Assembly (NCBI RefSeq): GCF_014230085.1
Contig: NZ_JACHVB010000025.1
Span: 62,001 to 126,000 of the forward strand
From: Ruficoccus amylovorans
Lineage (GTDB): Bacteria; Verrucomicrobiota; Verrucomicrobiia; Opitutales; Cerasicoccaceae
DNA length: 64,000 nucleotides
Direction of reading: 5' to 3'
Positions within the stretch are counted from its first letter, which is position 1, and every line of letters begins with the position of its first letter. Shown one piece after another: positions 1 to 64,000 of this stretch. Position numbers and translations under genes: made by a program. Below the pieces are notes generated by a model, which was not told the DNA's origin, made no database searches, and worked only from the letters and a program-made list of their open reading frames with translations.

Positions 1-563
1 AACTCAACCCCTGCCACCTGCGCTGCCCGCTCCGAGCGTCGCAACCCCGCCCGGAATTTTCCACTTCGGCGCGAGAGGAATCCCTCCGCCCCGCCCTCCA
101 GGCTGGCTTGCAGGCAATCCGCCCCCGGCAGCGCGTGCACCTGCCAGCGTCCGCCGTATCCACGCCGCAAATACAGATGCAGGTCACTGTCCCAGGGGAT
201 GCCCCCGAGCAGGACCAACCGCGCATCGGGCTTTTCTTCGAGCAAGAAATCTTCCAGCAGGTCCACGCTGTCGCGGGGGTCCGGCCCGAGCAGCGGGCAA
301 CTGAAACACCACAGCGCGTCGAGCGGCTGGAGCGCCCCGACAAACTGCATCAGCGGCCCCTCCGCCAGCGCCAGCCAGCTCTCGCCCCGCCGGCGCACAT
401 GCAGTTCGCGCTCGCCGCACAAGTGACGGTGAGCCGGTAACACCCAGTCCGAGCAGGAACAAAAACGCGCGATGGCAGGCGTTCGCGCGACGGCGGAGTT
501 GTATTCATTTTCCGATACAATCTCAGAGTCCCCCGCCCCGCCTGATGACTTTTTCGCCTTCAT
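1..563 (-). CDS. acetyltransferase-like protein (GNAT/BioF2-like), 3' end cut by window edge
   Basis: An open frame runs leftward from an ATG at 563 to the first base of the window without a stop, giving 187 visible codons. The visible C-terminal part contains a segment resembling the FLSRRSxKFRxxLRRSER pattern seen in BioF2-like/CelD-type acetyltransferases, where a Ser-Arg-rich helix precedes the acetyl-CoA-binding GNAT half. The preceding part (for example LVLLGGIPWDSDLH) fits the non-catalytic first GNAT repeat. The substrate cannot be inferred, and the catalytic half lies outside the window. The start has no clear Shine-Dalgarno sequence, so a different start is possible. The upstream stretch is AT-rich and divergent from pspA. 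Confidence 0.6.
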   Translation of the reverse strand, partial: MKAKKSSGGAGDSEIVSENEYNSAVARTPAIARFCSCSDWVLPAHRHLCGERELHVRRRGESWLALAEGPLMQFVGALQPLDALWCFSCPLLGPDPRDSVDLLEDFLLEEKPDARLVLLGGIPWDSDLHLYLRRGYGGRWQVHALPGADCLQASLEGGAEGFLSRRSGKFRAGLRRSERAAQVAGVE

Positions 564-861
564 TGACCGTGGGTACATTCAAAAACCATGCCAGCCCGGC
601 GGCAATCAGAACTTTCTTCCCGCATGGAACCAGCCCCAACCCCAATCCGTACATTTACTGTCATTACCCATACATTTTAAGACACGCTAACCCGTGCGCA
701 ATAAAAGGGACCAAAGCACCTAAAAACACATTAACCATTAATATACAAAACATTAAGAACATAAAACCAAACTCATAAACCATCTTGGCACGGGTCGAGT
801 TATAAAAGCCATGTCCGCGCATGCGGGCATACTCACTCACCTAAACCTGAAACAAGATACC
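564..861. promoter_or_regulatory. AT-rich divergent intergenic region upstream of pspA
   Basis: These 298 bases hold no convincing gene and are far more AT-rich than the surroundings, especially 690-780. A TTGGCACG sequence at 785-792 resembles the -24 half of a sigma-54 promoter. The expected -12 GC falls at 799-800 as GT, so the match is incomplete. It lies about 60 bases before the pspA start, and psp genes in enterobacteria use sigma-54. Treat it as a weak candidate. Confidence 0.3.
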
Positions 862-1518
862 ATGAGAACATTCTGGAAACGCTGGAGAATCACCATCGGG
901 AGCGGTTTCGAGTCGCTCATCACGCGGGTCGAAAACCATGAGGCCCTCGTGGCCGAGGCCATCCGCGAGGCCCAGTCCGCCGCCGCCAAGGCCAAGGTCA
1001 AACTCGCCCACGTGCGCCGCGACGGCGAACGCTTGCGCGAACGTGCCCGCACGCTCGCCACCGAGACAGAAAGCTGGGAGCGGCGCGCTCAAGCACAGGC
1101 CGACGACAACCGGGAGCGCGCACTGGAATGCCTGCGCCGCCGCAACACCACCCGCCGCGAGCTGGACAGCACAACCGCTGAGCTGGCCCGCCACGAACAA
1201 ACCGAGCGCGCCCTGAGCGCTGACATCTCCAAGCTCGAAGATCACGTGGCCGGGCTGCGCCGCCGCAAGAACGAACTGGCCGCCCGCGACTTCCGCGCCC
1301 GCGCGCTCAGCGCCACCTCTCCCGAGGAGGGCACGCTGCTGGGCGGCATTGATGACATCTTCGAGCGCTGGGAGCTGAAGCTGGCCGAGTCCGAAATTAT
1401 CTGCGAACCGGCCCCGGCGGACGATTTCGCGGACGGCTTCATGGCCGAGGAGGAAAAGGCTGAACTTGAGGCCGAACTCGACGCGCTTCTGAAGCCCGGC
1501 CCCGACGACCGGTCCTGA
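862..1518 (+). CDS. pspA: PspA/IM30 family protein
   Basis: This 218-residue protein is predicted to be almost entirely alpha-helical coiled coil. It begins MRTFWKRWRITIGSGFESLI, the amphipathic membrane-binding helix followed by the conserved beginning of PspA/IM30/Vipp1 proteins (residues 1-25). Long charged heptads run through about residue 150, and the C-terminus is acidic. PspA proteins form ESCRT-III-like assemblies on the cytoplasmic face of the inner membrane and limit damage under envelope stress. The start at 862 is preferred because the family N-terminus begins there; an in-frame ATG at 811 would add 17 unrelated residues. The next gene downstream is a multi-pass membrane protein 49 bases away, probably co-transcribed and possibly its membrane partner. 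No PspBC or PspF homologue is in view. Confidence 0.82.
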   Translation: MRTFWKRWRITIGSGFESLITRVENHEALVAEAIREAQSAAAKAKVKLAHVRRDGERLRERARTLATETESWERRAQAQADDNRERALECLRRRNTTRRELDSTTAELARHEQTERALSADISKLEDHVAGLRRRKNELAARDFRARALSATSPEEGTLLGGIDDIFERWELKLAESEIICEPAPADDFADGFMAEEEKAELEAELDALLKPGPDDRS

Positions 1519-1567
1519 TTTCCGATTCCTATCCTCCTCCTTCGCTAACCTTAAACCGACACTTCCG

Positions 1568-3010
1568 ATGAACTCTTCCGACACCTCCTTCCCTCCTCCC
1601 GCCAATCCGCTCAGCGAGCCGCCGCCGCTTCCGTCTCTGCCCAAGAGCGAGACGGAAGCGGACGGCGCTCCAGCCATGACGCCAATCCGGGAAACCCGGC
1701 CGGCCTCACACGCAGCCCGGGAGCCCATCTCGTGGCCCGACCTGTACCCGCGCATCCTCCGCTGGACCGGCGCGCTCATCCTCGCCGTAGCCGCCCTGTG
1801 TTTTCTCATCTCCGGCTGGGTCAACGGCTCGCCGCTCCTGCGCACGGGGAGCTTTCTGGGCTTCACCGCACTGCTGAGCGGGGCGGGGATTTTCTGCGCC
1901 TACCGCTGGCGAGAGGACAAAGGGGCACGCACGTTTCTGGCACTGGCCACGGCGTTCCTGCCCGCTAACTTCGCCCAGCTCGGCGCGCTGACCTTTGCCC
2001 AGGCACACGGCAGCCTGGGGTACAGCGTTGGGCTAAGAAAAGTTTTCACCTTCGCCCCGGTGGGAGAAACGATGCTGCTGGCCGCGCTCGGAATCAGCCT
2101 GCTCGTGCTCGTCCCTGTGGCCTTTACCGGGTTTAGCGCCCTGGCCCGCAGCGGCGCGAAAAAGATGACGGTGCTCTTCCTGGCCGGGAATGCGCTGCTG
2201 CTGCTCCCGTGGCGCGACGCCAACCTCGTCGCCGGGCTCGGGGCCGCGCTGGTCGCCGGGCTCATCGTGGCCGACCGGCTTTGGTTCTCGCGCGAAAGCT
2301 CACTCAAGACCTGGGACGGCGTGGCCATGCGCAGCCTGCTTTTCGCCCCGGCAGTATTGCTCGTCGTGCGCAACGTGTGCATGCACCCGCTGACGGACGG
2401 GTTGATCGCGCTCATCCTCGCCGCCGTCGCCGCGCTCTTCACGCTGGGACTGCCGAGCTGTACGCAGCGTCGCGGACTCGGTGTCGCCAGCCAGGTGATC
2501 GGCTACTTCATCGCCCTGCTGGCATGGTTTTTTACCCTGCAAGCCTGCTACCCCGGCAATCTGCCCAACGAAGAAATCCTCCTGCCGATCGTGTTCCTGC
2601 CCTGGTGCCTGGCGCTGTTCGGCCTGTCCTTCAAGGCCGAGGGCAAGGGCATCGTCACCCGCGGCTTGGCCGCGTCCGTGGCCTGCCTGAGCTGTCTCCT
2701 CGAAATCGCCCTCTACGGCGAAGCCGGTTACCTGCCGAGCATCCTCGGGCTACTCACCGCGCTCGGTCTGCTGCTGGCAGCGTTTACCCTGGAGGAGCGC
2801 ACGGCCTTCCTCGCCGGAGCCCTGACCCTCGTCGTGACCCTTGGCTACCACCTGCACCTGGCCTTCAGCTTCGTGCAGGAAAACCTCTGGATCTCCCTCG
2901 CGGTGGCCGGGACCGGCATCATCCTCGCCTCGTCCTACCTGGAACGCCACGGCGGCGGCCTTCGCCTGCGGGCCAAGCGCCTGCGCCGCCAGTGGAAGCG
3001 CTGGAACTAA
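1568..3010 (+). CDS. multi-pass membrane protein of unknown function
   Basis: This 480-residue protein has a proline-rich, probably cytoplasmic N-terminus (residues 1-60). It is followed by about a dozen hydrophobic segments from residue 65 to 455 and ends in a strongly basic tail (RLRAKRLRRQWKRW). The overall look recalls DUF2157-type integral membrane proteins, but I do not recognise a diagnostic motif. It follows pspA by 49 bases on the same strand, so a shared transcript and an envelope-related role are plausible. Transcription probably ends at the hairpins at 3040-3071 or 3192-3221. Confidence 0.7.
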   Translation: MNSSDTSFPPPANPLSEPPPLPSLPKSETEADGAPAMTPIRETRPASHAAREPISWPDLYPRILRWTGALILAVAALCFLISGWVNGSPLLRTGSFLGFTALLSGAGIFCAYRWREDKGARTFLALATAFLPANFAQLGALTFAQAHGSLGYSVGLRKVFTFAPVGETMLLAALGISLLVLVPVAFTGFSALARSGAKKMTVLFLAGNALLLLPWRDANLVAGLGAALVAGLIVADRLWFSRESSLKTWDGVAMRSLLFAPAVLLVVRNVCMHPLTDGLIALILAAVAALFTLGLPSCTQRRGLGVASQVIGYFIALLAWFFTLQACYPGNLPNEEILLPIVFLPWCLALFGLSFKAEGKGIVTRGLAASVACLSCLLEIALYGEAGYLPSILGLLTALGLLLAAFTLEERTAFLAGALTLVVTLGYHLHLAFSFVQENLWISLAVAGTGIILASSYLERHGGGLRLRAKRLRRQWKRWN

Positions 3011-3036
3011 TACCGGTTCCAAGCAACGTTGAAGGT

Positions 3037-3091
3037 TATGCGAGAGGGTGTTTAAAAAAGTACCCTCTCGCTCTCTCCCCAAAAAACTTTT
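3037..3091 (+). repeat. hairpin repeat, copy 1 (shared with 14701-14757)
   Basis: GCGAGAGGGT (3040-3049) and ACCCTCTCGC (3062-3071) form a perfect 10-bp stem, followed by CTCTCCCCAAAAAACTTT. The same order of blocks appears reverse-complemented at 14701-14757. Both copies sit between the 3' ends of convergent genes. Confidence 0.75.
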
Positions 3092-3190
3092 GAGACGGAA
3101 CTTAGTTCCTTCGCAAGAGCTGTAGCCTTCACCCCGGCGAGAAACGGTATAACTTCTGCCCGAGGCAGAATCGGAAGTGCCATAAAAAAC

Positions 3191-3231
3191 AAACCGGCGG
3201 TCGCACGCACGACCGCCGGTTTTCTTGTTGT
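3191..3231. terminator. probable bidirectional intrinsic terminator
   Basis: AACCGGCGGTCG (3192-3203) pairs perfectly with CGACCGCCGGTT (3210-3221) around a 6-base loop. It is followed by TTTCTTGTTG and preceded by AAAAAACAAA, so a U-rich tail follows the stem in both directions. It lies between the convergent membrane-protein and sulfite reductase genes. Confidence 0.85.
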
Positions 3232-3256
3232 TTAAACAGCTAAAGAAAACGGAACT

Positions 3257-4963
3257 CTAGTTCGCGGCCCACCAGTCGGTCTTGGCGACCTTGACCGCCT
3301 TGACATACCCGGCGCGGATGGTGAAGTCGCCGAAGCGTTCGCCCTCTTTACGCTCGCGGGCGTATCGCTCGATGATCGGCTGAAGGACGGCGGCGATTTC
3401 TTCCTGCCGGACGTTCTCCTTATAGAGCTTGTTCATGCGCGAGCCGTCGAATCCGGCCCCGAGGTACAGGTTGTACTTGCCGGGGGAGCGGCCCACGAGA
3501 CCGATCTCGCCCAGATAGGGGCGGGCGCAGCCGTTGGGGCAGCCCGTCATGCGGATGACAATGGCCTCATGCTCCAGCCCGGCCGCCTCGATCACGCCTT
3601 CCAGTTCGGTCACAAGGTCGGGCAGGTAGCGTTCGCTCTCGGCCAGGGCGAGGCCGCAGGTGGGCAGCGCCACGCAAGCCATCGAGTTGAGCCGGATGCC
3701 GGCTTGCTCGAAGCAGCGGTCGAGCTTGTACTCGGCCAGGATCTTTTCGATCTCGGGGCGCTTTTCCGGGCTGATCTTGCCGATGATGAGGTTCTGGTTC
3801 GCGGTCAGGCGGAAGTCCCCGTTATGGACCTGGGCGATCTCGCGCAGGGCGGTCTTCATCTTGATCTCGCGGTCGTCGCGAACGCGGCCGTTCTGGACGA
3901 AGAGGGTGAGGTTAAAGTTGCCGTTGGTGCCCTCGACCCAGCCATAGCGGTCGCCGGTGGACTCGAAGACGTAGGGACGCGCTTCGCCGAGCTTGATGCC
4001 GCTGCGGGCCTCGACTTCGCCCCGGAACCAGTCCAGCCCGCGGTCGTCAATGGTGTACTTGAGACGGGCGTGCTTGCGGTCGGAGCGATCGCCGAAATCG
4101 CGCTGTGTGGTCACGATAGCCTCGGCCACCGGGATGACGTCCTCGGGCTTGACGAAGCCGAGCACATCGCCCAGACGCGGGTAGGTGGCGTGGTTATTAT
4201 GGGTCATGCCCATGCCGCCGCCGACGGTGAAGTTAAACCCGGCCAGCTTGCCCTCCTCGACAATGGCGATGAGCCCGAGGTCATGCGCGAAGACGTCCAC
4301 GTCGTTGCTCGGCGGGATGGCCAGCACGATCTTGAACTTACGCGGCAGGTAGGTCTTGCCGTAAATGGGCTCCTCATCCGGCTCGCTGGAGACGGCCTTC
4401 TCGCCGTCGAGCCAAATCTCGTGGTAGGCGCTGGTCTTCGGGGTGAGGTGGTCGCTGAGCTGCTGGGCGATCTTGAGTGCCTCGGCGTGAATCTCCGACT
4501 GCTCGGGATTCGGGTTGCACATGACGTTGCGGTTCACGTCACCGCATGCGGCGATGGTGTCGAGCACGACCTTGTTGATCTCCTGGATGGAGCGCTTGAG
4601 GTTGCTCTTGATGATGCCGTGGAACTGGAAAGCCTGGCGGGTGGTGAGCTTGAGCGTGTGGTTGGCGTAGTCGTCGCTGAGCTTGTCCATGGCCAGCCAT
4701 TGCTCGGGCGAGCAGACGCCACCGGGCACGCGCACGCGAACCATGAAGGAGTAGGCGCGCTCCAGCTTTTTGTTACGGCGCTCGCTACGCACGTCGCGGT
4801 CATCCTGCATGTAGATGCCGTGGAATTTCGTCAGCTGTGTGTCAGCTTCGGAAATCGCCCCGGTGGACAGGTCGGCAAGCCCTTCGAGGATGGTGCCGCG
4901 CAGGAAATTGCTGGCATCCTTCAAGTCCTCGTTCTTGGAAAGTTTTTTGGCGGTGGCGCTCAT
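3257..4963 (-). CDS. cysI: assimilatory sulfite reductase hemoprotein subunit (CysI-like)
   Basis: This 568-residue protein has the family length. It carries the typical N-terminal [11 protein letters not shown] segment (about residues 48-58), the two ferredoxin-like half domains, and the C-terminal siroheme/[4Fe-4S] ligand set. One cysteine pair lies in [10 protein letters not shown] (about 430-436) and the second in [10 protein letters not shown] (about 475-479). It would catalyse the six-electron reduction of sulfite to sulfide in the cytoplasm. No flavoprotein CysJ or other cys gene is next to it, so the electron donor is unknown. A ferredoxin-dependent enzyme or a nitrite reductase of the same superfamily is the main alternative, but the N-terminus favours CysI. 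It is divergent from cdd. Confidence 0.88.
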
Positions 4964-5085
4964 CTCAGTGCTTTTATTGGTTTATTGGGTAACTTACTTA
5001 ACTTTATTTTCAATGCTTGGCAAGCGGATTTATCGCTTTTCGCGGGGCGGACGATCCGTTATCGGATAAACAAGGCGAAGGAAGC

Positions 5086-5874
5086 ATGCCAGAACAGGAA
5101 AGATACCTTCAGGATTTTCAACGGTTGGAGCAAGCGAAAGCGTTCGCCTGCGTCCCGGTTTCAGGGTATCAGGTCGGGGCGCTCCTTGTCACCGAGGAGG
5201 GGCGGCTTTTCCCGGGCGCGAACCTGGAATTCCCCGGCTTGCCGCCAAACTACTGCGTCCACGCCGAACAGGCCGCTGCCGCCGCCGCGCTGCTGGCCGG
5301 CTGTCGCGAGTGGCGCCAGTTGCTCGTGAGCGCTGCTCCCTGCGGGCATTGCCGCCAGTTTCTGCGGGAGTTCGACCCCGGCTCGCTGCGTGTCCGTGTG
5401 GTCGAGAGCCCAACCATCGCCAGCGTGTCCACCTTGGGCAAACTCCTTCCTCAAGCCTTTGGGGCCGAGGCGTTTTTGCCCGATGCCAAAGGAGCCGACG
5501 ACCAACTGCCCACCCCGGCCCCTGTGCCCGGCACGCCCGCAAGCGGTTCGCCTATAATCTCCAACTTGGAAAGCGCCGCCCGACAGGCTCTTGCCCGTAG
5601 CCACGCCCCCTACTCCGGCAACCGCGCCGTGGCCGTGCTGGCCGGGGGCGGAGTCTTGATTGCCGGGGCCAGTTTCGAAAACGCCGCTTACAACCCCGGC
5701 CTCGGCCCCATGCAGGCCGCGCTCTCGCAGTGGCGGCTGGCGGGACACGACTTCGCCGCCATCGAGCGTGTCTGGCTCGTCCAGAGCGACCCGTCGCGCG
5801 TCAGTTGGGAAGCCCAGTCGCGGGAAATCCTCGCCAGTGTGAGCGCCTCTCCATTGACGGCGAGCGTCCGTTGA
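5086..5874 (+). CDS. cdd: cytidine deaminase, two-domain type
   Basis: This 262-residue protein deaminates cytidine or deoxycytidine to uridine in pyrimidine salvage. The N-terminal domain has the zinc site: HAE at residues 59-61 (His ligand, catalytic Glu) and PCGHC at 85-89 (two Cys ligands). A second deaminase-like domain (about 165-262) lacks these residues, as in the E. coli-type enzyme where it is structural. A low-complexity proline-rich linker (about 140-160) separates them. The start at 5086 is chosen because AAGGCGAAGG sits just upstream; an in-frame upstream start at 5017 would add 23 residues of poor similarity. It is divergent from cysI and convergent with tsaD. Confidence 0.88.
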   Translation: MPEQERYLQDFQRLEQAKAFACVPVSGYQVGALLVTEEGRLFPGANLEFPGLPPNYCVHAEQAAAAAALLAGCREWRQLLVSAAPCGHCRQFLREFDPGSLRVRVVESPTIASVSTLGKLLPQAFGAEAFLPDAKGADDQLPTPAPVPGTPASGSPIISNLESAARQALARSHAPYSGNRAVAVLAGGGVLIAGASFENAAYNPGLGPMQAALSQWRLAGHDFAAIERVWLVQSDPSRVSWEAQSREILASVSASPLTASVR

Positions 5875-5935
5875 GCCTGCATTTTAGTCCAAATCCACCG
5901 TAACAAGAGGCGGAGTCGGGGCGCCGCAAGCCGTC

Positions 5936-6970
5936 TTATTCCTCGCCCGTCAAGGTGAGCGCGGGGTGGAAGCTCAGGCGTTCGGCGGGCAGGCAACCAG
6001 CGGGATCGACCCAGGCGGCAAAGGCGATCATCGCGGCGTTGTCGCCGGTGTGGCGCTTGAGCGCGGGCAGCAGTGGCAGGCGTTCCTTTTCGGCCAGCGT
6101 CTCCATCGACTCGCGCAGGAGGGTGTTGTTGGCGACACCTCCGGAGAGCCCGAGACTGGCATATTTGCCCGCCCGCAACACGTGGCGCGTCTTGCGGATC
6201 AGTTGGTGGACTACGGCTTGCTGATAGGAGGCGCACAGGTCGTTAAAATCGAGCGCCAGTTGCGCGTCGTCCATTTTCTCCAGGCGGTAGCGCAGGGAAG
6301 TCTTCAGCCCCGAGAAGCTGAACCGCCAGTCGCGCGCCTCGGGAATCCCGGCGGGGAAATCAAAACGCTCCGGGTTCCCCCCGGTGGCGGCCTTCTCCAT
6401 CAGCGGGCCGCCCGGGTAGTCCATCCCGAGGAGCTTCGCACCCTTGTCGAGGGCCTCGCCCGCGGCGTCATCCACCGTCTGCGCGAGGATGGTTATCTCC
6501 AGCGATTCGCTGATGCGAAAAAGCAGCGTATTGCCCCCCGAAGCCAGCAGCCCCAGGTGCGGCAGGCAGGCCGCCAGGCGTTGGCGGAAGCCCGTCGGGT
6601 CTTCGCTGTGCAACGGAATAAACGGGGAAAACGCGTGCCCGCGCAGGTGGTTGACACCGACCAGCGGGAGGGATTTGGCCAAGGCGAGTGACTTGGCCAA
6701 CGACAGGCCGATGGCGAGGCAACCGGCCAGGCCAGGCCCGCAGGTGACAGCGATCCGCTCCACCTGCTCAAAGCCTTCCGCCCGCGACGCCTCACCCAGC
6801 AGCCAGCCAAAATTACCCAAATGTTCGCGGCTGGCCAGGTCGGGCACGACCCCGCCGTAGCGCTGGTGCAGGCTCACCTGGCTGTGCACCCATTCACCAC
6901 ACAGCCCCGCCGCCGGATCAAACAGCGCCAGCGCCGACTCGTCACACGAACTTTCCACTCCCAGCCACAT
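5936..6970 (-). CDS. tsaD: tRNA N6-adenosine threonylcarbamoyltransferase TsaD
   Basis: This 344-residue protein is the catalytic subunit that transfers the threonylcarbamoyl group to A37 of ANN-decoding tRNAs. It begins with the ASKHA-fold motif GVESSCDES (residues 4-12). The metal-binding histidines are H108 and H112 in NHLRGH, and the protein also shows SGGNTLLF and the C-terminal LSGGVANN nucleotide-binding segment. The length is normal. It lies downstream of the protease gene on the same strand, but a 228-base gap with a structured repeat separates them, so it probably has its own promoter. TsaB, TsaC and TsaE are not in the window. Confidence 0.93.
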   Translation of the reverse strand: MWLGVESSCDESALALFDPAAGLCGEWVHSQVSLHQRYGGVVPDLASREHLGNFGWLLGEASRAEGFEQVERIAVTCGPGLAGCLAIGLSLAKSLALAKSLPLVGVNHLRGHAFSPFIPLHSEDPTGFRQRLAACLPHLGLLASGGNTLLFRISESLEITILAQTVDDAAGEALDKGAKLLGMDYPGGPLMEKAATGGNPERFDFPAGIPEARDWRFSFSGLKTSLRYRLEKMDDAQLALDFNDLCASYQQAVVHQLIRKTRHVLRAGKYASLGLSGGVANNTLLRESMETLAEKERLPLLPALKRHTGDNAAMIAFAAWVDPAGCLPAERLSFHPALTLTGEE

Positions 6971-7086
6971 ATTCAGATCCGGGATTTAAGCGGCAAAACC
7001 CCGCCCCTTGAAAGGAAAAAGCGCCACGACCGGCGGACGAGTTTCTTTCGCGGAATAATGCGGGGTCCGGCTGGACCAGCTATCAG

Positions 7087-7169
7087 GGGCAGGAGCCTTT
7101 TTGGCTCCGCAGGGGCAGCGCCCCTCAATGTCCAGTGCGGTCACGCACTTGGGGGCGCAGAGCCCCCAA
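7087..7169 (+). repeat. multi-hairpin intergenic repeat, copy A
   Basis: Four hairpins follow one another: GGAGCC/GGCTCC (7092-7097, 7103-7108), AGGGGC/GCCCCT (7111-7116, 7120-7125), GTGCG/CGCAC (7135-7139, 7144-7148) and TTGGGGGC/GCCCCCAA (7149-7156, 7162-7169). The first three hairpins and the linker CAATGTCC recur at 55565-55695 on the opposite strand and, with altered stems, at 26671-26733. It occupies the gap between tsaD and ctpA. Confidence 0.8.
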
Positions 7170-7198
7170 ATTATGCAGCAAACTTCGGTAACGGGACA

Positions 7199-8494
7199 CT
7201 AGCTGGCGTCAGCGGCGGCACGGTAAGCGAGCAGGCCGCGCAGTACTTCGCGGGCGCGTTCGATGGCCTGATCCGTCACCGGCGCAAAACCAAAGCGCGC
7301 CTCGAAGGCTTGCGGGTCCATCAAGCGCAGGTGCGAATACTGGAGCCGCTGTCCGAGGGCGGCGCGGGTCGAGACCGGAACCGCGATGTCGGGGATGACG
7401 CCCTCCTTATGGATCGTACGCCCGCTGGGCAGGTAGTACATGGCCGAGGTCAGGCGCAACCCGTCGCCGTTGGCGAACTCGTATACCCGCTGGACCGAGC
7501 CTTTGCCGAAGGATGTTTCCCCGATGATGACGGCCTTGCCCAAATCCTGCAGGGCACCGGCCACGATCTCCGAAGCGCTGGCGCTGGAAGCGTCAATCAG
7601 GATCGCCACCGGGTAATGCGCCTGGCGGGCCGTGCCCGTGGTGCGCTCCTCGTTGATGACGGTGCCATCCCGTCCGCGCGTAGTCACGATGAGGGTATCG
7701 TCGGGTAGAAATTCGCCCGCCACAGCGACGGCTTCCGTGAGCAGCCCGCCGGGGTTTCCACGCAGGTCGATGATGAGCGCCTGCATCCCCTGAAATTCCA
7801 ACTGGCTGAGCGCGACCCGGAACTCGCTCCCGGTGTTGCGGCCAAAGCCCGAGATCCTCATAAAGCCGATACCGTCCGGACCGACCCCGACCTCCCGCAC
7901 CGAGGGAAAATCAATCGCCTCCCGCCGAAAACTGAAATCCAGCTCGCGCCCCTCCGAAGGCCGGTAAACACTCAGCGCCACCGTCTCGCCCACCGGGCCG
8001 CGCAGGCGTTCGACCATTTCCGTCACACTCCAGCCCGCAGCATCCAGATCGCCCACGCGCACAATCTCGTCGCCGACCCGCAGCCCGGCGGCCAGCGCGG
8101 GACTTTTCTCAAACAGCCCGGCAATGGTCACCCGCGAGTCGATCCGCTCGACTTCGGCCCCGATCCCGGCGTAGTGCTGGTCGGTATGCACGGTAAAGTC
8201 CACGTAGTCGTCATGGTCCATGTAGCCGGAGTACTCGTCCAACCCGTGAATCATCTGCTTGAGCGCGGAGGTACTGAGGTCGTCGTAGCCGACCTTGTCC
8301 GTCTCCACATAGCTGTCGTTGGTCAGGAGCATGACCTGCCCGACGTGAAAAATATTGCGCCAGAAATCCAGGCTGAAAAGATCGCGCTGATGCGGTTGAA
8401 GCCAGACCAGCGACATAAAGATCAGCAACAACACCCCGGTTCCGAAAAAAACCAGCAGGTAAATCAGCCATTGTCGCGCGTACTTGATCATCAC
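7199..8494 (-). CDS. ctpA: S41 family C-terminal processing peptidase (CtpA-like)
   Basis: This 431-residue periplasmic protease is anchored by an N-terminal membrane segment (about residues 9-30). A PDZ domain (about 95-180) recognises the C-terminus of substrates. The S41 catalytic core follows, with the nucleophile in SSASASEIVAGALQD and the general-base lysine in TSFGKGSVQ. Tail-specific proteases of this family trim or degrade periplasmic proteins. The start overlaps no gene, and its upstream region is shared with the divergent methyltransferase gene at 8546. Copy A of the multi-hairpin repeat lies 30 bases beyond its stop. Confidence 0.9.
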   Translation of the reverse strand: MMIKYARQWLIYLLVFFGTGVLLLIFMSLVWLQPHQRDLFSLDFWRNIFHVGQVMLLTNDSYVETDKVGYDDLSTSALKQMIHGLDEYSGYMDHDDYVDFTVHTDQHYAGIGAEVERIDSRVTIAGLFEKSPALAAGLRVGDEIVRVGDLDAAGWSVTEMVERLRGPVGETVALSVYRPSEGRELDFSFRREAIDFPSVREVGVGPDGIGFMRISGFGRNTGSEFRVALSQLEFQGMQALIIDLRGNPGGLLTEAVAVAGEFLPDDTLIVTTRGRDGTVINEERTTGTARQAHYPVAILIDASSASASEIVAGALQDLGKAVIIGETSFGKGSVQRVYEFANGDGLRLTSAMYYLPSGRTIHKEGVIPDIAVPVSTRAALGQRLQYSHLRLMDPQAFEARFGFAPVTDQAIERAREVLRGLLAYRAAADAS

Positions 8495-8545
8495 TTGTCC
8501 GTCCCGCGCACACTAGCCGCCTGCGTCCCGCCAGCCAGATAAAAA

Positions 8546-9526
8546 ATGCCCGCACCGATTTTTGAAGCCCTCCGCCAAGCCGCCGATCCCGCCGGACACC
8601 TTTCCTATGCCGGGTTCACCCGGCTGGCACTTTACCACCCCGAACACGGCTACTACCACCGCCAACGCGAGCGCGTGGGCCGCAACGAGCAGAGCGACTT
8701 TTACACCGCCGCGAGCCTCGGCGGAGTCTTCGCCGACCTGCTGCTGGAGGCCATCGGCCAGCTCGCCCCCGCACCGCTGGAGAGTTTTTCTCTCGTCGAG
8801 TTGGGGGTCGAGGCAGGCCGGGGCACATTGGCCGGGCAGGCCGGGCGTTTCGCCTTCACCCACGAAATCGGCAGCGGCCAGAGCATGGATCTGCCTGAGC
8901 GCGCCATCGTCTTCGCCAACGAGTTGTTGGACGCCCAACCCTTTCACCGCTTTGGCTTCATCGAAGGCCAGTGGCGCGAGTACGGCGTCCTCGTCGGCCC
9001 CGACGGCCTGAGCGAAGTTCTCCTCCCCCGCCCCAGCGCCGAAGCTGAAGAATTTCTGGCCACGTTGCCCCCCTCCGGCGAGGGCTACCGGCTGGACATC
9101 TCGCTGGAGGCGGAAACGTTGCTGGCCCGGATCGCCCGGCAGGTCCGCAGCGGGTTGCTGGTGTTTTTCGACTACGGGCGCAGTTGGCCCGGCCTGCTGG
9201 AGGAGACCCCCGCCGGAAGCGCGCGCGCCTACCACCGCCACGAGGCAAGCACGGATCTGCTGGCCCGGCCCGGCGAACAGGACCTGACCTGCCATGTCTG
9301 CTGGGACCGGTTGGCCGACACGTTAACCGCCAACGCCTGGCCCGGCGCGAAGCTGGAGACCCAGGAAGCCTTCTTCGTCAAGCACGCCGCGCCCGCCATT
9401 GAGCGGATTATCACCGCGCCGGGGAACACCTTCGACCCGAAAAAGCAAACGCTCAAGGAACTGATCTACCCCGGGCACATGGGGCGGAAATTCCAGGTTA
9501 TGTCCGTCTGTAAACCGGACGCTTGA
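8546..9526 (+). CDS. SAM-dependent methyltransferase, MidA/NDUFAF7 family
   Basis: This 326-residue protein resembles the DUF185/MidA family, whose mitochondrial member NDUFAF7 methylates an arginine of complex I. Supporting segments are the early YHPEHGYY motif (about residues 31-38), DFYTAASLGGVFADLL (about 51-66), a family-like SLVELGVEAGRGTL SAM-binding loop, and VFANELLDAQPFHR. The bacterial substrate is not known. The gene is divergent from ctpA; the gap of 51 bases is a shared promoter region. It is probably monocistronic. Confidence 0.82.
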   Translation: MPAPIFEALRQAADPAGHLSYAGFTRLALYHPEHGYYHRQRERVGRNEQSDFYTAASLGGVFADLLLEAIGQLAPAPLESFSLVELGVEAGRGTLAGQAGRFAFTHEIGSGQSMDLPERAIVFANELLDAQPFHRFGFIEGQWREYGVLVGPDGLSEVLLPRPSAEAEEFLATLPPSGEGYRLDISLEAETLLARIARQVRSGLLVFFDYGRSWPGLLEETPAGSARAYHRHEASTDLLARPGEQDLTCHVCWDRLADTLTANAWPGAKLETQEAFFVKHAAPAIERIITAPGNTFDPKKQTLKELIYPGHMGRKFQVMSVCKPDA

Positions 9527-9730
9527 CCCCAGGGTGACCCGCAGAGACCGGCGTCCACCGGCCCCTCCCTCTGGCCAGACCGTCACCCGCCCTACATAAA
9601 TCCCTGTATTAGCAGGGGTTAGCAGCCCTGAGACACGGTAAATTTCCTTTCAAAACGGGCGTAAACGAGCGATCCCCGTTGCATTATAAGACAAAGTGTC
9701 GCTTAATAAAGCGGCCTTAGAAAGGAAAAC
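9527..9730 (+). promoter_or_regulatory. leader and probable promoter of the pilin-like cassette
   Basis: The 204-base gap has a small inverted repeat CCCTG-tattag-CAGGG near 9602. Downstream are TTGCAT and TATAAG-like sequences around 9679-9692 and a good ribosome-binding site, AGAAAGGAAAAC, directly before the ATG at 9731. The -35 and -10 assignment is tentative. Confidence 0.4.
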
Positions 9731-10378
9731 ATGCACCGAGGCCGTCACCCCAAATCCCCCTCTAAGCACCCGGGTTTCTCCCTGGTGGAGGTGATGATTG
9801 GCATGTCAATTCTGGTCATCGTGGCGGCGGCCACCACCTCAGCGGTTTTTGTCAGCCGCATGCTGGCCGAGAGCAGTATTTATCAGAACACCTCTTTCAC
9901 GGTCGCGCAGGGTTATGTCGAGCAGATCAAGAGTATCGAATACGTGCTGCTGACCAATGCGCTCGACAACTACGAAAGCCACAAGGGCACCGTCGGCGGC
10001 TGGGATGTCCTCAGCAGCGACGCCTACCAGACCAACAGCATCGCCGAAAAAGTCATGCTCGACACGCGCAGCATTGATTCCTCCGAATCCGGCGTGGCTT
10101 CCGAGACTGAGTTCGAGACCCGCGCCCCACTCTACATCGGGGCCTGGGTCGAGCGCAACGTCCTCATAGACATCCGTAACCCCGGCGAAAACAACCAACA
10201 CGAACTGCTGATGCCGATGCGCTTCAAGGTCGAGATGACCAACCTCTCCGACACGACGGAAAACGTCGATGCGCTCGAAATCACACTGCTGTACTCCTAC
10301 CAGACCAATATCCGCGGCGACAAACATTGGTATGACGGCGAACTGCGCTTCGTCCGCTGCAACGCCCCCACCTTCTGA
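9731..10378 (+). CDS. prepilin-type protein of the pilin-like cassette
   Basis: This 215-residue protein has a short basic leader ending in a type III (prepilin) signal: PGFSLVEVMIGM, with Gly before the cleavage site, Phe+1 and Glu+5. A hydrophobic helix to about residue 45 follows. The remainder is a soluble domain with beta-rich character and no motif I recognise. Prepilin peptidase would cleave it, and the mature protein would join a type IV pilus or type II secretion-like pseudopilus. It is the first gene of a cassette with the genes at 10390, 11224 and perhaps 13877. The layout recalls the Verru_Chthon cassette proteins described in Verrucomicrobia, but I could not test homology. Confidence 0.75.
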   Translation: MHRGRHPKSPSKHPGFSLVEVMIGMSILVIVAAATTSAVFVSRMLAESSIYQNTSFTVAQGYVEQIKSIEYVLLTNALDNYESHKGTVGGWDVLSSDAYQTNSIAEKVMLDTRSIDSSESGVASETEFETRAPLYIGAWVERNVLIDIRNPGENNQHELLMPMRFKVEMTNLSDTTENVDALEITLLYSYQTNIRGDKHWYDGELRFVRCNAPTF

Positions 10379-10389
10379 GCACCCACGCC

Positions 10390-11220
10390 ATGACACTCCT
10401 TGCCACAGTCCGCTCCCACCGTCGCACCCGCGCCTTTACGCTGACGGAGATGATGGTCACGGTCGGCGTGATCGGCCTGCTCATGGCCGGGCTGATGACC
10501 TTTTACCAGGACTCGCTCGTCACCATGTTCGAAAGCGAAAAGAAATCGCTCATCAACATGGACATGCGTTCGATCACCGAGGAAATGACCAAGGAGGCCC
10601 GCAACGCCAACCACTTCGTCATGTATGAGTCTTTTAATCAGGATTTCCGTAACGTCCCGGCCGATGCCCAGCAGAGTGACGAGTATTTCTACGACCCCAA
10701 TGGCTGGTCCACGGATTACCTGTCCGGAGACGCCTCGGATGCCGGCGTCCCGGCGGAGAACGTCGATTCGGACTTCGACCCGGCCAGCTATTTCCGCAAG
10801 CGCGACGGCGAGTCCGGTGACTTCCTGCTCCTGATTACCTACGGTGACGACCTCTCCCCCTACGACACCGGCACCGGCACCCGCTACCCCGACGATGTCG
10901 ATTACACCAAACCCGTGGTCAAGCTCGTGGGCTATTTCCGCTCCGTCGAAAACGCCTCCGCCCAGACCGGCCCGGTCCGCAAGTTCACTGTCTATCCCAC
11001 CGGCAGCAATCGCTTCAAGCCCATTGAGGAGCTTATCCCCCGCCCCGAACTGGCCTCCACCTTTCCCGTCGTCATCGAGCTTTCCAAGGGTCTGGCTAAC
11101 CAGCGACTCTTTTACAACTTCCGGGACACCAGCATCATGGTCAACGGACAGATCATCCACGGCTCCAATGCCAAGCGCGTGACCGACACCTACAACTTCA
11201 CCATATCACCCAGGGGGTAA
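10390..11220 (+). CDS. second prepilin-type protein of the cassette
   Basis: This 276-residue protein has a prepilin leader RRTRAFTLTEMMVTVGVIG. Ala precedes the cleavage site instead of the usual Gly, with Phe+1 and Glu+5, and a transmembrane helix reaches about residue 40. The ectodomain has acidic stretches and no catalytic signature. It starts 12 bases after the first cassette gene and ends 3 bases before the third, so the three are almost certainly one operon. Ala at -1 is tolerated by many prepilin peptidases. Confidence 0.75.
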   Translation: MTLLATVRSHRRTRAFTLTEMMVTVGVIGLLMAGLMTFYQDSLVTMFESEKKSLINMDMRSITEEMTKEARNANHFVMYESFNQDFRNVPADAQQSDEYFYDPNGWSTDYLSGDASDAGVPAENVDSDFDPASYFRKRDGESGDFLLLITYGDDLSPYDTGTGTRYPDDVDYTKPVVKLVGYFRSVENASAQTGPVRKFTVYPTGSNRFKPIEELIPRPELASTFPVVIELSKGLANQRLFYNFRDTSIMVNGQIIHGSNAKRVTDTYNFTISPRG

Positions 11221-11223
11221 CCC

Positions 11224-13824
11224 ATGAAGACACGACCCGCATCCTCCCAGCAGCCCCGCACTTCCCTTTCCCATCGGCTGCGCACACGCAAGGGCTCCAT
11301 GATTATGATCGCCCTGCTCCTGACCGCCGGCGTATCCATGATCCTCGGCTCTGTGCTCGACTTCGGCATGACCGAAAAGAAAAACAACAGCCGCCACATC
11401 CTCCACCAGGAGGCCAAGAACGCCGCTGAATCCTTCGTCGAGTATGGCTTCGCCGACCTCATGGATCGCTTCCGCACCAAGAGTGCTGTCGGCCTGGTCA
11501 GAAATTCGCTCGCCTCGGACCCGGTGACGATCCCCGCCTCGGCCACCAGCTTCTACAACGGCTCCAATATCGACCTGTCCAAGTGCGAACTGGTCGTGGG
11601 CGAAATCCCCGACGCCGCCACTGAAGTTTATATCGACCCCACCGACCCGAGCAACGAATACGACCCCCTCAAAGGCAAGCGCGCCTACGTCCGCCGCATC
11701 GAAGTCCTCGGTAAGGCCGTCGCCACCACCAGCCGCAACAACGGCATGAGCATGGAGGCCTACGCCCGCGAAGTGCTCGAAGTACGCGACTCCCCGCTGT
11801 TCGCCCACGCGATTTTCTACAACATGGACCTGGAGCTTCACCCCGGCCCCCAGATGAATATTTACGGCCCCGTCCACACCAACAAGGACTTCTGGGTCGA
11901 GTCCACCAACGGGCTCAAGTTCTACGAGACCGTCAGTTGCGCCGGACGCATCCTGCACGGCTACAAGCTCTCCAGCATGTACCCCAGCGGTGCCCTCAAA
12001 AGCCAGAACGACCACACCCAGCAGGCTTCCGTCCAGATCGTCAACTCGCAGGGCGCCTTCAAGGACATGTACATCGGCGGCAGCAAGAGCACCGACGCCG
12101 CCTGGCTCGACCACCGCGACAAAGACTGGCGCTCCGCCGCTTCCCAGCGCTGGGACGGCTATGTCCAGGACACCGCCCACGGCGTCCCCGTGCTCAACCC
12201 CGTCGGGATCGCCGACTACGTCCCGCTCGACCAGTCTGTACTGGAGGGAGCCATCCTCAACCCCGGTGACCCTGACAGCCGCATCAATGTGATCGAAAAC
12301 CACGCCTACGCCCTGATCGAGCCGGTCCTCTCCGAACGTCACCCCAACTACAAGGGAGACGCCGTACGTCAGGAAAAGTATGCCTACAAGGCCGGACTCA
12401 TCCTGAGGCTTGAGCGCACCGGCGATGTTCTCAACCCCTACTACCCGACGGGCACTTACACCAACAGCAGCGCGAACGAGAGCTTCCCGGTCCGCCGTAA
12501 CCTTTACCACGTCAAAGCCTACAAGTACGAGCGCAACAGCGATGGCGACCCCATCATCGGCACGGACGGCTACCCCATCATGTATGAGGTCCGCCTGCCA
12601 AAGGGCCTCGTCGGTGCCGCCGACCGCGCCACCATGCGCGAGATCGACAAGGACGGCGAACTGGACCTCTACTACACCCAGGACGAAAAAGACGACGACG
12701 CCCTCGTCGGCACAACCACCATAAGCTACACATGGGTGAACGGCCGCCGGGTCGCGGTGGAATCCGATCCCCACGAAAAGACCAACAACTACAACCCGCT
12801 CTCCAGCGACGTGCTGGGCGGTATGTACGACCACCGCGAAGACAAACCGCTCGACATGCTCAGCATCAACGTGGAGCGCCTCTGCGAACTGGTTGACAAC
12901 ACCAACTCCAGGTACAACCCCGACGAATGGAAGGACCACTACGGCCCCGGGGCCGTGCCGACCGCCATCTATAACCCCTCCGCGGACTGGAACGGCATCA
13001 TTTACGTGCAGTTCCCGGTTGACACCCAGGTGAACGGCGGCAGCTCCGCACGCGACGTGAACTTCGCCGCCAGCGGCGCCCGCGCCCGCTACGACAATAT
13101 CGTCTCCGGCACGGACAAGTTTGTCGCCCTTCAGGTCATCAGCGCCTCGAAGTTCCCGAGCCCGACCTACGCGGAGGAAAAAGGCCTGACCATCGCCACC
13201 AACGGCCCGCTCTACACTATCGGCAATATCAACGCCAATGGACGCGCCCATACCAACGACGCCAACCTGCCCGACGACAGCAGCGAGCCTCCCGGCTCCT
13301 TCGCCTCGGACACGCTCACCGTGCTCTCCAACCGCTGGTACCCCGACAGCGCGAACAACCGCAAGTACAGCAACCGCAACAGCACCAGCAACCGCACAGC
13401 CAGCTACACTGAATTCTCCGCTGCCATCCTGACCGGCCTCAAGCCCACCATCCCGCAGAACTCGCCTAACATCCCCCCGCGCGGAGCCATCAGCGGCGGG
13501 GCACATAACTTCCCGCGTTTCCTGGAAAACTGGAATGGCGAGCTTACCATCCGCGGCTCCCTTGTCGCTCTCTTCGAAAGCGAAGTCCACACCCTCGCCA
13601 TGCCCAACGACAGTGGTAACTACTACGACCCGCCCGACCGCGACTGGGGTTTTAATGAAAACTTCCGCAACGGCAACTACCCGCCCGGCACGCCAAACAC
13701 CCGGACTTACCGGCGCGTCTCTCTCCAGGACATCCCCGAAAACTCCAAGGGTAAAAGCTCCGACCCGGACTACCAGGAGGGTTACGTTCAGGCCAAGGCC
13801 CGCATCCAGGGAAGCTCAAGCTAG
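11224..13824 (+). CDS. large exported cassette protein with one N-terminal membrane helix
   Basis: This 866-residue protein has a basic N-terminus, then a single hydrophobic helix (MIMIALLLTAGVSMILGSVL, about residues 25-45) without a canonical Phe+1/Glu+5 prepilin site. A helical segment with the PilX/pseudopilin-like phrase EAKNAAESFVEYGFADL (about 62-78) follows. The long remainder is rich in Asn, Asp, Tyr and Gly, consistent with an extracellular beta-rich domain. A repeated-looking theme is GPVHTNKDFW (about 218) and GNINANGRAHTND (about 670). The translational spacing (3 bases after the previous gene) indicates co-assembly with the two prepilins. A minor-pilin tip protein is the best guess; an adhesin role is inference only. 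Confidence 0.65.
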   Translation: MKTRPASSQQPRTSLSHRLRTRKGSMIMIALLLTAGVSMILGSVLDFGMTEKKNNSRHILHQEAKNAAESFVEYGFADLMDRFRTKSAVGLVRNSLASDPVTIPASATSFYNGSNIDLSKCELVVGEIPDAATEVYIDPTDPSNEYDPLKGKRAYVRRIEVLGKAVATTSRNNGMSMEAYAREVLEVRDSPLFAHAIFYNMDLELHPGPQMNIYGPVHTNKDFWVESTNGLKFYETVSCAGRILHGYKLSSMYPSGALKSQNDHTQQASVQIVNSQGAFKDMYIGGSKSTDAAWLDHRDKDWRSAASQRWDGYVQDTAHGVPVLNPVGIADYVPLDQSVLEGAILNPGDPDSRINVIENHAYALIEPVLSERHPNYKGDAVRQEKYAYKAGLILRLERTGDVLNPYYPTGTYTNSSANESFPVRRNLYHVKAYKYERNSDGDPIIGTDGYPIMYEVRLPKGLVGAADRATMREIDKDGELDLYYTQDEKDDDALVGTTTISYTWVNGRRVAVESDPHEKTNNYNPLSSDVLGGMYDHREDKPLDMLSINVERLCELVDNTNSRYNPDEWKDHYGPGAVPTAIYNPSADWNGIIYVQFPVDTQVNGGSSARDVNFAASGARARYDNIVSGTDKFVALQVISASKFPSPTYAEEKGLTIATNGPLYTIGNINANGRAHTNDANLPDDSSEPPGSFASDTLTVLSNRWYPDSANNRKYSNRNSTSNRTASYTEFSAAILTGLKPTIPQNSPNIPPRGAISGGAHNFPRFLENWNGELTIRGSLVALFESEVHTLAMPNDSGNYYDPPDRDWGFNENFRNGNYPPGTPNTRTYRRVSLQDIPENSKGKSSDPDYQEGYVQAKARIQGSSS

Positions 13825-13876
13825 GGCCTCTTCAGGCCCTGACTTCTAACAGAAAGAAGTGCTCCGCCCCACATCC

Positions 13877-14635
13877 ATGTTTAAACGCCTGCGTCTGACA
13901 CTCCTCGCCCTGAGCGTGACAGCCCTGTCCGTCCACGCCCAAAAGCAACCCCCCGGAGCCCCGCCCGAAGAACCGCCCTACGAAGGGCCGGTCATCACAC
14001 GCCCGAATGCCGCGCCCTTGCCGGTCAACTTCAGGCTCGCCCCCTACAGGTTCGACGGCTACGAGCGCACGCGCTCGGAGTTGAGTTGCTCCCTGTTCTC
14101 CGCGCACACGCTTGCCCCACAGAACTGGGCGCAGACTTCCCTGCCCGGCGCTTCGCTCGTCTTTCAAGGCACTTACTACCCGGACGTAAAATGGGCTTTC
14201 AACATCTGGTCCCCCGAGAGCTTCTTGCCCAACCTGAGCAAGACCACCATGACCGCCTACGCCGAGGGGATAAAAAAAACCTATCCCGAACTGGTCGAAG
14301 TCCTCAACTACGACTCCGACTACCGCTCGGTCGGCATCGGTGCGGTCTTCAACCGCGACCCGCGCACGCTCATTTACCAGATCACCAGCCCTGAAAACGG
14401 CAAGCTCACCCTGCGCTACGACACCTTCGTTCTCTTCAAGGACCACCTGCTGGAGTTTTCCCTCTGGGGCCCACCGGATGAGGTCAAGCAAATGCTGGGC
14501 TGGTTCTCCGTCTTTCCTGACAATCTCTCGCTCACCACTGCCGACGAAGACTACGCCGAGGAAATTAGTCGTGCTTACACCGATCCTCCCCCCGAGGACG
14601 CCCCGAAGGAAGACAAGGCCAGCACCCGTAAATGA
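13877..14635 (+). CDS. secreted protein of unknown function at the end of the pilin-like cassette
   Basis: This 252-residue protein has a Sec signal peptide, MFKRLRLTLLALSVTALSVHAQ. A proline-rich linker and one compact domain (about residues 45-225) follow, and it ends in an acidic/lysine-rich tail. No motif is recognised. ATG 13877 gives a clean signal peptide; a GTG at 13859 would add six residues and sits directly on the purine-rich AGAAAGAAG, so the exact start is uncertain. The gene follows the 866-residue cassette protein by 52 bases on the same strand and is closed by the strong hairpin at 14717-14753. Confidence 0.65.
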   Translation: MFKRLRLTLLALSVTALSVHAQKQPPGAPPEEPPYEGPVITRPNAAPLPVNFRLAPYRFDGYERTRSELSCSLFSAHTLAPQNWAQTSLPGASLVFQGTYYPDVKWAFNIWSPESFLPNLSKTTMTAYAEGIKKTYPELVEVLNYDSDYRSVGIGAVFNRDPRTLIYQITSPENGKLTLRYDTFVLFKDHLLEFSLWGPPDEVKQMLGWFSVFPDNLSLTTADEDYAEEISRAYTDPPPEDAPKEDKASTRK

Positions 14636-14700
14636 CACCGGGAAACCGGAACCGCCTGCTCCTCGCCCCCGCGTAATACCGCTTTAATAAAGCAATAAAA

Positions 14701-14757
14701 AGTTTTTGGGGAGAGCGCGAGAGGGTGTTTTTTTCAAAAAAACACCCTCTCGCATAA
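14701..14757 (-). terminator. bidirectional terminator; hairpin repeat copy 2
   Basis: GCGAGAGGGTG plus seven T (14717-14734) pairs perfectly with seven A plus CACCCTCTCGC (14736-14753), giving an 18-bp stem around one base. Reverse-complemented, the whole block matches 3037-3091, including the CTCTCCCCAAAAACT flank. It lies between the convergent cassette gene and yicC, so it can end transcription from both sides. Confidence 0.82.
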
Positions 14758-14782
14758 ACATCAAAGTGCCAGAGAACCGACT

Positions 14783-15655
14783 TTACTCGATGTTCTGAGC
14801 CTGCTCGCGAATACGCTCCAGCTCGTTCTTGCAGTCGATCACGAGACGGGTCAGTTCAAGCTGGTTGGCCTTGCTGCCGGAGGTGTTGACCTCGCGGTGG
14901 ATTTCCTGGCAGAGAAAGTCCATCTTCCGCCCGATGGCGCCGTCTTCATCCAGTGTGGACTTAAACTGCTCCAGGTGACTGGAGAGGCGGGTCAACTCCT
15001 CGGCGATGTCCGCCCGGTCGGCAAAAAGCGCGATCTCCTTGAGCACGCGCTCGTCGTCGAGTTCGAGTTCAAGCCCGGCCTTCTGCAAGCGGGCGAAAAG
15101 CTGCTCGCGATAGGTGGGGACGGCATCGGCCACCGTTTCGCGCATCTTGACCACCTGCCCTTCGAGGAACGCCAGACGCTCCAGCAGGTCCTTTTTCAAC
15201 GCCTCGCCCTCACTCGCGCGCATGGCGGCAAAACCTTCGAGCGCCTGCTTGAGCGCCCCCATCACGAGCGGCTGGGCCACCTCGGCCTCTGGCAGCGTGG
15301 AGCCGGTGTCGAGACTGTTGATCACGCGCAGGAGCAGGTCACCGTCCGGGGCGATGGTCATGCCGTGCTCGTGGGCAAAGGACTCCAGCCGCCGCACAGT
15401 GGCGAGGACTTTTTCGTCGTCCCAATCCAGCCCGGCTCCGTGCCCGACCTTGCGCACCTGCACATAGACCGAGACCTTGCCCCGCAGCGCAACGCCGCGC
15501 ACGGCTTCGTTCACATCCCGTTCCAGCGACTGCCATTCGCGCGGCAGCGAGACGCCGACTTCGAGCGACTTGCGGTTGACGGAGGACACCTCCACGGTGA
15601 TCTCCACGTGCTCACTGCGCGCTTCTCCGCGCCCGAATCCGGTCATCGACTGCAT
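14783..15655 (-). CDS. yicC: YicC family endoribonuclease-like protein
   Basis: This 290-residue protein starts MQSMTGFGRGE, the signature N-terminus of YicC proteins. It has the C-terminal DUF1732 segment (LTRLSSHLEQFKSTLDEDGAIGRKMDFLCQEIHREVNT, described here only by its ends). E. coli YicC has been linked to RNA turnover; a ribonuclease role here is by family. ATG 15655 is chosen because the family N-terminus begins exactly there, although the frame stays open upstream to 15718. It lies downstream of trpB with a 142-base gap that shows no clear structure. Confidence 0.88.
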   Translation of the reverse strand: MQSMTGFGRGEARSEHVEITVEVSSVNRKSLEVGVSLPREWQSLERDVNEAVRGVALRGKVSVYVQVRKVGHGAGLDWDDEKVLATVRRLESFAHEHGMTIAPDGDLLLRVINSLDTGSTLPEAEVAQPLVMGALKQALEGFAAMRASEGEALKKDLLERLAFLEGQVVKMRETVADAVPTYREQLFARLQKAGLELELDDERVLKEIALFADRADIAEELTRLSSHLEQFKSTLDEDGAIGRKMDFLCQEIHREVNTSGSKANQLELTRLVIDCKNELERIREQAQNIE

Positions 15656-15797
15656 GAGCGAGAGCGTAGTGGATGTAAGGGCTCGGGTGGAAGTTAAAAA
15701 CAGGATGCATGCGCACACATCTTGAGCGAGCTGCGCCTACCTCCACGAAGCCACCGGGCCAACCAGCCACCGACTCGCGAGCCGAAGGAGCAGAGGG

Positions 15798-17024
15798 CTA
15801 TGCCTTCTCTTCCATCAGGCGCATGACTTCCTGCACATCCTTGTCGCCGCGTCCGGAGAGGTTCACGACGAGAATCTGGTCCGGCGACATTTGCGGAGCG
15901 CGCTTGAGAGCGTAGGCGACGGCGTGGGTGCTCTCCAGCGCGGGGATGATCCCCTCCGTGCGGCTGAGCGTTTCAAAGGCCTTCATGACTTCTTCATCCG
16001 TGGCATAGCCGTAGTGGATGCGTCCGCGATCCCGGTAGAAGGCGTGCTCGGGACCGATGGCCGCATAGTCCAACCCGGCGGAAACCGAATGGGTCAGGTT
16101 GATCTGGCCGTCGTCGTTTTGCAGGATATAGGTCTTGCTGCCTTGCAGAATGCCGACGCGCCCGCCCTCGAAACGAGCCGCGTGCTGGCCGGGCTTGATC
16201 CCGTGGCCACCGGCTTCCACGCCGACCAGGCGCACGTCGAGGTCTTCCAGGAACTCGTAAAATAGCCCGATGCAATTGCTCCCGCCACCGACGCAGGCGC
16301 AAAGCTCATCCGGCAGGCGGCCTTCGGCCTCCAGTATCTGGCGACGCACTTCCTCGCCAATCACCTTGTGAAAGTCGCGCACCATCATCGGAAAGGGGTG
16401 CGAACCGAGAGCCGAGCCCAGAATGTAGTGGGTGTCACCGACGCTGGCCACCCAGTCACGCATGGCCTCGTTGACGGCGTCCTTGAGCGTCTTCTGGCCG
16501 GACTCGACCGAGCGGACTTCGGCCCCCATCAGGCGCATGCGAAAGACATTGAGAGCCTGACGGCGCATGTCCTCCGCGCCCATGTAAATCACGCACTCCA
16601 GCCCAAAGCGTGCACAGACCGCCGCCGTGGCCACGCCGTGCTGCCCGGCCCCGGTCTCGGCGATGATGCGCTTCTTGCCCATGCGGCGGGCAAGCAGCGC
16701 CTGGCCGATACAGTTGTTGACCTTGTGTGCCCCCGTGTGCAGCCCGTCCTCGCGCTTGAGGTAGATCTTTGCCCCGCCGCAGCTCTCGGTCAGGCGCTCG
16801 GCGAAGTAGAGTTCGGTCGGGCGGCCGGCATACTGTCGCAGGAAATAGTCCAGATCGGCCTGAAAGGCGGGGTCGTTTTTCGCCTGCCTGTAAGCCTCAG
16901 TCAGCTCGAAGAGCGCGGTCATGAGCGTCTCGGGCACGTACATGCCGCCGTAGTCGCCAAAGTGGCCGCCGGTATCCGGCAACGAGGTACGATCAAGGGT
17001 TTCGGGTGCTGAATTCTGGGCCAT
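15798..17024 (-). CDS. trpB: tryptophan synthase beta chain
   Basis: This 408-residue protein catalyses the PLP-dependent condensation of indole with serine. The family N-terminus [15 protein letters not shown] (residues 20-34) is present, K101 in GAHKVNN is the PLP lysine, and [12 protein letters not shown] and the phosphate-binding GGGSNCIG loop are intact. The length is standard for TrpB1. It is not next to trpA, trpF or other trp genes, so the alpha subunit must be encoded elsewhere. No Trp-rich leader peptide or attenuator is evident upstream. Confidence 0.93.
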
Positions 17025-17072
17025 GACAGGAAAATGTTTCAGGTAAAAAGGGTCACGTTACGTACTCGCCAG

Positions 17073-17136
17073 CGGTTTGGCAAGCGGGTTACTCCCACGC
17101 GCAAGCAGGCAACCCGTCCGCCCAACCCTCAAACCG
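17073..17136. repeat. nested inverted repeat between the phosphatase gene and trpB
   Basis: The outer arms CGGTTTG (17073-17079) and CAAACCG (17130-17136) enclose inner arms CGGGTT (17085-17090) and AACCCG (17111-17116). It starts directly at the phosphatase stop codon and precedes trpB. There is no U-tract, so it may be an mRNA-stabilising or processing structure and not a classical terminator. Confidence 0.5.
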
Positions 17137-17137
17137 T

Positions 17138-18595
17138 TTACGTGTGCTTTACAGTGATGAGCGTAAGGTCGTCGGCGAAGCTGGCCTGCCCGGTGTAACG
17201 CTCGACCGTGGAGACGATCCCGCTGTTGATCTGTTTCGCGGGGCGGTCACGCAGCACGCGCACGCACTCGGCCAGCCGGTTCGAGGCGAACTCCGTCCCC
17301 TCGTCGTCGATGGACTCCGTCACCCCGTCGGTGTAAAACACCGCGATGTCCCCGCGCTTGAAGGGCACCGTGCGGTCCTCGATCACGTAGTCGAAAATGT
17401 CAGGCGGCACCATGCCCAGCGCCATGCCTTCCGAGCCGACGAAGTTCAGCTCCGGCTTGGCTTCGGAACCGGAGTGCGTGCAGATCAGCGGCAGCTCGTG
17501 ACCGGCACGGGCCAGGGTAAGCGTGTCTCTGGCTGTGTCGATGATCGCGTAAATGATCGTGATGAACATGTCGCGCCGGATTTCCTCGGACATCTCACGG
17601 TTCATGGCCTTGAGGACTTCGGAGGGGCTGCGGAAGGCCTGCGCGAAGTGCCGCAGGTTTGTCTGGCAAATCGTCATCAGCAGCGAGGCCGGAACGCCCT
17701 TGCCCGACACGTCCGCGATAGCCAACCCCACGCGACTCTCGTCGAGCTTGATCACGTTGTAGAGGTCGCCGCCGATCTTCTGCGCCGGGCGGTAATAGGC
17801 ATCAATCTCCAGCGCCGGATTATCCGGAAAGGTCTGCGGCAGGATCATCCCCTGGATGCTGCTGGCCACGGAAATGTCGAGGTCGAGCTTGCTCTTCTCG
17901 ATCTGCATTTCCATCAGGTCGGAGTTGTGAATGGCCATCGCGGCCTGCTCTGCCAGCGACTGCACGAGCGAAAAGTCCGCCTCGTTAAAGGCCAGGCCGT
18001 CGGCGGGGTTCGCCACCGCCAGCACGCCGAGAATCTTCGAGCGGAAGGCGATGGGCGCGACCACCAGCGAGCGCACCTTCAGCGCCGGGTCCTCGTGCTG
18101 AATGACGCGCGGGTCGCTCCCGGCATCCTCAATCAAAACGGCCTTGCCCGTGCGGGCAACCGAGCCGATCAGCCCTTCGCCCATTTCAAAAACCTCGGAC
18201 TTGAGAATCTGCTCGATGAACTTCGAGCGCGTGGCCAGCCGGTCGCGCGACTTCTGCGGTAAGGGGTGCTGCGGCGGAAACAGGCCCTCCACCGCGATGC
18301 CGCGCAGCTTGTCCTTGCCAGTGCGCTCGAAGATGCACGCGCTGAGCGCGCCGGTGCTCAGGATTGAGGCATGCACGATATGCTGGAAAAGCTCCTCACG
18401 CCCCACCCCCGCACCAATGGCCTCGACCAGGTTGTGCATGAACTCGACCACAATCTGCTTCTCCTGATGGACGAGCTGCTTTTCCTCGTCGAGCTGGACG
18501 TTTCTGCGCCGCTGACGGATATAGAAGAGCCAACCGACAAACGCGCCGACAAAAAGCCCTACCCCGAAAGACAACAGCAACCAGATCATAACCAA
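17138..18595 (-). CDS. membrane-anchored GAF-domain SpoIIE/RsbU-type serine phosphatase
   Basis: This 485-residue protein has one N-terminal membrane helix (about residues 3-25) followed by a basic stop-transfer and a short coiled coil. A GAF domain (about 60-215, with SVARTGKAVLIEDAGSD typical of GAF) precedes a PP2C-like SpoIIE domain (about 255-485). The phosphatase metal-site motifs are visible: GDLY, LAIADVSGKGVPASLLM and FYTDGVTES. Such proteins dephosphorylate STAS-domain anti-anti-sigma factors. The gene upstream on the same strand encodes a STAS protein, so the pair may form a partner-switching module. No anti-sigma kinase is nearby. Confidence 0.87.
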   Translation of the reverse strand: MVMIWLLLSFGVGLFVGAFVGWLFYIRQRRRNVQLDEEKQLVHQEKQIVVEFMHNLVEAIGAGVGREELFQHIVHASILSTGALSACIFERTGKDKLRGIAVEGLFPPQHPLPQKSRDRLATRSKFIEQILKSEVFEMGEGLIGSVARTGKAVLIEDAGSDPRVIQHEDPALKVRSLVVAPIAFRSKILGVLAVANPADGLAFNEADFSLVQSLAEQAAMAIHNSDLMEMQIEKSKLDLDISVASSIQGMILPQTFPDNPALEIDAYYRPAQKIGGDLYNVIKLDESRVGLAIADVSGKGVPASLLMTICQTNLRHFAQAFRSPSEVLKAMNREMSEEIRRDMFITIIYAIIDTARDTLTLARAGHELPLICTHSGSEAKPELNFVGSEGMALGMVPPDIFDYVIEDRTVPFKRGDIAVFYTDGVTESIDDEGTEFASNRLAECVRVLRDRPAKQINSGIVSTVERYTGQASFADDLTLITVKHT

Positions 18596-18699
18596 CTCAA
18601 CATGAGTAAGAACCCCGGCTTCTGCAATCCCTGTTATCCGTTATTCGAGGGGCATTGACCCAATTTCCGCCTACCGACCCTCAATCCGTAGAACCGGAA

Positions 18700-18747
18700 A
18701 GGCCGGTAAGTAAGACCGGAGACATCTCCTTCCTTACTTACCGGCCT
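18700..18747. repeat. 15-bp perfect inverted repeat between STAS and phosphatase genes
   Basis: AGGCCGGTAAGTAAG (18700-18714) and CTTACTTACCGGCCT (18733-18747) are perfectly complementary around an 18-base loop. On the minus strand it follows the STAS stop by 42 bases and precedes the phosphatase start by about 105 bases. A terminator for the acnA-STAS transcript is likely, although the 3' side (TTCCGGTTC) is only weakly U-rich. Confidence 0.6.
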
Positions 18748-18788
18748 CCCTGTTAAATCTCTAAGTATCAAATGGGGCAGATGTGGTC

Positions 18789-19349
18789 TTACTCGCTGTC
18801 GGCTTCCTTGTCCTTCTCGACCTGGAGCCGCAGGTAGGCGAGCACATCCTGGAATTTCTTCAGGTTACCCTTGTCCGCCTCCACGAGGTGCTCGTGCGCG
18901 CGCAGCATGCTCTCGGCCGAGGCATGGGGAGGGCCGTCCGTGGTTGTGGCCACGGTCTGCGCCCGGTCCACATCGAAGCTCAGGCTGCGCCCGTCGGCGT
19001 CCACCTCCAGGATGCGGTGCAGGCCAAGGTTGCGGACGAGTTCGAGGTTGCGCTCGCCGAGCCGGACCAGCGTGAGCTTGCCCGGCGGCTTCTGCTTGCG
19101 GAAGTCCATCGCGGCTCCGGCCAGGATGCCGAGAAAGGTGCTGTCCATCGCCGTGCACCCGGCGAAGTCCACCACGACGTGCGTGCGCCCCTCTGCCAGC
19201 ATGTGCTTGAAGAAGTCACTAACAGGCGCACAGTTAAGGTAACTGGCCCGGCCCTGTATACGCAACAGGGCCGGGTCGGAATAACCATCGACAAGAAAAA
19301 CAGGTGTGTCGTTATCTGCCATACCGCCCAGGTTAAGCAGGGAGTGCAT
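18789..19349 (-). CDS. STAS-domain protein, possible anti-anti-sigma factor
   Basis: This 186-residue protein has a STAS domain at about residues 15-120. The segment VVVDFAGCTAMDSTFLG has the MDS(S/T) phosphorylation motif of SpoIIAA/RsbV proteins, with the candidate phosphoserine at about S70. A helical, charged C-terminal extension (about 130-186) is unusual for a simple anti-anti-sigma factor. It lies 15 bases after acnA and is followed by a SpoIIE-type phosphatase. ATG 19322, nine residues in, is an alternative start. Its target sigma or anti-sigma factor is unknown. Confidence 0.78.
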   Translation of the reverse strand: MHSLLNLGGMADNDTPVFLVDGYSDPALLRIQGRASYLNCAPVSDFFKHMLAEGRTHVVVDFAGCTAMDSTFLGILAGAAMDFRKQKPPGKLTLVRLGERNLELVRNLGLHRILEVDADGRSLSFDVDRAQTVATTTDGPPHASAESMLRAHEHLVEADKGNLKKFQDVLAYLRLQVEKDKEADSE

Positions 19350-19364
19350 ACTCCCTTATCGGCA

Positions 19365-22118
<2,754 letters not shown>

Positions 22119-22185
22119 TTTCCAGAATTCAAGTCATGTTTTAATCCAGAGAGCCTTCGGCGGAGCCGGAAACCAGAGACCGCCC

Positions 22186-22656
22186 TTATTTCAGGGCGGC
22201 CTTGACCTCGTCGAAGGGAGGTAAATCGTGCGGGTCTTCGCTGGACCAGCTAAAGGTGACGGTGCCGTCCTTGTCCACCACGAAGGCCGAGCGCTTGGCC
22301 ACGCCCTTGAGCCCGAGCAGGTCGGAATAGAGCACGTCATAGGCGGTGGCGACTTCCTTGTTAAAGTCGCTCAGCAGGGTGACGCTGATCTTGTTCGCCT
22401 TGGCCCAGCCCTCCTGCGCGAACGGGCTGTCCACGCTGATACCGTACACGGCGGCGTCGAGCTTTTCGTACTCGTCCATCCCGGCGGAGATGCTGCACAT
22501 CTCGTTTTGGCAGACGCTGGTGAAGGCGAAGGGGAAAAAGAGCAGCACGGTCTTTTTCTTGCCGAAGTTGTCGCTGAGAGTAACTTCCTTCAGGCCGTCG
22601 GCCGTCTTCGTGTTCAGAGTGAAGTCAGGAGCTTTAGAGCCTTTCGCAAGAGCCAT
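22186..22656 (-). CDS. peroxiredoxin (AhpC/TSA family, AhpE/PrxE-like)
   Basis: This 156-residue protein has a thioredoxin fold with the peroxidatic motif PFAFTSVCQNEMC: Pro42, Thr46 and Cys49 form the PxxxTxxC signature. A second cysteine at 54 could act as a local partner. The C-terminal YGISVDSPFAQEGWA and the arginine in KRSAFVVDKDG complete the family pattern. It would reduce hydrogen peroxide or organic peroxides with a thiol donor. It is the first gene of the probable peroxiredoxin-acnA-STAS transcript. The 219-base region upstream shows no other gene. Confidence 0.88.
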   Translation of the reverse strand: MALAKGSKAPDFTLNTKTADGLKEVTLSDNFGKKKTVLLFFPFAFTSVCQNEMCSISAGMDEYEKLDAAVYGISVDSPFAQEGWAKANKISVTLLSDFNKEVATAYDVLYSDLLGLKGVAKRSAFVVDKDGTVTFSWSSEDPHDLPPFDEVKAALK

Positions 22657-22875
22657 AGATATAAGGTGTTGAAGTTAGAAAAGGGTGAACGGGCAAGCTA
22701 CGCCGCCCCTTGGGGCAGTGCAAGCACAACCTCGTGTATTCACGTGGTTTCGACCGGGGAACAGTATGGTGCTGAGAATGTTGCACCATTCACGCCAGCA
22801 AGTCCAGTGCCGTCCACCTGCTAAAAGCGAAATAGGAATAGTTCTCAACAAGCCCGTCCATCCCGTCGCGTCTCC

Positions 22876-24231
22876 TCACCCGCGGTTACGGGCAGCCAGC
22901 CGCCGCTGGGGATTGTCCGCGAAAAACGCCGCCACCGCCACAGCCGCACAGCAAGCGCCGTAGAGCCACGTCACCGGCGAGTAACTTCCCGCCAGTTCCT
23001 CGGAAACACTCCACAGCAACGGCGCGATCGCGCTGCAAATCACCATCGTCAACATGACCCAGCCGCTGACCGCGCCCAGGTGCTGCCGCCCGAAGAAGCG
23101 CGGATAGACCACGGCCATCAGCGTCCCGAAAAACGACGACGAAAGCCCGCCCCCGGCCACATAAACGACCACGCCCCAGCCATACGAGAGGTGCAGCAGT
23201 CCAAAAGCCGCCAGCGTCATGCTCGCCCCCATCACCACGAGCAAGGGCTTGAGGCGCATTCTCCCCGTCAGCCAGCCGATGACGAACCCGGAGGGAATAC
23301 TCACGCAGGTCATCCACAGGTAGAGCCGGAAAAAATTCGACGGCTCGCGACCCATTTCCCTAGCGATGTCCACAGCGTGGAAATTCACCGCGGTCATGAA
23401 AACCGAAATCAGGCTGAAAGCCGCCGTAAAGACCCAGAACGAGTAGGTGCGGATCGCCTCGCGCGCGGTAAACTCGTAGTGGATATTGAACTCCGGATCC
23501 GTCGGACCAGTCGGCTCCGGCGGGGGCGGTTCGCCATCCATGACCAGGCCGCACTCCTCGGGGTTGTCGCGATAGAACAGCCAACACAACCCGGAAACGA
23601 CAAAAATCAGCACCAGTCCCATGAGCACCCAGGCCTCCCGCCAGCCCAGCCAACTGACCGCGCCGTACAAACCCAGCGGCGCGGCGGCAAAGCAGACCCC
23701 ACCCACGCTCCCGGCAATGGCACTGGCCAGCCCGCGCTTGCGGTTGAACCACTTGCCCAGCATGGCGCGGGAAGTCATCGCCACCACGCCCTGCCCCAGA
23801 AACCGGATCAGGAAAAAGCCGAACATGACCACCGCCAGTGCCAGGTACGGCAGTGGCTCCTCCCCCGGCTTGAGCCAATGGTAGATGGCCGAGCACGAAG
23901 CCATATAAAAGAGGCTCAGCCCCAGGCCGATTTCAACCAGCGTCCCGGTCAAGCGGGCTCCAAAGCGGTCGAAAAACCGCCCGATCCGGGGCAGAATCAA
24001 GCCGCTGGCCACCGTTCCACCCAGATAGGCGATACTCAGTTGCAGGCGCGTCAGGTCGAGATTGGCCAGGAGGTCTTCGGTAAACGGCCCCACCCCGGCG
24101 GTCTGCCCAGGCATGCTTGAGACCATCCCCATGACCGAAGCACCGACCACGACCCACCCGTAAAAGAACGGTATCCGGTCCGGCCGGAACGGCACGTCCG
24201 GTCGCATCCATTTTCCCCTGGCACTCCCCAT
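22876..24231 (-). CDS. MFS transporter
   Basis: This 451-residue protein has twelve predicted membrane segments. The N-terminal half contains FYGWVVVGASVMGM and the central loop (about residues 215-245) carries charged and proline-rich sequence. The pattern, including MPGQTAGVGPFTEDLL in the first periplasmic loop, is typical of the oxalate/formate antiporter-like or monocarboxylate-like MFS subgroup (MCT-like). The substrate cannot be assigned. It is divergent from the small gene at 24408. An internal ATG nine codons in could also be the start. Confidence 0.8.
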   Translation of the reverse strand: MGSARGKWMRPDVPFRPDRIPFFYGWVVVGASVMGMVSSMPGQTAGVGPFTEDLLANLDLTRLQLSIAYLGGTVASGLILPRIGRFFDRFGARLTGTLVEIGLGLSLFYMASCSAIYHWLKPGEEPLPYLALAVVMFGFFLIRFLGQGVVAMTSRAMLGKWFNRKRGLASAIAGSVGGVCFAAAPLGLYGAVSWLGWREAWVLMGLVLIFVVSGLCWLFYRDNPEECGLVMDGEPPPPEPTGPTDPEFNIHYEFTAREAIRTYSFWVFTAAFSLISVFMTAVNFHAVDIAREMGREPSNFFRLYLWMTCVSIPSGFVIGWLTGRMRLKPLLVVMGASMTLAAFGLLHLSYGWGVVVYVAGGGLSSSFFGTLMAVVYPRFFGRQHLGAVSGWVMLTMVICSAIAPLLWSVSEELAGSYSPVTWLYGACCAAVAVAAFFADNPQRRLAARNRG

Positions 24232-24407
24232 AACACGCCAGCGTGGAGCATTAAAACGCCCGCGCCAAGCGCCGAATGCGCTTCCTCCCGCGAGCGCCGT
24301 TGCCAGGAGTGCCAGACGGGCGGACTTGACGCTTTTACCGCGTGTGATTAAAGCCTAAGCTCGCAACAAGCCGCCCCCCTGCCTCCGTCGTATTCCTGCC
24401 CACAGCC

Positions 24408-24665
24408 ATGAAGCCTTCCTACGAAACCGGATCATTGAGCTTTGAAGAACTCATGCAGGCGCTGGCCGAAGACGAACCGCACCGCAGACTCGTCCTGTGG
24501 ATCTGCCGCCAGAACGACTTCCAGCGCCGCTCCCTCATCCGCACTCAACTCCACGAGATGCGCCTCAAATGCGCCCCGGCAGCCCTCATCGCGCTGGTCG
24601 AGGCCCTTGAGAACCCGGATTTCGCGCGCCGGGCCGCCGATTTCCTGGCCGACGGCGGCCACTGA
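24408..24665 (+). CDS. small conserved-looking protein of unknown function
   Basis: This 85-residue, probably all-helical acidic/basic protein has the local coding bias and composition of neighbouring genes. There is no signal peptide, metal motif or recognisable domain. It lies 92 bases upstream of tyrS on the same strand and is divergent from the MFS gene. It is called because the frame is open, starts in a sensible promoter-proximal place and has a natural amino-acid composition. A function cannot be stated. Confidence 0.55.
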   Translation: MKPSYETGSLSFEELMQALAEDEPHRRLVLWICRQNDFQRRSLIRTQLHEMRLKCAPAALIALVEALENPDFARRAADFLADGGH

Positions 24666-24757
24666 ACCGCCTCCACAGGCCGGGGACGTGTTTTTCCCCT
24701 TGTCGGAAGCCCCCGCGACGGGCTTAATCGGCCCCACATACTCTAAATTTACTCCCC

Positions 24758-25939
24758 ATGAGCAGGTTGGACATTCTGAAAACAAACGCCGAGAGCATCA
24801 TCGGCGACGAGGACATGATGGAGCGCATCCGCGCCGGCAAAAAGCTGAAGATCAAGCTCGGCGTCGATCCCACGCGCCCCGACCTGACCTTCGGGCACAT
24901 GGTCGTCTTCAACAAGATGAAGCAGTTCCAGGCCATGGGACACGAGTGCATCCTGCTCATCGGCGACTACACCGCCACCATCGGCGACCCCTCCGGCCGC
25001 TCCGAGACCCGCCCCGTCCTCACCGACGAGGAAGTCCAGCAAAATTCCGAGACCTACCTCGACCAGGCGTTCCAGATCCTCGACGAGAACAAGACCACCG
25101 TGCGCTACAACAGCGAGTGGTTCCGCAAGATGGACTTTTCCGACGCGCTCAGCCTGACCCGGCAGATGACCGTCGCCCGCATGCTTGAGCGCGACGACTT
25201 CGCCAAGCGCTACGCCTCCCGCACGCCCATTTCCATCGTCGAATTTCTCTACCCGCTGATCCAGGGCTACGACTCGGTCATGCTGCAGGCCGACGTGGAG
25301 CTCGGCGGCTCCGACCAGCTCTTTAACATGCTCGTCGGACGCGCCCTCCAGAAAAACGCCGGACAGCCGGAGCAGACCGTCATCACCATGCCGCTGCTGG
25401 TCGGCCTCGACGGGGTGAAAAAGATGTCCAAAAGCCTGGGCAACTACATCACCTTCAACGACTCGGCCAAGGACATGTTCGGCAAGATCATGTCGATCAA
25501 CGACGAGACCATGTGGGACTACTACCGCCTGCTGCTCGAAGTGGACGGCGAAGCCCTCAAGCGCCACAAGCTGGAGCACCCGATGGAGGCCAAAAAGCAC
25601 CTCGCCGTGTCCCTGACCGCGATGTTCCACTCGCTCGACGCCGCCAACCATGAGCGCCAGCAGTTCGAGCAGGTCTTCTCCCGCAACAAGCTGCCCGACG
25701 ACATGCCGGTCTTCTCCTGGCGCGAGATCGCCGGAGAGGAAAACCAGCTCGCGCTGACCGAAGTCCTTTCCCGCACCAAACTTTTCCCCAGCAAGAAGGA
25801 AGTCCGCCGCCTCATCGAACAGGGCGCGGTCAAACTCAACGAGGAAAAAGCCGACGACCCCTTCCAGCCCATCGAAAAGCCTGAACAGGAACACATCCTC
25901 CAGGCCGGTAAACGTATATTTGTCAAGATCGTGGCGTAA
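24758..25939 (+). CDS. tyrS: tyrosyl-tRNA synthetase (TyrZ/type 2)
   Basis: This 393-residue class I aminoacyl-tRNA synthetase charges tRNA-Tyr. The HIGH-equivalent is in LTFGHMVVFNKM (about residues 45-56), the nearby GDYTATIGDPSGRS is characteristic of the shorter TyrRS subgroup, and KKMSKSLGN (about residues 224-232) is the KMSKS loop. A C-terminal S4 RNA-binding domain (about 335-393) ends the protein. All elements are intact. No T-box leader is visible in the 92-base gap upstream. Confidence 0.95.
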   Translation: MSRLDILKTNAESIIGDEDMMERIRAGKKLKIKLGVDPTRPDLTFGHMVVFNKMKQFQAMGHECILLIGDYTATIGDPSGRSETRPVLTDEEVQQNSETYLDQAFQILDENKTTVRYNSEWFRKMDFSDALSLTRQMTVARMLERDDFAKRYASRTPISIVEFLYPLIQGYDSVMLQADVELGGSDQLFNMLVGRALQKNAGQPEQTVITMPLLVGLDGVKKMSKSLGNYITFNDSAKDMFGKIMSINDETMWDYYRLLLEVDGEALKRHKLEHPMEAKKHLAVSLTAMFHSLDAANHERQQFEQVFSRNKLPDDMPVFSWREIAGEENQLALTEVLSRTKLFPSKKEVRRLIEQGAVKLNEEKADDPFQPIEKPEQEHILQAGKRIFVKIVA

Positions 25940-26021
25940 AATCAAACCGAACTTGACGGGAACCATTCTCAAAACTACTTTTCAATACGCCAAAATCTGC
26001 TAAACTATTAGCGAGGCAATC

Positions 26022-26234
26022 ATGGGAGAGAAAATTAAATCAATCCTTGAAGGAGTCGGTACATTGTACGACTTTGTTCCTTATGAATCAAAAGCGGTGA
26101 GAGAAGAGACCCCGATGGGATATCTTCACACAGCATTTGAATACATTGGTCATGGCCTCAAGACTTCAGAGACAGAAACAGAAAGAACGAGAAAAGGAAG
26201 AGCTGAACAGCTTGAACTTATCTCAGACTGCTGA
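26022..26234 (+). CDS. short AT-rich open frame overlapping the DUF2335 gene
   Basis: A 70-codon frame begins at ATG 26022, preceded by GCGAGG at ribosome-binding distance, and ends inside the next gene in another frame. Its product shows no recognisable domain. It could be a small upstream gene translationally coupled to the DUF2335 gene, or the authentic N-terminus of that protein disconnected by a frameshift near 26150. The region is clearly more AT-rich than the flanking tyrS and hrpB genes. Confidence 0.4.
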   Translation: MGEKIKSILEGVGTLYDFVPYESKAVREETPMGYLHTAFEYIGHGLKTSETETERTRKGRAEQLELISDC

Positions 26235-26643
26235 AATCAAGCAGGTAAAACAGCGTCTTTCAAATATTGAGGCTGGCTTAGTTAAAATACAACAAACTAA
26301 GCTCACATTACACAGTGGCCCACTCCCGCCTCCTGAGCAAACAGAGGCATACGAAAGGATGCACCCTGGATTTATTGATCGGTCACTTAAGATGGCTGAG
26401 AGAGAACAGGAGCTTCAACATCGCCACATAAAAAGGGGTCAAGTCTTTGAGTTTATCGACAAAATCACGATAAAGTCCATAGGTGGTGTCATCGTTTTGG
26501 CGCTCGTAGGATTCGGGATATACTTTGTTTTCGACGGAAAAGAAAAAACAGGCTTATTCACCTTAATTACCGGAGCATTGGTCCCTATTATTGCCGCAGT
26601 GTTAAAAATCGGGATGTCATCTGAGAGAAAGAAGCCACAGTAG
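26152..26643 (+). CDS. DUF2335-family membrane protein
   Basis: This 163-residue protein (from ATG 26152; a TTG at 26137 would add five residues) has a charged coiled-coil N-terminus (about 1-55). The DUF2335 signature follows: HSGPLPPPEQTEAYERMHPG and then a helix with LKMAEREQELQHRH (about 58-105). Two hydrophobic segments separated by a short FDGKEKTG turn end the protein. DUF2335 proteins are small membrane proteins of unknown role scattered in genomes and mobile regions. The gene sits in an AT-rich islet between tyrS and hrpB, suggesting acquisition by transfer. The possible frameshift with the preceding frame leaves the N-terminus unsure. Confidence 0.65.
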   Translation: MASRLQRQKQKEREKEELNSLNLSQTAEIKQVKQRLSNIEAGLVKIQQTKLTLHSGPLPPPEQTEAYERMHPGFIDRSLKMAEREQELQHRHIKRGQVFEFIDKITIKSIGGVIVLALVGFGIYFVFDGKEKTGLFTLITGALVPIIAAVLKIGMSSERKKPQ

Positions 26644-26670
26644 CATACAAAAAATGGATCCCCACACAGA

Positions 26671-26733
26671 GGGGTAGCCGCCTTTCTGGCGGCGTAGGGG
26701 CGGAGCCCCTCAGTGCCAGCGGGTGCAACCCGT
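26671..26733 (+). repeat. multi-hairpin intergenic repeat, copy C (stems changed)
   Basis: Three hairpins in the same order and spacing as copy A: GCCGCC/GGCGGC (26677-26682, 26688-26693), AGGGGC/GCCCCT (26696-26701, 26705-26710) and GCGGGT/ACCCGT (26719-26724, 26728-26733). Compared with the other copies, the first and third stems differ on both arms so that pairing is kept. The last hairpin abuts the hrpB stop codon. Confidence 0.72.
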
Positions 26734-29261
26734 CAGCGCCATTCGTGTTTGGGGTAGCGGCCGCGGAGTTCTTTTTTTACGCCCTCGTAGGAAGTGGTCC
26801 AAAAGGCGTCGAGGTCGGTCGTGAGCTGGGCGGGACGGCCATTGGGGGCTAGTAGTTCAACCACCAGCGGGTAGCGTCCGGCGCAGATGGTGAGCTGCTT
26901 GTGTGGGGTGTCGTAAAAGTCCTGCAACTTGCTCGAAATGATCGCCCGCCCGTCCTCGTAGCGGATATTGACGGCCCGGCGGCGGCGCGGCAGCTCAATG
27001 CTCTCGGGGACGAGCGTCTCCAGCGCGGCGCGCTGCTCCTGCGTCAGCCAGTCGTAAACGTAACGATGAGCCTGAACCTCACGCAGTTCCTTCGCGCTGA
27101 CGAAGCCGTGGCAAATCTGCTCCAGGATCATCAGGCGGCCTTCATCGTCGAGCGGCTCAATGTCCAGCTCCGGGCAGTGCGCGGCAGCGAAGTTCACCCG
27201 GGCGATCCAGCGCTCGATCCCGTTATCCCAACTTTTGAGCGGGAGGCGTCCGGCGTGGATTTCGGCGGCCAGGAGCCGGGCGGCGGTGTCCGGATCGGGG
27301 TCGTCGCCCTCGCCACTGGCCAGCACGAGGTCGCGGAAGCGCGTCAGGCGGCGGCATTCCACCCGCTTGAAGTCCGGATCGTAAAAAGTCTCGCTGCTGT
27401 CGTTGAAGTCCTCCGGGAAATACTCCTTCAGCCACACCTCGTCGATTTCGGTAGCCAGCGAAAGGTACACGGTGACATCCCCCCGGGTCTCGATCTCGTC
27501 GATCTCGGCGGCCACGAAAAGCGGCGCGTCCCGCAGGGCGCTGTGACGGCGCAGTTCACCCTTGCGCCCGTGGACGAGCGCGCAGCGCAAGGTGCCCCGG
27601 TCGAGGCGCTTGGCCAACTGGTCGGAAAAGGCCAGCAAAAGGCAGCGGCGCACGGCCTCCTCGTCCAGCGGTCCCTCGCCCGTGTCGAGCCCCTGCGCCT
27701 GCGCCAGACGCAGGAATTGCCCGGCCCCGCGCTCGGCCTCGCGGGCGGCTCCTCCGTGGATGCCCCACTGGCGGCAAAAGCCCATGTTGTAGTTCTGCTT
27801 GCGGGCCATGCCCCAGGCCCGCAGCAGGTGGAAAAAATCCGAAGCGGTGTCGCCGAGCAAATCCTCCCGTTCCTCGCGGCGGCGCTTGTTGTCGATGGGC
27901 ATGAGCAGGTTTCGTCCCTGGGCCAGCGCGGCGATGACCGCCACATGCCAGACGCAGCCCAGCTCCTGCGCGGCCAGAAAGAGCCGGGCGTAGCGCGGGT
28001 GCATGGGAAAAGAAGCCATCCGACGGCCCATCTCCGTCAACGCACCGGCCGCGTCAAGCGCCCCGAGGTCGTGGAGCAGAGTCAAGGCGCGGGCAAGGGA
28101 TTTTTCCTCCGGCGGCTCGAACCACGGGAAATGCTCCAGCTCGGCGTAACCGGCCAGCTTGAGCGTGAGCACGGTCTCGGCCAGATCGACGCGGCGGATC
28201 TCCGCCAGCTCGCGCGGGGGGCGGTGCTCGTGCTCCTTTTGCGTCCACAGCCGCAGGCAAATCCCCGGTGCGGTCCGACCGGCCCGCCCGGCCCGCTGCT
28301 CGGCGGAAGCCTGGCTGATTTTTTCAATCAATAGCGTGTTGATCCCACGGTGCGGATCGAAGCGGGCCACGCGGGCCAGCCCGGCATCGACTACGCCCCG
28401 AATACCGTCGATGGTGAGCGAAGTCTCGGCCACATTGGTGGCAACCACGATCTTGCGCGTGTCGTAGCGGGCCACCGCGGCGTCCTGCTCGGTCGGGGGA
28501 AGCTCGCCGTGCAGCGGGAGCACCACGCACTCGCGCAGGCCGCGTGTGGCCTGAAGCTCCTCCACCGTGCGGCGAATCTCATAAGCGCCGGGCATGAAGA
28601 TCAAAACGTCCCCCTCGGGCAATTCCTGCACGAGCTTGGCGGTCTGCTGGGCGGCGCGCTCCCAGACGGAAGCCTCCCCAGCCCCGGCGTAGCGGACCTC
28701 GATGGGGAACATGCGCCCTTCGGCCTTGAGGATGGGACAACCGCCGAGGTAAGCCGAGAGCTGACCCGTCTCCAGGGTGGCGGACATGACGGCCATGAGC
28801 AGGTCGGGACGGGATTTTTCCTGAAGCTGCCGGATCATGGCGATCCCCAGGTCGCCGTGCAGGTGGCGCTCGTGAAACTCGTCAAAGACAATCGCGCCCA
28901 CCCCCTTCAACTCCGGGTCGGTCAGCATCATGCGCAGGAGGATGCCCTCGGTCACGAACTTGATCCGCGTCTGCGGCCCGAACACCCGGTCGAAGCGGAT
29001 GTGAAAACCGACCTCCCCGCCAAGCGTCGCTCCGCGCTCCTCGGCCACACGGCGGGCTAGCATGCGGGCGGCCAGGCGGCGCGGCTGCAGGACGATGACT
29101 TCCTTCCCGGCAGGGACCAGCCCCTCGTCGATCAGCATCTGCGGGACCTGGGTGGACTTGCCCGAGCCGGTCGGGGCCGAGAGTACCACGCGGTTGCCCG
29201 CGCGCAGGGCGGCGGCCAAGTCCGCCCGCAGGTCTTCGATGGGGAGTCGTGTCGTCGCCAT
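26733..29261 (-). CDS. hrpB: ATP-dependent helicase HrpB
   Basis: This 842-residue DEAH/RHA-type helicase has motif I APTGSGKST (about residues 29-37), motif II DEFHERH, and motif III SATLE. The C-terminal half contains motif VI QRAGRAGRTAPG, the HA2 region and the HrpB-specific C-terminal domain ending ELRGRYPKHEWR. HrpB proteins are widespread, RNA-helicase-like and of uncertain substrate. ATG 29261 matches the family start (MATTRLPIEDL); a start at 29282 would add seven residues. It is a single-gene unit. Confidence 0.92.
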   Translation of the reverse strand: MATTRLPIEDLRADLAAALRAGNRVVLSAPTGSGKSTQVPQMLIDEGLVPAGKEVIVLQPRRLAARMLARRVAEERGATLGGEVGFHIRFDRVFGPQTRIKFVTEGILLRMMLTDPELKGVGAIVFDEFHERHLHGDLGIAMIRQLQEKSRPDLLMAVMSATLETGQLSAYLGGCPILKAEGRMFPIEVRYAGAGEASVWERAAQQTAKLVQELPEGDVLIFMPGAYEIRRTVEELQATRGLRECVVLPLHGELPPTEQDAAVARYDTRKIVVATNVAETSLTIDGIRGVVDAGLARVARFDPHRGINTLLIEKISQASAEQRAGRAGRTAPGICLRLWTQKEHEHRPPRELAEIRRVDLAETVLTLKLAGYAELEHFPWFEPPEEKSLARALTLLHDLGALDAAGALTEMGRRMASFPMHPRYARLFLAAQELGCVWHVAVIAALAQGRNLLMPIDNKRRREEREDLLGDTASDFFHLLRAWGMARKQNYNMGFCRQWGIHGGAAREAERGAGQFLRLAQAQGLDTGEGPLDEEAVRRCLLLAFSDQLAKRLDRGTLRCALVHGRKGELRRHSALRDAPLFVAAEIDEIETRGDVTVYLSLATEIDEVWLKEYFPEDFNDSSETFYDPDFKRVECRRLTRFRDLVLASGEGDDPDPDTAARLLAAEIHAGRLPLKSWDNGIERWIARVNFAAAHCPELDIEPLDDEGRLMILEQICHGFVSAKELREVQAHRYVYDWLTQEQRAALETLVPESIELPRRRRAVNIRYEDGRAIISSKLQDFYDTPHKQLTICAGRYPLVVELLAPNGRPAQLTTDLDAFWTTSYEGVKKELRGRYPKHEWR

Positions 29262-29375
29262 AGGGAGCCGGTCAGCGCACACCAGCCCGGCGCGCTCGAC
29301 AAGCCCGAATCGCCGGGCTGGTCGATTTTGCTACCCCCCGGTACGTAGCGCTTCCGATTGAAAATGAGGAAACTA

Positions 29376-29401
29376 ACCACAAAGGCGCAAAGACACAAAG
29401 G
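29376..29401. repeat. ACAAAG-rich short repeat (environmental repeat type)
   Basis: ACCACAAAGGCGCAAAGACACAAAGG is a string of ACAAAG-like units. A degenerate relative is found at about 48614-48652 (CACAAAGAGCACAAAGAAG and following). Such strings recur in intergenic DNA of many environmental bacteria and are often wrongly translated as TTKAQRHK-type peptides. It lies upstream of hrpB. No gene is seen in 29283-29546. Confidence 0.5.
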
Positions 29402-29548
29402 GGCGGAGCGAGAGGAGTTGGTAACAAAAAAATTCGTGTCTGATCCGCGCCATCCCTGGTCGCATCACCCTCTTTCACCAAGAGATGAGACGCGTTTTTT
29501 GTTCACGCGGCCGAATTTAGCCCTTTTCCGCGGGCACAAAAGTTGCTA

Positions 29549-29712
29549 GGGCCTGTTCAGGTAAACGGAAAAGATGGAAAAATGAGGGATTTTCCGAGCA
29601 CGTGCTGAGGTTTTGAGACGAGGCGAATCCAGATTCGTCGAGTCGAAAAACGTCGGCACCGGGCCGAAAAGACCCATTTTCTGCCACTTTGAGCGTTTAC
29701 CTGAACAGGCTC
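29549..29712. mobile_element. 164-bp MITE-like element with 19-bp terminal inverted repeats
   Basis: The left end GGGCCTGTTCAGGTAAACG (29549-29567) and the reverse complement of the right end GAGCCTGTTCAGGTAAACG (29694-29712) differ at one base. TA flanks both ends (29547-29548 and 29713-29714), consistent with a 2-bp target duplication. The interior contains an imperfect palindrome around CGAATCCAGATTCG (about 29623-29636) and AGCACGTGCT, and no coding frame of note. It lies 66 bases upstream of the PEP-CTERM gene. End sequence and TA duplication resemble non-autonomous IS5-group (IS427/IS1031-like) derivatives; that assignment is inference. Confidence 0.7.
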
Positions 29713-29778
29713 TAAATCCCGGCAATCAGCCTGTGCGATCACGGCCCGACTCTCACCTCACCATCAATCCCCGAACAC

Positions 29779-30417
29779 ATGCCCAGACATCAAGCCTGCC
29801 GCCCAACTTTCAAACGCTGGAAACAAGCCTTGCTTGTGCTGGCAATCTCGGGGCTCGTCTCCGCCACCCATGCGGGGGTGAGCTTTGTCATTAATGAGTT
29901 CAACTCCCGCACGCTCGATGTTACCTTTGAAGTCGGCAGCACTGTAACAGGAGACCAGTTTGGCGGCACGCCCGCCGAGGAGACGAACTTGCTGACCTTC
30001 ATCGCCATCGACGAGAATCTCGACCCCTTGAACTACGCCACCGGGTTCCCGGCGGAGACAGAAAACCCGAATTTCATGATCGGGGATCACCCGGTCACCT
30101 CGATCGGTTATGACGGCGAGAATTACACGATGGTTGTCGGAAACATGGACATCGGCGACATGGTCGGCCCGGCTGATACCGGAACGACTTCCTACAACTT
30201 TCGCGTGTCCAGCCCGGATACGGATATTTTCAACCTTAACGGCATCGATCGGTTGGTTCTCGTGTGGGGTGCTGATGCGGCCTTTTACGTCGAAGGCGGC
30301 ATGTGGCAGGACAGCCAGCAGGTCATTGTGCCCGAACCCGCCGAATACGCGGCTCTTTTCGCCCTGAGCGGGCTTCTGCTTGTCATGGCAGGCCGGAGAT
30401 TCCGCACGCACCGGTAA
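29779..30417 (+). CDS. PEP-CTERM-type exported protein
   Basis: This 212-residue protein has an N-terminal signal peptide (LLVLAISGLVSATHAG, cleaved at about residue 33). A beta-rich ectodomain follows, and the C-terminal sorting signal from about residue 184 has the VPEP motif, a hydrophobic helix (AALFALSGLLLVMAG) and a basic RRFRTHR end. This is the PEP-CTERM arrangement processed by exosortase in bacteria that make extracellular polysaccharide. The ectodomain has no recognised motif. The MITE-like element is 66 bases upstream and may supply or disrupt its promoter. A hairpin follows at 30464-30491. Confidence 0.8.
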   Translation: MPRHQACRPTFKRWKQALLVLAISGLVSATHAGVSFVINEFNSRTLDVTFEVGSTVTGDQFGGTPAEETNLLTFIAIDENLDPLNYATGFPAETENPNFMIGDHPVTSIGYDGENYTMVVGNMDIGDMVGPADTGTTSYNFRVSSPDTDIFNLNGIDRLVLVWGADAAFYVEGGMWQDSQQVIVPEPAEYAALFALSGLLLVMAGRRFRTHR

Positions 30418-30463
30418 TCCCCGCCAGACGATGACCAGGCTGCACACACAGGGCAAAAAATAA

Positions 30464-30491
30464 CCGGGCCCCTTCCGAAGAAGAGGCCCGG
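30464..30491. terminator. hairpin downstream of the PEP-CTERM gene
   Basis: CCGGGCC (30464-30470) pairs with GGCCCGG (30485-30491), and CTTC with GAAG continues the stem around a CGAA tetraloop. No U-run follows on the plus strand. The A-run GCAAAAAATAA just before it gives a U-run on the minus strand, so it may serve the leftward hsp20 transcript better. Confidence 0.6.
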
Positions 30492-30617
30492 CCGCTGATG
30501 TGTTGCTACTTACTTACTGCTAGGATTGTCTGCTACACAGGTAAGAGAACACGGCTGCTGCTTTATTCCGTTCGTTCTGCCTAAACTCACTTTTTTCAAA
30601 ACAAACCCCGAGCCAGA

Positions 30618-31004
30618 TCAGCTCACCGCGATCTTGCGGGGCTTGGCTTCCTCCGCCTTGGGCAGTTCGATGCTGAGGACGCCATCCTCAACCCGGGCCT
30701 TGATTGCGGACGTATCGACCGGCACGTTCAGGTGCAGGCGCAGGTGGTAGTCCTCGTGAGCGATCTCACGGCGAAGCGCCTTCCAGCCTTCCGGCGTTTT
30801 CGCGTCGGAGCGGCGGGCGGTGATGTCGAGTGAATCTTCCTCGAAGGCGATTTCGACGCCGCTCTTGTTCACGCCGGGGACGTAAACCTCCACAAGGTAG
30901 CCGTCCTCGGATTCCGAGGTGGTGAACCACGGTTTGCGCCAGCTCTGCTGCTGGGCGGTCTGGACAGGGGCTTGGTCTTCGCGTTTTTCAACTTCGCATT
31001 TCAT
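30618..31004 (-). CDS. Hsp20 family small heat shock protein
   Basis: This 128-residue protein has an alpha-crystallin domain (about residues 28-118). It shows the typical GVNKSGVEIAFEEDSLDITARR and the ARVEDGVLSIELPKAE C-terminal strand, followed by a short KPRKI tail equivalent to the I-x-I/V motif. Small heat shock proteins bind unfolding proteins without ATP. AAGGAGA lies before the ATG. It is the second gene of a pair, 98 bases after another Hsp20 gene on the same strand, and probably forms mixed or alternative oligomers with it. Confidence 0.9.
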   Translation of the reverse strand: MKCEVEKREDQAPVQTAQQQSWRKPWFTTSESEDGYLVEVYVPGVNKSGVEIAFEEDSLDITARRSDAKTPEGWKALRREIAHEDYHLRLHLNVPVDTSAIKARVEDGVLSIELPKAEEAKPRKIAVS

Positions 31005-31102
31005 GGTAAGGGTCTCCTTTTTTTTTAATTAAGTGATTGTGTTTTAAAGTTTTCAGCCAAGGCGGCGGGCAGCGATGCAGCCCCGCCGCGTGTCTTTTTT
31101 TG

Positions 31103-31522
31103 TTAATGAACGTCAATCTGGCGCGGTTTGGCCTGTTCAGCCTTGGGCAGCGTAACGGTTAGGATGCCGTCCTCGAAGGCGGCCTTGACCGCTTCGCCGT
31201 TGACGCCGTCGGGCACCCGGACGGTGCGATTGAAGGCAAAGCTCTGCTCACTCTCGCCCTGCTTTTGCGTGCGGGCGGCGGAGAGGGTCAGCGTGCTCTT
31301 GTCGAACTCGAGCTTCACGTCGCCTTTTTTCACGCCGGGCAGTTCGGCCTTCACGTAGTAGTTGTCGGCGTCTTCATAGAAGTCGGTCGCCGGGGCGTTG
31401 CTGAAGGGTCCGCTTTCGAGCATACGGCCCCAGAGGCCGGTGCGCGGCGCACTCAAGTCAAACAGGCGGTCGAATTCGCGGAGCGCTTCGTTGAACGGAT
31501 TGTAACGGGTTATGAAGTTCAT
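31103..31522 (-). CDS. Hsp20 family small heat shock protein
   Basis: This 139-residue protein has a longer N-terminal arm (MNFITRYNPFNEALREFDRLF) followed by an alpha-crystallin domain (about residues 46-132). The domain includes YYVKAELPGVKKGDVKLEFD and AAFEDGILTVTLPKAEQ, and the protein ends KPRQIDVH. The N-terminal arm resembles that of oligomer-forming class A proteins. It has the strongest ribosome-binding site in the window, AAGGAGGT 8 bases before ATG (31531-31538). A sigma-54-like promoter candidate lies upstream. It precedes the other Hsp20 gene in a probable operon. Confidence 0.9.
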   Translation of the reverse strand: MNFITRYNPFNEALREFDRLFDLSAPRTGLWGRMLESGPFSNAPATDFYEDADNYYVKAELPGVKKGDVKLEFDKSTLTLSAARTQKQGESEQSFAFNRTVRVPDGVNGEAVKAAFEDGILTVTLPKAEQAKPRQIDVH

Positions 31523-31570
31523 GGTGTTTTACCTCCTTGTGTGGGTTAAAGTTGTTGGACGCTCCTTCTA

Positions 31571-31587
31571 TTGCACAACGAATGCCA
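31571..31587 (-). promoter_or_regulatory. candidate sigma-54 (-24/-12) promoter for the hsp20 pair
   Basis: On the minus strand TGGCATTCGTTGTGCA has GG and GC exactly ten bases apart, matching the -24/-12 spacing and most of TGGCAC-N5-TTGCA. The -24 half overlaps an inverted repeat AATGCC-N6-GGCATT. Transcription would begin about 30 bases before the AAGGAGGT site. No CIRCE element or sigma-32-like pair was found nearby. The match could be chance. Confidence 0.35.
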
Positions 31588-31771
31588 GCGGAGGCATTTT
31601 TTATTTATCATTGGTCATCAATCATTTGTCATATTTTAACGAACCACCCGACAGGGACATTTTGACACTATCCACAAAACCAGCGTCTCTCACCCATCTG
31701 TTTCATGTGAAATTTTGACACACCCATTCCTGTGATTGCCAAAGCGCATGCCAGGCGTCAGCGTGCCGGAC

Positions 31772-31975
31772 ATGTCAAGCGACCAAGAACGGTTCAACGA
31801 CCTGGAGGCGCGTATCGCCTACCTCGAACGCCACCTGGAACAGCAGGACCGCGAAATGCTCAAGCAGGCTGAACGTCTCGCGCTGCTCACCCGCGAACTG
31901 ACCTCGCTCAAGGGCCGCGTCCAGGGCATGGACGACAAGGGCATGCCCGCGCAGGAAAAGCCGCCCCACTATTGA
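31772..31975 (+). CDS. slyX: SlyX family protein
   Basis: This 67-residue coiled-coil protein has the SlyX pattern ARIAYLERHLEQQDREMLKQ followed by LTSLKGRV and the conserved C-terminal PPHY. SlyX is a small conserved protein without a settled function. The start at ATG 31772 matches the family start near MSSDQERFNDLE; in-frame starts further upstream (31748, or TTG 31736) would add 8-12 poorly conserved residues. It is divergent from the hsp20 pair. Confidence 0.82.
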   Translation: MSSDQERFNDLEARIAYLERHLEQQDREMLKQAERLALLTRELTSLKGRVQGMDDKGMPAQEKPPHY

Positions 31976-32199
31976 CCGGCCAGCCGCCTCCGGCTCATGA
32001 CCCGTCCGGCCTTCGGGCAACAAAATCCCCGCATTGTGTTTGCGCTTTGCGCCATCACCGCTACCAAAGAGGGATTGGGGATTGGGCAAAACCGTCCGGT
32101 GCAGCCCGGCACCGACGTGTTTTCCAGAAAACCGGCCGACTCGGCCGGTTGATGGAACTTTTTGCGTCCCCGGAAAGACCCAGACAAGCGACTTTCTTG

Positions 32200-32880
32200 A
32201 TGATTAACGCAACCAACCCTTACGAATCGCAGCCCGCGACCTTTTCGCGTTTTCCGCCGGTGGTGAAGACCCTGCTCGTGGCCAACGTGGCCGTTTTCCT
32301 GCTGATGAATTTCAGCCTGCAGGTGAAAATTCCACTCATGAAGTACTGTGCCCTGTGGCCGGTTTCCAATCCGTGGATCTTCACTACGCACAGTGGCTGG
32401 CAGTCACCCTTCGCCCCGTGGCAGATGATTACCTACGGGTTCATGCACACCGGGTTTACGCACCTGTTTTTCAACATGTTCGCGTTCTGGATGTTCGGCT
32501 CGGTCATCGAGCGGGTCTGGGGCTCGAAGCGGTTCGCTTTCTATTACTTTGCCTGCGTTTTCGGGGCGGCCATCGCCCAGCTCTTCGTCTCGTACGGCAA
32601 GGGTTATCCGACCATCGGGGCTTCCGGCGGGGTCTTCGGGCTCCTGCTGGCCTACGGGATGATGTTCCCGCGCCAGAAGCTGATCTTCATCGCCTTTCCG
32701 GTCGAAGCCCGCTGGTTCGTGCTCGGCTACGGCGTGGTCGAACTCATCATGGGCGTGACCGGCACCATGTCCGGCGTCGCCCACTTCGCCCACCTCGGGG
32801 GGATGATCTTCGGCTTCCTGTTGATCCAGTTCTGGCTCGGCCGCTTCCCGATCAAGCCCCGCCCCGGCAAGTTATTTTGA
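32200..32880 (+). CDS. rhomboid family intramembrane serine protease
   Basis: This 226-residue protein has six predicted membrane helices. Helix 2 has HTGFTHLFFNMFAFW (H83, H88, N92, the oxyanion and structural residues). Helix 4 starts with the catalytic GASGGVFG (S142), and helix 6 carries the dyad histidine in AHLGGMIFGF (H198). It would cleave transmembrane substrates in the inner membrane. ATG 32200 gives a normal cytoplasmic N-terminus; the frame remains open upstream to 31972, where the sequence no longer resembles the family. Confidence 0.9.
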   Translation: MINATNPYESQPATFSRFPPVVKTLLVANVAVFLLMNFSLQVKIPLMKYCALWPVSNPWIFTTHSGWQSPFAPWQMITYGFMHTGFTHLFFNMFAFWMFGSVIERVWGSKRFAFYYFACVFGAAIAQLFVSYGKGYPTIGASGGVFGLLLAYGMMFPRQKLIFIAFPVEARWFVLGYGVVELIMGVTGTMSGVAHFAHLGGMIFGFLLIQFWLGRFPIKPRPGKLF

Positions 32881-33046
32881 AAGGGTGAATGGTTAAATGG
32901 CTGAGTAGTTAATTGCTGGTCGCCATCTCCCGCCACGAAGACGAAGCCCCCTCCTCCGCAGCCAACACGCAGTTGCCCGGCAGCTTTTGAAGCCTGATTG
33001 GGGACCTAATGAAGTTCGCCTGACCCGGCGTCAACCGCTGTTGCCC

Positions 33047-33071
33047 ATGACTCCGCGTTGGCCGGAGTCAT
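33047..33071. terminator. inverted repeat between convergent rhomboid and MATE genes
   Basis: ATGACTCCG (33047-33055) and CGGAGTCAT (33063-33071) form a perfect 9-bp stem, followed by a second weaker pair TGACCC/GGGTCA (about 33074-33096). No U-run is present. It is located between two convergent 3' ends. The rest of 32881-33086 shows no gene. Confidence 0.45.
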
Positions 33072-33086
33072 CAGTGACCCGCAGGA

Positions 33087-34472
33087 TCACAGGGTCAAGG
33101 ACTCCGTCCCTGGTGTCATGTACGGCGGCACAGGGCGACTCGGGGAGGTTTTTCGCCAGGACTGCACGCCGAAGGTCAGCGACATCACGGTGAGGCCGAT
33201 TGTCAGCCCCCACCAGACACCCTCGACTCCCCACCCTGCCGGGTAGGCCAGGAGCCAGCCCGTCGGGATCGATATAAACCAGCAGCAGAAAAACGACATC
33301 CAGGCGGGGAACCGCACCTCACCGAGTCCTCGCAGCGCCCCCACCGAAATGATCTGCACGGCATCGCCCAACTGGAACGCGACCGCCACCAGCAGCAAGG
33401 CGGCAGCGAGCGCCTGAGCCGGACTTTCGGGCAGGAACCAGCCCGCGATCTCGTGGCGCAGCAGCAGGAAAGCGCTCGCACTGAAGAGCGTGAAGACAAT
33501 CCCCATCAGCCAGCCACCGGCCAGGATCGGACGCAGGCTTGCAAAACGGCAAGCCCCGAAGCTTTCCCCGACACGTACTGTGACCGCCTGGGAAATCCCC
33601 ATCGGCACCATGAAAACCGTGGCCGCGCAGGTGATGGCCACCTGGTGAGAGGCCAGGGCGTCCGCCCCGAGCGTGCCGATAATCAGTGTCGCCATGACAA
33701 AGGCGCTCACCTCGGCCAACAGTTGCAGGCTGGAGGGCCAGCCCAGTTTCCAGAGTTTGCGCAGGGCCTCCCAGTCCGGGGGGCGCAGCCAGCGGGCGGG
33801 CACCCACTCGCGCAGACGGGCGTCCCAGCGGCACCAGCCGATCAGCGCAGCCAGCGTCAGGCCCCGTGCCAGCAGCGTTGCCACGCCCGCGCCCTCCAGC
33901 CCCCAGGCCGGGCAGCCCCAGTTGCCATAGATCAGGAGCCAGTTGAGAAAGACGTTCGCCGCCACCCCGCCGAGCAGGATAAAGAGCGGTGGCCAAGGCC
34001 GGTTCATGGAGTCAGCGTGGTTTTTAATCACCATCGATCCCATCGCGGGCATGAAGGATACCGCCACCAAAATAAAGTAGGCCGGAGCCGCCGCCACCAC
34101 CTCCTCCGGTTGCCGGAATAACGGCAGCAACGGCAGGGCTAGCAGTGCCCCAGCCACCGTGATAAAAGCCGTCCCGGCGGACAGGTAAAGCCCGTGCCGC
34201 AACGCCGAGCGGGCCAGCGCCGGATCCTTCGCCCCACGCGCCTGCGAAACCTGGATGGATACGGCCAGTGTCAGTCCGATAGCGAACATCAGCGGCAGGT
34301 ACAGCAGCGTGTTGGCAAAGGTCGCCGCCGCCAGCGGTGTCACCCCGAGTCGGCCGATCATGACGGTGTCAGCCGTAGCGGTCAGCATATGGCTGAGCTG
34401 GCCGACGATGAGCGGTATCGCCAGAATGACCGTCGGACGGGATTCGTGTGAAAGTCTGGAAAGAAAACTCAT
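33087..34472 (-). CDS. MATE family multidrug/cation exporter (NorM-like)
   Basis: This 461-residue protein has twelve predicted membrane helices in two six-helix halves. MATE landmarks include PLIVGQLSHMLTATADTVMIGRLG in the first helices and VGESFGACRF in the second half. MATE proteins export cationic drugs or metabolites using sodium or proton gradients. ATG 34472 (MSFLSRLSHESRP) is chosen because the family N-terminus begins there; the frame extends to 34553 across the attenuator region, which is unlikely to be coding. Its 5' leader holds mutually exclusive terminator and antiterminator stems, so expression is probably inducible. Confidence 0.9.
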   Translation of the reverse strand: MSFLSRLSHESRPTVILAIPLIVGQLSHMLTATADTVMIGRLGVTPLAAATFANTLLYLPLMFAIGLTLAVSIQVSQARGAKDPALARSALRHGLYLSAGTAFITVAGALLALPLLPLFRQPEEVVAAAPAYFILVAVSFMPAMGSMVIKNHADSMNRPWPPLFILLGGVAANVFLNWLLIYGNWGCPAWGLEGAGVATLLARGLTLAALIGWCRWDARLREWVPARWLRPPDWEALRKLWKLGWPSSLQLLAEVSAFVMATLIIGTLGADALASHQVAITCAATVFMVPMGISQAVTVRVGESFGACRFASLRPILAGGWLMGIVFTLFSASAFLLLRHEIAGWFLPESPAQALAAALLLVAVAFQLGDAVQIISVGALRGLGEVRFPAWMSFFCCWFISIPTGWLLAYPAGWGVEGVWWGLTIGLTVMSLTFGVQSWRKTSPSRPVPPYMTPGTESLTL

Positions 34473-34517
34473 AACGGGAAAGAAGATGCGTTCGAACCGG
34501 TGCCGACAGGCTTTCCC

Positions 34518-34550
34518 AAAAAACGAAAAACCCGCGGACAATTCGCGGGT
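34518..34550 (-). terminator. leader terminator upstream of the MATE gene
   Basis: On the minus strand ACCCGCG (34536-34530 side) and CGCGGGT (34550-34544 side) form a perfect 7-bp stem with a 7-base loop, followed by TTTTCGTTTTTT. It lies about 45 bases before the MATE ATG with no leftward gene upstream, so it acts within the leader. The 5' arm can instead pair with CCGCGGG at 34593-34599. Confidence 0.82.
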
Positions 34551-34554
34551 CAAA

Positions 34555-34599
34555 CAGGTAAAAGACGGATGGTTATAAAAACTTACCTGAGTCCCGCGG
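34555..34599 (-). promoter_or_regulatory. antiterminator stem of the MATE leader
   Basis: On the minus strand CGCGGG-act-CAGGTAA pairs with TTACCTG-tttga-CCCGCG: CAGGTAA/TTACCTG (34583-34589 with 34555-34561) plus CGCGGG with CCCGCG of the terminator's first arm. This structure and the terminator at 34518-34550 cannot form together, the classic attenuator arrangement. Confidence 0.7.
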
Positions 34600-34642
34600 C
34601 AACACTTACTGAGTGCGTGATTTTACGGCTGCGGGTATCCAT
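34583..34642 (-). CDS. candidate 19-residue leader peptide of the MATE attenuator
   Basis: A short minus-strand frame reads MDTRSRKITHSVSVAAGLR and stops with the TAA that lies inside the antiterminator arm AGGTAA. A ribosome reaching the stop would cover CCGCGGG and CAGGTAA and leave the terminator free to form; stalling earlier would allow the antiterminator. The ribosome-binding site is weak (TTGAAG close to ATG). The frame could be chance. No antibiotic-arrest motif is recognised in the peptide. Confidence 0.35.
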   Translation of the reverse strand: MDTRSRKITHSVSVAAGLR

Positions 34643-34877
34643 CTTCAAAAACAGGTTTATGCGCCAACAGGTTGCCCTCAATCATGCCGGTGTCAATGCC
34701 CTTTTATCGGTCAAAACGCGTTATAACTGCGCTTCTGACGAGCATTCGAGGACATCATACCCGTCGAGTTCACCGACAGCTCGAACGCATGGAGAAATCA
34801 GGCAGCCCCGGTTCGCATAGCGAGGACGGATTTTAGGCTTGCGCTGCCATTTTTCACATATAAAACATATTCCACAA

Positions 34878-35624
34878 ATGAAACAATTAGATCCACAGGC
34901 ACTTTGCCAGCCCGAAACCCCGGCTCCGGCGCTGGGCCGGGGACTGGCCATCCTGGCCGCGCTGGCGCAGGACTCGCCACAGTCGCTGGAAAGTCTGGCT
35001 ACGCGCCTGAAGCTGCCCAAAGCCTCGGTTTTCCGGCTGATGGCTACGTTGGAGACGCTGGGCATGGTCCGCCGAACCTCGCAGAAAACCTACGAACCCC
35101 TCTGGCAGCTCCAGCCTGCCGCTGACACGCTCACGCTCCTGCGCAACCGCCTGGAGGCACGTATGCCCGCCCTGTGCGCGGAAAGCCGCTGCACCATCGA
35201 GTGGTATGAGCCCGGTGCCGAAGGCATGCGCCTCGTGCTCCAGAAAAACCCGGAGAGCGAACTGTGTGTAAAAGTCCGTCCCGGCTACGTCCGCCTCTGG
35301 GGGGACGAACTCGAAGCGGTCGCCCGGCTCGGTTACGCCTTTTACCCCGACGCTCCCGCCCCGGTGGTCATGGACCACTACCCCGCCAACGGCGAAAGGC
35401 AGCCCCTCCCGCTCGCCAAAGTCCGCGCGCAGATCGCCCTCGCCCGCCGGGAGGAAAACGCCTTCGACCCCGCCTACAACAGCAACGCCGTCCGCCGCTT
35501 CGCCATCGCCGTCATTGAAGACGGGCAATTCGCGGGCGTGCTCGCACTGGCCGAGGCCTACCACTTCACCCAACGACCGGGAGCGGATACCCGCTTCCAG
35601 CAACTTAGAGACCTGCTCGCCTGA
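34878..35624 (+). CDS. IclR family transcriptional regulator
   Basis: This 248-residue protein has an N-terminal winged helix-turn-helix (about residues 13-75: LGRGLAILAALAQ, then LATRLKLPKASVFRLMATLETLGMVRR) and a C-terminal effector-binding domain that is shorter than usual. IclR proteins typically control catabolic genes. ATG 34878 is used; the upstream in-frame ATG 34839 would add 13 residues lacking family character. The sulfatase gene starts 29 bases downstream, so this is probably its operon regulator. An AT-rich box, CATATAAAACATATTCC, precedes the start and could hold the promoter or operator. Confidence 0.82.
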   Translation: MKQLDPQALCQPETPAPALGRGLAILAALAQDSPQSLESLATRLKLPKASVFRLMATLETLGMVRRTSQKTYEPLWQLQPAADTLTLLRNRLEARMPALCAESRCTIEWYEPGAEGMRLVLQKNPESELCVKVRPGYVRLWGDELEAVARLGYAFYPDAPAPVVMDHYPANGERQPLPLAKVRAQIALARREENAFDPAYNSNAVRRFAIAVIEDGQFAGVLALAEAYHFTQRPGADTRFQQLRDLLA

Positions 35625-35653
35625 TTCTTGCCAACCGACCACACATCCAAGCC

Positions 35654-37186
35654 ATGCGCATACTCTATATCGACATCGACAGCCAGCGCCCTGACCATCT
35701 CGGCTGCTACGGCTACCACCGCAACACCAGTCCCGCCATTGACGCCATTGCCGCCGAGGGGCTCGTCTTCGAGAATGTGTACGCCCCTGACGCCCCCTGC
35801 CTGCCCTCGCGCACGGCGTTCTACTCGGGGCGCTTTGGCATCCACACCGGCGTCGTCGGGCACGGTGGCACCGCCGCCCAACCGAAAATTCAGGGGCCGG
35901 GCCGCAATTTCCGTGACACCTTCGACGAGCAGGGGCTGGCCCGCCAACTCCAGTTGCTGGGCTACCACACGGCCATGATAAGTCCTTTCGGCCAGCGTCA
36001 TGCCGCCTGGCACTTTTACGCCGGTTTCAACGAAATCCACAACACAGGCCAGGGCGGCATGGAGTCCGCCGAAGTTGTCCAACCCGTAGTGGACAAGTGG
36101 ATGGCCGACCACGCCGCCAACGACAACTGGTTCCTCCACATCAACTACTGGGACCCGCACACCCCTTACCGCGTGCCCGCCGACTACGGCGACCCCTTCG
36201 CCAACGAACCGCTTCCCGCCTGGCTCGACAGCGACGAGGTCATCGAGCGCCACAGGCAAATGACCGGCCCGCACACCATGCAGGAAATCGGCATGTACGA
36301 CGACCGCACCTCGCCCGACTTCCCGCGCCACCCCGGCAAGATCACCGACCCCGCATCCCTGCGCCGCATGATCGACGGCTACGACACCGGCGTGAAGTAC
36401 GTGGACGACCAGGTCGCCTCCATCGTCCGCCAGCTCAAGACAGCCGGGGTTTACGACGAGACCATGATCGTCATCTCCGCCGACCACGGTGAAAATCTCG
36501 GCGAACTCGGTATCTACGGCGAGCACGGCACCGCCGACCAGGCCACCTGCCGCATCCCCCTTATCATCAAATACCCCGGCGGCCCCAAGGGCGCACGCAA
36601 CGCAAAATTCCACTATAACCTCGACCTCGCCCCCACCCTGATGGATCTCCTCAGCGGCGAAAAGCAGCCGCTCTGGGACGGCGAATCGTTCGCCCCGGCC
36701 CTCACAGACGGTGCGGACACGGGCCGCGACGAAGTGGTCTTCAGCCAGTGCGCCCACGTCTGCCAGCGCTCCGTCCGCTGGGGCAAATGGCTCTACCTGC
36801 GCACCTACCACGACGGTTTCCACCTCTTCCCGCAGGAAATGCTCTTTGACCTGGAGGCCGACCCACACGAGCAGGACAACCTCGCCCCGGCCCGTCCCGA
36901 CCTCTGCCAAGAAGGCCAATGGCGGCTCTCCCGCTGGCACGACGCGCAGATGCAGCGCATGGCCCTGAACGCCAACGACGTGGTCGATCCGCTCTGGACC
37001 GTGATCCGCGAGGGCGGCCCCTTCCACGCCCGCCTCACCGACGGCAACCTCCCCGGCCAGCCCGGCAACAAGCTCGCAACCTACCTCGAACACCTGGAAA
37101 ACACAGGCCGCCAGGACGGTGCCGACGAGATCCGCCGCAAATACGCCGTCCAGATCGCACGGGCGTGCGGCCACGCCGAGCCCTGA
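35654..37186 (+). CDS. sulfatase (formylglycine-dependent, S1 family)
   Basis: This 510-residue protein has the metal-binding N-terminus LYIDIDSQRPDHLGCYGYHR (D7, D9) and the formylglycine signature C49-L-P-S-R53 followed by TAFYSGR. Histidines and aspartates typical of the family appear at DPHTPY and SADHGENLGELGIYGEHGT. Cys49 must be oxidised by an anaerobic or oxygen-dependent maturase not present here. There is no signal peptide, so it is cytoplasmic or exported by another route. It lies between an IclR regulator and a divergently regulated glycosidase, suggesting use of sulfated glycans. The exact substrate is unknown; a phosphonate monoester hydrolase-like activity is possible. Confidence 0.88.
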   Translation: MRILYIDIDSQRPDHLGCYGYHRNTSPAIDAIAAEGLVFENVYAPDAPCLPSRTAFYSGRFGIHTGVVGHGGTAAQPKIQGPGRNFRDTFDEQGLARQLQLLGYHTAMISPFGQRHAAWHFYAGFNEIHNTGQGGMESAEVVQPVVDKWMADHAANDNWFLHINYWDPHTPYRVPADYGDPFANEPLPAWLDSDEVIERHRQMTGPHTMQEIGMYDDRTSPDFPRHPGKITDPASLRRMIDGYDTGVKYVDDQVASIVRQLKTAGVYDETMIVISADHGENLGELGIYGEHGTADQATCRIPLIIKYPGGPKGARNAKFHYNLDLAPTLMDLLSGEKQPLWDGESFAPALTDGADTGRDEVVFSQCAHVCQRSVRWGKWLYLRTYHDGFHLFPQEMLFDLEADPHEQDNLAPARPDLCQEGQWRLSRWHDAQMQRMALNANDVVDPLWTVIREGGPFHARLTDGNLPGQPGNKLATYLEHLENTGRQDGADEIRRKYAVQIARACGHAEP

Positions 37187-37238
37187 GAGACCCGGCCCCT
37201 TCGTGGGCAATCCCCTTGGCCTATCGCGCCCCCGCCGC

Positions 37239-38024
37239 TCAACCGCCGGTCTCGCGCAGGTGGCGCGGGGAGCAGCCGAAGGTGCGGCGCACGAGCTTGT
37301 TGAAGTGCTGGAGATCGGCCAGGCCGACTTCGCAGGCCACGACCTTGACCGGCAAGTCCGAGTGAAGCAGCAGTTCGCGGGCGCGGTCGGTACGCAGCTT
37401 GCGCAGCCAGGCTTGCGGGGTCAGCCCGGTGTGGGCCTTCAGCACGCGGATAAACTGGCTGTGCGAGAGCCCGCAGCGGCGGGCCAACTCGGCCACGCCG
37501 GGACATTGGGCCATTTCCTGCTGGCAGATGCGCGCCGCCCGGTCCACCAACTCCATGTGCGCGGTGCGGGCGCGGGGAAACGACTCCACCTGCGCCAGCC
37601 CCCAGAGCACATCCCACAGGCGGGCGTCGGTCCGGGCGAAGTCGCCGTCACGGTAGCCGACCACCTCGGCCAGCCGCTCCTGCAAGGCGTCCAGCCGCCG
37701 CTCCGCCGGGAAGAAACGCGCCCGCACTCGCGGGGCCGGGACAGCAGCCCGCATCTTAAAATGCACATAAAGGTGCTCCGAACGCCCCCGGTACACGTAG
37801 GTAAAAAGCTGTCCCGGCGGAATCAGCGACACCGCTCCGGCGTGCAACGAAAAGCACCCCTCCCCGGCCCACAACTCGCCCTCGTAATTGTGGAAATGCA
37901 TCGCCCAGGCATCCTTCAGGAGGAAGTTCTCCCGGTCCACATACTGGCCGTGAACGCCGTAGGACAGCCGCACCGTTTCGGGCGGATGACGCAGGTATTC
38001 CAGCCAGGCCGGAGCTTCTTCCAT
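37239..38024 (-). CDS. AraC family transcriptional regulator
   Basis: This 261-residue protein has an N-terminal cupin-like sensing domain (about residues 25-140) and a C-terminal pair of helix-turn-helix motifs. These are HTH1 around CPGVAELARRCGLSHSQFIRVLKAHTGLTP and HTH2 around VKVVACEVGLADLQHFNKLVRRTFGCSP. It is divergent from the glycosidase gene across 81 bases and likely activates it in response to a sugar. The sequence TATACCACTATACACC in that gap could be part of its site. It is convergent with the sulfatase gene. Confidence 0.88.
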   Translation of the reverse strand: MEEAPAWLEYLRHPPETVRLSYGVHGQYVDRENFLLKDAWAMHFHNYEGELWAGEGCFSLHAGAVSLIPPGQLFTYVYRGRSEHLYVHFKMRAAVPAPRVRARFFPAERRLDALQERLAEVVGYRDGDFARTDARLWDVLWGLAQVESFPRARTAHMELVDRAARICQQEMAQCPGVAELARRCGLSHSQFIRVLKAHTGLTPQAWLRKLRTDRARELLLHSDLPVKVVACEVGLADLQHFNKLVRRTFGCSPRHLRETGG

Positions 38025-38105
38025 GACAAATATATACCACTATACACCAAACCCGGACAAGTATTTACTCTTCCGCCGCCCCACAAAGACCAGCACGCTG
38101 GAACC
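38025..38105. promoter_or_regulatory. divergent promoter region, AraC regulator / glycosidase
   Basis: An 81-base gap between divergent starts contains TATACCAC and TATACACC as an imperfect direct repeat (about 38033-38048) and little else. AraC-type proteins often bind direct repeats near the promoter. This is a positional inference only. Confidence 0.35.
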
Positions 38106-40154
38106 ATGACCCAGCCCCTGCGTTTTCGCCAAATCCACCTTGATTTCCACACCTCCGGTGCCATTGACCGCATCGGCGAGCGCTTTGACAAAAAAGCCTG
38201 GCAGCGCACGCTTCAGGAGGCCGCCGTCAACAGCGTTACCACCTTCGCCACCTGCCACCACGGCTGGAGCTACTACGACACCCAGGTCGGCCAACGGCAC
38301 CCGGGCCTGAACTTCGACCTGCTGCGCGCCCAGTACGAGGCGAGCAAGGAGATCGACATCAACGTGCCCATCTACCTGACCGCCGGAGTCCACAACCTCA
38401 TGGCCGAGGAGCACCCCGAATGGCGCATGATTACCCCGGACGGCAGCTACGCCGGCTGGACCCAATCGCCACTGGAGGCAGGCTTCAAGTGCATGAGCTT
38501 TCACTCGCCCTACCTCGACCATCTTTGCGAGCAGATTCAGGAAGTGGTTAAACTCTTCCCTGAGGCGGACGGGATCTTTCTGGACATCATCTCGCAGTTC
38601 GATGACTGCTCGGAGTGGGCGCTCAAGCACATGCGCGAAAAGGGCCTCGACCCGGCCAACCCCGGTGACCGCGCCCAGAGCAAGGTGGACGCGCTTTTCA
38701 AGTACTACCAACGCACCACCGAGGCCGTCCGCAACCTTAACCCGGACATGCCGATTTTCCACAACAGCGGACACCTCGTGCCCGGCTTCCGCGAGATCCT
38801 GCCGTGGTTCAGCCACCTGGAGCTGGAGAGCCTGCCCACCGGCGGCTGGGGTTACGACCACTTCCCGCTCTCGGCCAAGTACGCCCACACGCTCGGCCTG
38901 GACTACCTCGGGATGACGGGCAAGTTCCATACGACCTGGGGCGAGTTCGGCGGCTACAAGTCCCCCAACGCCTTGCGCTACGAGTGCTGCGCCATGCTCG
39001 CCTACGGAGCCAAGTGCAGTGTCGGTGACCAACTCCACCCGGTCGGCCAGCTCGACGGGAGCACGTATGAAATTATCGGCCACGCCTACCGCGAAGTCGC
39101 CCGCAAGGAAGCCTTTGTCGAAGGGGCGCGCAATGTCGCCGACGCCGCCATCCTCAGCAGCGTCTCCACCCGGGCCGCCGAAGCCTTCCGCAACAAGGAG
39201 CGCGACGACGCCTCCGACACCGGCGCGGCCCGCGTGCTGCTGGAGGAGCACATCCTGTTCGACGTGATTGATCCGCAGGCCGATTTTACCGCCTACCGGA
39301 TGCTCGTGCTGCCGGACAATGTGGCCGTCGGCCCGGAACTCGCGACCAAACTCAAGTCCTACCTCGCCGCGGGCGGGAAGCTCTTCCTCACCGGTGACAG
39401 CGGTATCGACTCCGAGAGCGGCCAGATGCTTTTCGACATCGGTGGCGAAGTCGGCGCGCCCTCCGAATTTCTCCCCGACTACCTGCTCCCCACCGAGGCA
39501 CTGAGGGCGGACTTCGTAGCCAGCCCGCTGGTCATGTACCGGCGCAGCCGACGGCTGAAAGTCACCGACGGCGAGTCGCTGGGCGAGATTTACGACCCGT
39601 ACTTCAACCGCGCCTGGGACCATTTTTGCAGCCATCAGCACGCCCCCGCCCGGACCGAACCCTCCGGCTACGCCGGTGGCGTACGCAAGGGCAATGTCCT
39701 TTACCTGGCCCACCCGGTCTTTTCCATCTACCGGGGCTTCGGCCAGGTGGCCCTGCGCCAGATTATCGGGCGCGCCCTGCGCAGCCTGCTCGGCAGCGAC
39801 GAGACCCTGAGCCTGCGCGGCCTGCCTTCGACCGGACGCGTCACCCTGACCCATCAGGAGGCCGAGGCCCGCCACATCCTGCATCTGCTTTACGCCAACA
39901 CCATCAACCGCGGCGGCATCAGCGATCTGCACGGCGGCAACGCCGCCGGTAAGCAGGCATCCTACGAAGTCATCGACGAACTCATGCCCGTGGACAATAT
40001 CGAGGTCGAACTGCGGCCCGGCGTCGCCATCCGCGCCGTCACCCTGGAACCCGAAGGCGAGCCGCTCGCCTTCGAGCAATCCGGCGACGGCCCCCTGCGC
40101 CTCCGTCTGCCCCGACTCGTCTGCCACCAGATGATCGCGCTGCAGCACAGTTAA
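38106..40154 (+). CDS. glycosidase-like protein (GHL6-type TIM barrel plus beta-galactosidase-trimerisation-like domain)
   Basis: This 682-residue cytoplasmic-looking protein begins with a TIM-barrel region (about residues 8-350). Phrases such as HLDFHTSGAIDRIGERFD, TFATCHHGWSYYDTQVGQRHPGLNFDLL and HPEWRMITPDGSY are characteristic of the hypothetical glycoside hydrolase 6 / alpha-L-fucosidase-like group. Carboxylates in DGIFLDIISQFDD and ELESLPTGGWGYDH are candidate catalytic residues. A middle domain (about 360-560) resembles the beta-galactosidase trimerisation fold (LEEHILFDVIDPQADFTAYRMLVLPD). Substrate assignment is not possible. The adjacent divergent AraC regulator and the sulfatase suggest a glycan-use locus. 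ATG 38106 is the family-like start. Confidence 0.78.
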   Translation: MTQPLRFRQIHLDFHTSGAIDRIGERFDKKAWQRTLQEAAVNSVTTFATCHHGWSYYDTQVGQRHPGLNFDLLRAQYEASKEIDINVPIYLTAGVHNLMAEEHPEWRMITPDGSYAGWTQSPLEAGFKCMSFHSPYLDHLCEQIQEVVKLFPEADGIFLDIISQFDDCSEWALKHMREKGLDPANPGDRAQSKVDALFKYYQRTTEAVRNLNPDMPIFHNSGHLVPGFREILPWFSHLELESLPTGGWGYDHFPLSAKYAHTLGLDYLGMTGKFHTTWGEFGGYKSPNALRYECCAMLAYGAKCSVGDQLHPVGQLDGSTYEIIGHAYREVARKEAFVEGARNVADAAILSSVSTRAAEAFRNKERDDASDTGAARVLLEEHILFDVIDPQADFTAYRMLVLPDNVAVGPELATKLKSYLAAGGKLFLTGDSGIDSESGQMLFDIGGEVGAPSEFLPDYLLPTEALRADFVASPLVMYRRSRRLKVTDGESLGEIYDPYFNRAWDHFCSHQHAPARTEPSGYAGGVRKGNVLYLAHPVFSIYRGFGQVALRQIIGRALRSLLGSDETLSLRGLPSTGRVTLTHQEAEARHILHLLYANTINRGGISDLHGGNAAGKQASYEVIDELMPVDNIEVELRPGVAIRAVTLEPEGEPLAFEQSGDGPLRLRLPRLVCHQMIALQHS

Positions 40155-40344
40155 TAGCCTTTCGGGCTTTTCTCTTAGCTACTTCCCGACAGCGCCGGGA
40201 CCGAATGTAAATTAGACGCTAAAGTTTAAGAGAAAAAGAGCGATATGGTCTGCAAGTAATACTGACCCGCCGAACGCACACCCGAACCCCGGAATCAAGA
40301 ATTCCGAATCGGACAACGTGCCATGTTCAGTCGGGCTCATTCCA

Positions 40345-40370
40345 CCGCTTGCGAAGCGGGGTTTTGTTTT
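40345..40370 (+). terminator. intrinsic-terminator-like hairpin just before the response regulator
   Basis: CCGCTT (40345-40350) and AAGCGG (40354-40359) with a GCG loop are followed by GGTTTTGTTTT. It could end the glycosidase transcript, 190 bases after its stop, or act as a leader element because it ends only 12 bases before the response-regulator ATG. Confidence 0.6.
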
Positions 40371-40381
40371 ACCGCAGTACC

Positions 40382-41038
40382 ATGACCATTAAACCAGACC
40401 AGGCTCTCGTGCGCATCGTCGTTGTTGACGGACAGGAAATTGTCCGCCACGGCCTTGAGTACATGATCAACGGCAGCGATGACCTGAACGTCGTCGGAGT
40501 CGCGCCGGATATGGGCAGCGCGCGCGCTGTCATCCTCTCCCAGCGACCGGATGTGGTCGTGCTCGACATGGTGCTGCCCGACGGCAACGGCTACGAACTG
40601 CGCCCCTGGATCAAGGAAGAACTTCCCCAGTGCGCCGTCGTGTGCCTGAACTCCCACTCCAACCAGGAAATGATCCACCAGGCCATCTCCTGCGGGATCG
40701 ACGGGCTCATTCCCAAAAACGCCGACAGCAAGACCATCCTCGAAACCATCCGCAAGGCCGCCCGTGGCCAGTGCTACGTGGACAGCGACATCCTGTTGGC
40801 CGCCTTTCACCACACCCAGCCCAGTTCCAGCCCACTGGACATCCTCTCCCAGCAGGAGTCCCGCGTGCTCACGCTCATGGCCGACGGCATGACCAACCGC
40901 GAAATCGCCGAGCGCATGGGCCTGAGCGAAAAGACCGTCAAGAACTACAGCTCGCACATGATGGCCAAGCTCGGCGTCACCCGCCGCACCGAGGCCGCCG
41001 CCCTGTACTGGAAACACGCCCGTGCGCAAAACGTCTAG
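40382..41038 (+). CDS. LuxR/NarL family response regulator
   Basis: This 218-residue protein has a receiver domain (about 9-128) and a GerE/LuxR helix-turn-helix (about 145-210: LSQQESRVLTLMADGMTNREIAERMGLSEKTVKNY, described by its ends). The phosphoacceptor is D62 in VVLDMVLPDG. The first acidic site is reduced to VDGQ, with Gly17 where a second Asp or Glu usually helps bind Mg. Lys in LIPKNAD is kept. No histidine kinase is adjacent, so it is an orphan regulator. The terminator-like hairpin immediately upstream suggests that it is not simply co-transcribed with the glycosidase. Confidence 0.86.
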   Translation: MTIKPDQALVRIVVVDGQEIVRHGLEYMINGSDDLNVVGVAPDMGSARAVILSQRPDVVVLDMVLPDGNGYELRPWIKEELPQCAVVCLNSHSNQEMIHQAISCGIDGLIPKNADSKTILETIRKAARGQCYVDSDILLAAFHHTQPSSSPLDILSQQESRVLTLMADGMTNREIAERMGLSEKTVKNYSSHMMAKLGVTRRTEAAALYWKHARAQNV

Positions 41039-41095
41039 TGTAGCGTTAGCCAAGTTCTTGCTATAATTTCTGGAGACTGCGACGCCAACCCTCCA

Positions 41096-41126
41096 GTGCG
41101 TGACCGCACAGGACAATTTCAGGGGC
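41096..41126 (+). repeat. truncated copy D of the multi-hairpin repeat
   Basis: GTGCG-tgac-CGCAC (41096-41109) followed by AGGACAATTTCAGGGG closely follows the start of the 55565 unit (same 14-base hairpin, then GGGACATTGAGGGG). The rest of the repeat is absent. The remaining 41039-41228 region contains only a possible TTGCTATAAT promoter-like sequence near 41058-41067. Confidence 0.45.
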
Positions 41127-41228
41127 ACCTGATGTCACCGGGAGTCGCACCGATTTGGCCGTTCCTGAGAATTCCGGGCTTTCCCTTTGGTGGGCAAGGC
41201 GCTAGGCTGCCGGTCATTGTTGCCGACT

Positions 41229-41864
41229 ATGAAGTTCCCGCTCCTCACCCGCCCCGCTGTGCTTTCCATCCTGCTCTTGTCGGTCATCACGTCCGCGCGG
41301 GGGGAGCTTGTCATCCGCTACGGCGAGATCAACAACCCGGCCATCTTCGGCGTAGAGATGCCCGACGACCTGTCCTTCTACGGGCGCGCCGACATGGTGT
41401 ACGCGATTTCCCTTCAGAAATACCAGACCGGCCCCTACCTCGTAACGGAGCTGGTGGTGGACATCGGCGGGGTCACCTCGCAGTTCCGCGTGTACGCGAC
41501 CGAAGCCTTTGACCCGTCGGTGCTGACCGACGCCCTCCCCCAGCAGGGCGCACCCAAGGCCGTGACCCAACGCACCGGCGTCCCCACCGCCGTCGAAAAA
41601 CTCCGTCAGCAGGCCGACGACTCCCTGAACTCCGCCCAGGGCGGGCTCGTTGTCAAGGACTACCCGACCTCGACCCACGCCAAGACCATCGAGTACCGGC
41701 TGGCCCGCGCCGAGGATGTGCGCGACCTGTACGAAGCCATGATGGACCTTTACATCCGCAATGGCCGCGAAGCCGTCGTCAGCCGCCGCGAGAGCGTCAA
41801 CGACTCGCAGGAAGTCAAGCAGGTCATCAGCCGCCTCGGCGGCACGCTGTTTGTTTTTGAATAG
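41229..41864 (+). CDS. exported protein of unknown function
   Basis: This 211-residue protein has a signal peptide (MKFPLLTRPAVLSILLLSVITSARG), a beta-rich region (about 25-110) and a mixed C-terminal region containing LRQQADDSLNSAQGG. No catalytic motif is recognised. ATG 41229 is chosen because it gives a clean signal peptide. It is 61 bases upstream of the beta-lactamase-like gene on the same strand, and both products are exported, so they may work together. Confidence 0.65.
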   Translation: MKFPLLTRPAVLSILLLSVITSARGELVIRYGEINNPAIFGVEMPDDLSFYGRADMVYAISLQKYQTGPYLVTELVVDIGGVTSQFRVYATEAFDPSVLTDALPQQGAPKAVTQRTGVPTAVEKLRQQADDSLNSAQGGLVVKDYPTSTHAKTIEYRLARAEDVRDLYEAMMDLYIRNGREAVVSRRESVNDSQEVKQVISRLGGTLFVFE

Positions 41865-41924
41865 AAGAACCCGCCGGTTGCTTTTCCCTTGTAGCCGGGC
41901 GGACAACGCGCACATTAATCAGGC

Positions 41925-43211
41925 ATGCGCTGGTGGCAACTTTGCCGCGGGCTTGTTCCCGTCCTTCTCTTTACCCTGTGTGCGAGTGAACTCGCGGCCC
42001 AGGCGTCGTTTCGCGACGGCGGGCTGGTCATCCCCCTGCAACCGCCCAAGGAGGACATCAACCCCGCCCTCGATGTGAGCGACATGGCCGCCGTGCGCGC
42101 GCTCACCCCCGGCGCGGCCCACCCGGCGATCTCGCCCGAGATGCTGGAGCGTTTCGGAGAGTACATCACCGACCTGGCCGAAGATTACGGCCTGCCGGGC
42201 ATGGCCCTGGCCATCGTGCAGGACGGGCAAGTCGTCCTCCAGCAAGTCGTCGGCTACGCCAACCTCAAGACCGGCGAACGCCTGACCGAGCGCACGCGCT
42301 TCAACGCCGGGCCCGCCAGCCAGGCGCTTACCTCCCTGCTCGCCGCGAGCCTGGAGAGCCCGTCCTTTACCTACGACAAGCCCGCCCAAAAGCTCTGGCC
42401 GCGCTTCCGCATGAGCGCACGCGAGCTTTCCGGCGAAGTCACCATCCGCCAGCTCCTGACCATGACGGCGGGCATCCCCGACTACACCGACGACATCCTC
42501 GACCCGGCCTGGGCCCGCCCCGAGGACGTGATGGCCGTCATCGCGCAGGCCCCCGTCAGCGCCAACCCCGGCCAGCGCTTCAGCCGCAGCCTGGTCAGCA
42601 TCGCCGCCGCCGGTTACCTGCTGCCCCGCTCCGCCGGCAAGGACAGCGAATTTTACAAGGACTACATCGAGACCGTGCAGGATAAGATTTTCGGCCCGGT
42701 CGGGATGGAGGACGCGACCTTTTCCCTGGCCGAAGCCCAGGCCTCCGGCCAGATGGCCAGCGCCCACCAGTACGCCGACCGGGGCCGCTACGACCCGACC
42801 GGCTTCTGGCAGCCCGAGCAGAACGCCTTTGCCCCCGCCATCGGCCTCAAGGCCAGCCTGCGCGACATGACCCGCTGGCTTATCACCGAGCTGAATATGG
42901 GCCTCACTCCCGACGGCCAGCGGATCGCCGACACCGTCAGTGTGCGCGAACGCTGGCAACCCGCCCGCACCGAGGACAGCCGCAACTTCGGCATGGGCTG
43001 GAGCCGCCGCTACTACCGCAACGTCGAAATCATCGGCACCGAGGGCAGCTACGACCGCCACAGCGTGGCTATGGCACTCTTCCCCGGCTACCGCACGGGT
43101 TTCGTCGCCCTCATCAACACCGACAGCCCCGACGCCCAGAAAGTCCTCTCCGAGCTGCCCCTGGGCATTGCCGAGATGCTCAAGTCCACCGAAAACAAGG
43201 CCCGGCAGTAA
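41925..43211 (+). CDS. exported beta-lactamase-fold protein lacking the catalytic motifs
   Basis: This 428-residue protein has a signal peptide (about 1-26) and the overall class C beta-lactamase/serine-hydrolase layout: PGMALAIVQDGQVVLQQVVGYAN (91-113, described by its ends), TIRQLLTMTAGIPDY (about 173-187) and a C-terminal strand region. At the SxxK position the sequence is P130-A-S-Q133, at the YxN position it is R221-S-L223, and the C-terminal HxG-type motif reads GTEGS. All three catalytic motifs are therefore changed, so it should not hydrolyse substrates. A binding or structural role is inferred. It follows a secreted protein of unknown function and precedes panD. Confidence 0.8.
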   Translation: MRWWQLCRGLVPVLLFTLCASELAAQASFRDGGLVIPLQPPKEDINPALDVSDMAAVRALTPGAAHPAISPEMLERFGEYITDLAEDYGLPGMALAIVQDGQVVLQQVVGYANLKTGERLTERTRFNAGPASQALTSLLAASLESPSFTYDKPAQKLWPRFRMSARELSGEVTIRQLLTMTAGIPDYTDDILDPAWARPEDVMAVIAQAPVSANPGQRFSRSLVSIAAAGYLLPRSAGKDSEFYKDYIETVQDKIFGPVGMEDATFSLAEAQASGQMASAHQYADRGRYDPTGFWQPEQNAFAPAIGLKASLRDMTRWLITELNMGLTPDGQRIADTVSVRERWQPARTEDSRNFGMGWSRRYYRNVEIIGTEGSYDRHSVAMALFPGYRTGFVALINTDSPDAQKVLSELPLGIAEMLKSTENKARQ

Positions 43212-43378
43212 TTCGTCACCGGAAGGGGCAGGAGCCTTCCGGTTTCCGTAAAGGGTACCGTTGGCTGTAGGCGGTACCCGGCCACAACCCCGCCCCGGCA
43301 ATCGGATCAAAGGCCGAGCGTTTGATTGACCTTTGGCCGGAAATCTGCTTAATTGGATCGCTTGAATCCATTCCGGTC

Positions 43379-43795
43379 ATGACCGTCGAAATCCTTAAAA
43401 GCAAAATCCTCCGGGCAGAAGTCACCGAAGCCGAAGCGGACTATGAAGGCAGCCTCGCCATTGACGGGGCGCTCATGAAGCGCATCGGCCTACTGCCCTA
43501 CGAAAAAATCCTCGTCGGCAACATCACCAACGGCGAACGACTCGAAACCTACGCCATTGAGGCCCCCGAGGGCTCCGGCACTTTCGCCCTGAACGGTGCC
43601 GCCGCCCACCGCGGCAAGCCCGGCGACCTGTTGGTCATCATGAACTTCGCGCACATGCCCTACGAGGAAGCCAGGAGCTGGAAGCCACGCGTCATCGTCA
43701 TGGCCGACCATAACCGGACGATCATCAAGGAGCGCAGCCCCGAGGGCGAAACCGGCGAGCCCTTCCGTGTGGCCGCCTGCGAAACCGCATCTTAA
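43379..43795 (+). CDS. panD: aspartate 1-decarboxylase precursor
   Basis: This 138-residue proenzyme makes beta-alanine for pantothenate. Self-cleavage at Gly24-Ser25 in DYEGSLAID would give the pyruvoyl group. Lys9 and the NNG-like [11 protein letters not shown] segment and [14 protein letters not shown] are family features. The length is normal. The panB/panC genes are not nearby. The start at 43379 matches the family, although it begins MTVEILKSK instead of the more common ML(R/K) start. Confidence 0.9.
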
Positions 43796-43891
43796 GGCGG
43801 TTCTGGCCCCCGCGAGGGGCATTCCTATCTTTTGTGCGTCTGCAAACTCTGTTGACGGCAGCGCGGATTCTGTTTCCCTGAACTCTTTTCC

Positions 43892-44974
43892 ATGAGCTAT
43901 AAACTCTTCATTCCCGGTCCGATCCAGGTGTCGGAAAAAACCTATCGCGCGATGACGACACCTGTCATCGGCCACCGAAGCAAGGACTTCGTGGAGCTGT
44001 TTCAGGCCATCCAGCCCTCCCTCCAGAAGCTCCTCTACACGCAGGACCCGGTTTACCTGAGCACCAGCAGCGCCTGGGGCGTGATGGAAGGCTCGCTGCG
44101 CAACGTGGTCAAAAAGAAGGTCCTCAACTGCTGCTCGGGCGCGTTCTCGGACAAGTGGTACGACGTTTCCCTCCGCTGCGGCCTCCAGGCCAAGGAGCTC
44201 AAATACGAATGGGGCACCCCCATCGACCCGGAGGACATCCGCAAGGAGCTTTCCACCGGGGAGTACGACGCCATCACCATCATTCACAACGAAACCTCGA
44301 CCGGCACCATGAACCCGCTGGAGGAAATCGCCGCCGTGCTGCGCGAGTTCCCCGAGGTCATTGCCATCGTGGACACGGTCAGTTCCTTCTCGGCCCTCAA
44401 GATCGATAAGGACGCCCTCGGCCTCGACATCATCCTGACCGGCTCGCAGAAGGCCCTCGCCCTGCCGCCCGGCCTCGCCCTGCTCTCCGTCTCGGAAAAG
44501 GCCCTCAAGCGCGCCGAGACCGTCGAAAACCGCGGCTACTACTTTGACTTCATCGAGTTCCAGAAGAACTACGAGAAGGGCATGACCCCGAGCACGCCGG
44601 TCATTCCGCTCATCTACGCGCTCAAGAGCAAGCTGGAAGACATCTTCGAGGAAGGGCTGGAAAACCGCTACGCCCGCCACCTGCGCCTCAACAACCTCGT
44701 GCGCGAGTGGGTCAGCAAAAACGGCATGGAACTGCTCCCGGCCCCCGAGTACGGCTCGGTCACGCTCAACTGTATCAAGAACCTGCGCGAAATCGACCTG
44801 CCCAAGCTCAACGAAGCCCTCAAGAGCCGCTACAACTGCGTCATCGACGGCGGCTACGGCAAGCTCAAGGGCAAAGCCTTCCGCATCTCCAACATGGGCG
44901 ACGAAACCGACGAGACCATGGCCGAGCTGCTCAGCGCGCTCGACAGCCTGCTCCCCGAATTCGCCGCCAAGTAG
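43892..44974 (+). CDS. class V aminotransferase (alanine-glyoxylate/serine-pyruvate type)
   Basis: This 360-residue PLP enzyme has the family opening FIPGPIQVSEKTYRAM (residues 6-21) and HRSKDFVEL. The PLP lysine is K187 in TGSQKALALPPG, with the aspartate in IVDTVSSFSA. It probably transfers the amino group between glyoxylate or pyruvate and alanine, serine or aspartate. A hairpin-like CCCC-GCGA-GGGG lies in the gap after panD. The insertion-like GxxExxY cassette begins 9 bases after its stop. Confidence 0.88.
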   Translation: MSYKLFIPGPIQVSEKTYRAMTTPVIGHRSKDFVELFQAIQPSLQKLLYTQDPVYLSTSSAWGVMEGSLRNVVKKKVLNCCSGAFSDKWYDVSLRCGLQAKELKYEWGTPIDPEDIRKELSTGEYDAITIIHNETSTGTMNPLEEIAAVLREFPEVIAIVDTVSSFSALKIDKDALGLDIILTGSQKALALPPGLALLSVSEKALKRAETVENRGYYFDFIEFQKNYEKGMTPSTPVIPLIYALKSKLEDIFEEGLENRYARHLRLNNLVREWVSKNGMELLPAPEYGSVTLNCIKNLREIDLPKLNEALKSRYNCVIDGGYGKLKGKAFRISNMGDETDETMAELLSALDSLLPEFAAK

Positions 44975-44982
44975 AGACATCC

Positions 44983-45452
44983 TTTTAACAGGAAGGACGG
45001 GAAGAGCCGGGAAGCATGCACGAAAAGTTTGAAAGAGCCGACAAGTTGACGAAAACCGTCATCGATTCGGCCTTTCGAGTGCATCGCCATTTCGGACCGG
45101 GGCTGCTTGAATCCATCTATCAGAAGGCCTTCTCGCGCGATTTGGCGCTGGAAGGCCTGATGGTTGAGGCGGAGCTGTGTATCCCCATCGAATATCGCGG
45201 AGAAGTGTTCAATGAACACATACGGGCAGATATTTTTGTTGAGCAATCCCTGCTGGTAGAACTGAAAGTAGTCGAAGCGGTTCGCCCCGAGCATATCGCT
45301 CAAACACTGAGCTACATGAAGCTTCTGAATGCTCCGGTCGGCCTGATTTTCAACTTCTACGAATCCGAATTTCGAAAAGGAATTCGCAGGTTAACCTTGA
45401 AAGGAGCGGATAAATAGCCCTTTCTCCGTTCTTCCCGACCTTCCTGTTAAAA
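44983..45452. mobile_element. 470-bp cassette carrying the GxxExxY gene, flanked by 23-bp inverted repeats
   Basis: TTTTAACAGGAAGG followed by ACGGGAAGA (44983-45005) is repeated in inverted form at 45430-45452, reading the same on the opposite strand except for one base (A/T at the 15th position). The repeats enclose only the GxxExxY gene. The left arm starts 8 bases after the aminotransferase stop, and the right arm ends 6 bases before the topoisomerase ATG. No target duplication is evident. The interior is more AT-rich than both neighbours. Confidence 0.65.
45016..45417 (+). CDS. GxxExxY family protein
   Basis: This 133-residue protein has the signature G29-L-L-E32-S-I-Y35 in GPGLLESIYQKAF. 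A PD-(D/E)XK-like strand pattern follows (RADIFVEQSLLVELKVVE with Asp, Glu and Lys), and the C-terminal FNFYESEFRKGIRRL is typical of this family. Members are widespread, patchily distributed and of unproven function; a nuclease-like fold has been suggested by sequence. GGGAAGAGCCGGGAAGC precedes the ATG. The gene lies inside a 23-bp inverted-repeat pair, between two unrelated housekeeping-type genes, which suggests that it moves as a unit. Confidence 0.85.
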   Translation: MHEKFERADKLTKTVIDSAFRVHRHFGPGLLESIYQKAFSRDLALEGLMVEAELCIPIEYRGEVFNEHIRADIFVEQSLLVELKVVEAVRPEHIAQTLSYMKLLNAPVGLIFNFYESEFRKGIRRLTLKGADK

Positions 45453-45457
45453 TTTTC

Positions 45458-47992
45458 ATGAAAACCCTTGTCATCGCGGAAAAACCCAGCGTCGCCGGCG
45501 ACCTCGCACGCGTCCTTGGCCGCATCCCCCGTAAAGGCGACCACTACGAAAACGACGAGTACATCATCGACTCGGCCGTTGGCCACCTTGTGGAGCTTAT
45601 CATGCCCGAGGACATCAGCCCGGACTACAAACGCTGGACGCTGAAGACCCTCCCCATCGTGCCGAAGACCTTCAAGCTCCGGCCCATCGACAAGACCAAG
45701 AAGAAGTTCCAGGAGCTGAAAAAGCACATCGCCCGCGACGACGTCGGCATGATCATCAACGCCTGTGACGCCGGACGCGAGGGCGAGCTGATCTTTACCT
45801 ACATCATGGAACTGGCCAAGGGCGACAAAAAGGACATCCGCCGCCTGTGGATGTCCTCCATGACCCCGCAGGCCATCCGCGACGCCTTCTCCAACCTGCG
45901 CTCCTCCGAGGAGATGCAGCCCCTGCAGGACGCCGCCCGCTCCCGCTCCGAGGCCGACTGGCTCATCGGCATCAACGGCACCCGCGGCGCCACCGTCCAG
46001 TTCGGTCGCCGCGGCGGCACCGCCGCCACCGTGGGCCGCGTCCAGACCCCCACCCTCACGCTCGTCTATGAACGCGAGTGCGAAATCCGCAATTTCAAGG
46101 CCCGCGACTACTGGCGCATCCTCGGCAACTTCAACATCACCGCCGGCGCCTACGACGGGGTTTACCAGAAGCCTGACTTCAAGAAGGCCGACGACGAGCA
46201 CGACCGCGCCGACCGCCTCTGGGACAAGGAGCAGGCCGAGCGCATCCTGCTCGAAGCCCTCGCCGCCGGGCCCGAGGCCGCCGTCACCGAGGAGAAAAAG
46301 CGCACCCGTCAGGCTTCCCCGCGTCTTTACGACCTGACCACGCTCCAGCGCGAGGCCAACAGCCGCTTCGGCTTCCCCGCCGGGATGACGCTCAACATCG
46401 CCCAGGCCCTCTACGAGAAGCACAAGATGATCACCTACCCGCGTACCGACTCGCGGGCGCTTCCCGAGGACTACGGCCACACCGTGCGCGACACCCTGGC
46501 CAGCCTGCCCGAGCCCTACGCCATCCACGCCGAAAAGGTCCTGGCCAACGACTGGGTCGTCACCGGCAACAAGCGTATCTTTAATAACAAGCAGGTCAGC
46601 GATCACTTCGCCATCATCCCGACCAACACCTCCCCGAAAAAACTTCAGGAGCGCGAGCAGAAGATCTATGACATGATCACTCGGCGCTTCATGGCGGTGT
46701 TCTTCCCCCCGGCCGAGTACGACGTGACCACCCGCATGAGCGAGCTCGGCGGGCACGCCTTCAAGACCGAAGGCAAGGTCCTCGCCGTCGCCGGTTGGCT
46801 CGAAGCCTACGGCAAGGGCAGCGGCCAGGGCGGCGAAGACACCCTGCCGGCCCTTTCCCCCGAAGACGGTTCACCGGCCAAGGCCCGCCTCGCGCAGGCC
46901 GAACTCCAGGCCGACCAGACCCGCCCCCCGCCCCGCTACACGGAAGCCACTCTCCTGGCCGCCATGGAAGGCGCGGGCAAGTTCGTCGAGGACGAGGAAC
47001 TGCGCGAAGCCCTCAAGGAACGCGGCCTGGGCACTCCGGCCACCCGCGCCGCGACCATCGACCACCTGGTCAAGGAGCGCTACATCGAGCGTGAAGGCCG
47101 CGACCTGGCCCCGACCCACAAGGCCGAGGATCTGGTCAAATTCCTGCGCACCTTTAAGATCGACGCCCTCACCCGCCCCGAGCTTACCGGCGAGTGGGAG
47201 CACCGCCTCCGTCAGATCGAGGAGGGCACGCTCTCCCGCGATGAGTTCATGAAGGGCATCGCCTCCATGACCGAGGAGATGATCAACAACCTCAACGCCC
47301 CGCCCCCGGCCAAGGAGACGCACCTGATCTCCCCTCTGGACAAAACCCCCCTGCTCGAAGACCACCGCGCGTGGTTCTCGCAGGAGTCGGTTGATGTGCG
47401 TGGGCGCGCCATCCCGAAGGTTTCCGTCAACAAGGTCATCGGCAACCGCAAGCTCGACCCCGACGAGGTGGAAGTCCTCTTGGACAAGGGTGAGATCGGC
47501 CCGCTCGACGGCTTCAAGTCCCGCATGGGCAAAGCCTTTTCCGCCGTGCTCAAGCTGGCCGAAAAGGACAACGGCTCCCTCCGCGTAGAGCTGGACTTCG
47601 GCGACAACGGCAACGGCCCCGGCGACGAGGACATCGACCTGTCGCAGTTCCCCGTCGTGGGCACCTCCCCCGTGGACAACACTCCCGTGCACGAGACGCC
47701 CAACGCCTACATCTCCGAGGGCAAAGACGCCAAGGGTCGCGCCACCTTCCGCATGAGCCGCAACATGCTCGGCAAGGCTCTCCCCGCCGAGCAGATCAAA
47801 AAGCTCCTGACCAACCGCAAGACGGACCTCATCCAGGGCTTCCGCTCGAACCGCACCAAGCGCCTTTTCGACGCCTTCCTCATCCTCCAGGACGACGGCG
47901 GCATCAAGTTCGAGTTCCCGCCCCGCCCCGCCAAGAAAGCGGCGAAAAAAGCCGCCAAGGACGCCCCCTCGGAAGCCCCCAAGGAAAGCTGA
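45458..47992 (+). CDS. topB: type IA DNA topoisomerase (TopB-like)
   Basis: This 844-residue enzyme has an N-terminal Toprim domain: AEKPSVAGDLA at residues 7-17 and DAGREGELI. The active tyrosine is Tyr327 in MITYPRTDSR. In place of zinc fingers the C-terminus carries two related repeats ending in SRMGKAFSAVLKLAEKD and SNRTKRLFDAFLILQDD, followed by a basic Lys/Ala-rich tail (KKAAKKAAKDA). It would relax or decatenate DNA. The start ATG 45458 directly abuts the right inverted repeat of the GxxExxY cassette, so the native ribosome-binding site may have been altered. The HAD gene follows 3 bases after its stop. Confidence 0.88.
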   Translation: MKTLVIAEKPSVAGDLARVLGRIPRKGDHYENDEYIIDSAVGHLVELIMPEDISPDYKRWTLKTLPIVPKTFKLRPIDKTKKKFQELKKHIARDDVGMIINACDAGREGELIFTYIMELAKGDKKDIRRLWMSSMTPQAIRDAFSNLRSSEEMQPLQDAARSRSEADWLIGINGTRGATVQFGRRGGTAATVGRVQTPTLTLVYERECEIRNFKARDYWRILGNFNITAGAYDGVYQKPDFKKADDEHDRADRLWDKEQAERILLEALAAGPEAAVTEEKKRTRQASPRLYDLTTLQREANSRFGFPAGMTLNIAQALYEKHKMITYPRTDSRALPEDYGHTVRDTLASLPEPYAIHAEKVLANDWVVTGNKRIFNNKQVSDHFAIIPTNTSPKKLQEREQKIYDMITRRFMAVFFPPAEYDVTTRMSELGGHAFKTEGKVLAVAGWLEAYGKGSGQGGEDTLPALSPEDGSPAKARLAQAELQADQTRPPPRYTEATLLAAMEGAGKFVEDEELREALKERGLGTPATRAATIDHLVKERYIEREGRDLAPTHKAEDLVKFLRTFKIDALTRPELTGEWEHRLRQIEEGTLSRDEFMKGIASMTEEMINNLNAPPPAKETHLISPLDKTPLLEDHRAWFSQESVDVRGRAIPKVSVNKVIGNRKLDPDEVEVLLDKGEIGPLDGFKSRMGKAFSAVLKLAEKDNGSLRVELDFGDNGNGPGDEDIDLSQFPVVGTSPVDNTPVHETPNAYISEGKDAKGRATFRMSRNMLGKALPAEQIKKLLTNRKTDLIQGFRSNRTKRLFDAFLILQDDGGIKFEFPPRPAKKAAKKAAKDAPSEAPKES

Positions 47993-47995
47993 GCC

Positions 47996-48607
47996 ATGCT
48001 GAAAATCCCTCCCGGCGATTTCCTCGGCGCGATCTTCGACTGCGACGGCACGCTGGCCGACAGCATGCCCGTGCACTACCGCGCCTGGGTCGAGGCGTTC
48101 AAGGCCCATCACGCCAAGTTCGACTTCACCTGGGAGATTTTCTACTCCATGGCCGGGACCGGGCTGGAGGATTCCGTCGTGCAGCTTAACCAGCGCTTTA
48201 ACGACACCCTCGACCCCGCTGCCGCCGTCCGCAGCCAGATGGAGATCCTCGACCGGCTGCACCACGAGGTCACGCCCATCGTGGAGGTGGTCGAAATCGC
48301 CCGGCACTACGCCCAGGCGGGCAAAAAAGTTTCCGTCTCCAGCGGCGGCACCTACCGCCACGTCCACGAGACGCTGCGCCAGATCGGCGTGCACGACCTG
48401 TTCCCGGTCATCATCACCCGCGAGGACTACGCCCGCAGCAAGCCCGCTCCGGACTGTTTCCTGCTCGCCGCCGAACGCATGGGCGTTCCCCCGTCCGCCT
48501 GCCTCGTCTTCGAAGACAGCCACCTCGGCATCGCCGCCGCCGACGCCGCCGGCATGGCCTCCGTCTATGTCGAGCCCGAGACCTACTCCAGAGGCTCGGG
48601 AATATAA
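47996..48607 (+). CDS. HAD superfamily phosphatase (beta-phosphoglucomutase-like)
   Basis: This 203-residue protein has motif I FDCDGTLADS (about residues 14-23), motif II SSGG, a lysine in ITREDYARSKPAPD, and motif IV FEDSHLGIAAADAAG. A cap domain follows motif I. It resembles YqaB/CbbY-type sugar phosphatases; the substrate cannot be given. It starts 3 bases after the topoisomerase stop, so the two are co-transcribed. An ACAAAG-rich repeat follows (48614-48652). Confidence 0.85.
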   Translation: MLKIPPGDFLGAIFDCDGTLADSMPVHYRAWVEAFKAHHAKFDFTWEIFYSMAGTGLEDSVVQLNQRFNDTLDPAAAVRSQMEILDRLHHEVTPIVEVVEIARHYAQAGKKVSVSSGGTYRHVHETLRQIGVHDLFPVIITREDYARSKPAPDCFLLAAERMGVPPSACLVFEDSHLGIAAADAAGMASVYVEPETYSRGSGI

Positions 48608-48681
48608 GAGCTGGTCACAAAGAGCACAAAGAAGACACGAAGCTCACAAAGGCAGGGCTGGCGGTGGGGCCAACGTTATTT

Positions 48682-49122
48682 CTATTTACGCTTGGTATTT
48701 GCCGCTGCGCGATCGGCGCAAATCCTTCGGCGTGAAATAGCTCCCCCGACAAAGCCTACCACACACGCCAACCACCCCGGCCATAATGGAGGCCTGCTGC
48801 TCTCACAAATGTAATAAACCAATGCGTGAAGATAGCGCCTGCCTCCGTCTTCAACTTTGATATGCCATTGCTCATCGAGAATTTCCGCCACATCCGCCTC
48901 TGTCAGCTTACCCTGGACAACTTTCGACTGTATCCAGCCAGCCAGTTTGTACTCAAAATAACTGACACTAGATGAAGCATTGGACTCGACATTGAGAGGC
49001 AACACATAGGCAAAAAATAACCAAATCACTCCAAGAAAAAGGAGTAAAACTGAGAGCGCCTCGTTCAGTGATGTGCGAAACTTCATACCCCTCAAAATCC
49101 TCCCAATAACAGTATATATCAT
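48682..49122 (-). CDS. membrane protein of unknown function, AT-rich
   Basis: This 146-residue protein has one clear membrane helix near the N-terminus (about 20-42: SVLLLFLGVIWLFFAYVLPL) and a second around 122-140, with a soluble domain between them. No family is recognised. The start may be ATG 49086, 12 codons in. The coding sequence is noticeably more AT-rich than menB and the HAD gene beside it, which suggests transfer. It is convergent with the HAD gene. Confidence 0.5.
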   Translation of the reverse strand: MIYTVIGRILRGMKFRTSLNEALSVLLLFLGVIWLFFAYVLPLNVESNASSSVSYFEYKLAGWIQSKVVQGKLTEADVAEILDEQWHIKVEDGGRRYLHALVYYICESSRPPLWPGWLACVVGFVGGAISRRRICADRAAANTKRK

Positions 49123-49206
49123 TTCCCGTTTATAACTGCAATAATCCCGAGACTAGGCTTTTACCGGATCACCCAGTTTTGATGCTTGCCTCAGCGATTC
49201 CCTACC

Positions 49207-50046
49207 TCACGGCAGCCACGGGAACTTCCGGAAGTCGGGAGCACGCTTCTCGACGTAGGCGCGGCGGCCTTCGTCGCCCTGCTCGGTCAGGTAATAGAGC
49301 AGCGTGGCGTTGCCCGCCAGCTCCTGCAGGCCCTGCTGGCCGTCCACATCGGCATTGAACGCGCTCTTGAGCAGGCGGATGGCGAGCGGGCTGTGCTGCA
49401 TGATTTCGCGTGCCCACTTGACGCCCTCTTCCTGGAGTTGCCCAACCGGCACGACCTCGTTGACCAGGCCCATGTCGAGCGCCTGCTGCGCGTTGTACTG
49501 GCGGCAGAGGTACCAGATTTCGCGAGCCTTTTTCTGACCAACGATACGGGCGAGGTAGCTGGAGCCAAACCCGCCGTCGAAACTACCCACGCGCGGTCCG
49601 GTCTGCCCGAAGACGGCATTGTCGGCGGCAATGGTCAGGTCGCAGACCACGTGCAGCACGTGCCCGCCGCCGATCGCGTAGCCCGCCACCAGCGCGATCA
49701 CAACCTTCGGCATGGAGCGGATGAGCTTCTGCAGGTCGAGCACGTTCAGGCGCGGCACGCCATCCTTGCCCTGATAGCCGCCCGCCTGATGGCCGCGAAT
49801 CTTCTGGTCGCCCCCGGCGCAAAAGGCGTACTTGCCGTCGGTCTGAGGATTGGCCCCGGTCAGCAGAACCACGCCGACACTCGGGTCTTCGCGTGCATCG
49901 GTGAAGGCCGCGATCATCTCGGCCACCGTGTCGGGGGTAAAGGCGTTGCGCCGATGCGGACGGTTGATCGTCACGCGGGCGATACCCTCGCCCTCCAGCT
50001 TTTCGTAAACGATTTCTTCAAACTCCCTGACTTTGGTCCAATTCAT
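49207..50046 (-). CDS. menB: 1,4-dihydroxy-2-naphthoyl-CoA synthase
   Basis: This 279-residue crotonase-fold enzyme closes the second ring in menaquinone synthesis from o-succinylbenzoyl-CoA. The N-terminus [19 protein letters not shown] is typical. [11 protein letters not shown] and [19 protein letters not shown] form the oxyanion hole, and [37 protein letters not shown] (given by its ends) is MenB-specific. ATG 50046 is the family start. It lies 63 bases after menD on the same strand, making menF-menD-menB a cluster. menC, menE and menA are not in view. Confidence 0.93.
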
Positions 50047-50109
50047 AACAGAAGGTCGTTGTGTATTCAATTTTAATGACAAAATAAAGCGGCCACATGC
50101 GCGAGCAGA

Positions 50110-52185
50110 CTAACTCTGCGCCGAGGAATTTCCGCCCGCTGGCTTATCCTCACCGGATTGGCTCTGTGGCGACGCACTCGCCCCCGAGGAAGGCTTCCTG
50201 CGGCGTCGCGGACGAGCAGATTTCTTTTTTACCGCAGCAGTCTGCGGCTCACTGCGATCGTCCACCCCGGAACGCGGTGCATGCGCAGGGCTCGAAGCAG
50301 ACGTTGAATCTGGAACAGTTGCAGAACGGACAGGAGGCGCGTCAACAGTGCGGGCGGCCACCTCTCCCTCCGCGTCGGATTTTTTCCCCCGAGAGCGGCG
50401 GCGGGTTGATTTCTTTTTCGGCGCAGAATCGGACACGTCAGTCGGCTTGGCGGCGGGTTTTGAGTCGGCGGGCTTCGTCTCCCCTCCGAGCAGCGCCTTG
50501 CGCAGCGGCACATCGTCGGCGGAATCCGTCACCACCTCGATGATACGGACGCCCTCGCGGGGAAGTTTGCTGACCAACCGGTCCAACTCGGACCAATCCT
50601 TCGGCTTCACGTACTCGACACCGTGCGCGGCGGCGAGCTTTTCAAAATCCACCCGTTGCGGCGTAGCGAAAAATTCCTCAAAGGGGGGATCAAACTTCGC
50701 GATGGCGAGGTTCTCAAAAATCCGCCCGCCCCCGTTGTTGACGAGGATCACAGTCAGGCTACCGCGCAGGCGCGGGGCGCTCAGCAGACCGTTGCTGTCG
50801 TGGAGGAATGCGAGGTCCCCCGTAAGCAAAACCGCGGACCGCCCGCCGTGGGCGAGGCCGAGCGCGGTCGAGAGCGTGCCGTCGATGCCGTTCGCGCCGC
50901 GGTTGGCGCAAACGGCGTAGCCGCGTTCCGAGGGCTGCCAGAACATCTCCGCATCGCGCACCGGCATGCTTGCGGCGATGAATACCGGCGTCTTTTCCGG
51001 CAAGCGTCGAGAGAGCAGCCAGGGAATTTTTCCCTCAAAGAATGTTTCGCAGCCGCGTAGTTCTTTTTGGATACGCTCTGAGCAAGTCCCATCGGCCTTG
51101 AGCCACGCCTCGGCGTAGCGGCTCATCGGGGCCACGTGCATGTCGAGCTCATCGGTAAAGACATCGTCGCCGAGTCGCAGGTGTGTGGCGCGGGTGTGCA
51201 GGCTGTCGAGGTTGCGGTACGAGCCGTCGATGACGAGCGTCTCGGCTTCTGTATCCGCCAGCCAACTACGCAGAAGCTTGCTCGTGGGCAAGTCCCCGAA
51301 CTGGAGCACAAAGTCCGGGCGATGCTTGTCCGACCAGTGACGGTCACGCACGAGCGCATGGTAGTTGGTCACGAGCGGCGCGTGCTTGGGCGCGTGAGTG
51401 CGCAGCGGAGAAAGCACATCGGCCAGGACCGGCCAGCCGAGCATCCGGGCCATGCCGAAAACCGTCTCGGCATAGGCGGCGGGGTTCTCCACCCGCGTGC
51501 AACCGGCCACGATCAGCCCGCGCTCATGCTGTTCGAGCGAGTCGAGCGAGGCGACGGTACCGGATACCTGCGGGGGCGTTACCTCGGCCAGGAATTTTTC
51601 CACGTCAAAGCCCTTGGGCAAAAACGGATGCTCCGCCGGGACCGGCGCGAGCGGATCGCGGAAAGGAACGTTCAGGTGTACCGGGCCTGGCAGCGGCGTC
51701 AGAGCCCGGCGGAAGGCATGGCGCAAGGTCTGCCGCAGGTAGCGCAGGCGCTCGACGCCGGGCAGGGCCAGTTCGTGTTCCCAAATGGCGTAGGAGCCGT
51801 AGATTTTCCGCTGGTCGATGGTCTGGCCGGATGCGCAATCGCGCATTTCGGGCGGGCGGTCAGCGGTCAGCACGATCAGCGGCAGGCCGCTCATCTGCGC
51901 CTCGATCACGGCGGGCAGGTAGTTGGCGGCGGCAGTGCCGGAGGTACAGACCAGGGCGACGGGCTTTCCCGTCCGCCGGACGAGTCCGAGCGCGAAGAAA
52001 CCCGCCGAGCGCTCGTCGAGCACAGGAATGGCCTCGATGTCGGCGCAGGTGGCGAAGCCCAGCGTCAGCGGCGCGGAGCGCGAACCGGGCGAGATGACCG
52101 CATGCCGCAGGCCGAGCCGGGCCAGTGTTTCGGCCACGAGGCCGCCCCAGAATACATTCAGGTTTGCCAGGCAGAGTTTGTCCAT
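50110..52185 (-). CDS. menD: 2-succinyl-5-enolpyruvyl-6-hydroxy-3-cyclohexene-1-carboxylate synthase with basic C-terminal tail
   Basis: This ThDP enzyme joins 2-oxoglutarate-derived succinyl semialdehyde to isochorismate. The N-terminal SPGSRSAPLTLG (about residues 33-44), the catalytic glutamate region and the GDLAFLHDSNGLL ThDP motif are present. The enzyme core ends near residue 568, after which 123 residues of Lys/Arg/Ser/Pro/Ala-rich disordered sequence follow. The tail has two similar basic clusters, KKKSTRRRSRGKK and KKKSARPRRRRKP. Usual MenD length is about 550-580. The frame is open and shows no frameshift, so the tail seems real. It starts 2 bases after the menF stop, indicating tight coupling. 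Confidence 0.92.
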   Translation of the reverse strand: MDKLCLANLNVFWGGLVAETLARLGLRHAVISPGSRSAPLTLGFATCADIEAIPVLDERSAGFFALGLVRRTGKPVALVCTSGTAAANYLPAVIEAQMSGLPLIVLTADRPPEMRDCASGQTIDQRKIYGSYAIWEHELALPGVERLRYLRQTLRHAFRRALTPLPGPVHLNVPFRDPLAPVPAEHPFLPKGFDVEKFLAEVTPPQVSGTVASLDSLEQHERGLIVAGCTRVENPAAYAETVFGMARMLGWPVLADVLSPLRTHAPKHAPLVTNYHALVRDRHWSDKHRPDFVLQFGDLPTSKLLRSWLADTEAETLVIDGSYRNLDSLHTRATHLRLGDDVFTDELDMHVAPMSRYAEAWLKADGTCSERIQKELRGCETFFEGKIPWLLSRRLPEKTPVFIAASMPVRDAEMFWQPSERGYAVCANRGANGIDGTLSTALGLAHGGRSAVLLTGDLAFLHDSNGLLSAPRLRGSLTVILVNNGGGRIFENLAIAKFDPPFEEFFATPQRVDFEKLAAAHGVEYVKPKDWSELDRLVSKLPREGVRIIEVVTDSADDVPLRKALLGGETKPADSKPAAKPTDVSDSAPKKKSTRRRSRGKKSDAEGEVAARTVDAPPVRSATVPDSTSASSPAHAPRSGVDDRSEPQTAAVKKKSARPRRRRKPSSGASASPQSQSGEDKPAGGNSSAQS

Positions 52186-52187
52186 CT

Positions 52188-53612
52188 TCAGCGAAGCGTA
52201 TCAAGCATGGCCCGCAGTTTCAAATCTGTTTCCGCCTGCTCGCGGGCCGGGTCCGAGCCCTCGACGATGCCCACCCCGGCATAGAGTCGGGCGCGATTGC
52301 CCTCGACCAACGCCGAGCGGATCGCGACCACGAAGTCGCCCTCCCCGCGCCAGTCGAGCCAGCCGAGCGTCCCGGCGTAGAGGCCGCGGGTGAAATTCTC
52401 AATCCGCCCGATGTGCGGGACGGCGTCCTCGCGCGGCACGCCGCCGACGGCGGGCGTCGGGTGCAGCTCGCCCACAGCGTCGAGCAGGGAAACGCTTTCC
52501 GGCAGCGCGGCCTCAATCGGGGTCAGCAGGTGCTGGACATTGGGCAGCTTAAACAAACGGGGCTGCGCGGCACACTCGGGGCCGAGCCCGAGCGCGCGCA
52601 AGCGCCGGGCGATGGCCTCGGCCACGTGCCGGTGCTCGCGCTGATCCTTGTCGCAGGCCAGCAGTTCCGCGCCGAGACGGGCGTCCTCGCGGGCACTGAG
52701 GCCGCGCGGGGCGGAACCAGCCAGCGCCCCGGTGACCAGGCGTCCGCCGACAGCCTGCGCGAGCCGCTCCGGAGTCGCCCCGATGAAGCTGCGGGCGCGT
52801 CCGTCAGAAAAGGAAAAGGCGAAGCACGAGGGGTAGCTCTCGCGAAAGGCGTTCAGCGTCTCCAGCGGGTTAAAGGCGCGTCCGGCCTCCAGGTCCACAG
52901 CGCGGGCAAGTACGATTTTCCGGTAAAGCCCGGCGCGGATATCCGCCAACGCCTGCCCGACCGCGGCGGGGAACCAGTCCGCACCGCCGATGTCATGCTT
53001 TTTGAATACAGCCGGAGGCGCGGCTTCTTCCGTCGGGAGCGCCGAGTAATCGAAGACGGAAAACTTCGCGTGCGCGGCGAGGACTTTTTGCGCCAGCAGT
53101 TCTATGGGCGCATCAGCGGTGACGGGGACATTGGCCACGGCGGTGGAGACGCCATGCCGCCGCCCAACCTGCCAGCGCGGGATGAACACGGTGGCGGGCG
53201 CGAAGGCCGCATCTTCCTCCGAAGCGTCCGCCCCGAAGGTGAACGCGGCAAAGGCACGCGGGCCGCTGTGCGGGCGGTCGAGATCGCCGATGGCGATGGT
53301 GTTGTCCCACAGTCCAGCCAACCAGTCACGAGCGCGGGCGAAGCGCTCCGCCCCGGCAAAGGTTTCACTAAAGACGGCCTCGGCCCCGGCCACCGCCTCG
53401 TCGGCCTGCGGCTGCTCCAGGTAGAGGTGCAGCTCACCCGGCTCGTAGATCGACTCCAGTACGGCGAGCGGGTCGATGTGCTTGACCGCGAGAGAAATGC
53501 TCGCCAGTTGCGGGCAGCCTTTCGTCGCCGCGACCTCGCGCACGTAGCCCAGAAAAGCCAGCAGGCCGTTCAGGTCGCGGTTCGGGAAACGCTCTGAGGG
53601 GACGATCTCCAT
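52188..53612 (-). CDS. menF: isochorismate synthase
   Basis: This 474-residue chorismate-binding enzyme converts chorismate to isochorismate. The C-terminal catalytic domain has KIVLARAVDLEA, FIGATPERLAQAVGGRLVTGALAGSAPRG, and the later GVPREDAVPHIGRIENFTRGLYAGTLGW. These are MenF/EntC/DhbC signature segments containing the Mg-binding glutamates and the catalytic lysine. It is placed directly upstream of menD, confirming the menaquinone role. A small membrane protein gene precedes it by 49 bases. Confidence 0.92.
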   Translation of the reverse strand: MEIVPSERFPNRDLNGLLAFLGYVREVAATKGCPQLASISLAVKHIDPLAVLESIYEPGELHLYLEQPQADEAVAGAEAVFSETFAGAERFARARDWLAGLWDNTIAIGDLDRPHSGPRAFAAFTFGADASEEDAAFAPATVFIPRWQVGRRHGVSTAVANVPVTADAPIELLAQKVLAAHAKFSVFDYSALPTEEAAPPAVFKKHDIGGADWFPAAVGQALADIRAGLYRKIVLARAVDLEAGRAFNPLETLNAFRESYPSCFAFSFSDGRARSFIGATPERLAQAVGGRLVTGALAGSAPRGLSAREDARLGAELLACDKDQREHRHVAEAIARRLRALGLGPECAAQPRLFKLPNVQHLLTPIEAALPESVSLLDAVGELHPTPAVGGVPREDAVPHIGRIENFTRGLYAGTLGWLDWRGEGDFVVAIRSALVEGNRARLYAGVGIVEGSDPAREQAETDLKLRAMLDTLR

Positions 53613-53661
53613 GCGGGGGTTATCTGGATTAGTAAATCATTTGCTGAAGCCTGCTCGTTGT

Positions 53662-53946
53662 TCAGGCATTCAAACTTAATAGACACGTGGACAATACCCC
53701 CATCAAAAATCCAATCATTGCGTAAAGTAGTTTAGCCGCCCGATTGGAGGAAATTGCATGTATCAATGAGCTGGCGATAACGGCCATTGCTCCAGAGACA
53801 ACCAAGCATCCCCAAAGCTTCACCGTCCCAAATCCCGCGAATAAAGCCAGGTAGGCGATCGCTCCGGCCCATCCACCGAGAAAGGCGAAAAACTCCAACA
53901 CAAGCCATTGTCGAATATGGACTCCACCTTTGTTCATCTTCGACAC
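53662..53946 (-). CDS. small membrane protein of unknown function
   Basis: This 94-residue protein has three predicted membrane helices (about 12-34, 42-62 and 70-90) with short polar links. No family is recognised. It lies between metG and menF on the same strand, 21 bases after metG, with higher AT content than both. A role with the menaquinone genes is only positional. Confidence 0.5.
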   Translation of the reverse strand: MSKMNKGGVHIRQWLVLEFFAFLGGWAGAIAYLALFAGFGTVKLWGCLVVSGAMAVIASSLIHAISSNRAAKLLYAMIGFLMGVLSTCLLSLNA

Positions 53947-53967
53947 ACGAGTTTTTTTTCGACGGGT

Positions 53968-55509
53968 TTACTCTGACTGCGGGCGGGGGAAGAGGATGGT
54001 TTTCTCGCCGAGGGTTTTGCCTTCGAGGCGGGTGCCCCAGTCGAGGTTGCCCGCGTAGGCGGTGACGGCGTCCGTGCCCAACAGGCCGAGCGTTTTTTCC
54101 GCCACACCGGGCATGACCGGAGTCAGCAGCACGCAGGCCAGGCGCAGTCCCTCGGCCATCGTCGCCAGCGAGGTGGCGAGCTTGGCCTGGTCGGCGGGAT
54201 CGTCGGACTTGGCCAGCTTCCAGGGGGCGCGGATTTCGGCGTAGCGGTTGATCGCGCGGATGAAGCCAAAAGTCTTGTCGAGGCCGTTGTGGAACTGGAA
54301 CTGCTCGAAGCGCTCCTGTACTTCGGGGCAGGTCTCGGCCCAGAGTTTGCGCAGGTCCTGCTCGGGCTCCTCGTCCACCGTGGCCGCGGGGATGAGCCCG
54401 CCCTGGCAGTAGCGGCCTCCCATGTTGAGCAGGCGCGAGAGGAGGTTGCCCAGGTCGTTGCCGAGGTCGTCGGTGTAGCGCGTGAGGAACTGCTCCGTGG
54501 TAAAGTCGCTGTCCTGTCCGACCGTCATCTCGCGGATAAAGAAGTACCGCAGCGAGTCGGGGCCGAACTTCTCAGCCAACTCCAACGGATCGACGATGTT
54601 GCCCGCGCTCTTGGACATTTTTTGCCCGGAGAGATTCCACCATCCATGCACAAGCAGGTGGCGCGGCAGCTCGATGCCGGAGGCCTTCAGCATGATCGGC
54701 CAGTAAACCGAGTGCGGCGGCACGAGGATGTCCTTGCCGATGACGTGGAAGTCCGCCGGCCAGCGCTTTTCAAAGTTGTCCGTGCCGTCACCGTAGCCAG
54801 GGGCGCTGATGTAGTTCGTGAGCGCGTCGAACCACACATAGGTCACGTAGTCCTCATCAAAGGGCAGCGGGATGCCCCACTCCAGGCGCTCCTTCGGGCG
54901 GGAAATACACAGGTCGTTGAGCGGCTCCTTCAGGAACTCGAGCACCTGCTTCTGCCGGAAGCGCGGGAAGATAAAGTCCTCCTGCGTCTTCAGGAAATCG
55001 ATCAACCAATCCTGGTATTGGCTCAGTTTAAAGAAGTAGTTCTTCTCCGTGATCTCGATCACCTCGCCGAAAATCTCCGGCCACTCGCCATTAACCTTGT
55101 CCTTCTCTTGCAGAAACTGCTCCTGCCGCGCGCTGTAAAAGCCCTTGTACTCGGCCTGGTAAATTTCGCCCTTGTCGTAGAGCCCTTGCAGGATGCTGCG
55201 GACCACATCCTTGTGCCGGGGCTCGGTCGTGCGGATGAAGTCGTCGTTGGAAATGAGCATCACCTCGCACAGCCGTCGGAACTCGCCCGCCACGCGGTCG
55301 CAGAAATCCTGCGGCTCGATGCCCTGCTTGCGGGCGCTCTGCTGGACCTTCTGCCCGTGCTCGTCGAGGCCGGTGAGGAAATATACCTCGTCGCCCTGCA
55401 AGCGGCGATGCCGGCAAATCACGTCGGAGAGCACCTTCTCATAAGCGTGCCCGATGTGCGGTGAGCCGTTGGCGTAGTCAATCGCGGTGGTGAGCGTAAA
55501 AGTCTTCAT
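53968..55509 (-). CDS. metG: methionyl-tRNA synthetase
   Basis: This 513-residue class I synthetase charges tRNA-Met. The HIGH motif is in YANGSPHIGHAYEKV (about residues 12-26) and KMSKS in GQKMSKSAGNIVDP (about 303-316). The protein ends after the anticodon-binding helical domain and lacks the C-terminal dimerisation/tRNA-binding domain, giving the compact bacterial form. ATG 55509 is used; the frame stays open to 55578 but without family-like sequence. Tandem copies of the multi-hairpin repeat lie just upstream. Confidence 0.94.
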   Translation of the reverse strand: MKTFTLTTAIDYANGSPHIGHAYEKVLSDVICRHRRLQGDEVYFLTGLDEHGQKVQQSARKQGIEPQDFCDRVAGEFRRLCEVMLISNDDFIRTTEPRHKDVVRSILQGLYDKGEIYQAEYKGFYSARQEQFLQEKDKVNGEWPEIFGEVIEITEKNYFFKLSQYQDWLIDFLKTQEDFIFPRFRQKQVLEFLKEPLNDLCISRPKERLEWGIPLPFDEDYVTYVWFDALTNYISAPGYGDGTDNFEKRWPADFHVIGKDILVPPHSVYWPIMLKASGIELPRHLLVHGWWNLSGQKMSKSAGNIVDPLELAEKFGPDSLRYFFIREMTVGQDSDFTTEQFLTRYTDDLGNDLGNLLSRLLNMGGRYCQGGLIPAATVDEEPEQDLRKLWAETCPEVQERFEQFQFHNGLDKTFGFIRAINRYAEIRAPWKLAKSDDPADQAKLATSLATMAEGLRLACVLLTPVMPGVAEKTLGLLGTDAVTAYAGNLDWGTRLEGKTLGEKTILFPRPQSE

Positions 55510-55564
55510 GGCAAGGGGAACAAGGAAACCCGCCCGCCCCCAAAGCTCAACCCAAAACTCCGGG

Positions 55565-55695
55565 GTGCGTGACCGCACGGGACATTGAGGGGGGCAAGCC
55601 CCCCTACGGAGCCAAAAAGGCTCCTACCCCGTGCGTGACCGCACACGACATTGAGGGGGCAAGCCCCCTACGGAGCCAGAAAGGCTCCTACCCCC
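55565..55695 (-). repeat. two tandem copies (B1, B2) of the multi-hairpin repeat
   Basis: Two units of about 66 bases, 55565-55630 and 55631-55695, lie in direct tandem. Each reads, on the minus strand, GGAGCC-tttt/ct-GGCTCC, then GGGGG(G)-cttg-CCCCC(C), the linker TCAATGTC, and GTGCG-gtca-CGCAC. They differ at a few positions. They fill the gap between rdgB and metG and have the same hairpin order as copy A (7087-7169). Confidence 0.82.
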
Positions 55696-55735
55696 AATTT
55701 GCGAGCGCCGTGGCCGACTCAAGAAAGACGCTCCA

Positions 55736-56353
55736 CTACTCCCCGTTGGCACGGAACCACTCGATCAGGGCCTGGACGGCCTTGGCACGGTGGCTGATGT
55801 GGTTTTTCACGTCGGAGCCGAGCTCGGCCAGGGTCTGATCGTAGCCTTCGGGGGCGAAGAGCGGGTCGTAGCCGAATCCGGCGTGACCGCGCGGGCGGAT
55901 CACGATCCGGCCCTCGCAAGTGCCGTTGAAGACGGTTTCCTTGCCAGCGTGGTCCATCAGCACAAAGCAGCAGACGAAGCGGGCGGTTCGGCGATCGCGC
56001 GGCACCATCGCCAGTTCGTCCATCAAGCGGTGGTTGTTCTCGTCGCTGGTCGAGCCGGTCCCGGCGTAGCGGGCCGAGCGCACCCCCGGGGCCCCGCCGA
56101 GAATGTCAACGGCCAGGCCGCTGTCATCGGCCAGGACCCAAGCGTCTCCGGGCAGTTTGGGGGCAAGCGCGGCGGCTTTCAGGCGGGCATTGGCGACGAA
56201 GGTTGAGCCACTCTCATCCACATCGGGCATGCCGCCCAGCGCGGCCGCCGACTCCAATACGACCGGTACATCCGCCTCGGCCAGCATGGCGGCGATTTCC
56301 TCAACTTTGTGAGCGTTACTGGTGGCCAGGTAAACAGTGAATTTCTTGGACAT
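55736..56353 (-). CDS. rdgB: XTP/dITP pyrophosphatase
   Basis: This 205-residue HAM1/RdgB enzyme removes non-canonical purine triphosphates (dITP, XTP) from the pool. Family segments include LATSNAHKVEEI (residues 8-19), ADDSGLAVD, SARYAG and HAGFGYDPLF, and the C-terminal LGSDVKNHISHRAKA. Its ATG shares one base with the ribD stop (TAATG), a translational-coupling arrangement. Confidence 0.93.
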   Translation of the reverse strand: MSKKFTVYLATSNAHKVEEIAAMLAEADVPVVLESAAALGGMPDVDESGSTFVANARLKAAALAPKLPGDAWVLADDSGLAVDILGGAPGVRSARYAGTGSTSDENNHRLMDELAMVPRDRRTARFVCCFVLMDHAGKETVFNGTCEGRIVIRPRGHAGFGYDPLFAPEGYDQTLAELGSDVKNHISHRAKAVQALIEWFRANGE

Positions 56354-57459
56354 TATGGATAAACGATGTGACCGCGCATGAGCTGGTCGTCCCCGTAGAG
56401 GGCGTGACGAATGTTTTTCAGGCGGGGTGCGGCATCGAGAGTCGTAGAAACAAGCCCGCGCAGCGCGGGCAGGGCTTCGGGGTCAGCCAGGAAAACCGGG
56501 GCGCGGTAGGAAAACAGGTAGTCGATCCGGTGCTCCTCCAGCAACAGCCCCAGCAAGCTGGACCCGCCCTCGACGTAAACACCGGTAATCCCGGCCTCGG
56601 TACATTTTTCCAAAAATGAGTCGAAAAAGCGCGCAGCGCGCATTTGCCAGACTTCCACGCCCGCGTCATTGAGGGTCTTCAGCCGGCGGGGGGCGTCGGC
56701 AGAATCCGTGACGACAATGGTCTGGCCGCGCCACTCGTCCGAGTAAACACGGGGCAGCGGTTCGCCGACCGTGCGCAGGGTCCGGTCAAAGATAAAGCGC
56801 GTCGGGCACCAGGTCTCCTCCAGGCGGCTGGTCAGCGCCGGATTGTCCACCCGCAGGGTATTCGACCCGACCGCGATGGCCGGGAAATAACGCCGCCAGC
56901 GATGAACGTCGCGCCGGGCCTCCTCACCGGTGATCCATTTCGAGTGGCCTTCCCGCGTCGCGGTGTGACCATCAAGCGTGGATGCGATCTTGGCCGCGAC
57001 CAGCGGACGCTTGTGCACGATCCAGTGGTTAAAAATCAGGTTCAGGTCTTCGCAATCGGGCGCGAGCACGCCGGAAACCACTTCCACGCCGCGCTCCCGG
57101 AGCACGTCCAGGCCCCGGCCTGCGTGGTCGGGGTTCGGGTCGGTCGCGCCGACCACGATCTTGAGAATACCGGCCCGCAGGATCGCCTCGGTGCAGGGCG
57201 GGGTGCGACCCTCCGTGCTGCACGGCTCCAGCGTCACGTAGAGCGTCGCGCCGGGCTTGGGGTCGCGCCCGAGGGCGCGGATGGCGGCGACTTCGGCATG
57301 GGCCTCACCGGCTTTTTCGTGCCAGCCTTCTGCCACGATCTTGCCCTCCTCGACGATCAACGCGCCCACCATCGGGTTGGGATGGGTCTTGCCCCAGCCC
57401 CGGCGGGCCAGAGCCAATGCGCGCCGCATAAACGTCGTGTGGGCCGGATCCGTATTCAT
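56353..57459 (-). CDS. ribD: bifunctional riboflavin biosynthesis deaminase/reductase
   Basis: This 368-residue two-domain enzyme has an N-terminal deaminase (about 1-145) with zinc ligands in HAEVAAI and PCSTEGRTPPC. The C-terminal reductase (about 150-368) has the NADPH-binding region SKWITGEEARRDVHRWR. Together they convert the riboflavin pyrimidine intermediate in two steps. ATG 57459 (MNTDPAHTTFMRRALALA) matches the family start. The gene overlaps rdgB by one base. Other rib genes are absent here, so riboflavin genes are dispersed. No FMN riboswitch was seen upstream. Confidence 0.92.
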   Translation of the reverse strand: MNTDPAHTTFMRRALALARRGWGKTHPNPMVGALIVEEGKIVAEGWHEKAGEAHAEVAAIRALGRDPKPGATLYVTLEPCSTEGRTPPCTEAILRAGILKIVVGATDPNPDHAGRGLDVLRERGVEVVSGVLAPDCEDLNLIFNHWIVHKRPLVAAKIASTLDGHTATREGHSKWITGEEARRDVHRWRRYFPAIAVGSNTLRVDNPALTSRLEETWCPTRFIFDRTLRTVGEPLPRVYSDEWRGQTIVVTDSADAPRRLKTLNDAGVEVWQMRAARFFDSFLEKCTEAGITGVYVEGGSSLLGLLLEEHRIDYLFSYRAPVFLADPEALPALRGLVSTTLDAAPRLKNIRHALYGDDQLMRGHIVYP

Positions 57460-57553
57460 GGAACCAACCGGTCTATGAATCTTCTCTCCCCTCTGGCGAG
57501 AGAAATCTTTGTCACCCACTCGTGACAAAAATCACTTCCCACTCGCCGCTCCC

Positions 57554-58210
57554 TCAGAACAGCTCCCGCAGGCGCGGAACGTCCACTTCCGTCAGCCGGT
57601 GGACAGCCAGATCAGCGAGGCCGAGGTCTTCGAGGCGGTGGGTCGTGGCGACGCCGACGACCTTCATGCCCCCGGCCCGCCCGGCCTCCAAACCGTGGAT
57701 TGCATCCTCGAAAACCACACAGTCCTCCGGGCTGCGGTCGATCTTTTTCGCCGCCACCAGAAAGACCTCCGGGTCGGGCTTGCCCACGGTCACGTCCTCG
57801 GCGCTGGTGATGTCCGCGAAGTACTCGCGCAGGTGCGCGATGTCCATGATCGTCTCGATGTTCTCGCGAGAGGAGGAGGTGCCGACGCAGCACGGAATGC
57901 CCGCTTCCTTCAGCCCCCGCAGCAGGTCGTAGACGCCGGGCAACGGCTCAATCCCGCGTTCGCGAATAATTTCGCGGTAAAGGGCCTCCTTGCGGTCGCC
58001 CAGGCGGGCGATTTCAGCCGGGTCGGTCGTCCAACCAAGGATTTCCGGGATGATAACGGTGTTCTTGCGTCCGAATCCGCGCTTGAAATGCCCCGGCGGG
58101 AGGGTGAGCTTTTCCTCCGCAGCCAGGAGATCCCAGCTCAGTTCGTGAGCGGCGGACGAATCCACGATGACGCCGTCCCAGTCGAAAAGTGCTCCTTGCA
58201 GACTTGCCAT
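57554..58210 (-). CDS. HAD superfamily phosphatase (beta-phosphoglucomutase-like)
   Basis: This 218-residue protein has motif I FDWDGVIVDS (residues 9-18), motif II in CCVGTSSS, and a late motif FEDAIHGLEAGRAGG. The cap domain lies between motifs I and II. The first motif is DxDGV, the beta-phosphoglucomutase/phosphatase subgroup. The substrate is unknown. It is divergent from fabV and shares its 108-base promoter region, which contains a U/A-flanked hairpin CCC-gaa-GGG (about 58250-58276). Confidence 0.85.
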   Translation of the reverse strand: MASLQGALFDWDGVIVDSSAAHELSWDLLAAEEKLTLPPGHFKRGFGRKNTVIIPEILGWTTDPAEIARLGDRKEALYREIIRERGIEPLPGVYDLLRGLKEAGIPCCVGTSSSRENIETIMDIAHLREYFADITSAEDVTVGKPDPEVFLVAAKKIDRSPEDCVVFEDAIHGLEAGRAGGMKVVGVATTHRLEDLGLADLAVHRLTEVDVPRLRELF

Positions 58211-58318
58211 AGGGCCGCAAGCATGCCGCAGGCGCGGACGCAGGGCACGGCTTTTTTACACCCGAAGGGTAAAAAAAAGGCGTGATTAATCCCCGTGAAT
58301 AGTGGTTTACTCCCGCGC

Positions 58319-59491
58319 ATGGTCATTAAGCCGAAAATCCGCGGATTCGTTTGCATCACCTCTCACCCCACCGGGTGCGCCGCCCACGTGCAGGAAGAAA
58401 TCGACTACGTCGCCAGCCAGGGCTCCATCGAGGGCGGCCCCAAGCGCGTGCTCATCGTGGGCTCCTCCACCGGCTACGGACTTTCCTCGCGCATTGTGAC
58501 GGCCTTCGGCTTCGGAGCGGACACGGTCGGCGTGTTCTTCGAGCGCCCCAGCTCCAACGGCCGCCCCGCCAGCGCCGGGTGGTACAATACCGCCGCCTTC
58601 ACCCAGGCCGCCGAGGCCCGCGGCCTCTTCGCCGGGAACATCAACGGCGACGCCTTCTCCAATGAGATCAAGCAGCAGACCATCGACATGATCCGCGACA
58701 AGCTCGGGCAGGTCGATCTGGTCATTTACAGCCTGGCTTCGCCGCGCCGGACCGACCCCGAGACGGGCGAGGTCTTCAAGTCCGTACTCAAGCCCGTGGG
58801 CTTCCCCTTTACTGCCAAGACGCTCGACACCGACAAGAAGCAGATCGCCGAGCATGTCATAGAACCTGCCACCGAGCAGGAAATCGCCGACACCGTGAAG
58901 GTCATGGGCGGCGAGGACTGGGTCCTGTGGATGGACGCGCTCAAGGAAGCCGGTGTGCTGGCCGAGGGCGCAGGTACGCTCGCCTATTCCTACATCGGGC
59001 CGGAAGTCACCCACCCGATCTACCGCAGCGGCACCATCGGCAAGGCCAAGGAGCACCTTGAAAACACCGCCGCCACCCTGACCGCCAAGGGCATCCCCGC
59101 CTGGGTCGCGATCAACAAGGCCGTGGTCACGCAGGCCAGCTCGGCCATCCCCGTGGTCCCGCTCTATATCTCACTGCTCTTCAAGGTGATGAAGGAGAAA
59201 AACCTCCACGAAGACTGTATCCACCAGATGCAGCGCCTCTTCGCGGAGAAGTTCCACAACGGCAAGCCCGAGACCGACCACGAAGGCCGCATCCGCCTGG
59301 ACGACTGGGAAATGAAAACCGAAGTCCAGGACGCGGTGAAAAGCCTCTGGCCCACCGTCACCTCGGAAAACCTGGAAGCCATCTCCGACTTCGCCGGCTA
59401 CCAGACCGACTTCCTCAAGCTCTTTGGCTTCGGCCTGGACGGGGTCGATTACGACGCCGATGTCGAGGTGGACGCCCCCCTCGACGCCTGA
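58319..59491 (+). CDS. fabV: trans-2-enoyl-CoA/ACP reductase FabV
   Basis: This 390-residue enzyme completes each fatty-acid elongation cycle by reducing enoyl-ACP or enoyl-CoA with NADH. The N-terminus MVIKPKIRGFVCITSHPTGC is diagnostic. The cofactor loop is VGSSTGYGLSSR (about 48-59), and the active-site tyrosine and lysine are in YSYIGPEVTHPIYRSGTIGKAKEHL, given by its ends. FabV is the triclosan-tolerant enoyl reductase. ATG 58319 matches the family start; an upstream in-frame start at 58295 adds eight residues. Confidence 0.94.
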   Translation: MVIKPKIRGFVCITSHPTGCAAHVQEEIDYVASQGSIEGGPKRVLIVGSSTGYGLSSRIVTAFGFGADTVGVFFERPSSNGRPASAGWYNTAAFTQAAEARGLFAGNINGDAFSNEIKQQTIDMIRDKLGQVDLVIYSLASPRRTDPETGEVFKSVLKPVGFPFTAKTLDTDKKQIAEHVIEPATEQEIADTVKVMGGEDWVLWMDALKEAGVLAEGAGTLAYSYIGPEVTHPIYRSGTIGKAKEHLENTAATLTAKGIPAWVAINKAVVTQASSAIPVVPLYISLLFKVMKEKNLHEDCIHQMQRLFAEKFHNGKPETDHEGRIRLDDWEMKTEVQDAVKSLWPTVTSENLEAISDFAGYQTDFLKLFGFGLDGVDYDADVEVDAPLDA

Positions 59492-59525
59492 GCCCCGGCT
59501 GGCACGCCGTCTTTTCCTCACACCC

Positions 59526-59564
59526 CCCGGTACCCGCCATGACAATGTCACGGCGGATACCGGG
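59526..59564. repeat. long hairpin between fabV and infC
   Basis: CCCGGTA (59526-59532) pairs with TACCGGG (59558-59564), CCGCC (59534-59538) with GGCGG (59552-59556), and the loop contains a further TGAC/GTCA pair. The 3' flank is AAAAAG, not U-rich, so on the plus strand this is not a classical terminator. It may protect the fabV mRNA end. The other bases to 59706 show no clear gene. Confidence 0.55.
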
Positions 59565-59706
59565 AAAAAGTGTTGAAAACCGCCGCCGGCATGCTTTATC
59601 TACGAGGCTGATTCAATTTTATGCTGACTAACAAGGTTCCACACACCACAGACCCCACGCCCCACTCCAGCGGGCATGCCGCGTCTTCACGGCAACTCAA
59701 TTCGTA

Positions 59707-60357
59707 ATGGGTAACTTGCCGTTTTCAGGAGGAGGTCGCCGCCCGGGCAGTAACCGGCGTCGACAGCAACATAACCGGGGCCCTCGCAAGAACGAGCGCA
59801 TCCGCGTGCCGGAAGTGCGCGTCATCGGACCCGATGGCAAGCAGATCGGTATCATGCAGACGCGTGAAGCCCTCGCGCTTGCCCAAAACAACGGGCTCGA
59901 CCTGATCGAGATTTCCCCCACTGCCCGCCCGCCGGTCTGCCGTATCCTCGACTACGGCAAGTACATGTACGAGCAGAGCAAGAAGGAGAAGGAAAGCAAG
60001 GCCAAGTCCCACAGCTCCGCCAGCAAGCTCAAGGAAGTCAAGTTCCGCGTCCGTATCGAGGAACACGACTACATGACCAAGCTCAAGCGGGGCGAACAGT
60101 TTCTGGCCAAGGGCTCCAAACTCAAGATGACCCTGATGTTCCGGGGCCGCGAAATGGAGCACAAGGACCTCGGCTTTGACGTAATCAAGCGCGCCGTGGC
60201 AGACCTCTCCCACATCGCCAATGCAGACGCACCCGCCAAGCTGGTCGGGCGCAACATTACGCTGACGATGTCCCCCCTCCCCGCCAACAAGCGCAAGCTC
60301 AAGTACAACGTCCGCATCGAAGACGATATCGACGACGACGAAGACGACGAGGAATAA
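59707..60357 (+). CDS. infC: translation initiation factor IF-3
   Basis: This 216-residue protein binds the 30S subunit and checks start-codon pairing. After a basic, Arg/Gly-rich N-terminal extension come the N-domain (RKNERIRVPEVRVIGPDGKQIGIM) and the linker with LDYGKYMYEQSKKEKE. The C-domain follows with KEVKFRVRIEEHDYMTKLKR, and the protein ends in an Asp/Glu tail (DDDEDDEE). The start may be ATG 59707, although infC often uses a rare codon. The usual downstream rpmI and rplT genes are absent; the next gene is an amidase. Confidence 0.93.
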   Translation: MGNLPFSGGGRRPGSNRRRQQHNRGPRKNERIRVPEVRVIGPDGKQIGIMQTREALALAQNNGLDLIEISPTARPPVCRILDYGKYMYEQSKKEKESKAKSHSSASKLKEVKFRVRIEEHDYMTKLKRGEQFLAKGSKLKMTLMFRGREMEHKDLGFDVIKRAVADLSHIANADAPAKLVGRNITLTMSPLPANKRKLKYNVRIEDDIDDDEDDEE

Positions 60358-60516
60358 TTCTCCCGGGCCGCATACAGCGGCCCGGCCTTTTCCCTCATTT
60401 TATCAGGACCGCCCCCCCCGGTCCACGGGTCCGATTTTACCCGCCAACAGCAGCTCTCTCAAAATTGTCTCGGCACCAACAGGGAACCGCCTCCAAGATA
60501 CGGGCACGAATGCGCT

Positions 60517-61530
60517 ATGAGTAATCCGCACGCATGCTTCAGACCTTGGGCGCTGCTTCCGCTGCTTATCACCGCCTTCCTTCTGATCCCGAGCCCCCGC
60601 GCGGCCGCCCAGGCAACGATCAACGGCACCACCTACATCTCCCTCGACACCGTGGCCGGGCAGCTCGGAATGAGCTCGCGCTGGATCAAGAGCGGCGAGG
60701 AGGCCGAGCTGAAAAGCCAGTGGACCACGATGCGCTTCCTCGTCCACAAGCGCTGGTTCTTCCTCAACGGCGAACGCATTTACCTGGGCATGCCCGTGGC
60801 CTCGAACCGCGGCCAGGCCATGATCGCCCAGCGCGACTACGACACCACGATCCGCCCGCTGCTCACGCCCACGCAATTCGAGCCCGTCCCCAAGCTCTAC
60901 CGCATCGTGATCGACCCCGGCCACGGCGGCAAGGACCCCGGCGCCCAGAACACCAGCCGGGGCGTCAACGAGAAAACCCTTACCCTCGATGTGGCCCAAC
61001 GCCTCAAGCGCAAGCTGGAGGCCGTCGGCTACAAGGTCATTCTGACCCGCGACTCGGACAAGTACGTTTCGCTCGGAGCCCGTCCCGCCCTGGCCAACCA
61101 GGTCAACGCCGACCTGTTCATAAGCCTGCACTTCAACGCGGTGGACGACCCCCGAGTCAGCGGCGTGGAGACTTACGCCATGACGCCACCCTACCTGCCC
61201 TCGACCAGCGGCTCCACCCTCACCGCCTCGGCCCGCAAGTCCTACCCCGGGAATAAAAATGATCCCTGGAACCTGCTCGCCGCCTACTACCTGCAAACCT
61301 CCATGGTCCGCAACCTGGGCGCGACTGACCGTGGGCTCAAGCGCGCGCGCTTTGCCGTGCTCAAGGATCTCAACTGCCCCGGCGTGCTCATCGAGGGTGG
61401 CTTCCTCTCCAACCCGGCCGAAGCCGAGCGCCTGAAAACTTCCGCCGAGCGCGAGAAACTCGCCAACTCCTTGCTGGAGGGCATCCTCCTCTACCAGAAA
61501 AAACTCAACATCCTGCGCGGAAAAGGATAA
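60517..61530 (+). CDS. N-acetylmuramoyl-L-alanine amidase (AmiC-like)
   Basis: This 337-residue protein has a signal peptide (about residues 1-30), an N-terminal copper-amine-oxidase-like or AMIN-type region (about 30-120) and an Amidase_3 domain (about 128-335). Zinc-site motifs are visible: VIDPGHGGKDPGAQ (His), the glutamate in NEKTLTLDVA, SLHFNA (His), and the catalytic glutamate in VLIEGGFLSN. It cleaves the amide bond between MurNAc and the stem peptide during cell separation or recycling. CrcB follows 9 bases later in the same direction. Confidence 0.9.
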   Translation: MSNPHACFRPWALLPLLITAFLLIPSPRAAAQATINGTTYISLDTVAGQLGMSSRWIKSGEEAELKSQWTTMRFLVHKRWFFLNGERIYLGMPVASNRGQAMIAQRDYDTTIRPLLTPTQFEPVPKLYRIVIDPGHGGKDPGAQNTSRGVNEKTLTLDVAQRLKRKLEAVGYKVILTRDSDKYVSLGARPALANQVNADLFISLHFNAVDDPRVSGVETYAMTPPYLPSTSGSTLTASARKSYPGNKNDPWNLLAAYYLQTSMVRNLGATDRGLKRARFAVLKDLNCPGVLIEGGFLSNPAEAERLKTSAEREKLANSLLEGILLYQKKLNILRGKG

Positions 61531-61539
61531 AACGCTCCC

Positions 61540-61914
61540 GTGAATTTCCTGTCCTTCCTTTCGATCGCCCTCGGTGGCGCCCTCGGGGCGGTCAGCCGGG
61601 CCGTCATCGGGATCTGGATTCCCGCCGAGTACCCCTGGGCCACGCTCGCGGTCAATGTGATCGGTTCGCTCCTGATCGGCTTCATCTTCGGACTGGAGGC
61701 CTTTCACCACCTCAACCCGCACCTGCGCCTGCTCCTGACGACCGGCTTCTGCGGCGGGTTGACGACCTTTTCCACCTTCAGCTACCAGACGATGGCGCTC
61801 TTCCGCGAGGGCAACACAACCGGCGCGCTTGCCAACATCGCCCTTAACCTCGTGCTGACACTGGCGGCGGTCGCCGCCGGACTGAAACTGGCTGGACTTA
61901 CGGCCCGGGTTTAG
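61540..61914 (+). CDS. crcB: fluoride exporter CrcB/Fluc
   Basis: This 124-residue four-helix membrane protein has the family signature GFCGGLTTFSTFSYQ (about residues 68-82) and the N-terminal GGALGAVSR. It forms dual-topology dimers that export fluoride. It uses a GTG start 9 bases after the amidase stop, indicating co-transcription. There is no space for a fluoride riboswitch directly upstream, so any such control would have to act on the amidase transcript. Confidence 0.92.
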   Translation: MNFLSFLSIALGGALGAVSRAVIGIWIPAEYPWATLAVNVIGSLLIGFIFGLEAFHHLNPHLRLLLTTGFCGGLTTFSTFSYQTMALFREGNTTGALANIALNLVLTLAAVAAGLKLAGLTARV

Positions 61915-61927
61915 GCTTTCTGAGGCC

Positions 61928-63652
61928 ATGCCCATGTCGCTCTCCCTCCGCCACCGGCAACCCGTCAACGCGCAACGGTCCCGTTTCGGTTGGCCCCTGA
62001 TCTCCGCCCTCCTGGCCTGCCTGCTTTTTACCAGCCTCAGCCACGCCGCTCCTTCTCCCGAGCGCGTCGTCGTCGTCGCCAACTCCGCCGATCCGGTCTC
62101 CGGGCAAATCGCCCGCTACTACATGGAGAAGCGCGGCATCCCGGAAAAAAACCTGATCGAGCTGGAAACCTCCACTGAGGAGGAGGTCACTTGGGATGAG
62201 TTCATCACGACGATTTACAACCCGCTGCGCACCCGGCTGGTGCTGAAGGACTGGCTCAGCGGCACCATCAGCAGCCAGACCGACGACGACGGGCGCATTC
62301 AGGCCGCGCTCGCCACCAACAACATCGACTTTCTCGTTCTGTGCCGCCTTCCCGTCAAAATTGCGGAAGACAAGGAACGCCGCAACCGGGCTGAAAAACT
62401 CCCCTCCCAGAAGGAATTCCAGATTAACCGGGGTTCCATCGACAGTGAGCTGGCGCTGATGATGCACAACAACACGCCCACCATCGGCTTTGTCGCCAAC
62501 CCGCTCTTTGGCAAGTACGAGCCGCCGCGCGCGGTGGCCGAAACCGTCGTCAAGGTGGCCCGGCTCGATGGCCCCGGCTTCGATGCGGTCAAGCGCAGCC
62601 TCGACTCCGCCCTCGAAGCCGAGCGCCTCGGCCTGCGCGGGCGCGGCTACATCGACATGGGCGGACCGCACGGCGACGGCGACCGCTGGATCGAGCAGTC
62701 GGGCAAGATCATTGAGCACATGGGCTACCCCGTCAGTTGGGACAAGGAGCGCCCGCTCATCGGCTGGAAAAACCGCGTGGACGCCGCCGCTTTCTACTTC
62801 GGCTGGTGGACGAACGACATCACTGGCGTCTTCGCCGACCCGGCCTTCCGCTTCCCGCCGGGAGCCATCGCCTTCCACATCCACAGCTATTCCGCTGGCT
62901 ACATCCGCCGCCCCACCAACGGCTGGGCCGGCCCCCTGATCGCCCGCGGCGCGGCGACCACCGTCGGGAATGTTTTTGAGCCCTACCTCCAGCTCACCCA
63001 CCGTCCGAACCTTTTCATTGAAGGCATGATGAAGGGCCTGAGCGCGGGCGAAGCCGCCTACTACTCGCTGCCCGTCCTGAGCTGGATGACCGTCTGCCTC
63101 GGCGACCCGCTCTACCAGCCCTTCAAAACCGACCTCGACGCCCAACTCGCCCAGGGCCTCGACCACCCCGACGAGCTTTCCCAATACGCCGTCCTGCGCA
63201 AGATGAAGCTCATGCGCGCAGATAAGCAGTACGAAGACTCTTTTATCTACGGGGTTGAGCAGAACCGCCGTCTCCAGGGGATCGCCTTGGCCTTTTCCCT
63301 CGCACGGCAGTATCAGATGCGCGGCTCGCGCAGCAAGGCCCTCGAAATGCTTGAACCCTGGCTGGACCGCCCGCAACTGGATGTCAGCCAGTGGAGCATG
63401 TACTACGAGATGGGCACGTTTCTGGAATCCATTGGCGAGAACGAAAAGGCACTCGGCATCTACAAGTACCTGATCACGCTCGCCGCCGACACCCCACCCG
63501 CGCTCACCGTTTATTACAGCGCCGCCATCGAGCTGGCCCACCGCATGGGCGAGACCGGCCAGGCCGAGGGCTGGCAGTCCGACCTGACACGGATGCAGTT
63601 CGAGGAGCAGGAGAAGCGTGTCCGCCAGAAGATGCAGAACAACCGCCCCTAG
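61928..63652 (+). CDS. TIGR03790-type exported protein of unknown function
   Basis: This 574-residue protein has a signal peptide ending near SHAAPSP (about residue 44). The TIGR03790 pattern follows: RVVVVANSADPVSGQIARYYMEKRGIPEKNLIELE near 47-81 (given by its ends). A central domain contains GGPHGDGDRW and FYFGWWTNDITGVF, and a C-terminal tetratricopeptide-like helical part spans about 400-570. The family is common in Planctomycetes, Verrucomicrobia and some proteobacteria and has no assigned role. It starts 13 bases after crcB and may share its transcript. Confidence 0.8.
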   Translation: MPMSLSLRHRQPVNAQRSRFGWPLISALLACLLFTSLSHAAPSPERVVVVANSADPVSGQIARYYMEKRGIPEKNLIELETSTEEEVTWDEFITTIYNPLRTRLVLKDWLSGTISSQTDDDGRIQAALATNNIDFLVLCRLPVKIAEDKERRNRAEKLPSQKEFQINRGSIDSELALMMHNNTPTIGFVANPLFGKYEPPRAVAETVVKVARLDGPGFDAVKRSLDSALEAERLGLRGRGYIDMGGPHGDGDRWIEQSGKIIEHMGYPVSWDKERPLIGWKNRVDAAAFYFGWWTNDITGVFADPAFRFPPGAIAFHIHSYSAGYIRRPTNGWAGPLIARGAATTVGNVFEPYLQLTHRPNLFIEGMMKGLSAGEAAYYSLPVLSWMTVCLGDPLYQPFKTDLDAQLAQGLDHPDELSQYAVLRKMKLMRADKQYEDSFIYGVEQNRRLQGIALAFSLARQYQMRGSRSKALEMLEPWLDRPQLDVSQWSMYYEMGTFLESIGENEKALGIYKYLITLAADTPPALTVYYSAAIELAHRMGETGQAEGWQSDLTRMQFEEQEKRVRQKMQNNRP

Positions 63653-63790
63653 TATCCGTGTATGTAATGTTCGCAACCCAATCGGAAGGCCGGGGCCAGT
63701 TGAGATATTCAGCCCTCCATGATTTTCTTTCCCACACGCAGAATCGCACTTTACAGCTCCACTCAGAGCACTATGTTGATGTTTTAAGCT

Positions 63791-63865
63791 GCGGGCGTCG
63801 TATAACGGCTATTATGTGAGCTTCCCAAGCTTGAGACGAGGGTTCGACTCCCTCCGCCCGCACCA
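63791..63865 (+). tRNA. tRNA-Gly, anticodon CCC
   Basis: The 75-base gene folds as a cloverleaf: acceptor GCGGGCG/CGCCCGC, anticodon stem TGAGC/GCTTG with loop TTCCCAA (anticodon CCC at loop positions 3-5), and T arm GAGGGTTCGACTCCCTC. Discriminator A and an encoded CCA follow. It lies 138 bases after the TIGR03790 gene and near the right window edge, next to AT-rich DNA. Confidence 0.93.
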
Positions 63866-64000
63866 CGCTCAAGTCACTCATAGACAATCATTTAAGACAA
63901 GATTTGAGCGGTCCAAGAATTGAGATTTAATGTCTCAATAGAGTCAGAATTCGCCTGATTTTGCCTGTTCCCGTCAAAATTTCTAGTAACTTCTAGTAAC
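63866..64000. other. AT-rich flank downstream of tRNA-Gly
   Basis: The last 135 bases are distinctly more AT-rich than the coding block and contain no gene. A 10-base direct repeat TTCTAGTAAC occurs twice at the very end (63981-64000). tRNA 3' ends are common integration sites, so an inserted element may begin beyond the window; no integrase is visible. Confidence 0.35.

Follow-up and report, generated by a model that had tools for sequence, protein, structure and literature searches.

A single gene for a GxxExxY protein in Ruficoccus amylovorans is framed by an inverted repeat and lies between two genes to which it is unrelated, which raises the question of whether the gene and its repeats form a mobile unit. 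The original prediction was that the gene may move as a minimal cassette. The locus was examined within a window, namely a stretch of 64,000 nucleotides from one contig of the R. amylovorans genome (a 4.5-Mb draft of 64 contigs), and was then compared with loci in other genomes; G, C and L numbers denote genomes, contigs and loci.

The element in the window and its protein

A scan of the 64-kb window for inverted repeats (arms within 900 nt, score of at least 18) identified three, with that around the GxxExxY gene obtaining the top score. Near-perfect repeats had been predicted here, and 22 of 23 bases were found to pair (44983-45005 with 45430-45452), with the arms reaching 31 nt at 87% match (44983-45013 and 45422-45452) around a spacer of 408 nt. 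The GxxExxY ORF was the sole gene between these arms, as had also been foreseen. The features of the locus are as follows, with the arms taken from the inverted-repeat scan and the units read from the sequence.

43892 to 44974, + strand: class-V aminotransferase gene, left neighbour and flank for the empty-site test
44983 to 45013, + strand: 5' arm, three units
44989-44995, 44998-45004 and 45008-45014, + strand: units CAGGAAG, CGGGAAG and CGGGAAG of the 5' arm
45016 to 45417, + strand: GxxExxY gene (PF13366 / TIGR04256), predicted PD-(D/E)XK nuclease family, 133 aa
45422 to 45452, - strand: 3' arm
45440-45446, 45431-45437 and 45422-45428, - strand: units CAGGAAG, CGGGAAG and CGGAGAA of the 3' arm
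45458 to 47992, + strand: DNA topoisomerase gene (Topoisom_bac, Toprim), right neighbour and flank for the empty-site test

The third unit of the 5' arm overshoots that arm by one base. The distance from the aminotransferase stop codon to the arm was 8 bases, in agreement with the original prediction, while that from the other arm to the topoisomerase ATG was measured as 5 bases rather than the 6 claimed. The AT-richer interior was borne out, with the GxxExxY gene having a GC content of 0.493 (neighbours 0.610 and 0.649) and a GC3 of 0.575 (neighbours 0.892 and 0.890).

The window also contains, at 29547-29714, an inverted repeat of 21 nt (20 of 21 bases pairing) with a 126-nt loop that is of a kind other than the unit type. 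A palindrome of GCGAGAGGGTGTTTTTT(T) with a loop of 1-2 nt, situated at 14717-14753, was found to recur elsewhere in the R. amylovorans genome (C35:191254, C35:234345, C12:75257, C12:285991, C12:342363 and C32:18369).

Searches of Pfam and NCBIfam matched the window protein to PF13366 (119.7 bits, cut-off 22, E 1.1e-34) and TIGR04256 (118.5 bits, cut-off 35, E 1.9e-34) and to no other family. Residues G, E, Y, D, K, Q and N were invariant in 22 of 22 aligned proteins, and these are presumably an E..D..(D/E)xK site together with a QxxxY motif. An AlphaFold model of the protein (pLDDT 94.8) had as its nearest PDB chain the structure of SSO0001 (Z 9.5), which we take to be a Cas4, with further matches to Hjc (1gef, Z 6.9) and Cas4 Pcal_0546 (Z 6.4); sequence identity across these three was 12-19%. 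Lambda exonuclease was present in the Foldseek list, whose best E-value was 0.0023, so the structural match is modest. By its modelled fold and the positions of its active-site residues, the protein is placed in the PD-(D/E)XK nuclease superfamily and is a predicted nuclease. Its likeness to Cas4, lambda exonuclease and Hjc lies in this predicted fold, and it differs from them in that it is 133 aa long and stands alone within an inverted-repeat element. Membership of a defence system was considered and set aside, a PADLOC search having returned no match for the window protein and weak Cas4 matches (E 0.0045 and 0.01) for one relative. Values of dN/dS were 0.06-0.20 for the 10 of 16 pairs in which they could be computed, the remaining 6 being saturated, which indicates purifying selection on the protein.

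Arms around GxxExxY genes and their units

Seven PF13366 genes were identified in the R. amylovorans genome and all seven lie inside inverted arms (six of seven with a stricter repeat finder), the arms of the seventh copy (L003) being revealed with a shorter seed and those of L007 having the opposite sense. Among 54 related genomes, 29 were found to carry PF13366, with 146 matches altogether. From these matches 79 loci of the order were drawn, amounting to 78 distinct elements, with L001 and L004 yielding one and the same element (the other L001 element scored 19). The 5' flank of each locus was compared with the reverse complement of its 3' flank, a local score of at least 14 being the threshold, and flanks of different elements were paired as a cross control. 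By this test 69 of the 79 loci were armed, compared with 4 of 79 for cross-paired flanks and 0 of 79 for shuffled flanks.

A contig scan with one genome per species confirmed at least 586 relatives. The 80 best of them represent many phyla, including Acidobacteria, Bacteroidetes, Planctomycetes, Chloroflexi, Proteobacteria and methanogenic archaea. Arms at threshold were identified for 55 of these best 80 (cross-paired flanks, 6 of 80). Loci at which arms did not reach the threshold numbered 10 of 79 in the order and 25 of 80 in the other phyla. That arms of different elements match at threshold in so few pairings (these 4 of 79 and 6 of 80) sets the elements apart from a classical IS or MITE.

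Phages and plasmids were both considered as the usual vehicle of these genes and rejected, with just 5 confirmed loci in one IMG/VR scan and just 8 of 72,556 plasmid records, each at the sensitivity of the scan used. On the viral contigs L252, L253 and L251 (IMG/VR), GxxExxY genes were observed in long, nearly perfect inverted repeats of a different, AT-rich tandem type with the letters ACTTAAAATT and AAGAAAATT.

Each arm was found to consist of about three tandem units of 7 nt, typically CNCNNA[G/T/A], examples being CACAGAG, CGCAAAG, CACGAAT, CGCGGAT and CGCTTAA. In GxxExxY arms the starts of units lay 8, 9, 10 and 11 nt apart in 142, 160, 64 and 32 cases, respectively, within a search range of 8-11 nt only, and an alignment of gene-less hairpins showed that unit spacing varies between elements. 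At least two CNCNNAN units in at least one arm were present in 114 of the 139 elements with a local score of at least 12 (viral loci included). The window element has variant units, its CAGGAAG, CGGGAAG and CGGGAAG lying outside the CNCNNAN expression, and it was left out of the unit statistics and of the tree of 113 proteins described below.

At the four variable positions of the unit, agreement was 0.85 between units of one element, whether in the same or the opposite arm, and 0.49 between units of different elements. When letters were placed on the 113-protein tree, each of the four positions showed fewer changes than all 300 shuffles, the difference being clearest for unit position 7 (7 changes compared with a shuffled mean of 21). 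The unit letters thus follow the protein tree, indicating that arms and gene are inherited together. The original prediction had proposed a search for other cassettes with the same ends; a unit pattern is indeed common to the cassettes, but the letters of their arms mostly differ, so that most cassettes would be overlooked in a search for the identical repeat. Because arm letters vary between elements, the comparison of arm with arm and the unit pattern served as the main tests.

An RNA hairpin on the gene strand was considered as the cause of arm identity and rejected, as mismatches between arms showed no excess of G-U (123) over A-C (139, p 0.35) on that strand. This absence of wobble bias gives no support for a role of RNA on the gene strand.

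A parallel was found in genes for four-helix-bundle proteins (PF05635), which were identified in 26 of the 54 genomes. Arms were present at threshold for 18 of 30 PF05635 loci in the order compared with 0 of 30 across elements, with the contig-edge loci L314, L315 and L323 placed by contig coordinates. The units of these arms have a period of 7-8 nt and mostly other letters than those of GxxExxY arms; PF05635 loci L304 and L328 of G016 have CACAAAG arms, as in GxxExxY elements. Judged from sequence, two unrelated proteins, GxxExxY and the four-helix bundle, appear to use the same kind of ends.

Gene-less hairpins, duplication and empty sites

Many short-loop hairpins with units of the GxxExxY type were identified in 1.26 Mb of the R. 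amylovorans genome that was scanned, window included. Their distribution was uneven, C12 having many and the initial 200 kb of contig C35 none. The same scan yielded ten unit-armed repeats with gene-sized loops of 300-560 nt, of which seven hold GxxExxY, one a four-helix-bundle protein and two neither, one of the ten having been assigned by eye. The unit-armed repeat at C12:182911 has an ORF without a Pfam match, and that at C64:94955 shows no similarity to GxxExxY.

For 19 gene-less hairpins (17 from this 1.26 Mb of the 4.5-Mb genome and two at pyrC), the arms of GxxExxY elements from their own genus were strictly the best match in 13 cases, and best or equal best in 16. The mean score was 22.3 with the own genus, 15.8 with other genera of the family, 13.4 with the order and 17.3 with other phyla. 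For several of the 19, the best match in the genus was an element of a congener and not of R. amylovorans itself.

A three-unit pattern, comprising only purine units that end in G and missing other unit types, was found in 26 of the 29 genomes that carry PF13366 and in 1 of the 25 that do not; a reversed control pattern was found in 0 of 54. The association was also present when genomes were restricted to those of 2.5 Mb or more with a completeness of at least 90% (24 of 27 with the gene, 0 of 9 without) and when each family was represented by a single genome (10 of 10 with, 1 of 18 without). Within genus g27, the gene occurs in G032 along with 6 pattern matches, and both are absent from G049. 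Three genomes carry a GxxExxY gene without the three-unit pattern, and G033, a genome of 0.9 Mb, has three forward pattern matches and no PF13366 gene, being the sole such case among the 25. Ten of the 26 positive genomes had at most two pattern matches for each GxxExxY gene, a number that its own arms could account for, so spread of the pattern outside those arms is not evident in these ten.

Other repeats were also observed in the R. amylovorans genome. A dispersed repeat of about 130 bp had well over 20 BLAST matches in the 1.2 Mb sampled, and at C12:346454-346657 it lies partly inside a unit hairpin. Short palindromes of the TCAGGGATTACGGCTTTCAGT kind were noted at C12:32955, C12:174754, C12:203441, C12:209149, C12:209506, C64:86076 and C64:152190, and longer inverted repeats beginning with CTAGTGTG at C12:209045, C64:84854 and C25:968.

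A gene-less element of about 230 nt was found on either side of a gene that, by its sequence, we take to be pyrC in three congeneric genomes, G001, G002 and R. amylovorans (L276; L274, L275, L277, L278). Compared whole, these elements are 63-69% identical between genomes, with the two copies within a genome being 92% (G002), 85% (G001) and 59% (R. amylovorans) identical. The downstream copy of R. amylovorans has CACAGAG in six of six units, the others being of the CGCAAAG type, and the loop of the downstream copy is flipped in orientation between G001 and G002. Template switching between inverted repeats has been described as homogenising arms and inverting the spacer (PMC8604942, in excerpt). 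The pattern at pyrC would fit such switching between the arms, and replacement by a sister copy may be an alternative at this locus.

A duplication was identified on contig C92 of G016, where two GxxExxY elements separated by about 2.3 kb share 95.5% identity over 465 bp and have unrelated flanks. This identity takes in the arms, the gene and 11 and 4 extra bases, with no similarity reported beyond. A search with the G016 element gave 68 match rows in G016, compared with 1 in R. amylovorans, 1 in G004 and 0 in G040; the 68 rows are mostly of arms alone, and some of them represent both strands or both arms of one place. Among 26 loci from this search, 8 rows (6 distinct) coincided with a scan hairpin, and the flanks look unrelated. 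In G002, the loop of one hairpin was found to contain a second. When a handful of copies were read by eye, no target-site duplication was seen. The 13.9-kb contig at L264 (G016:C92) is crowded with hairpins and has GGCACAAAG in long tandem arrays, two GxxExxY elements and, within CACAAAG arms, a four-helix-bundle gene; by eye, the ORFs upstream of both GxxExxY elements read into the element and share a short end tail.

At the window site, the class-V aminotransferase gene was present in 31 of 36 genomes searched, and 26 of the 30 aminotransferase loci taken also have the topoisomerase gene adjacent. A GxxExxY gene lies between both flanking genes at 4 of these 26 (R. amylovorans, G004, G007 and G009), and the other 22 carry none, being the empty sites that had been proposed as a check. 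The element is absent from the site in 6 of 10 genomes of the family and at all 16 loci outside it. The four proteins that share the site group as a single clade in a quick tree (SH-aLRT 99), which indicates one old insertion. The window copy is an old insertion that has been inherited with its site within the family, with no recent jump. The nearest tree relatives of the window protein are L059 and L121; L059 lies at a site without the aminotransferase and topoisomerase neighbours, and its arms, like those of the window element, start with AACAG.

The idea of a minimal mobile cassette is therefore supported for the family by its recurrence, the empty sites, the G016 duplication and the matching gene-less hairpins, but it did not hold as recent movement of the window copy, an old insertion found at the same site in three other genomes. 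Two results had been named beforehand as counting against the cassette, namely the same gene in relatives without repeats, and repeats that occur once with no empty site in any relative; neither occurred.

Explanations and related systems

We lean towards the reading that these loci are hairpin-ended, single-gene mobile elements with a Cas4/Hjc-like PD-(D/E)XK nuclease, accompanied by non-autonomous hairpin derivatives. The gene and its two unit-built arms would travel together as a minimal element, and gene-less hairpins with matching units would be non-autonomous derivatives scattered between genes. The nuclease would recognise the units of its own arms, perhaps on fold-back single-stranded DNA at the replication fork, and by cutting would set off the copying of the segment that the hairpins delimit into a site between genes. 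An action of the nuclease on the repeats, which the original prediction had also considered, is plausible. Template switching between the arms would keep them alike, with letters drifting jointly within elements and apart between them. We infer a nuclease that acts as the mobility enzyme, together with its substrate and the homogenising process; that it recognises the units and drives the copying would account most economically both for the link between gene and dispersed units and for the co-inheritance of letters.

A bolder version, put forward tentatively and with some doubt, is that GxxExxY is a pan-prokaryotic mobility enzyme and that arm letters are a code read by the cognate nuclease, rewritable in place (as would have happened at pyrC), with many specificities per genome and with ends adopted by unrelated proteins. 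The code would reside in the variable letters of the 7-nt unit, of which an element has about six copies.

Proof that the element is moved by the nuclease would make it categorically new. A nuclease of the Cas4/Hjc type would be unexpected as the only enzyme of a mobile element. Were the widespread GxxExxY and four-helix-bundle families the genes of hairpin-ended mobile elements, a large set of bacterial and archaeal genes and intergenic hairpins would gain a common explanation, and the role of both families could be tested directly. The element-specific unit letters would also offer many natural pairs of enzyme and target from which a recognition code could be learned.

It is rather unlikely that host processes such as template switching, slippage and recombination at forks spread the hairpins, with GxxExxY being a passenger or a host nuclease that processes them. 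Such an account would suit the STRR hairpins of 7-bp repeats, which are described without a known gene in the excerpted source (PMC2670836), and the concerted arm letters and inverted pyrC loops are as template switching predicts (PMC8604942, in excerpt). GxxExxY genes can also be few where pattern matches are many, G016 having 3 such genes and 532 matches, partly in tandem arrays. However, occurrence of the pattern in one of the 25 genomes without the gene, the tracking of the protein tree by unit letters and the duplication of a whole gene-and-arms unit with sharp ends in G016 argue against such an account.

A less probable explanation is that the arms are mainly terminators or regulatory stems at gene ends, used by GxxExxY as a stable resident. 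Read by eye, the window site has an ordinary-looking terminator in two congeners, gene-less hairpins of other unit letters in three family members and a hairpin of a different type in one (the hairpins being those of G003, G005, G006 and G008). The RNA of the window element also folds far better than shuffled sequences (z -7.30), as is expected of any long inverted repeat. On the other hand, a terminator needs neither arms spaced by the length of a gene nor tandem units, the arms recur around one gene family in unrelated phyla, and mismatches between arms show no preference for G-U. It is highly improbable that the elements are intervening sequences at the RNA level, excised by RNase III like those of 23S rRNA with the gene in the loop: PF05635, named after the 23S rRNA intervening sequences, does lie in comparable arms, but the elements read sit between protein genes, the window element included (its protein being of PF13366), and their arms lack wobble asymmetry.

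No description of hairpin-ended GxxExxY elements was found among open-licence PMC papers. The hairpin-ended element and its gene-less hairpins point to a little-described kind of minimal mobile element in bacteria and archaea. Autonomous transposons with MITEs have terminal inverted repeats around a gene and short, internally different derivatives. The GxxExxY system resembles them in the inverted arms around the gene of full-length copies and in its gene-less derivatives, and differs in being without a gene for a DDE-type transposase and in having ends that are not sequence-conserved across the family; unlike classical transposon ends, its unit letters differ widely between elements.

The likeness to the REPIN/RAYT (TnpA-REP) system (PMC3116915, PMC8266576, both in excerpt) lies in a single gene framed by inverted palindromes, in a low-copy gene with higher-copy hairpins, and in dispersed gene-less hairpins that match the repeats flanking the gene, which are present in the GxxExxY system also. 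However, the REPIN/RAYT gene is a Y1 (HUH) transposase and that considered here encodes a predicted PD-(D/E)XK nuclease, so the GxxExxY system is not a member; its arms are, in addition, built of short units in tandem with element-specific letters. The excerpted account of REPIN-RAYT (PMC3733652) also describes a tetranucleotide tag, such as GTAG, beside the palindrome.

The STRR hairpins of filamentous cyanobacteria, which are likewise intergenic and built of short tandem repeats, appear to be the nearest described gene-less form, going by the excerpted source (PMC2670836). They differ in having 7-bp repeats and, in that description, no linked gene, whereas GxxExxY units start 8-11 nt apart and enclose a nuclease gene. 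The PF05635 elements, with their 7-8 nt period, are nearer to STRR than GxxExxY arms are. Compared with the 23S rRNA intervening sequences (PF05635), the GxxExxY elements share inverted arms of tandem units and differ in encoding an unrelated protein family. PF05635 genes in inverted arms of tandem units were observed at L008 (G000:C12:290762-291253) and at L303-L331, with GTTTGAGA units at L008, and gene-less hairpins with the GTTTGAGA unit occur elsewhere, for example at C12:348883-349013.
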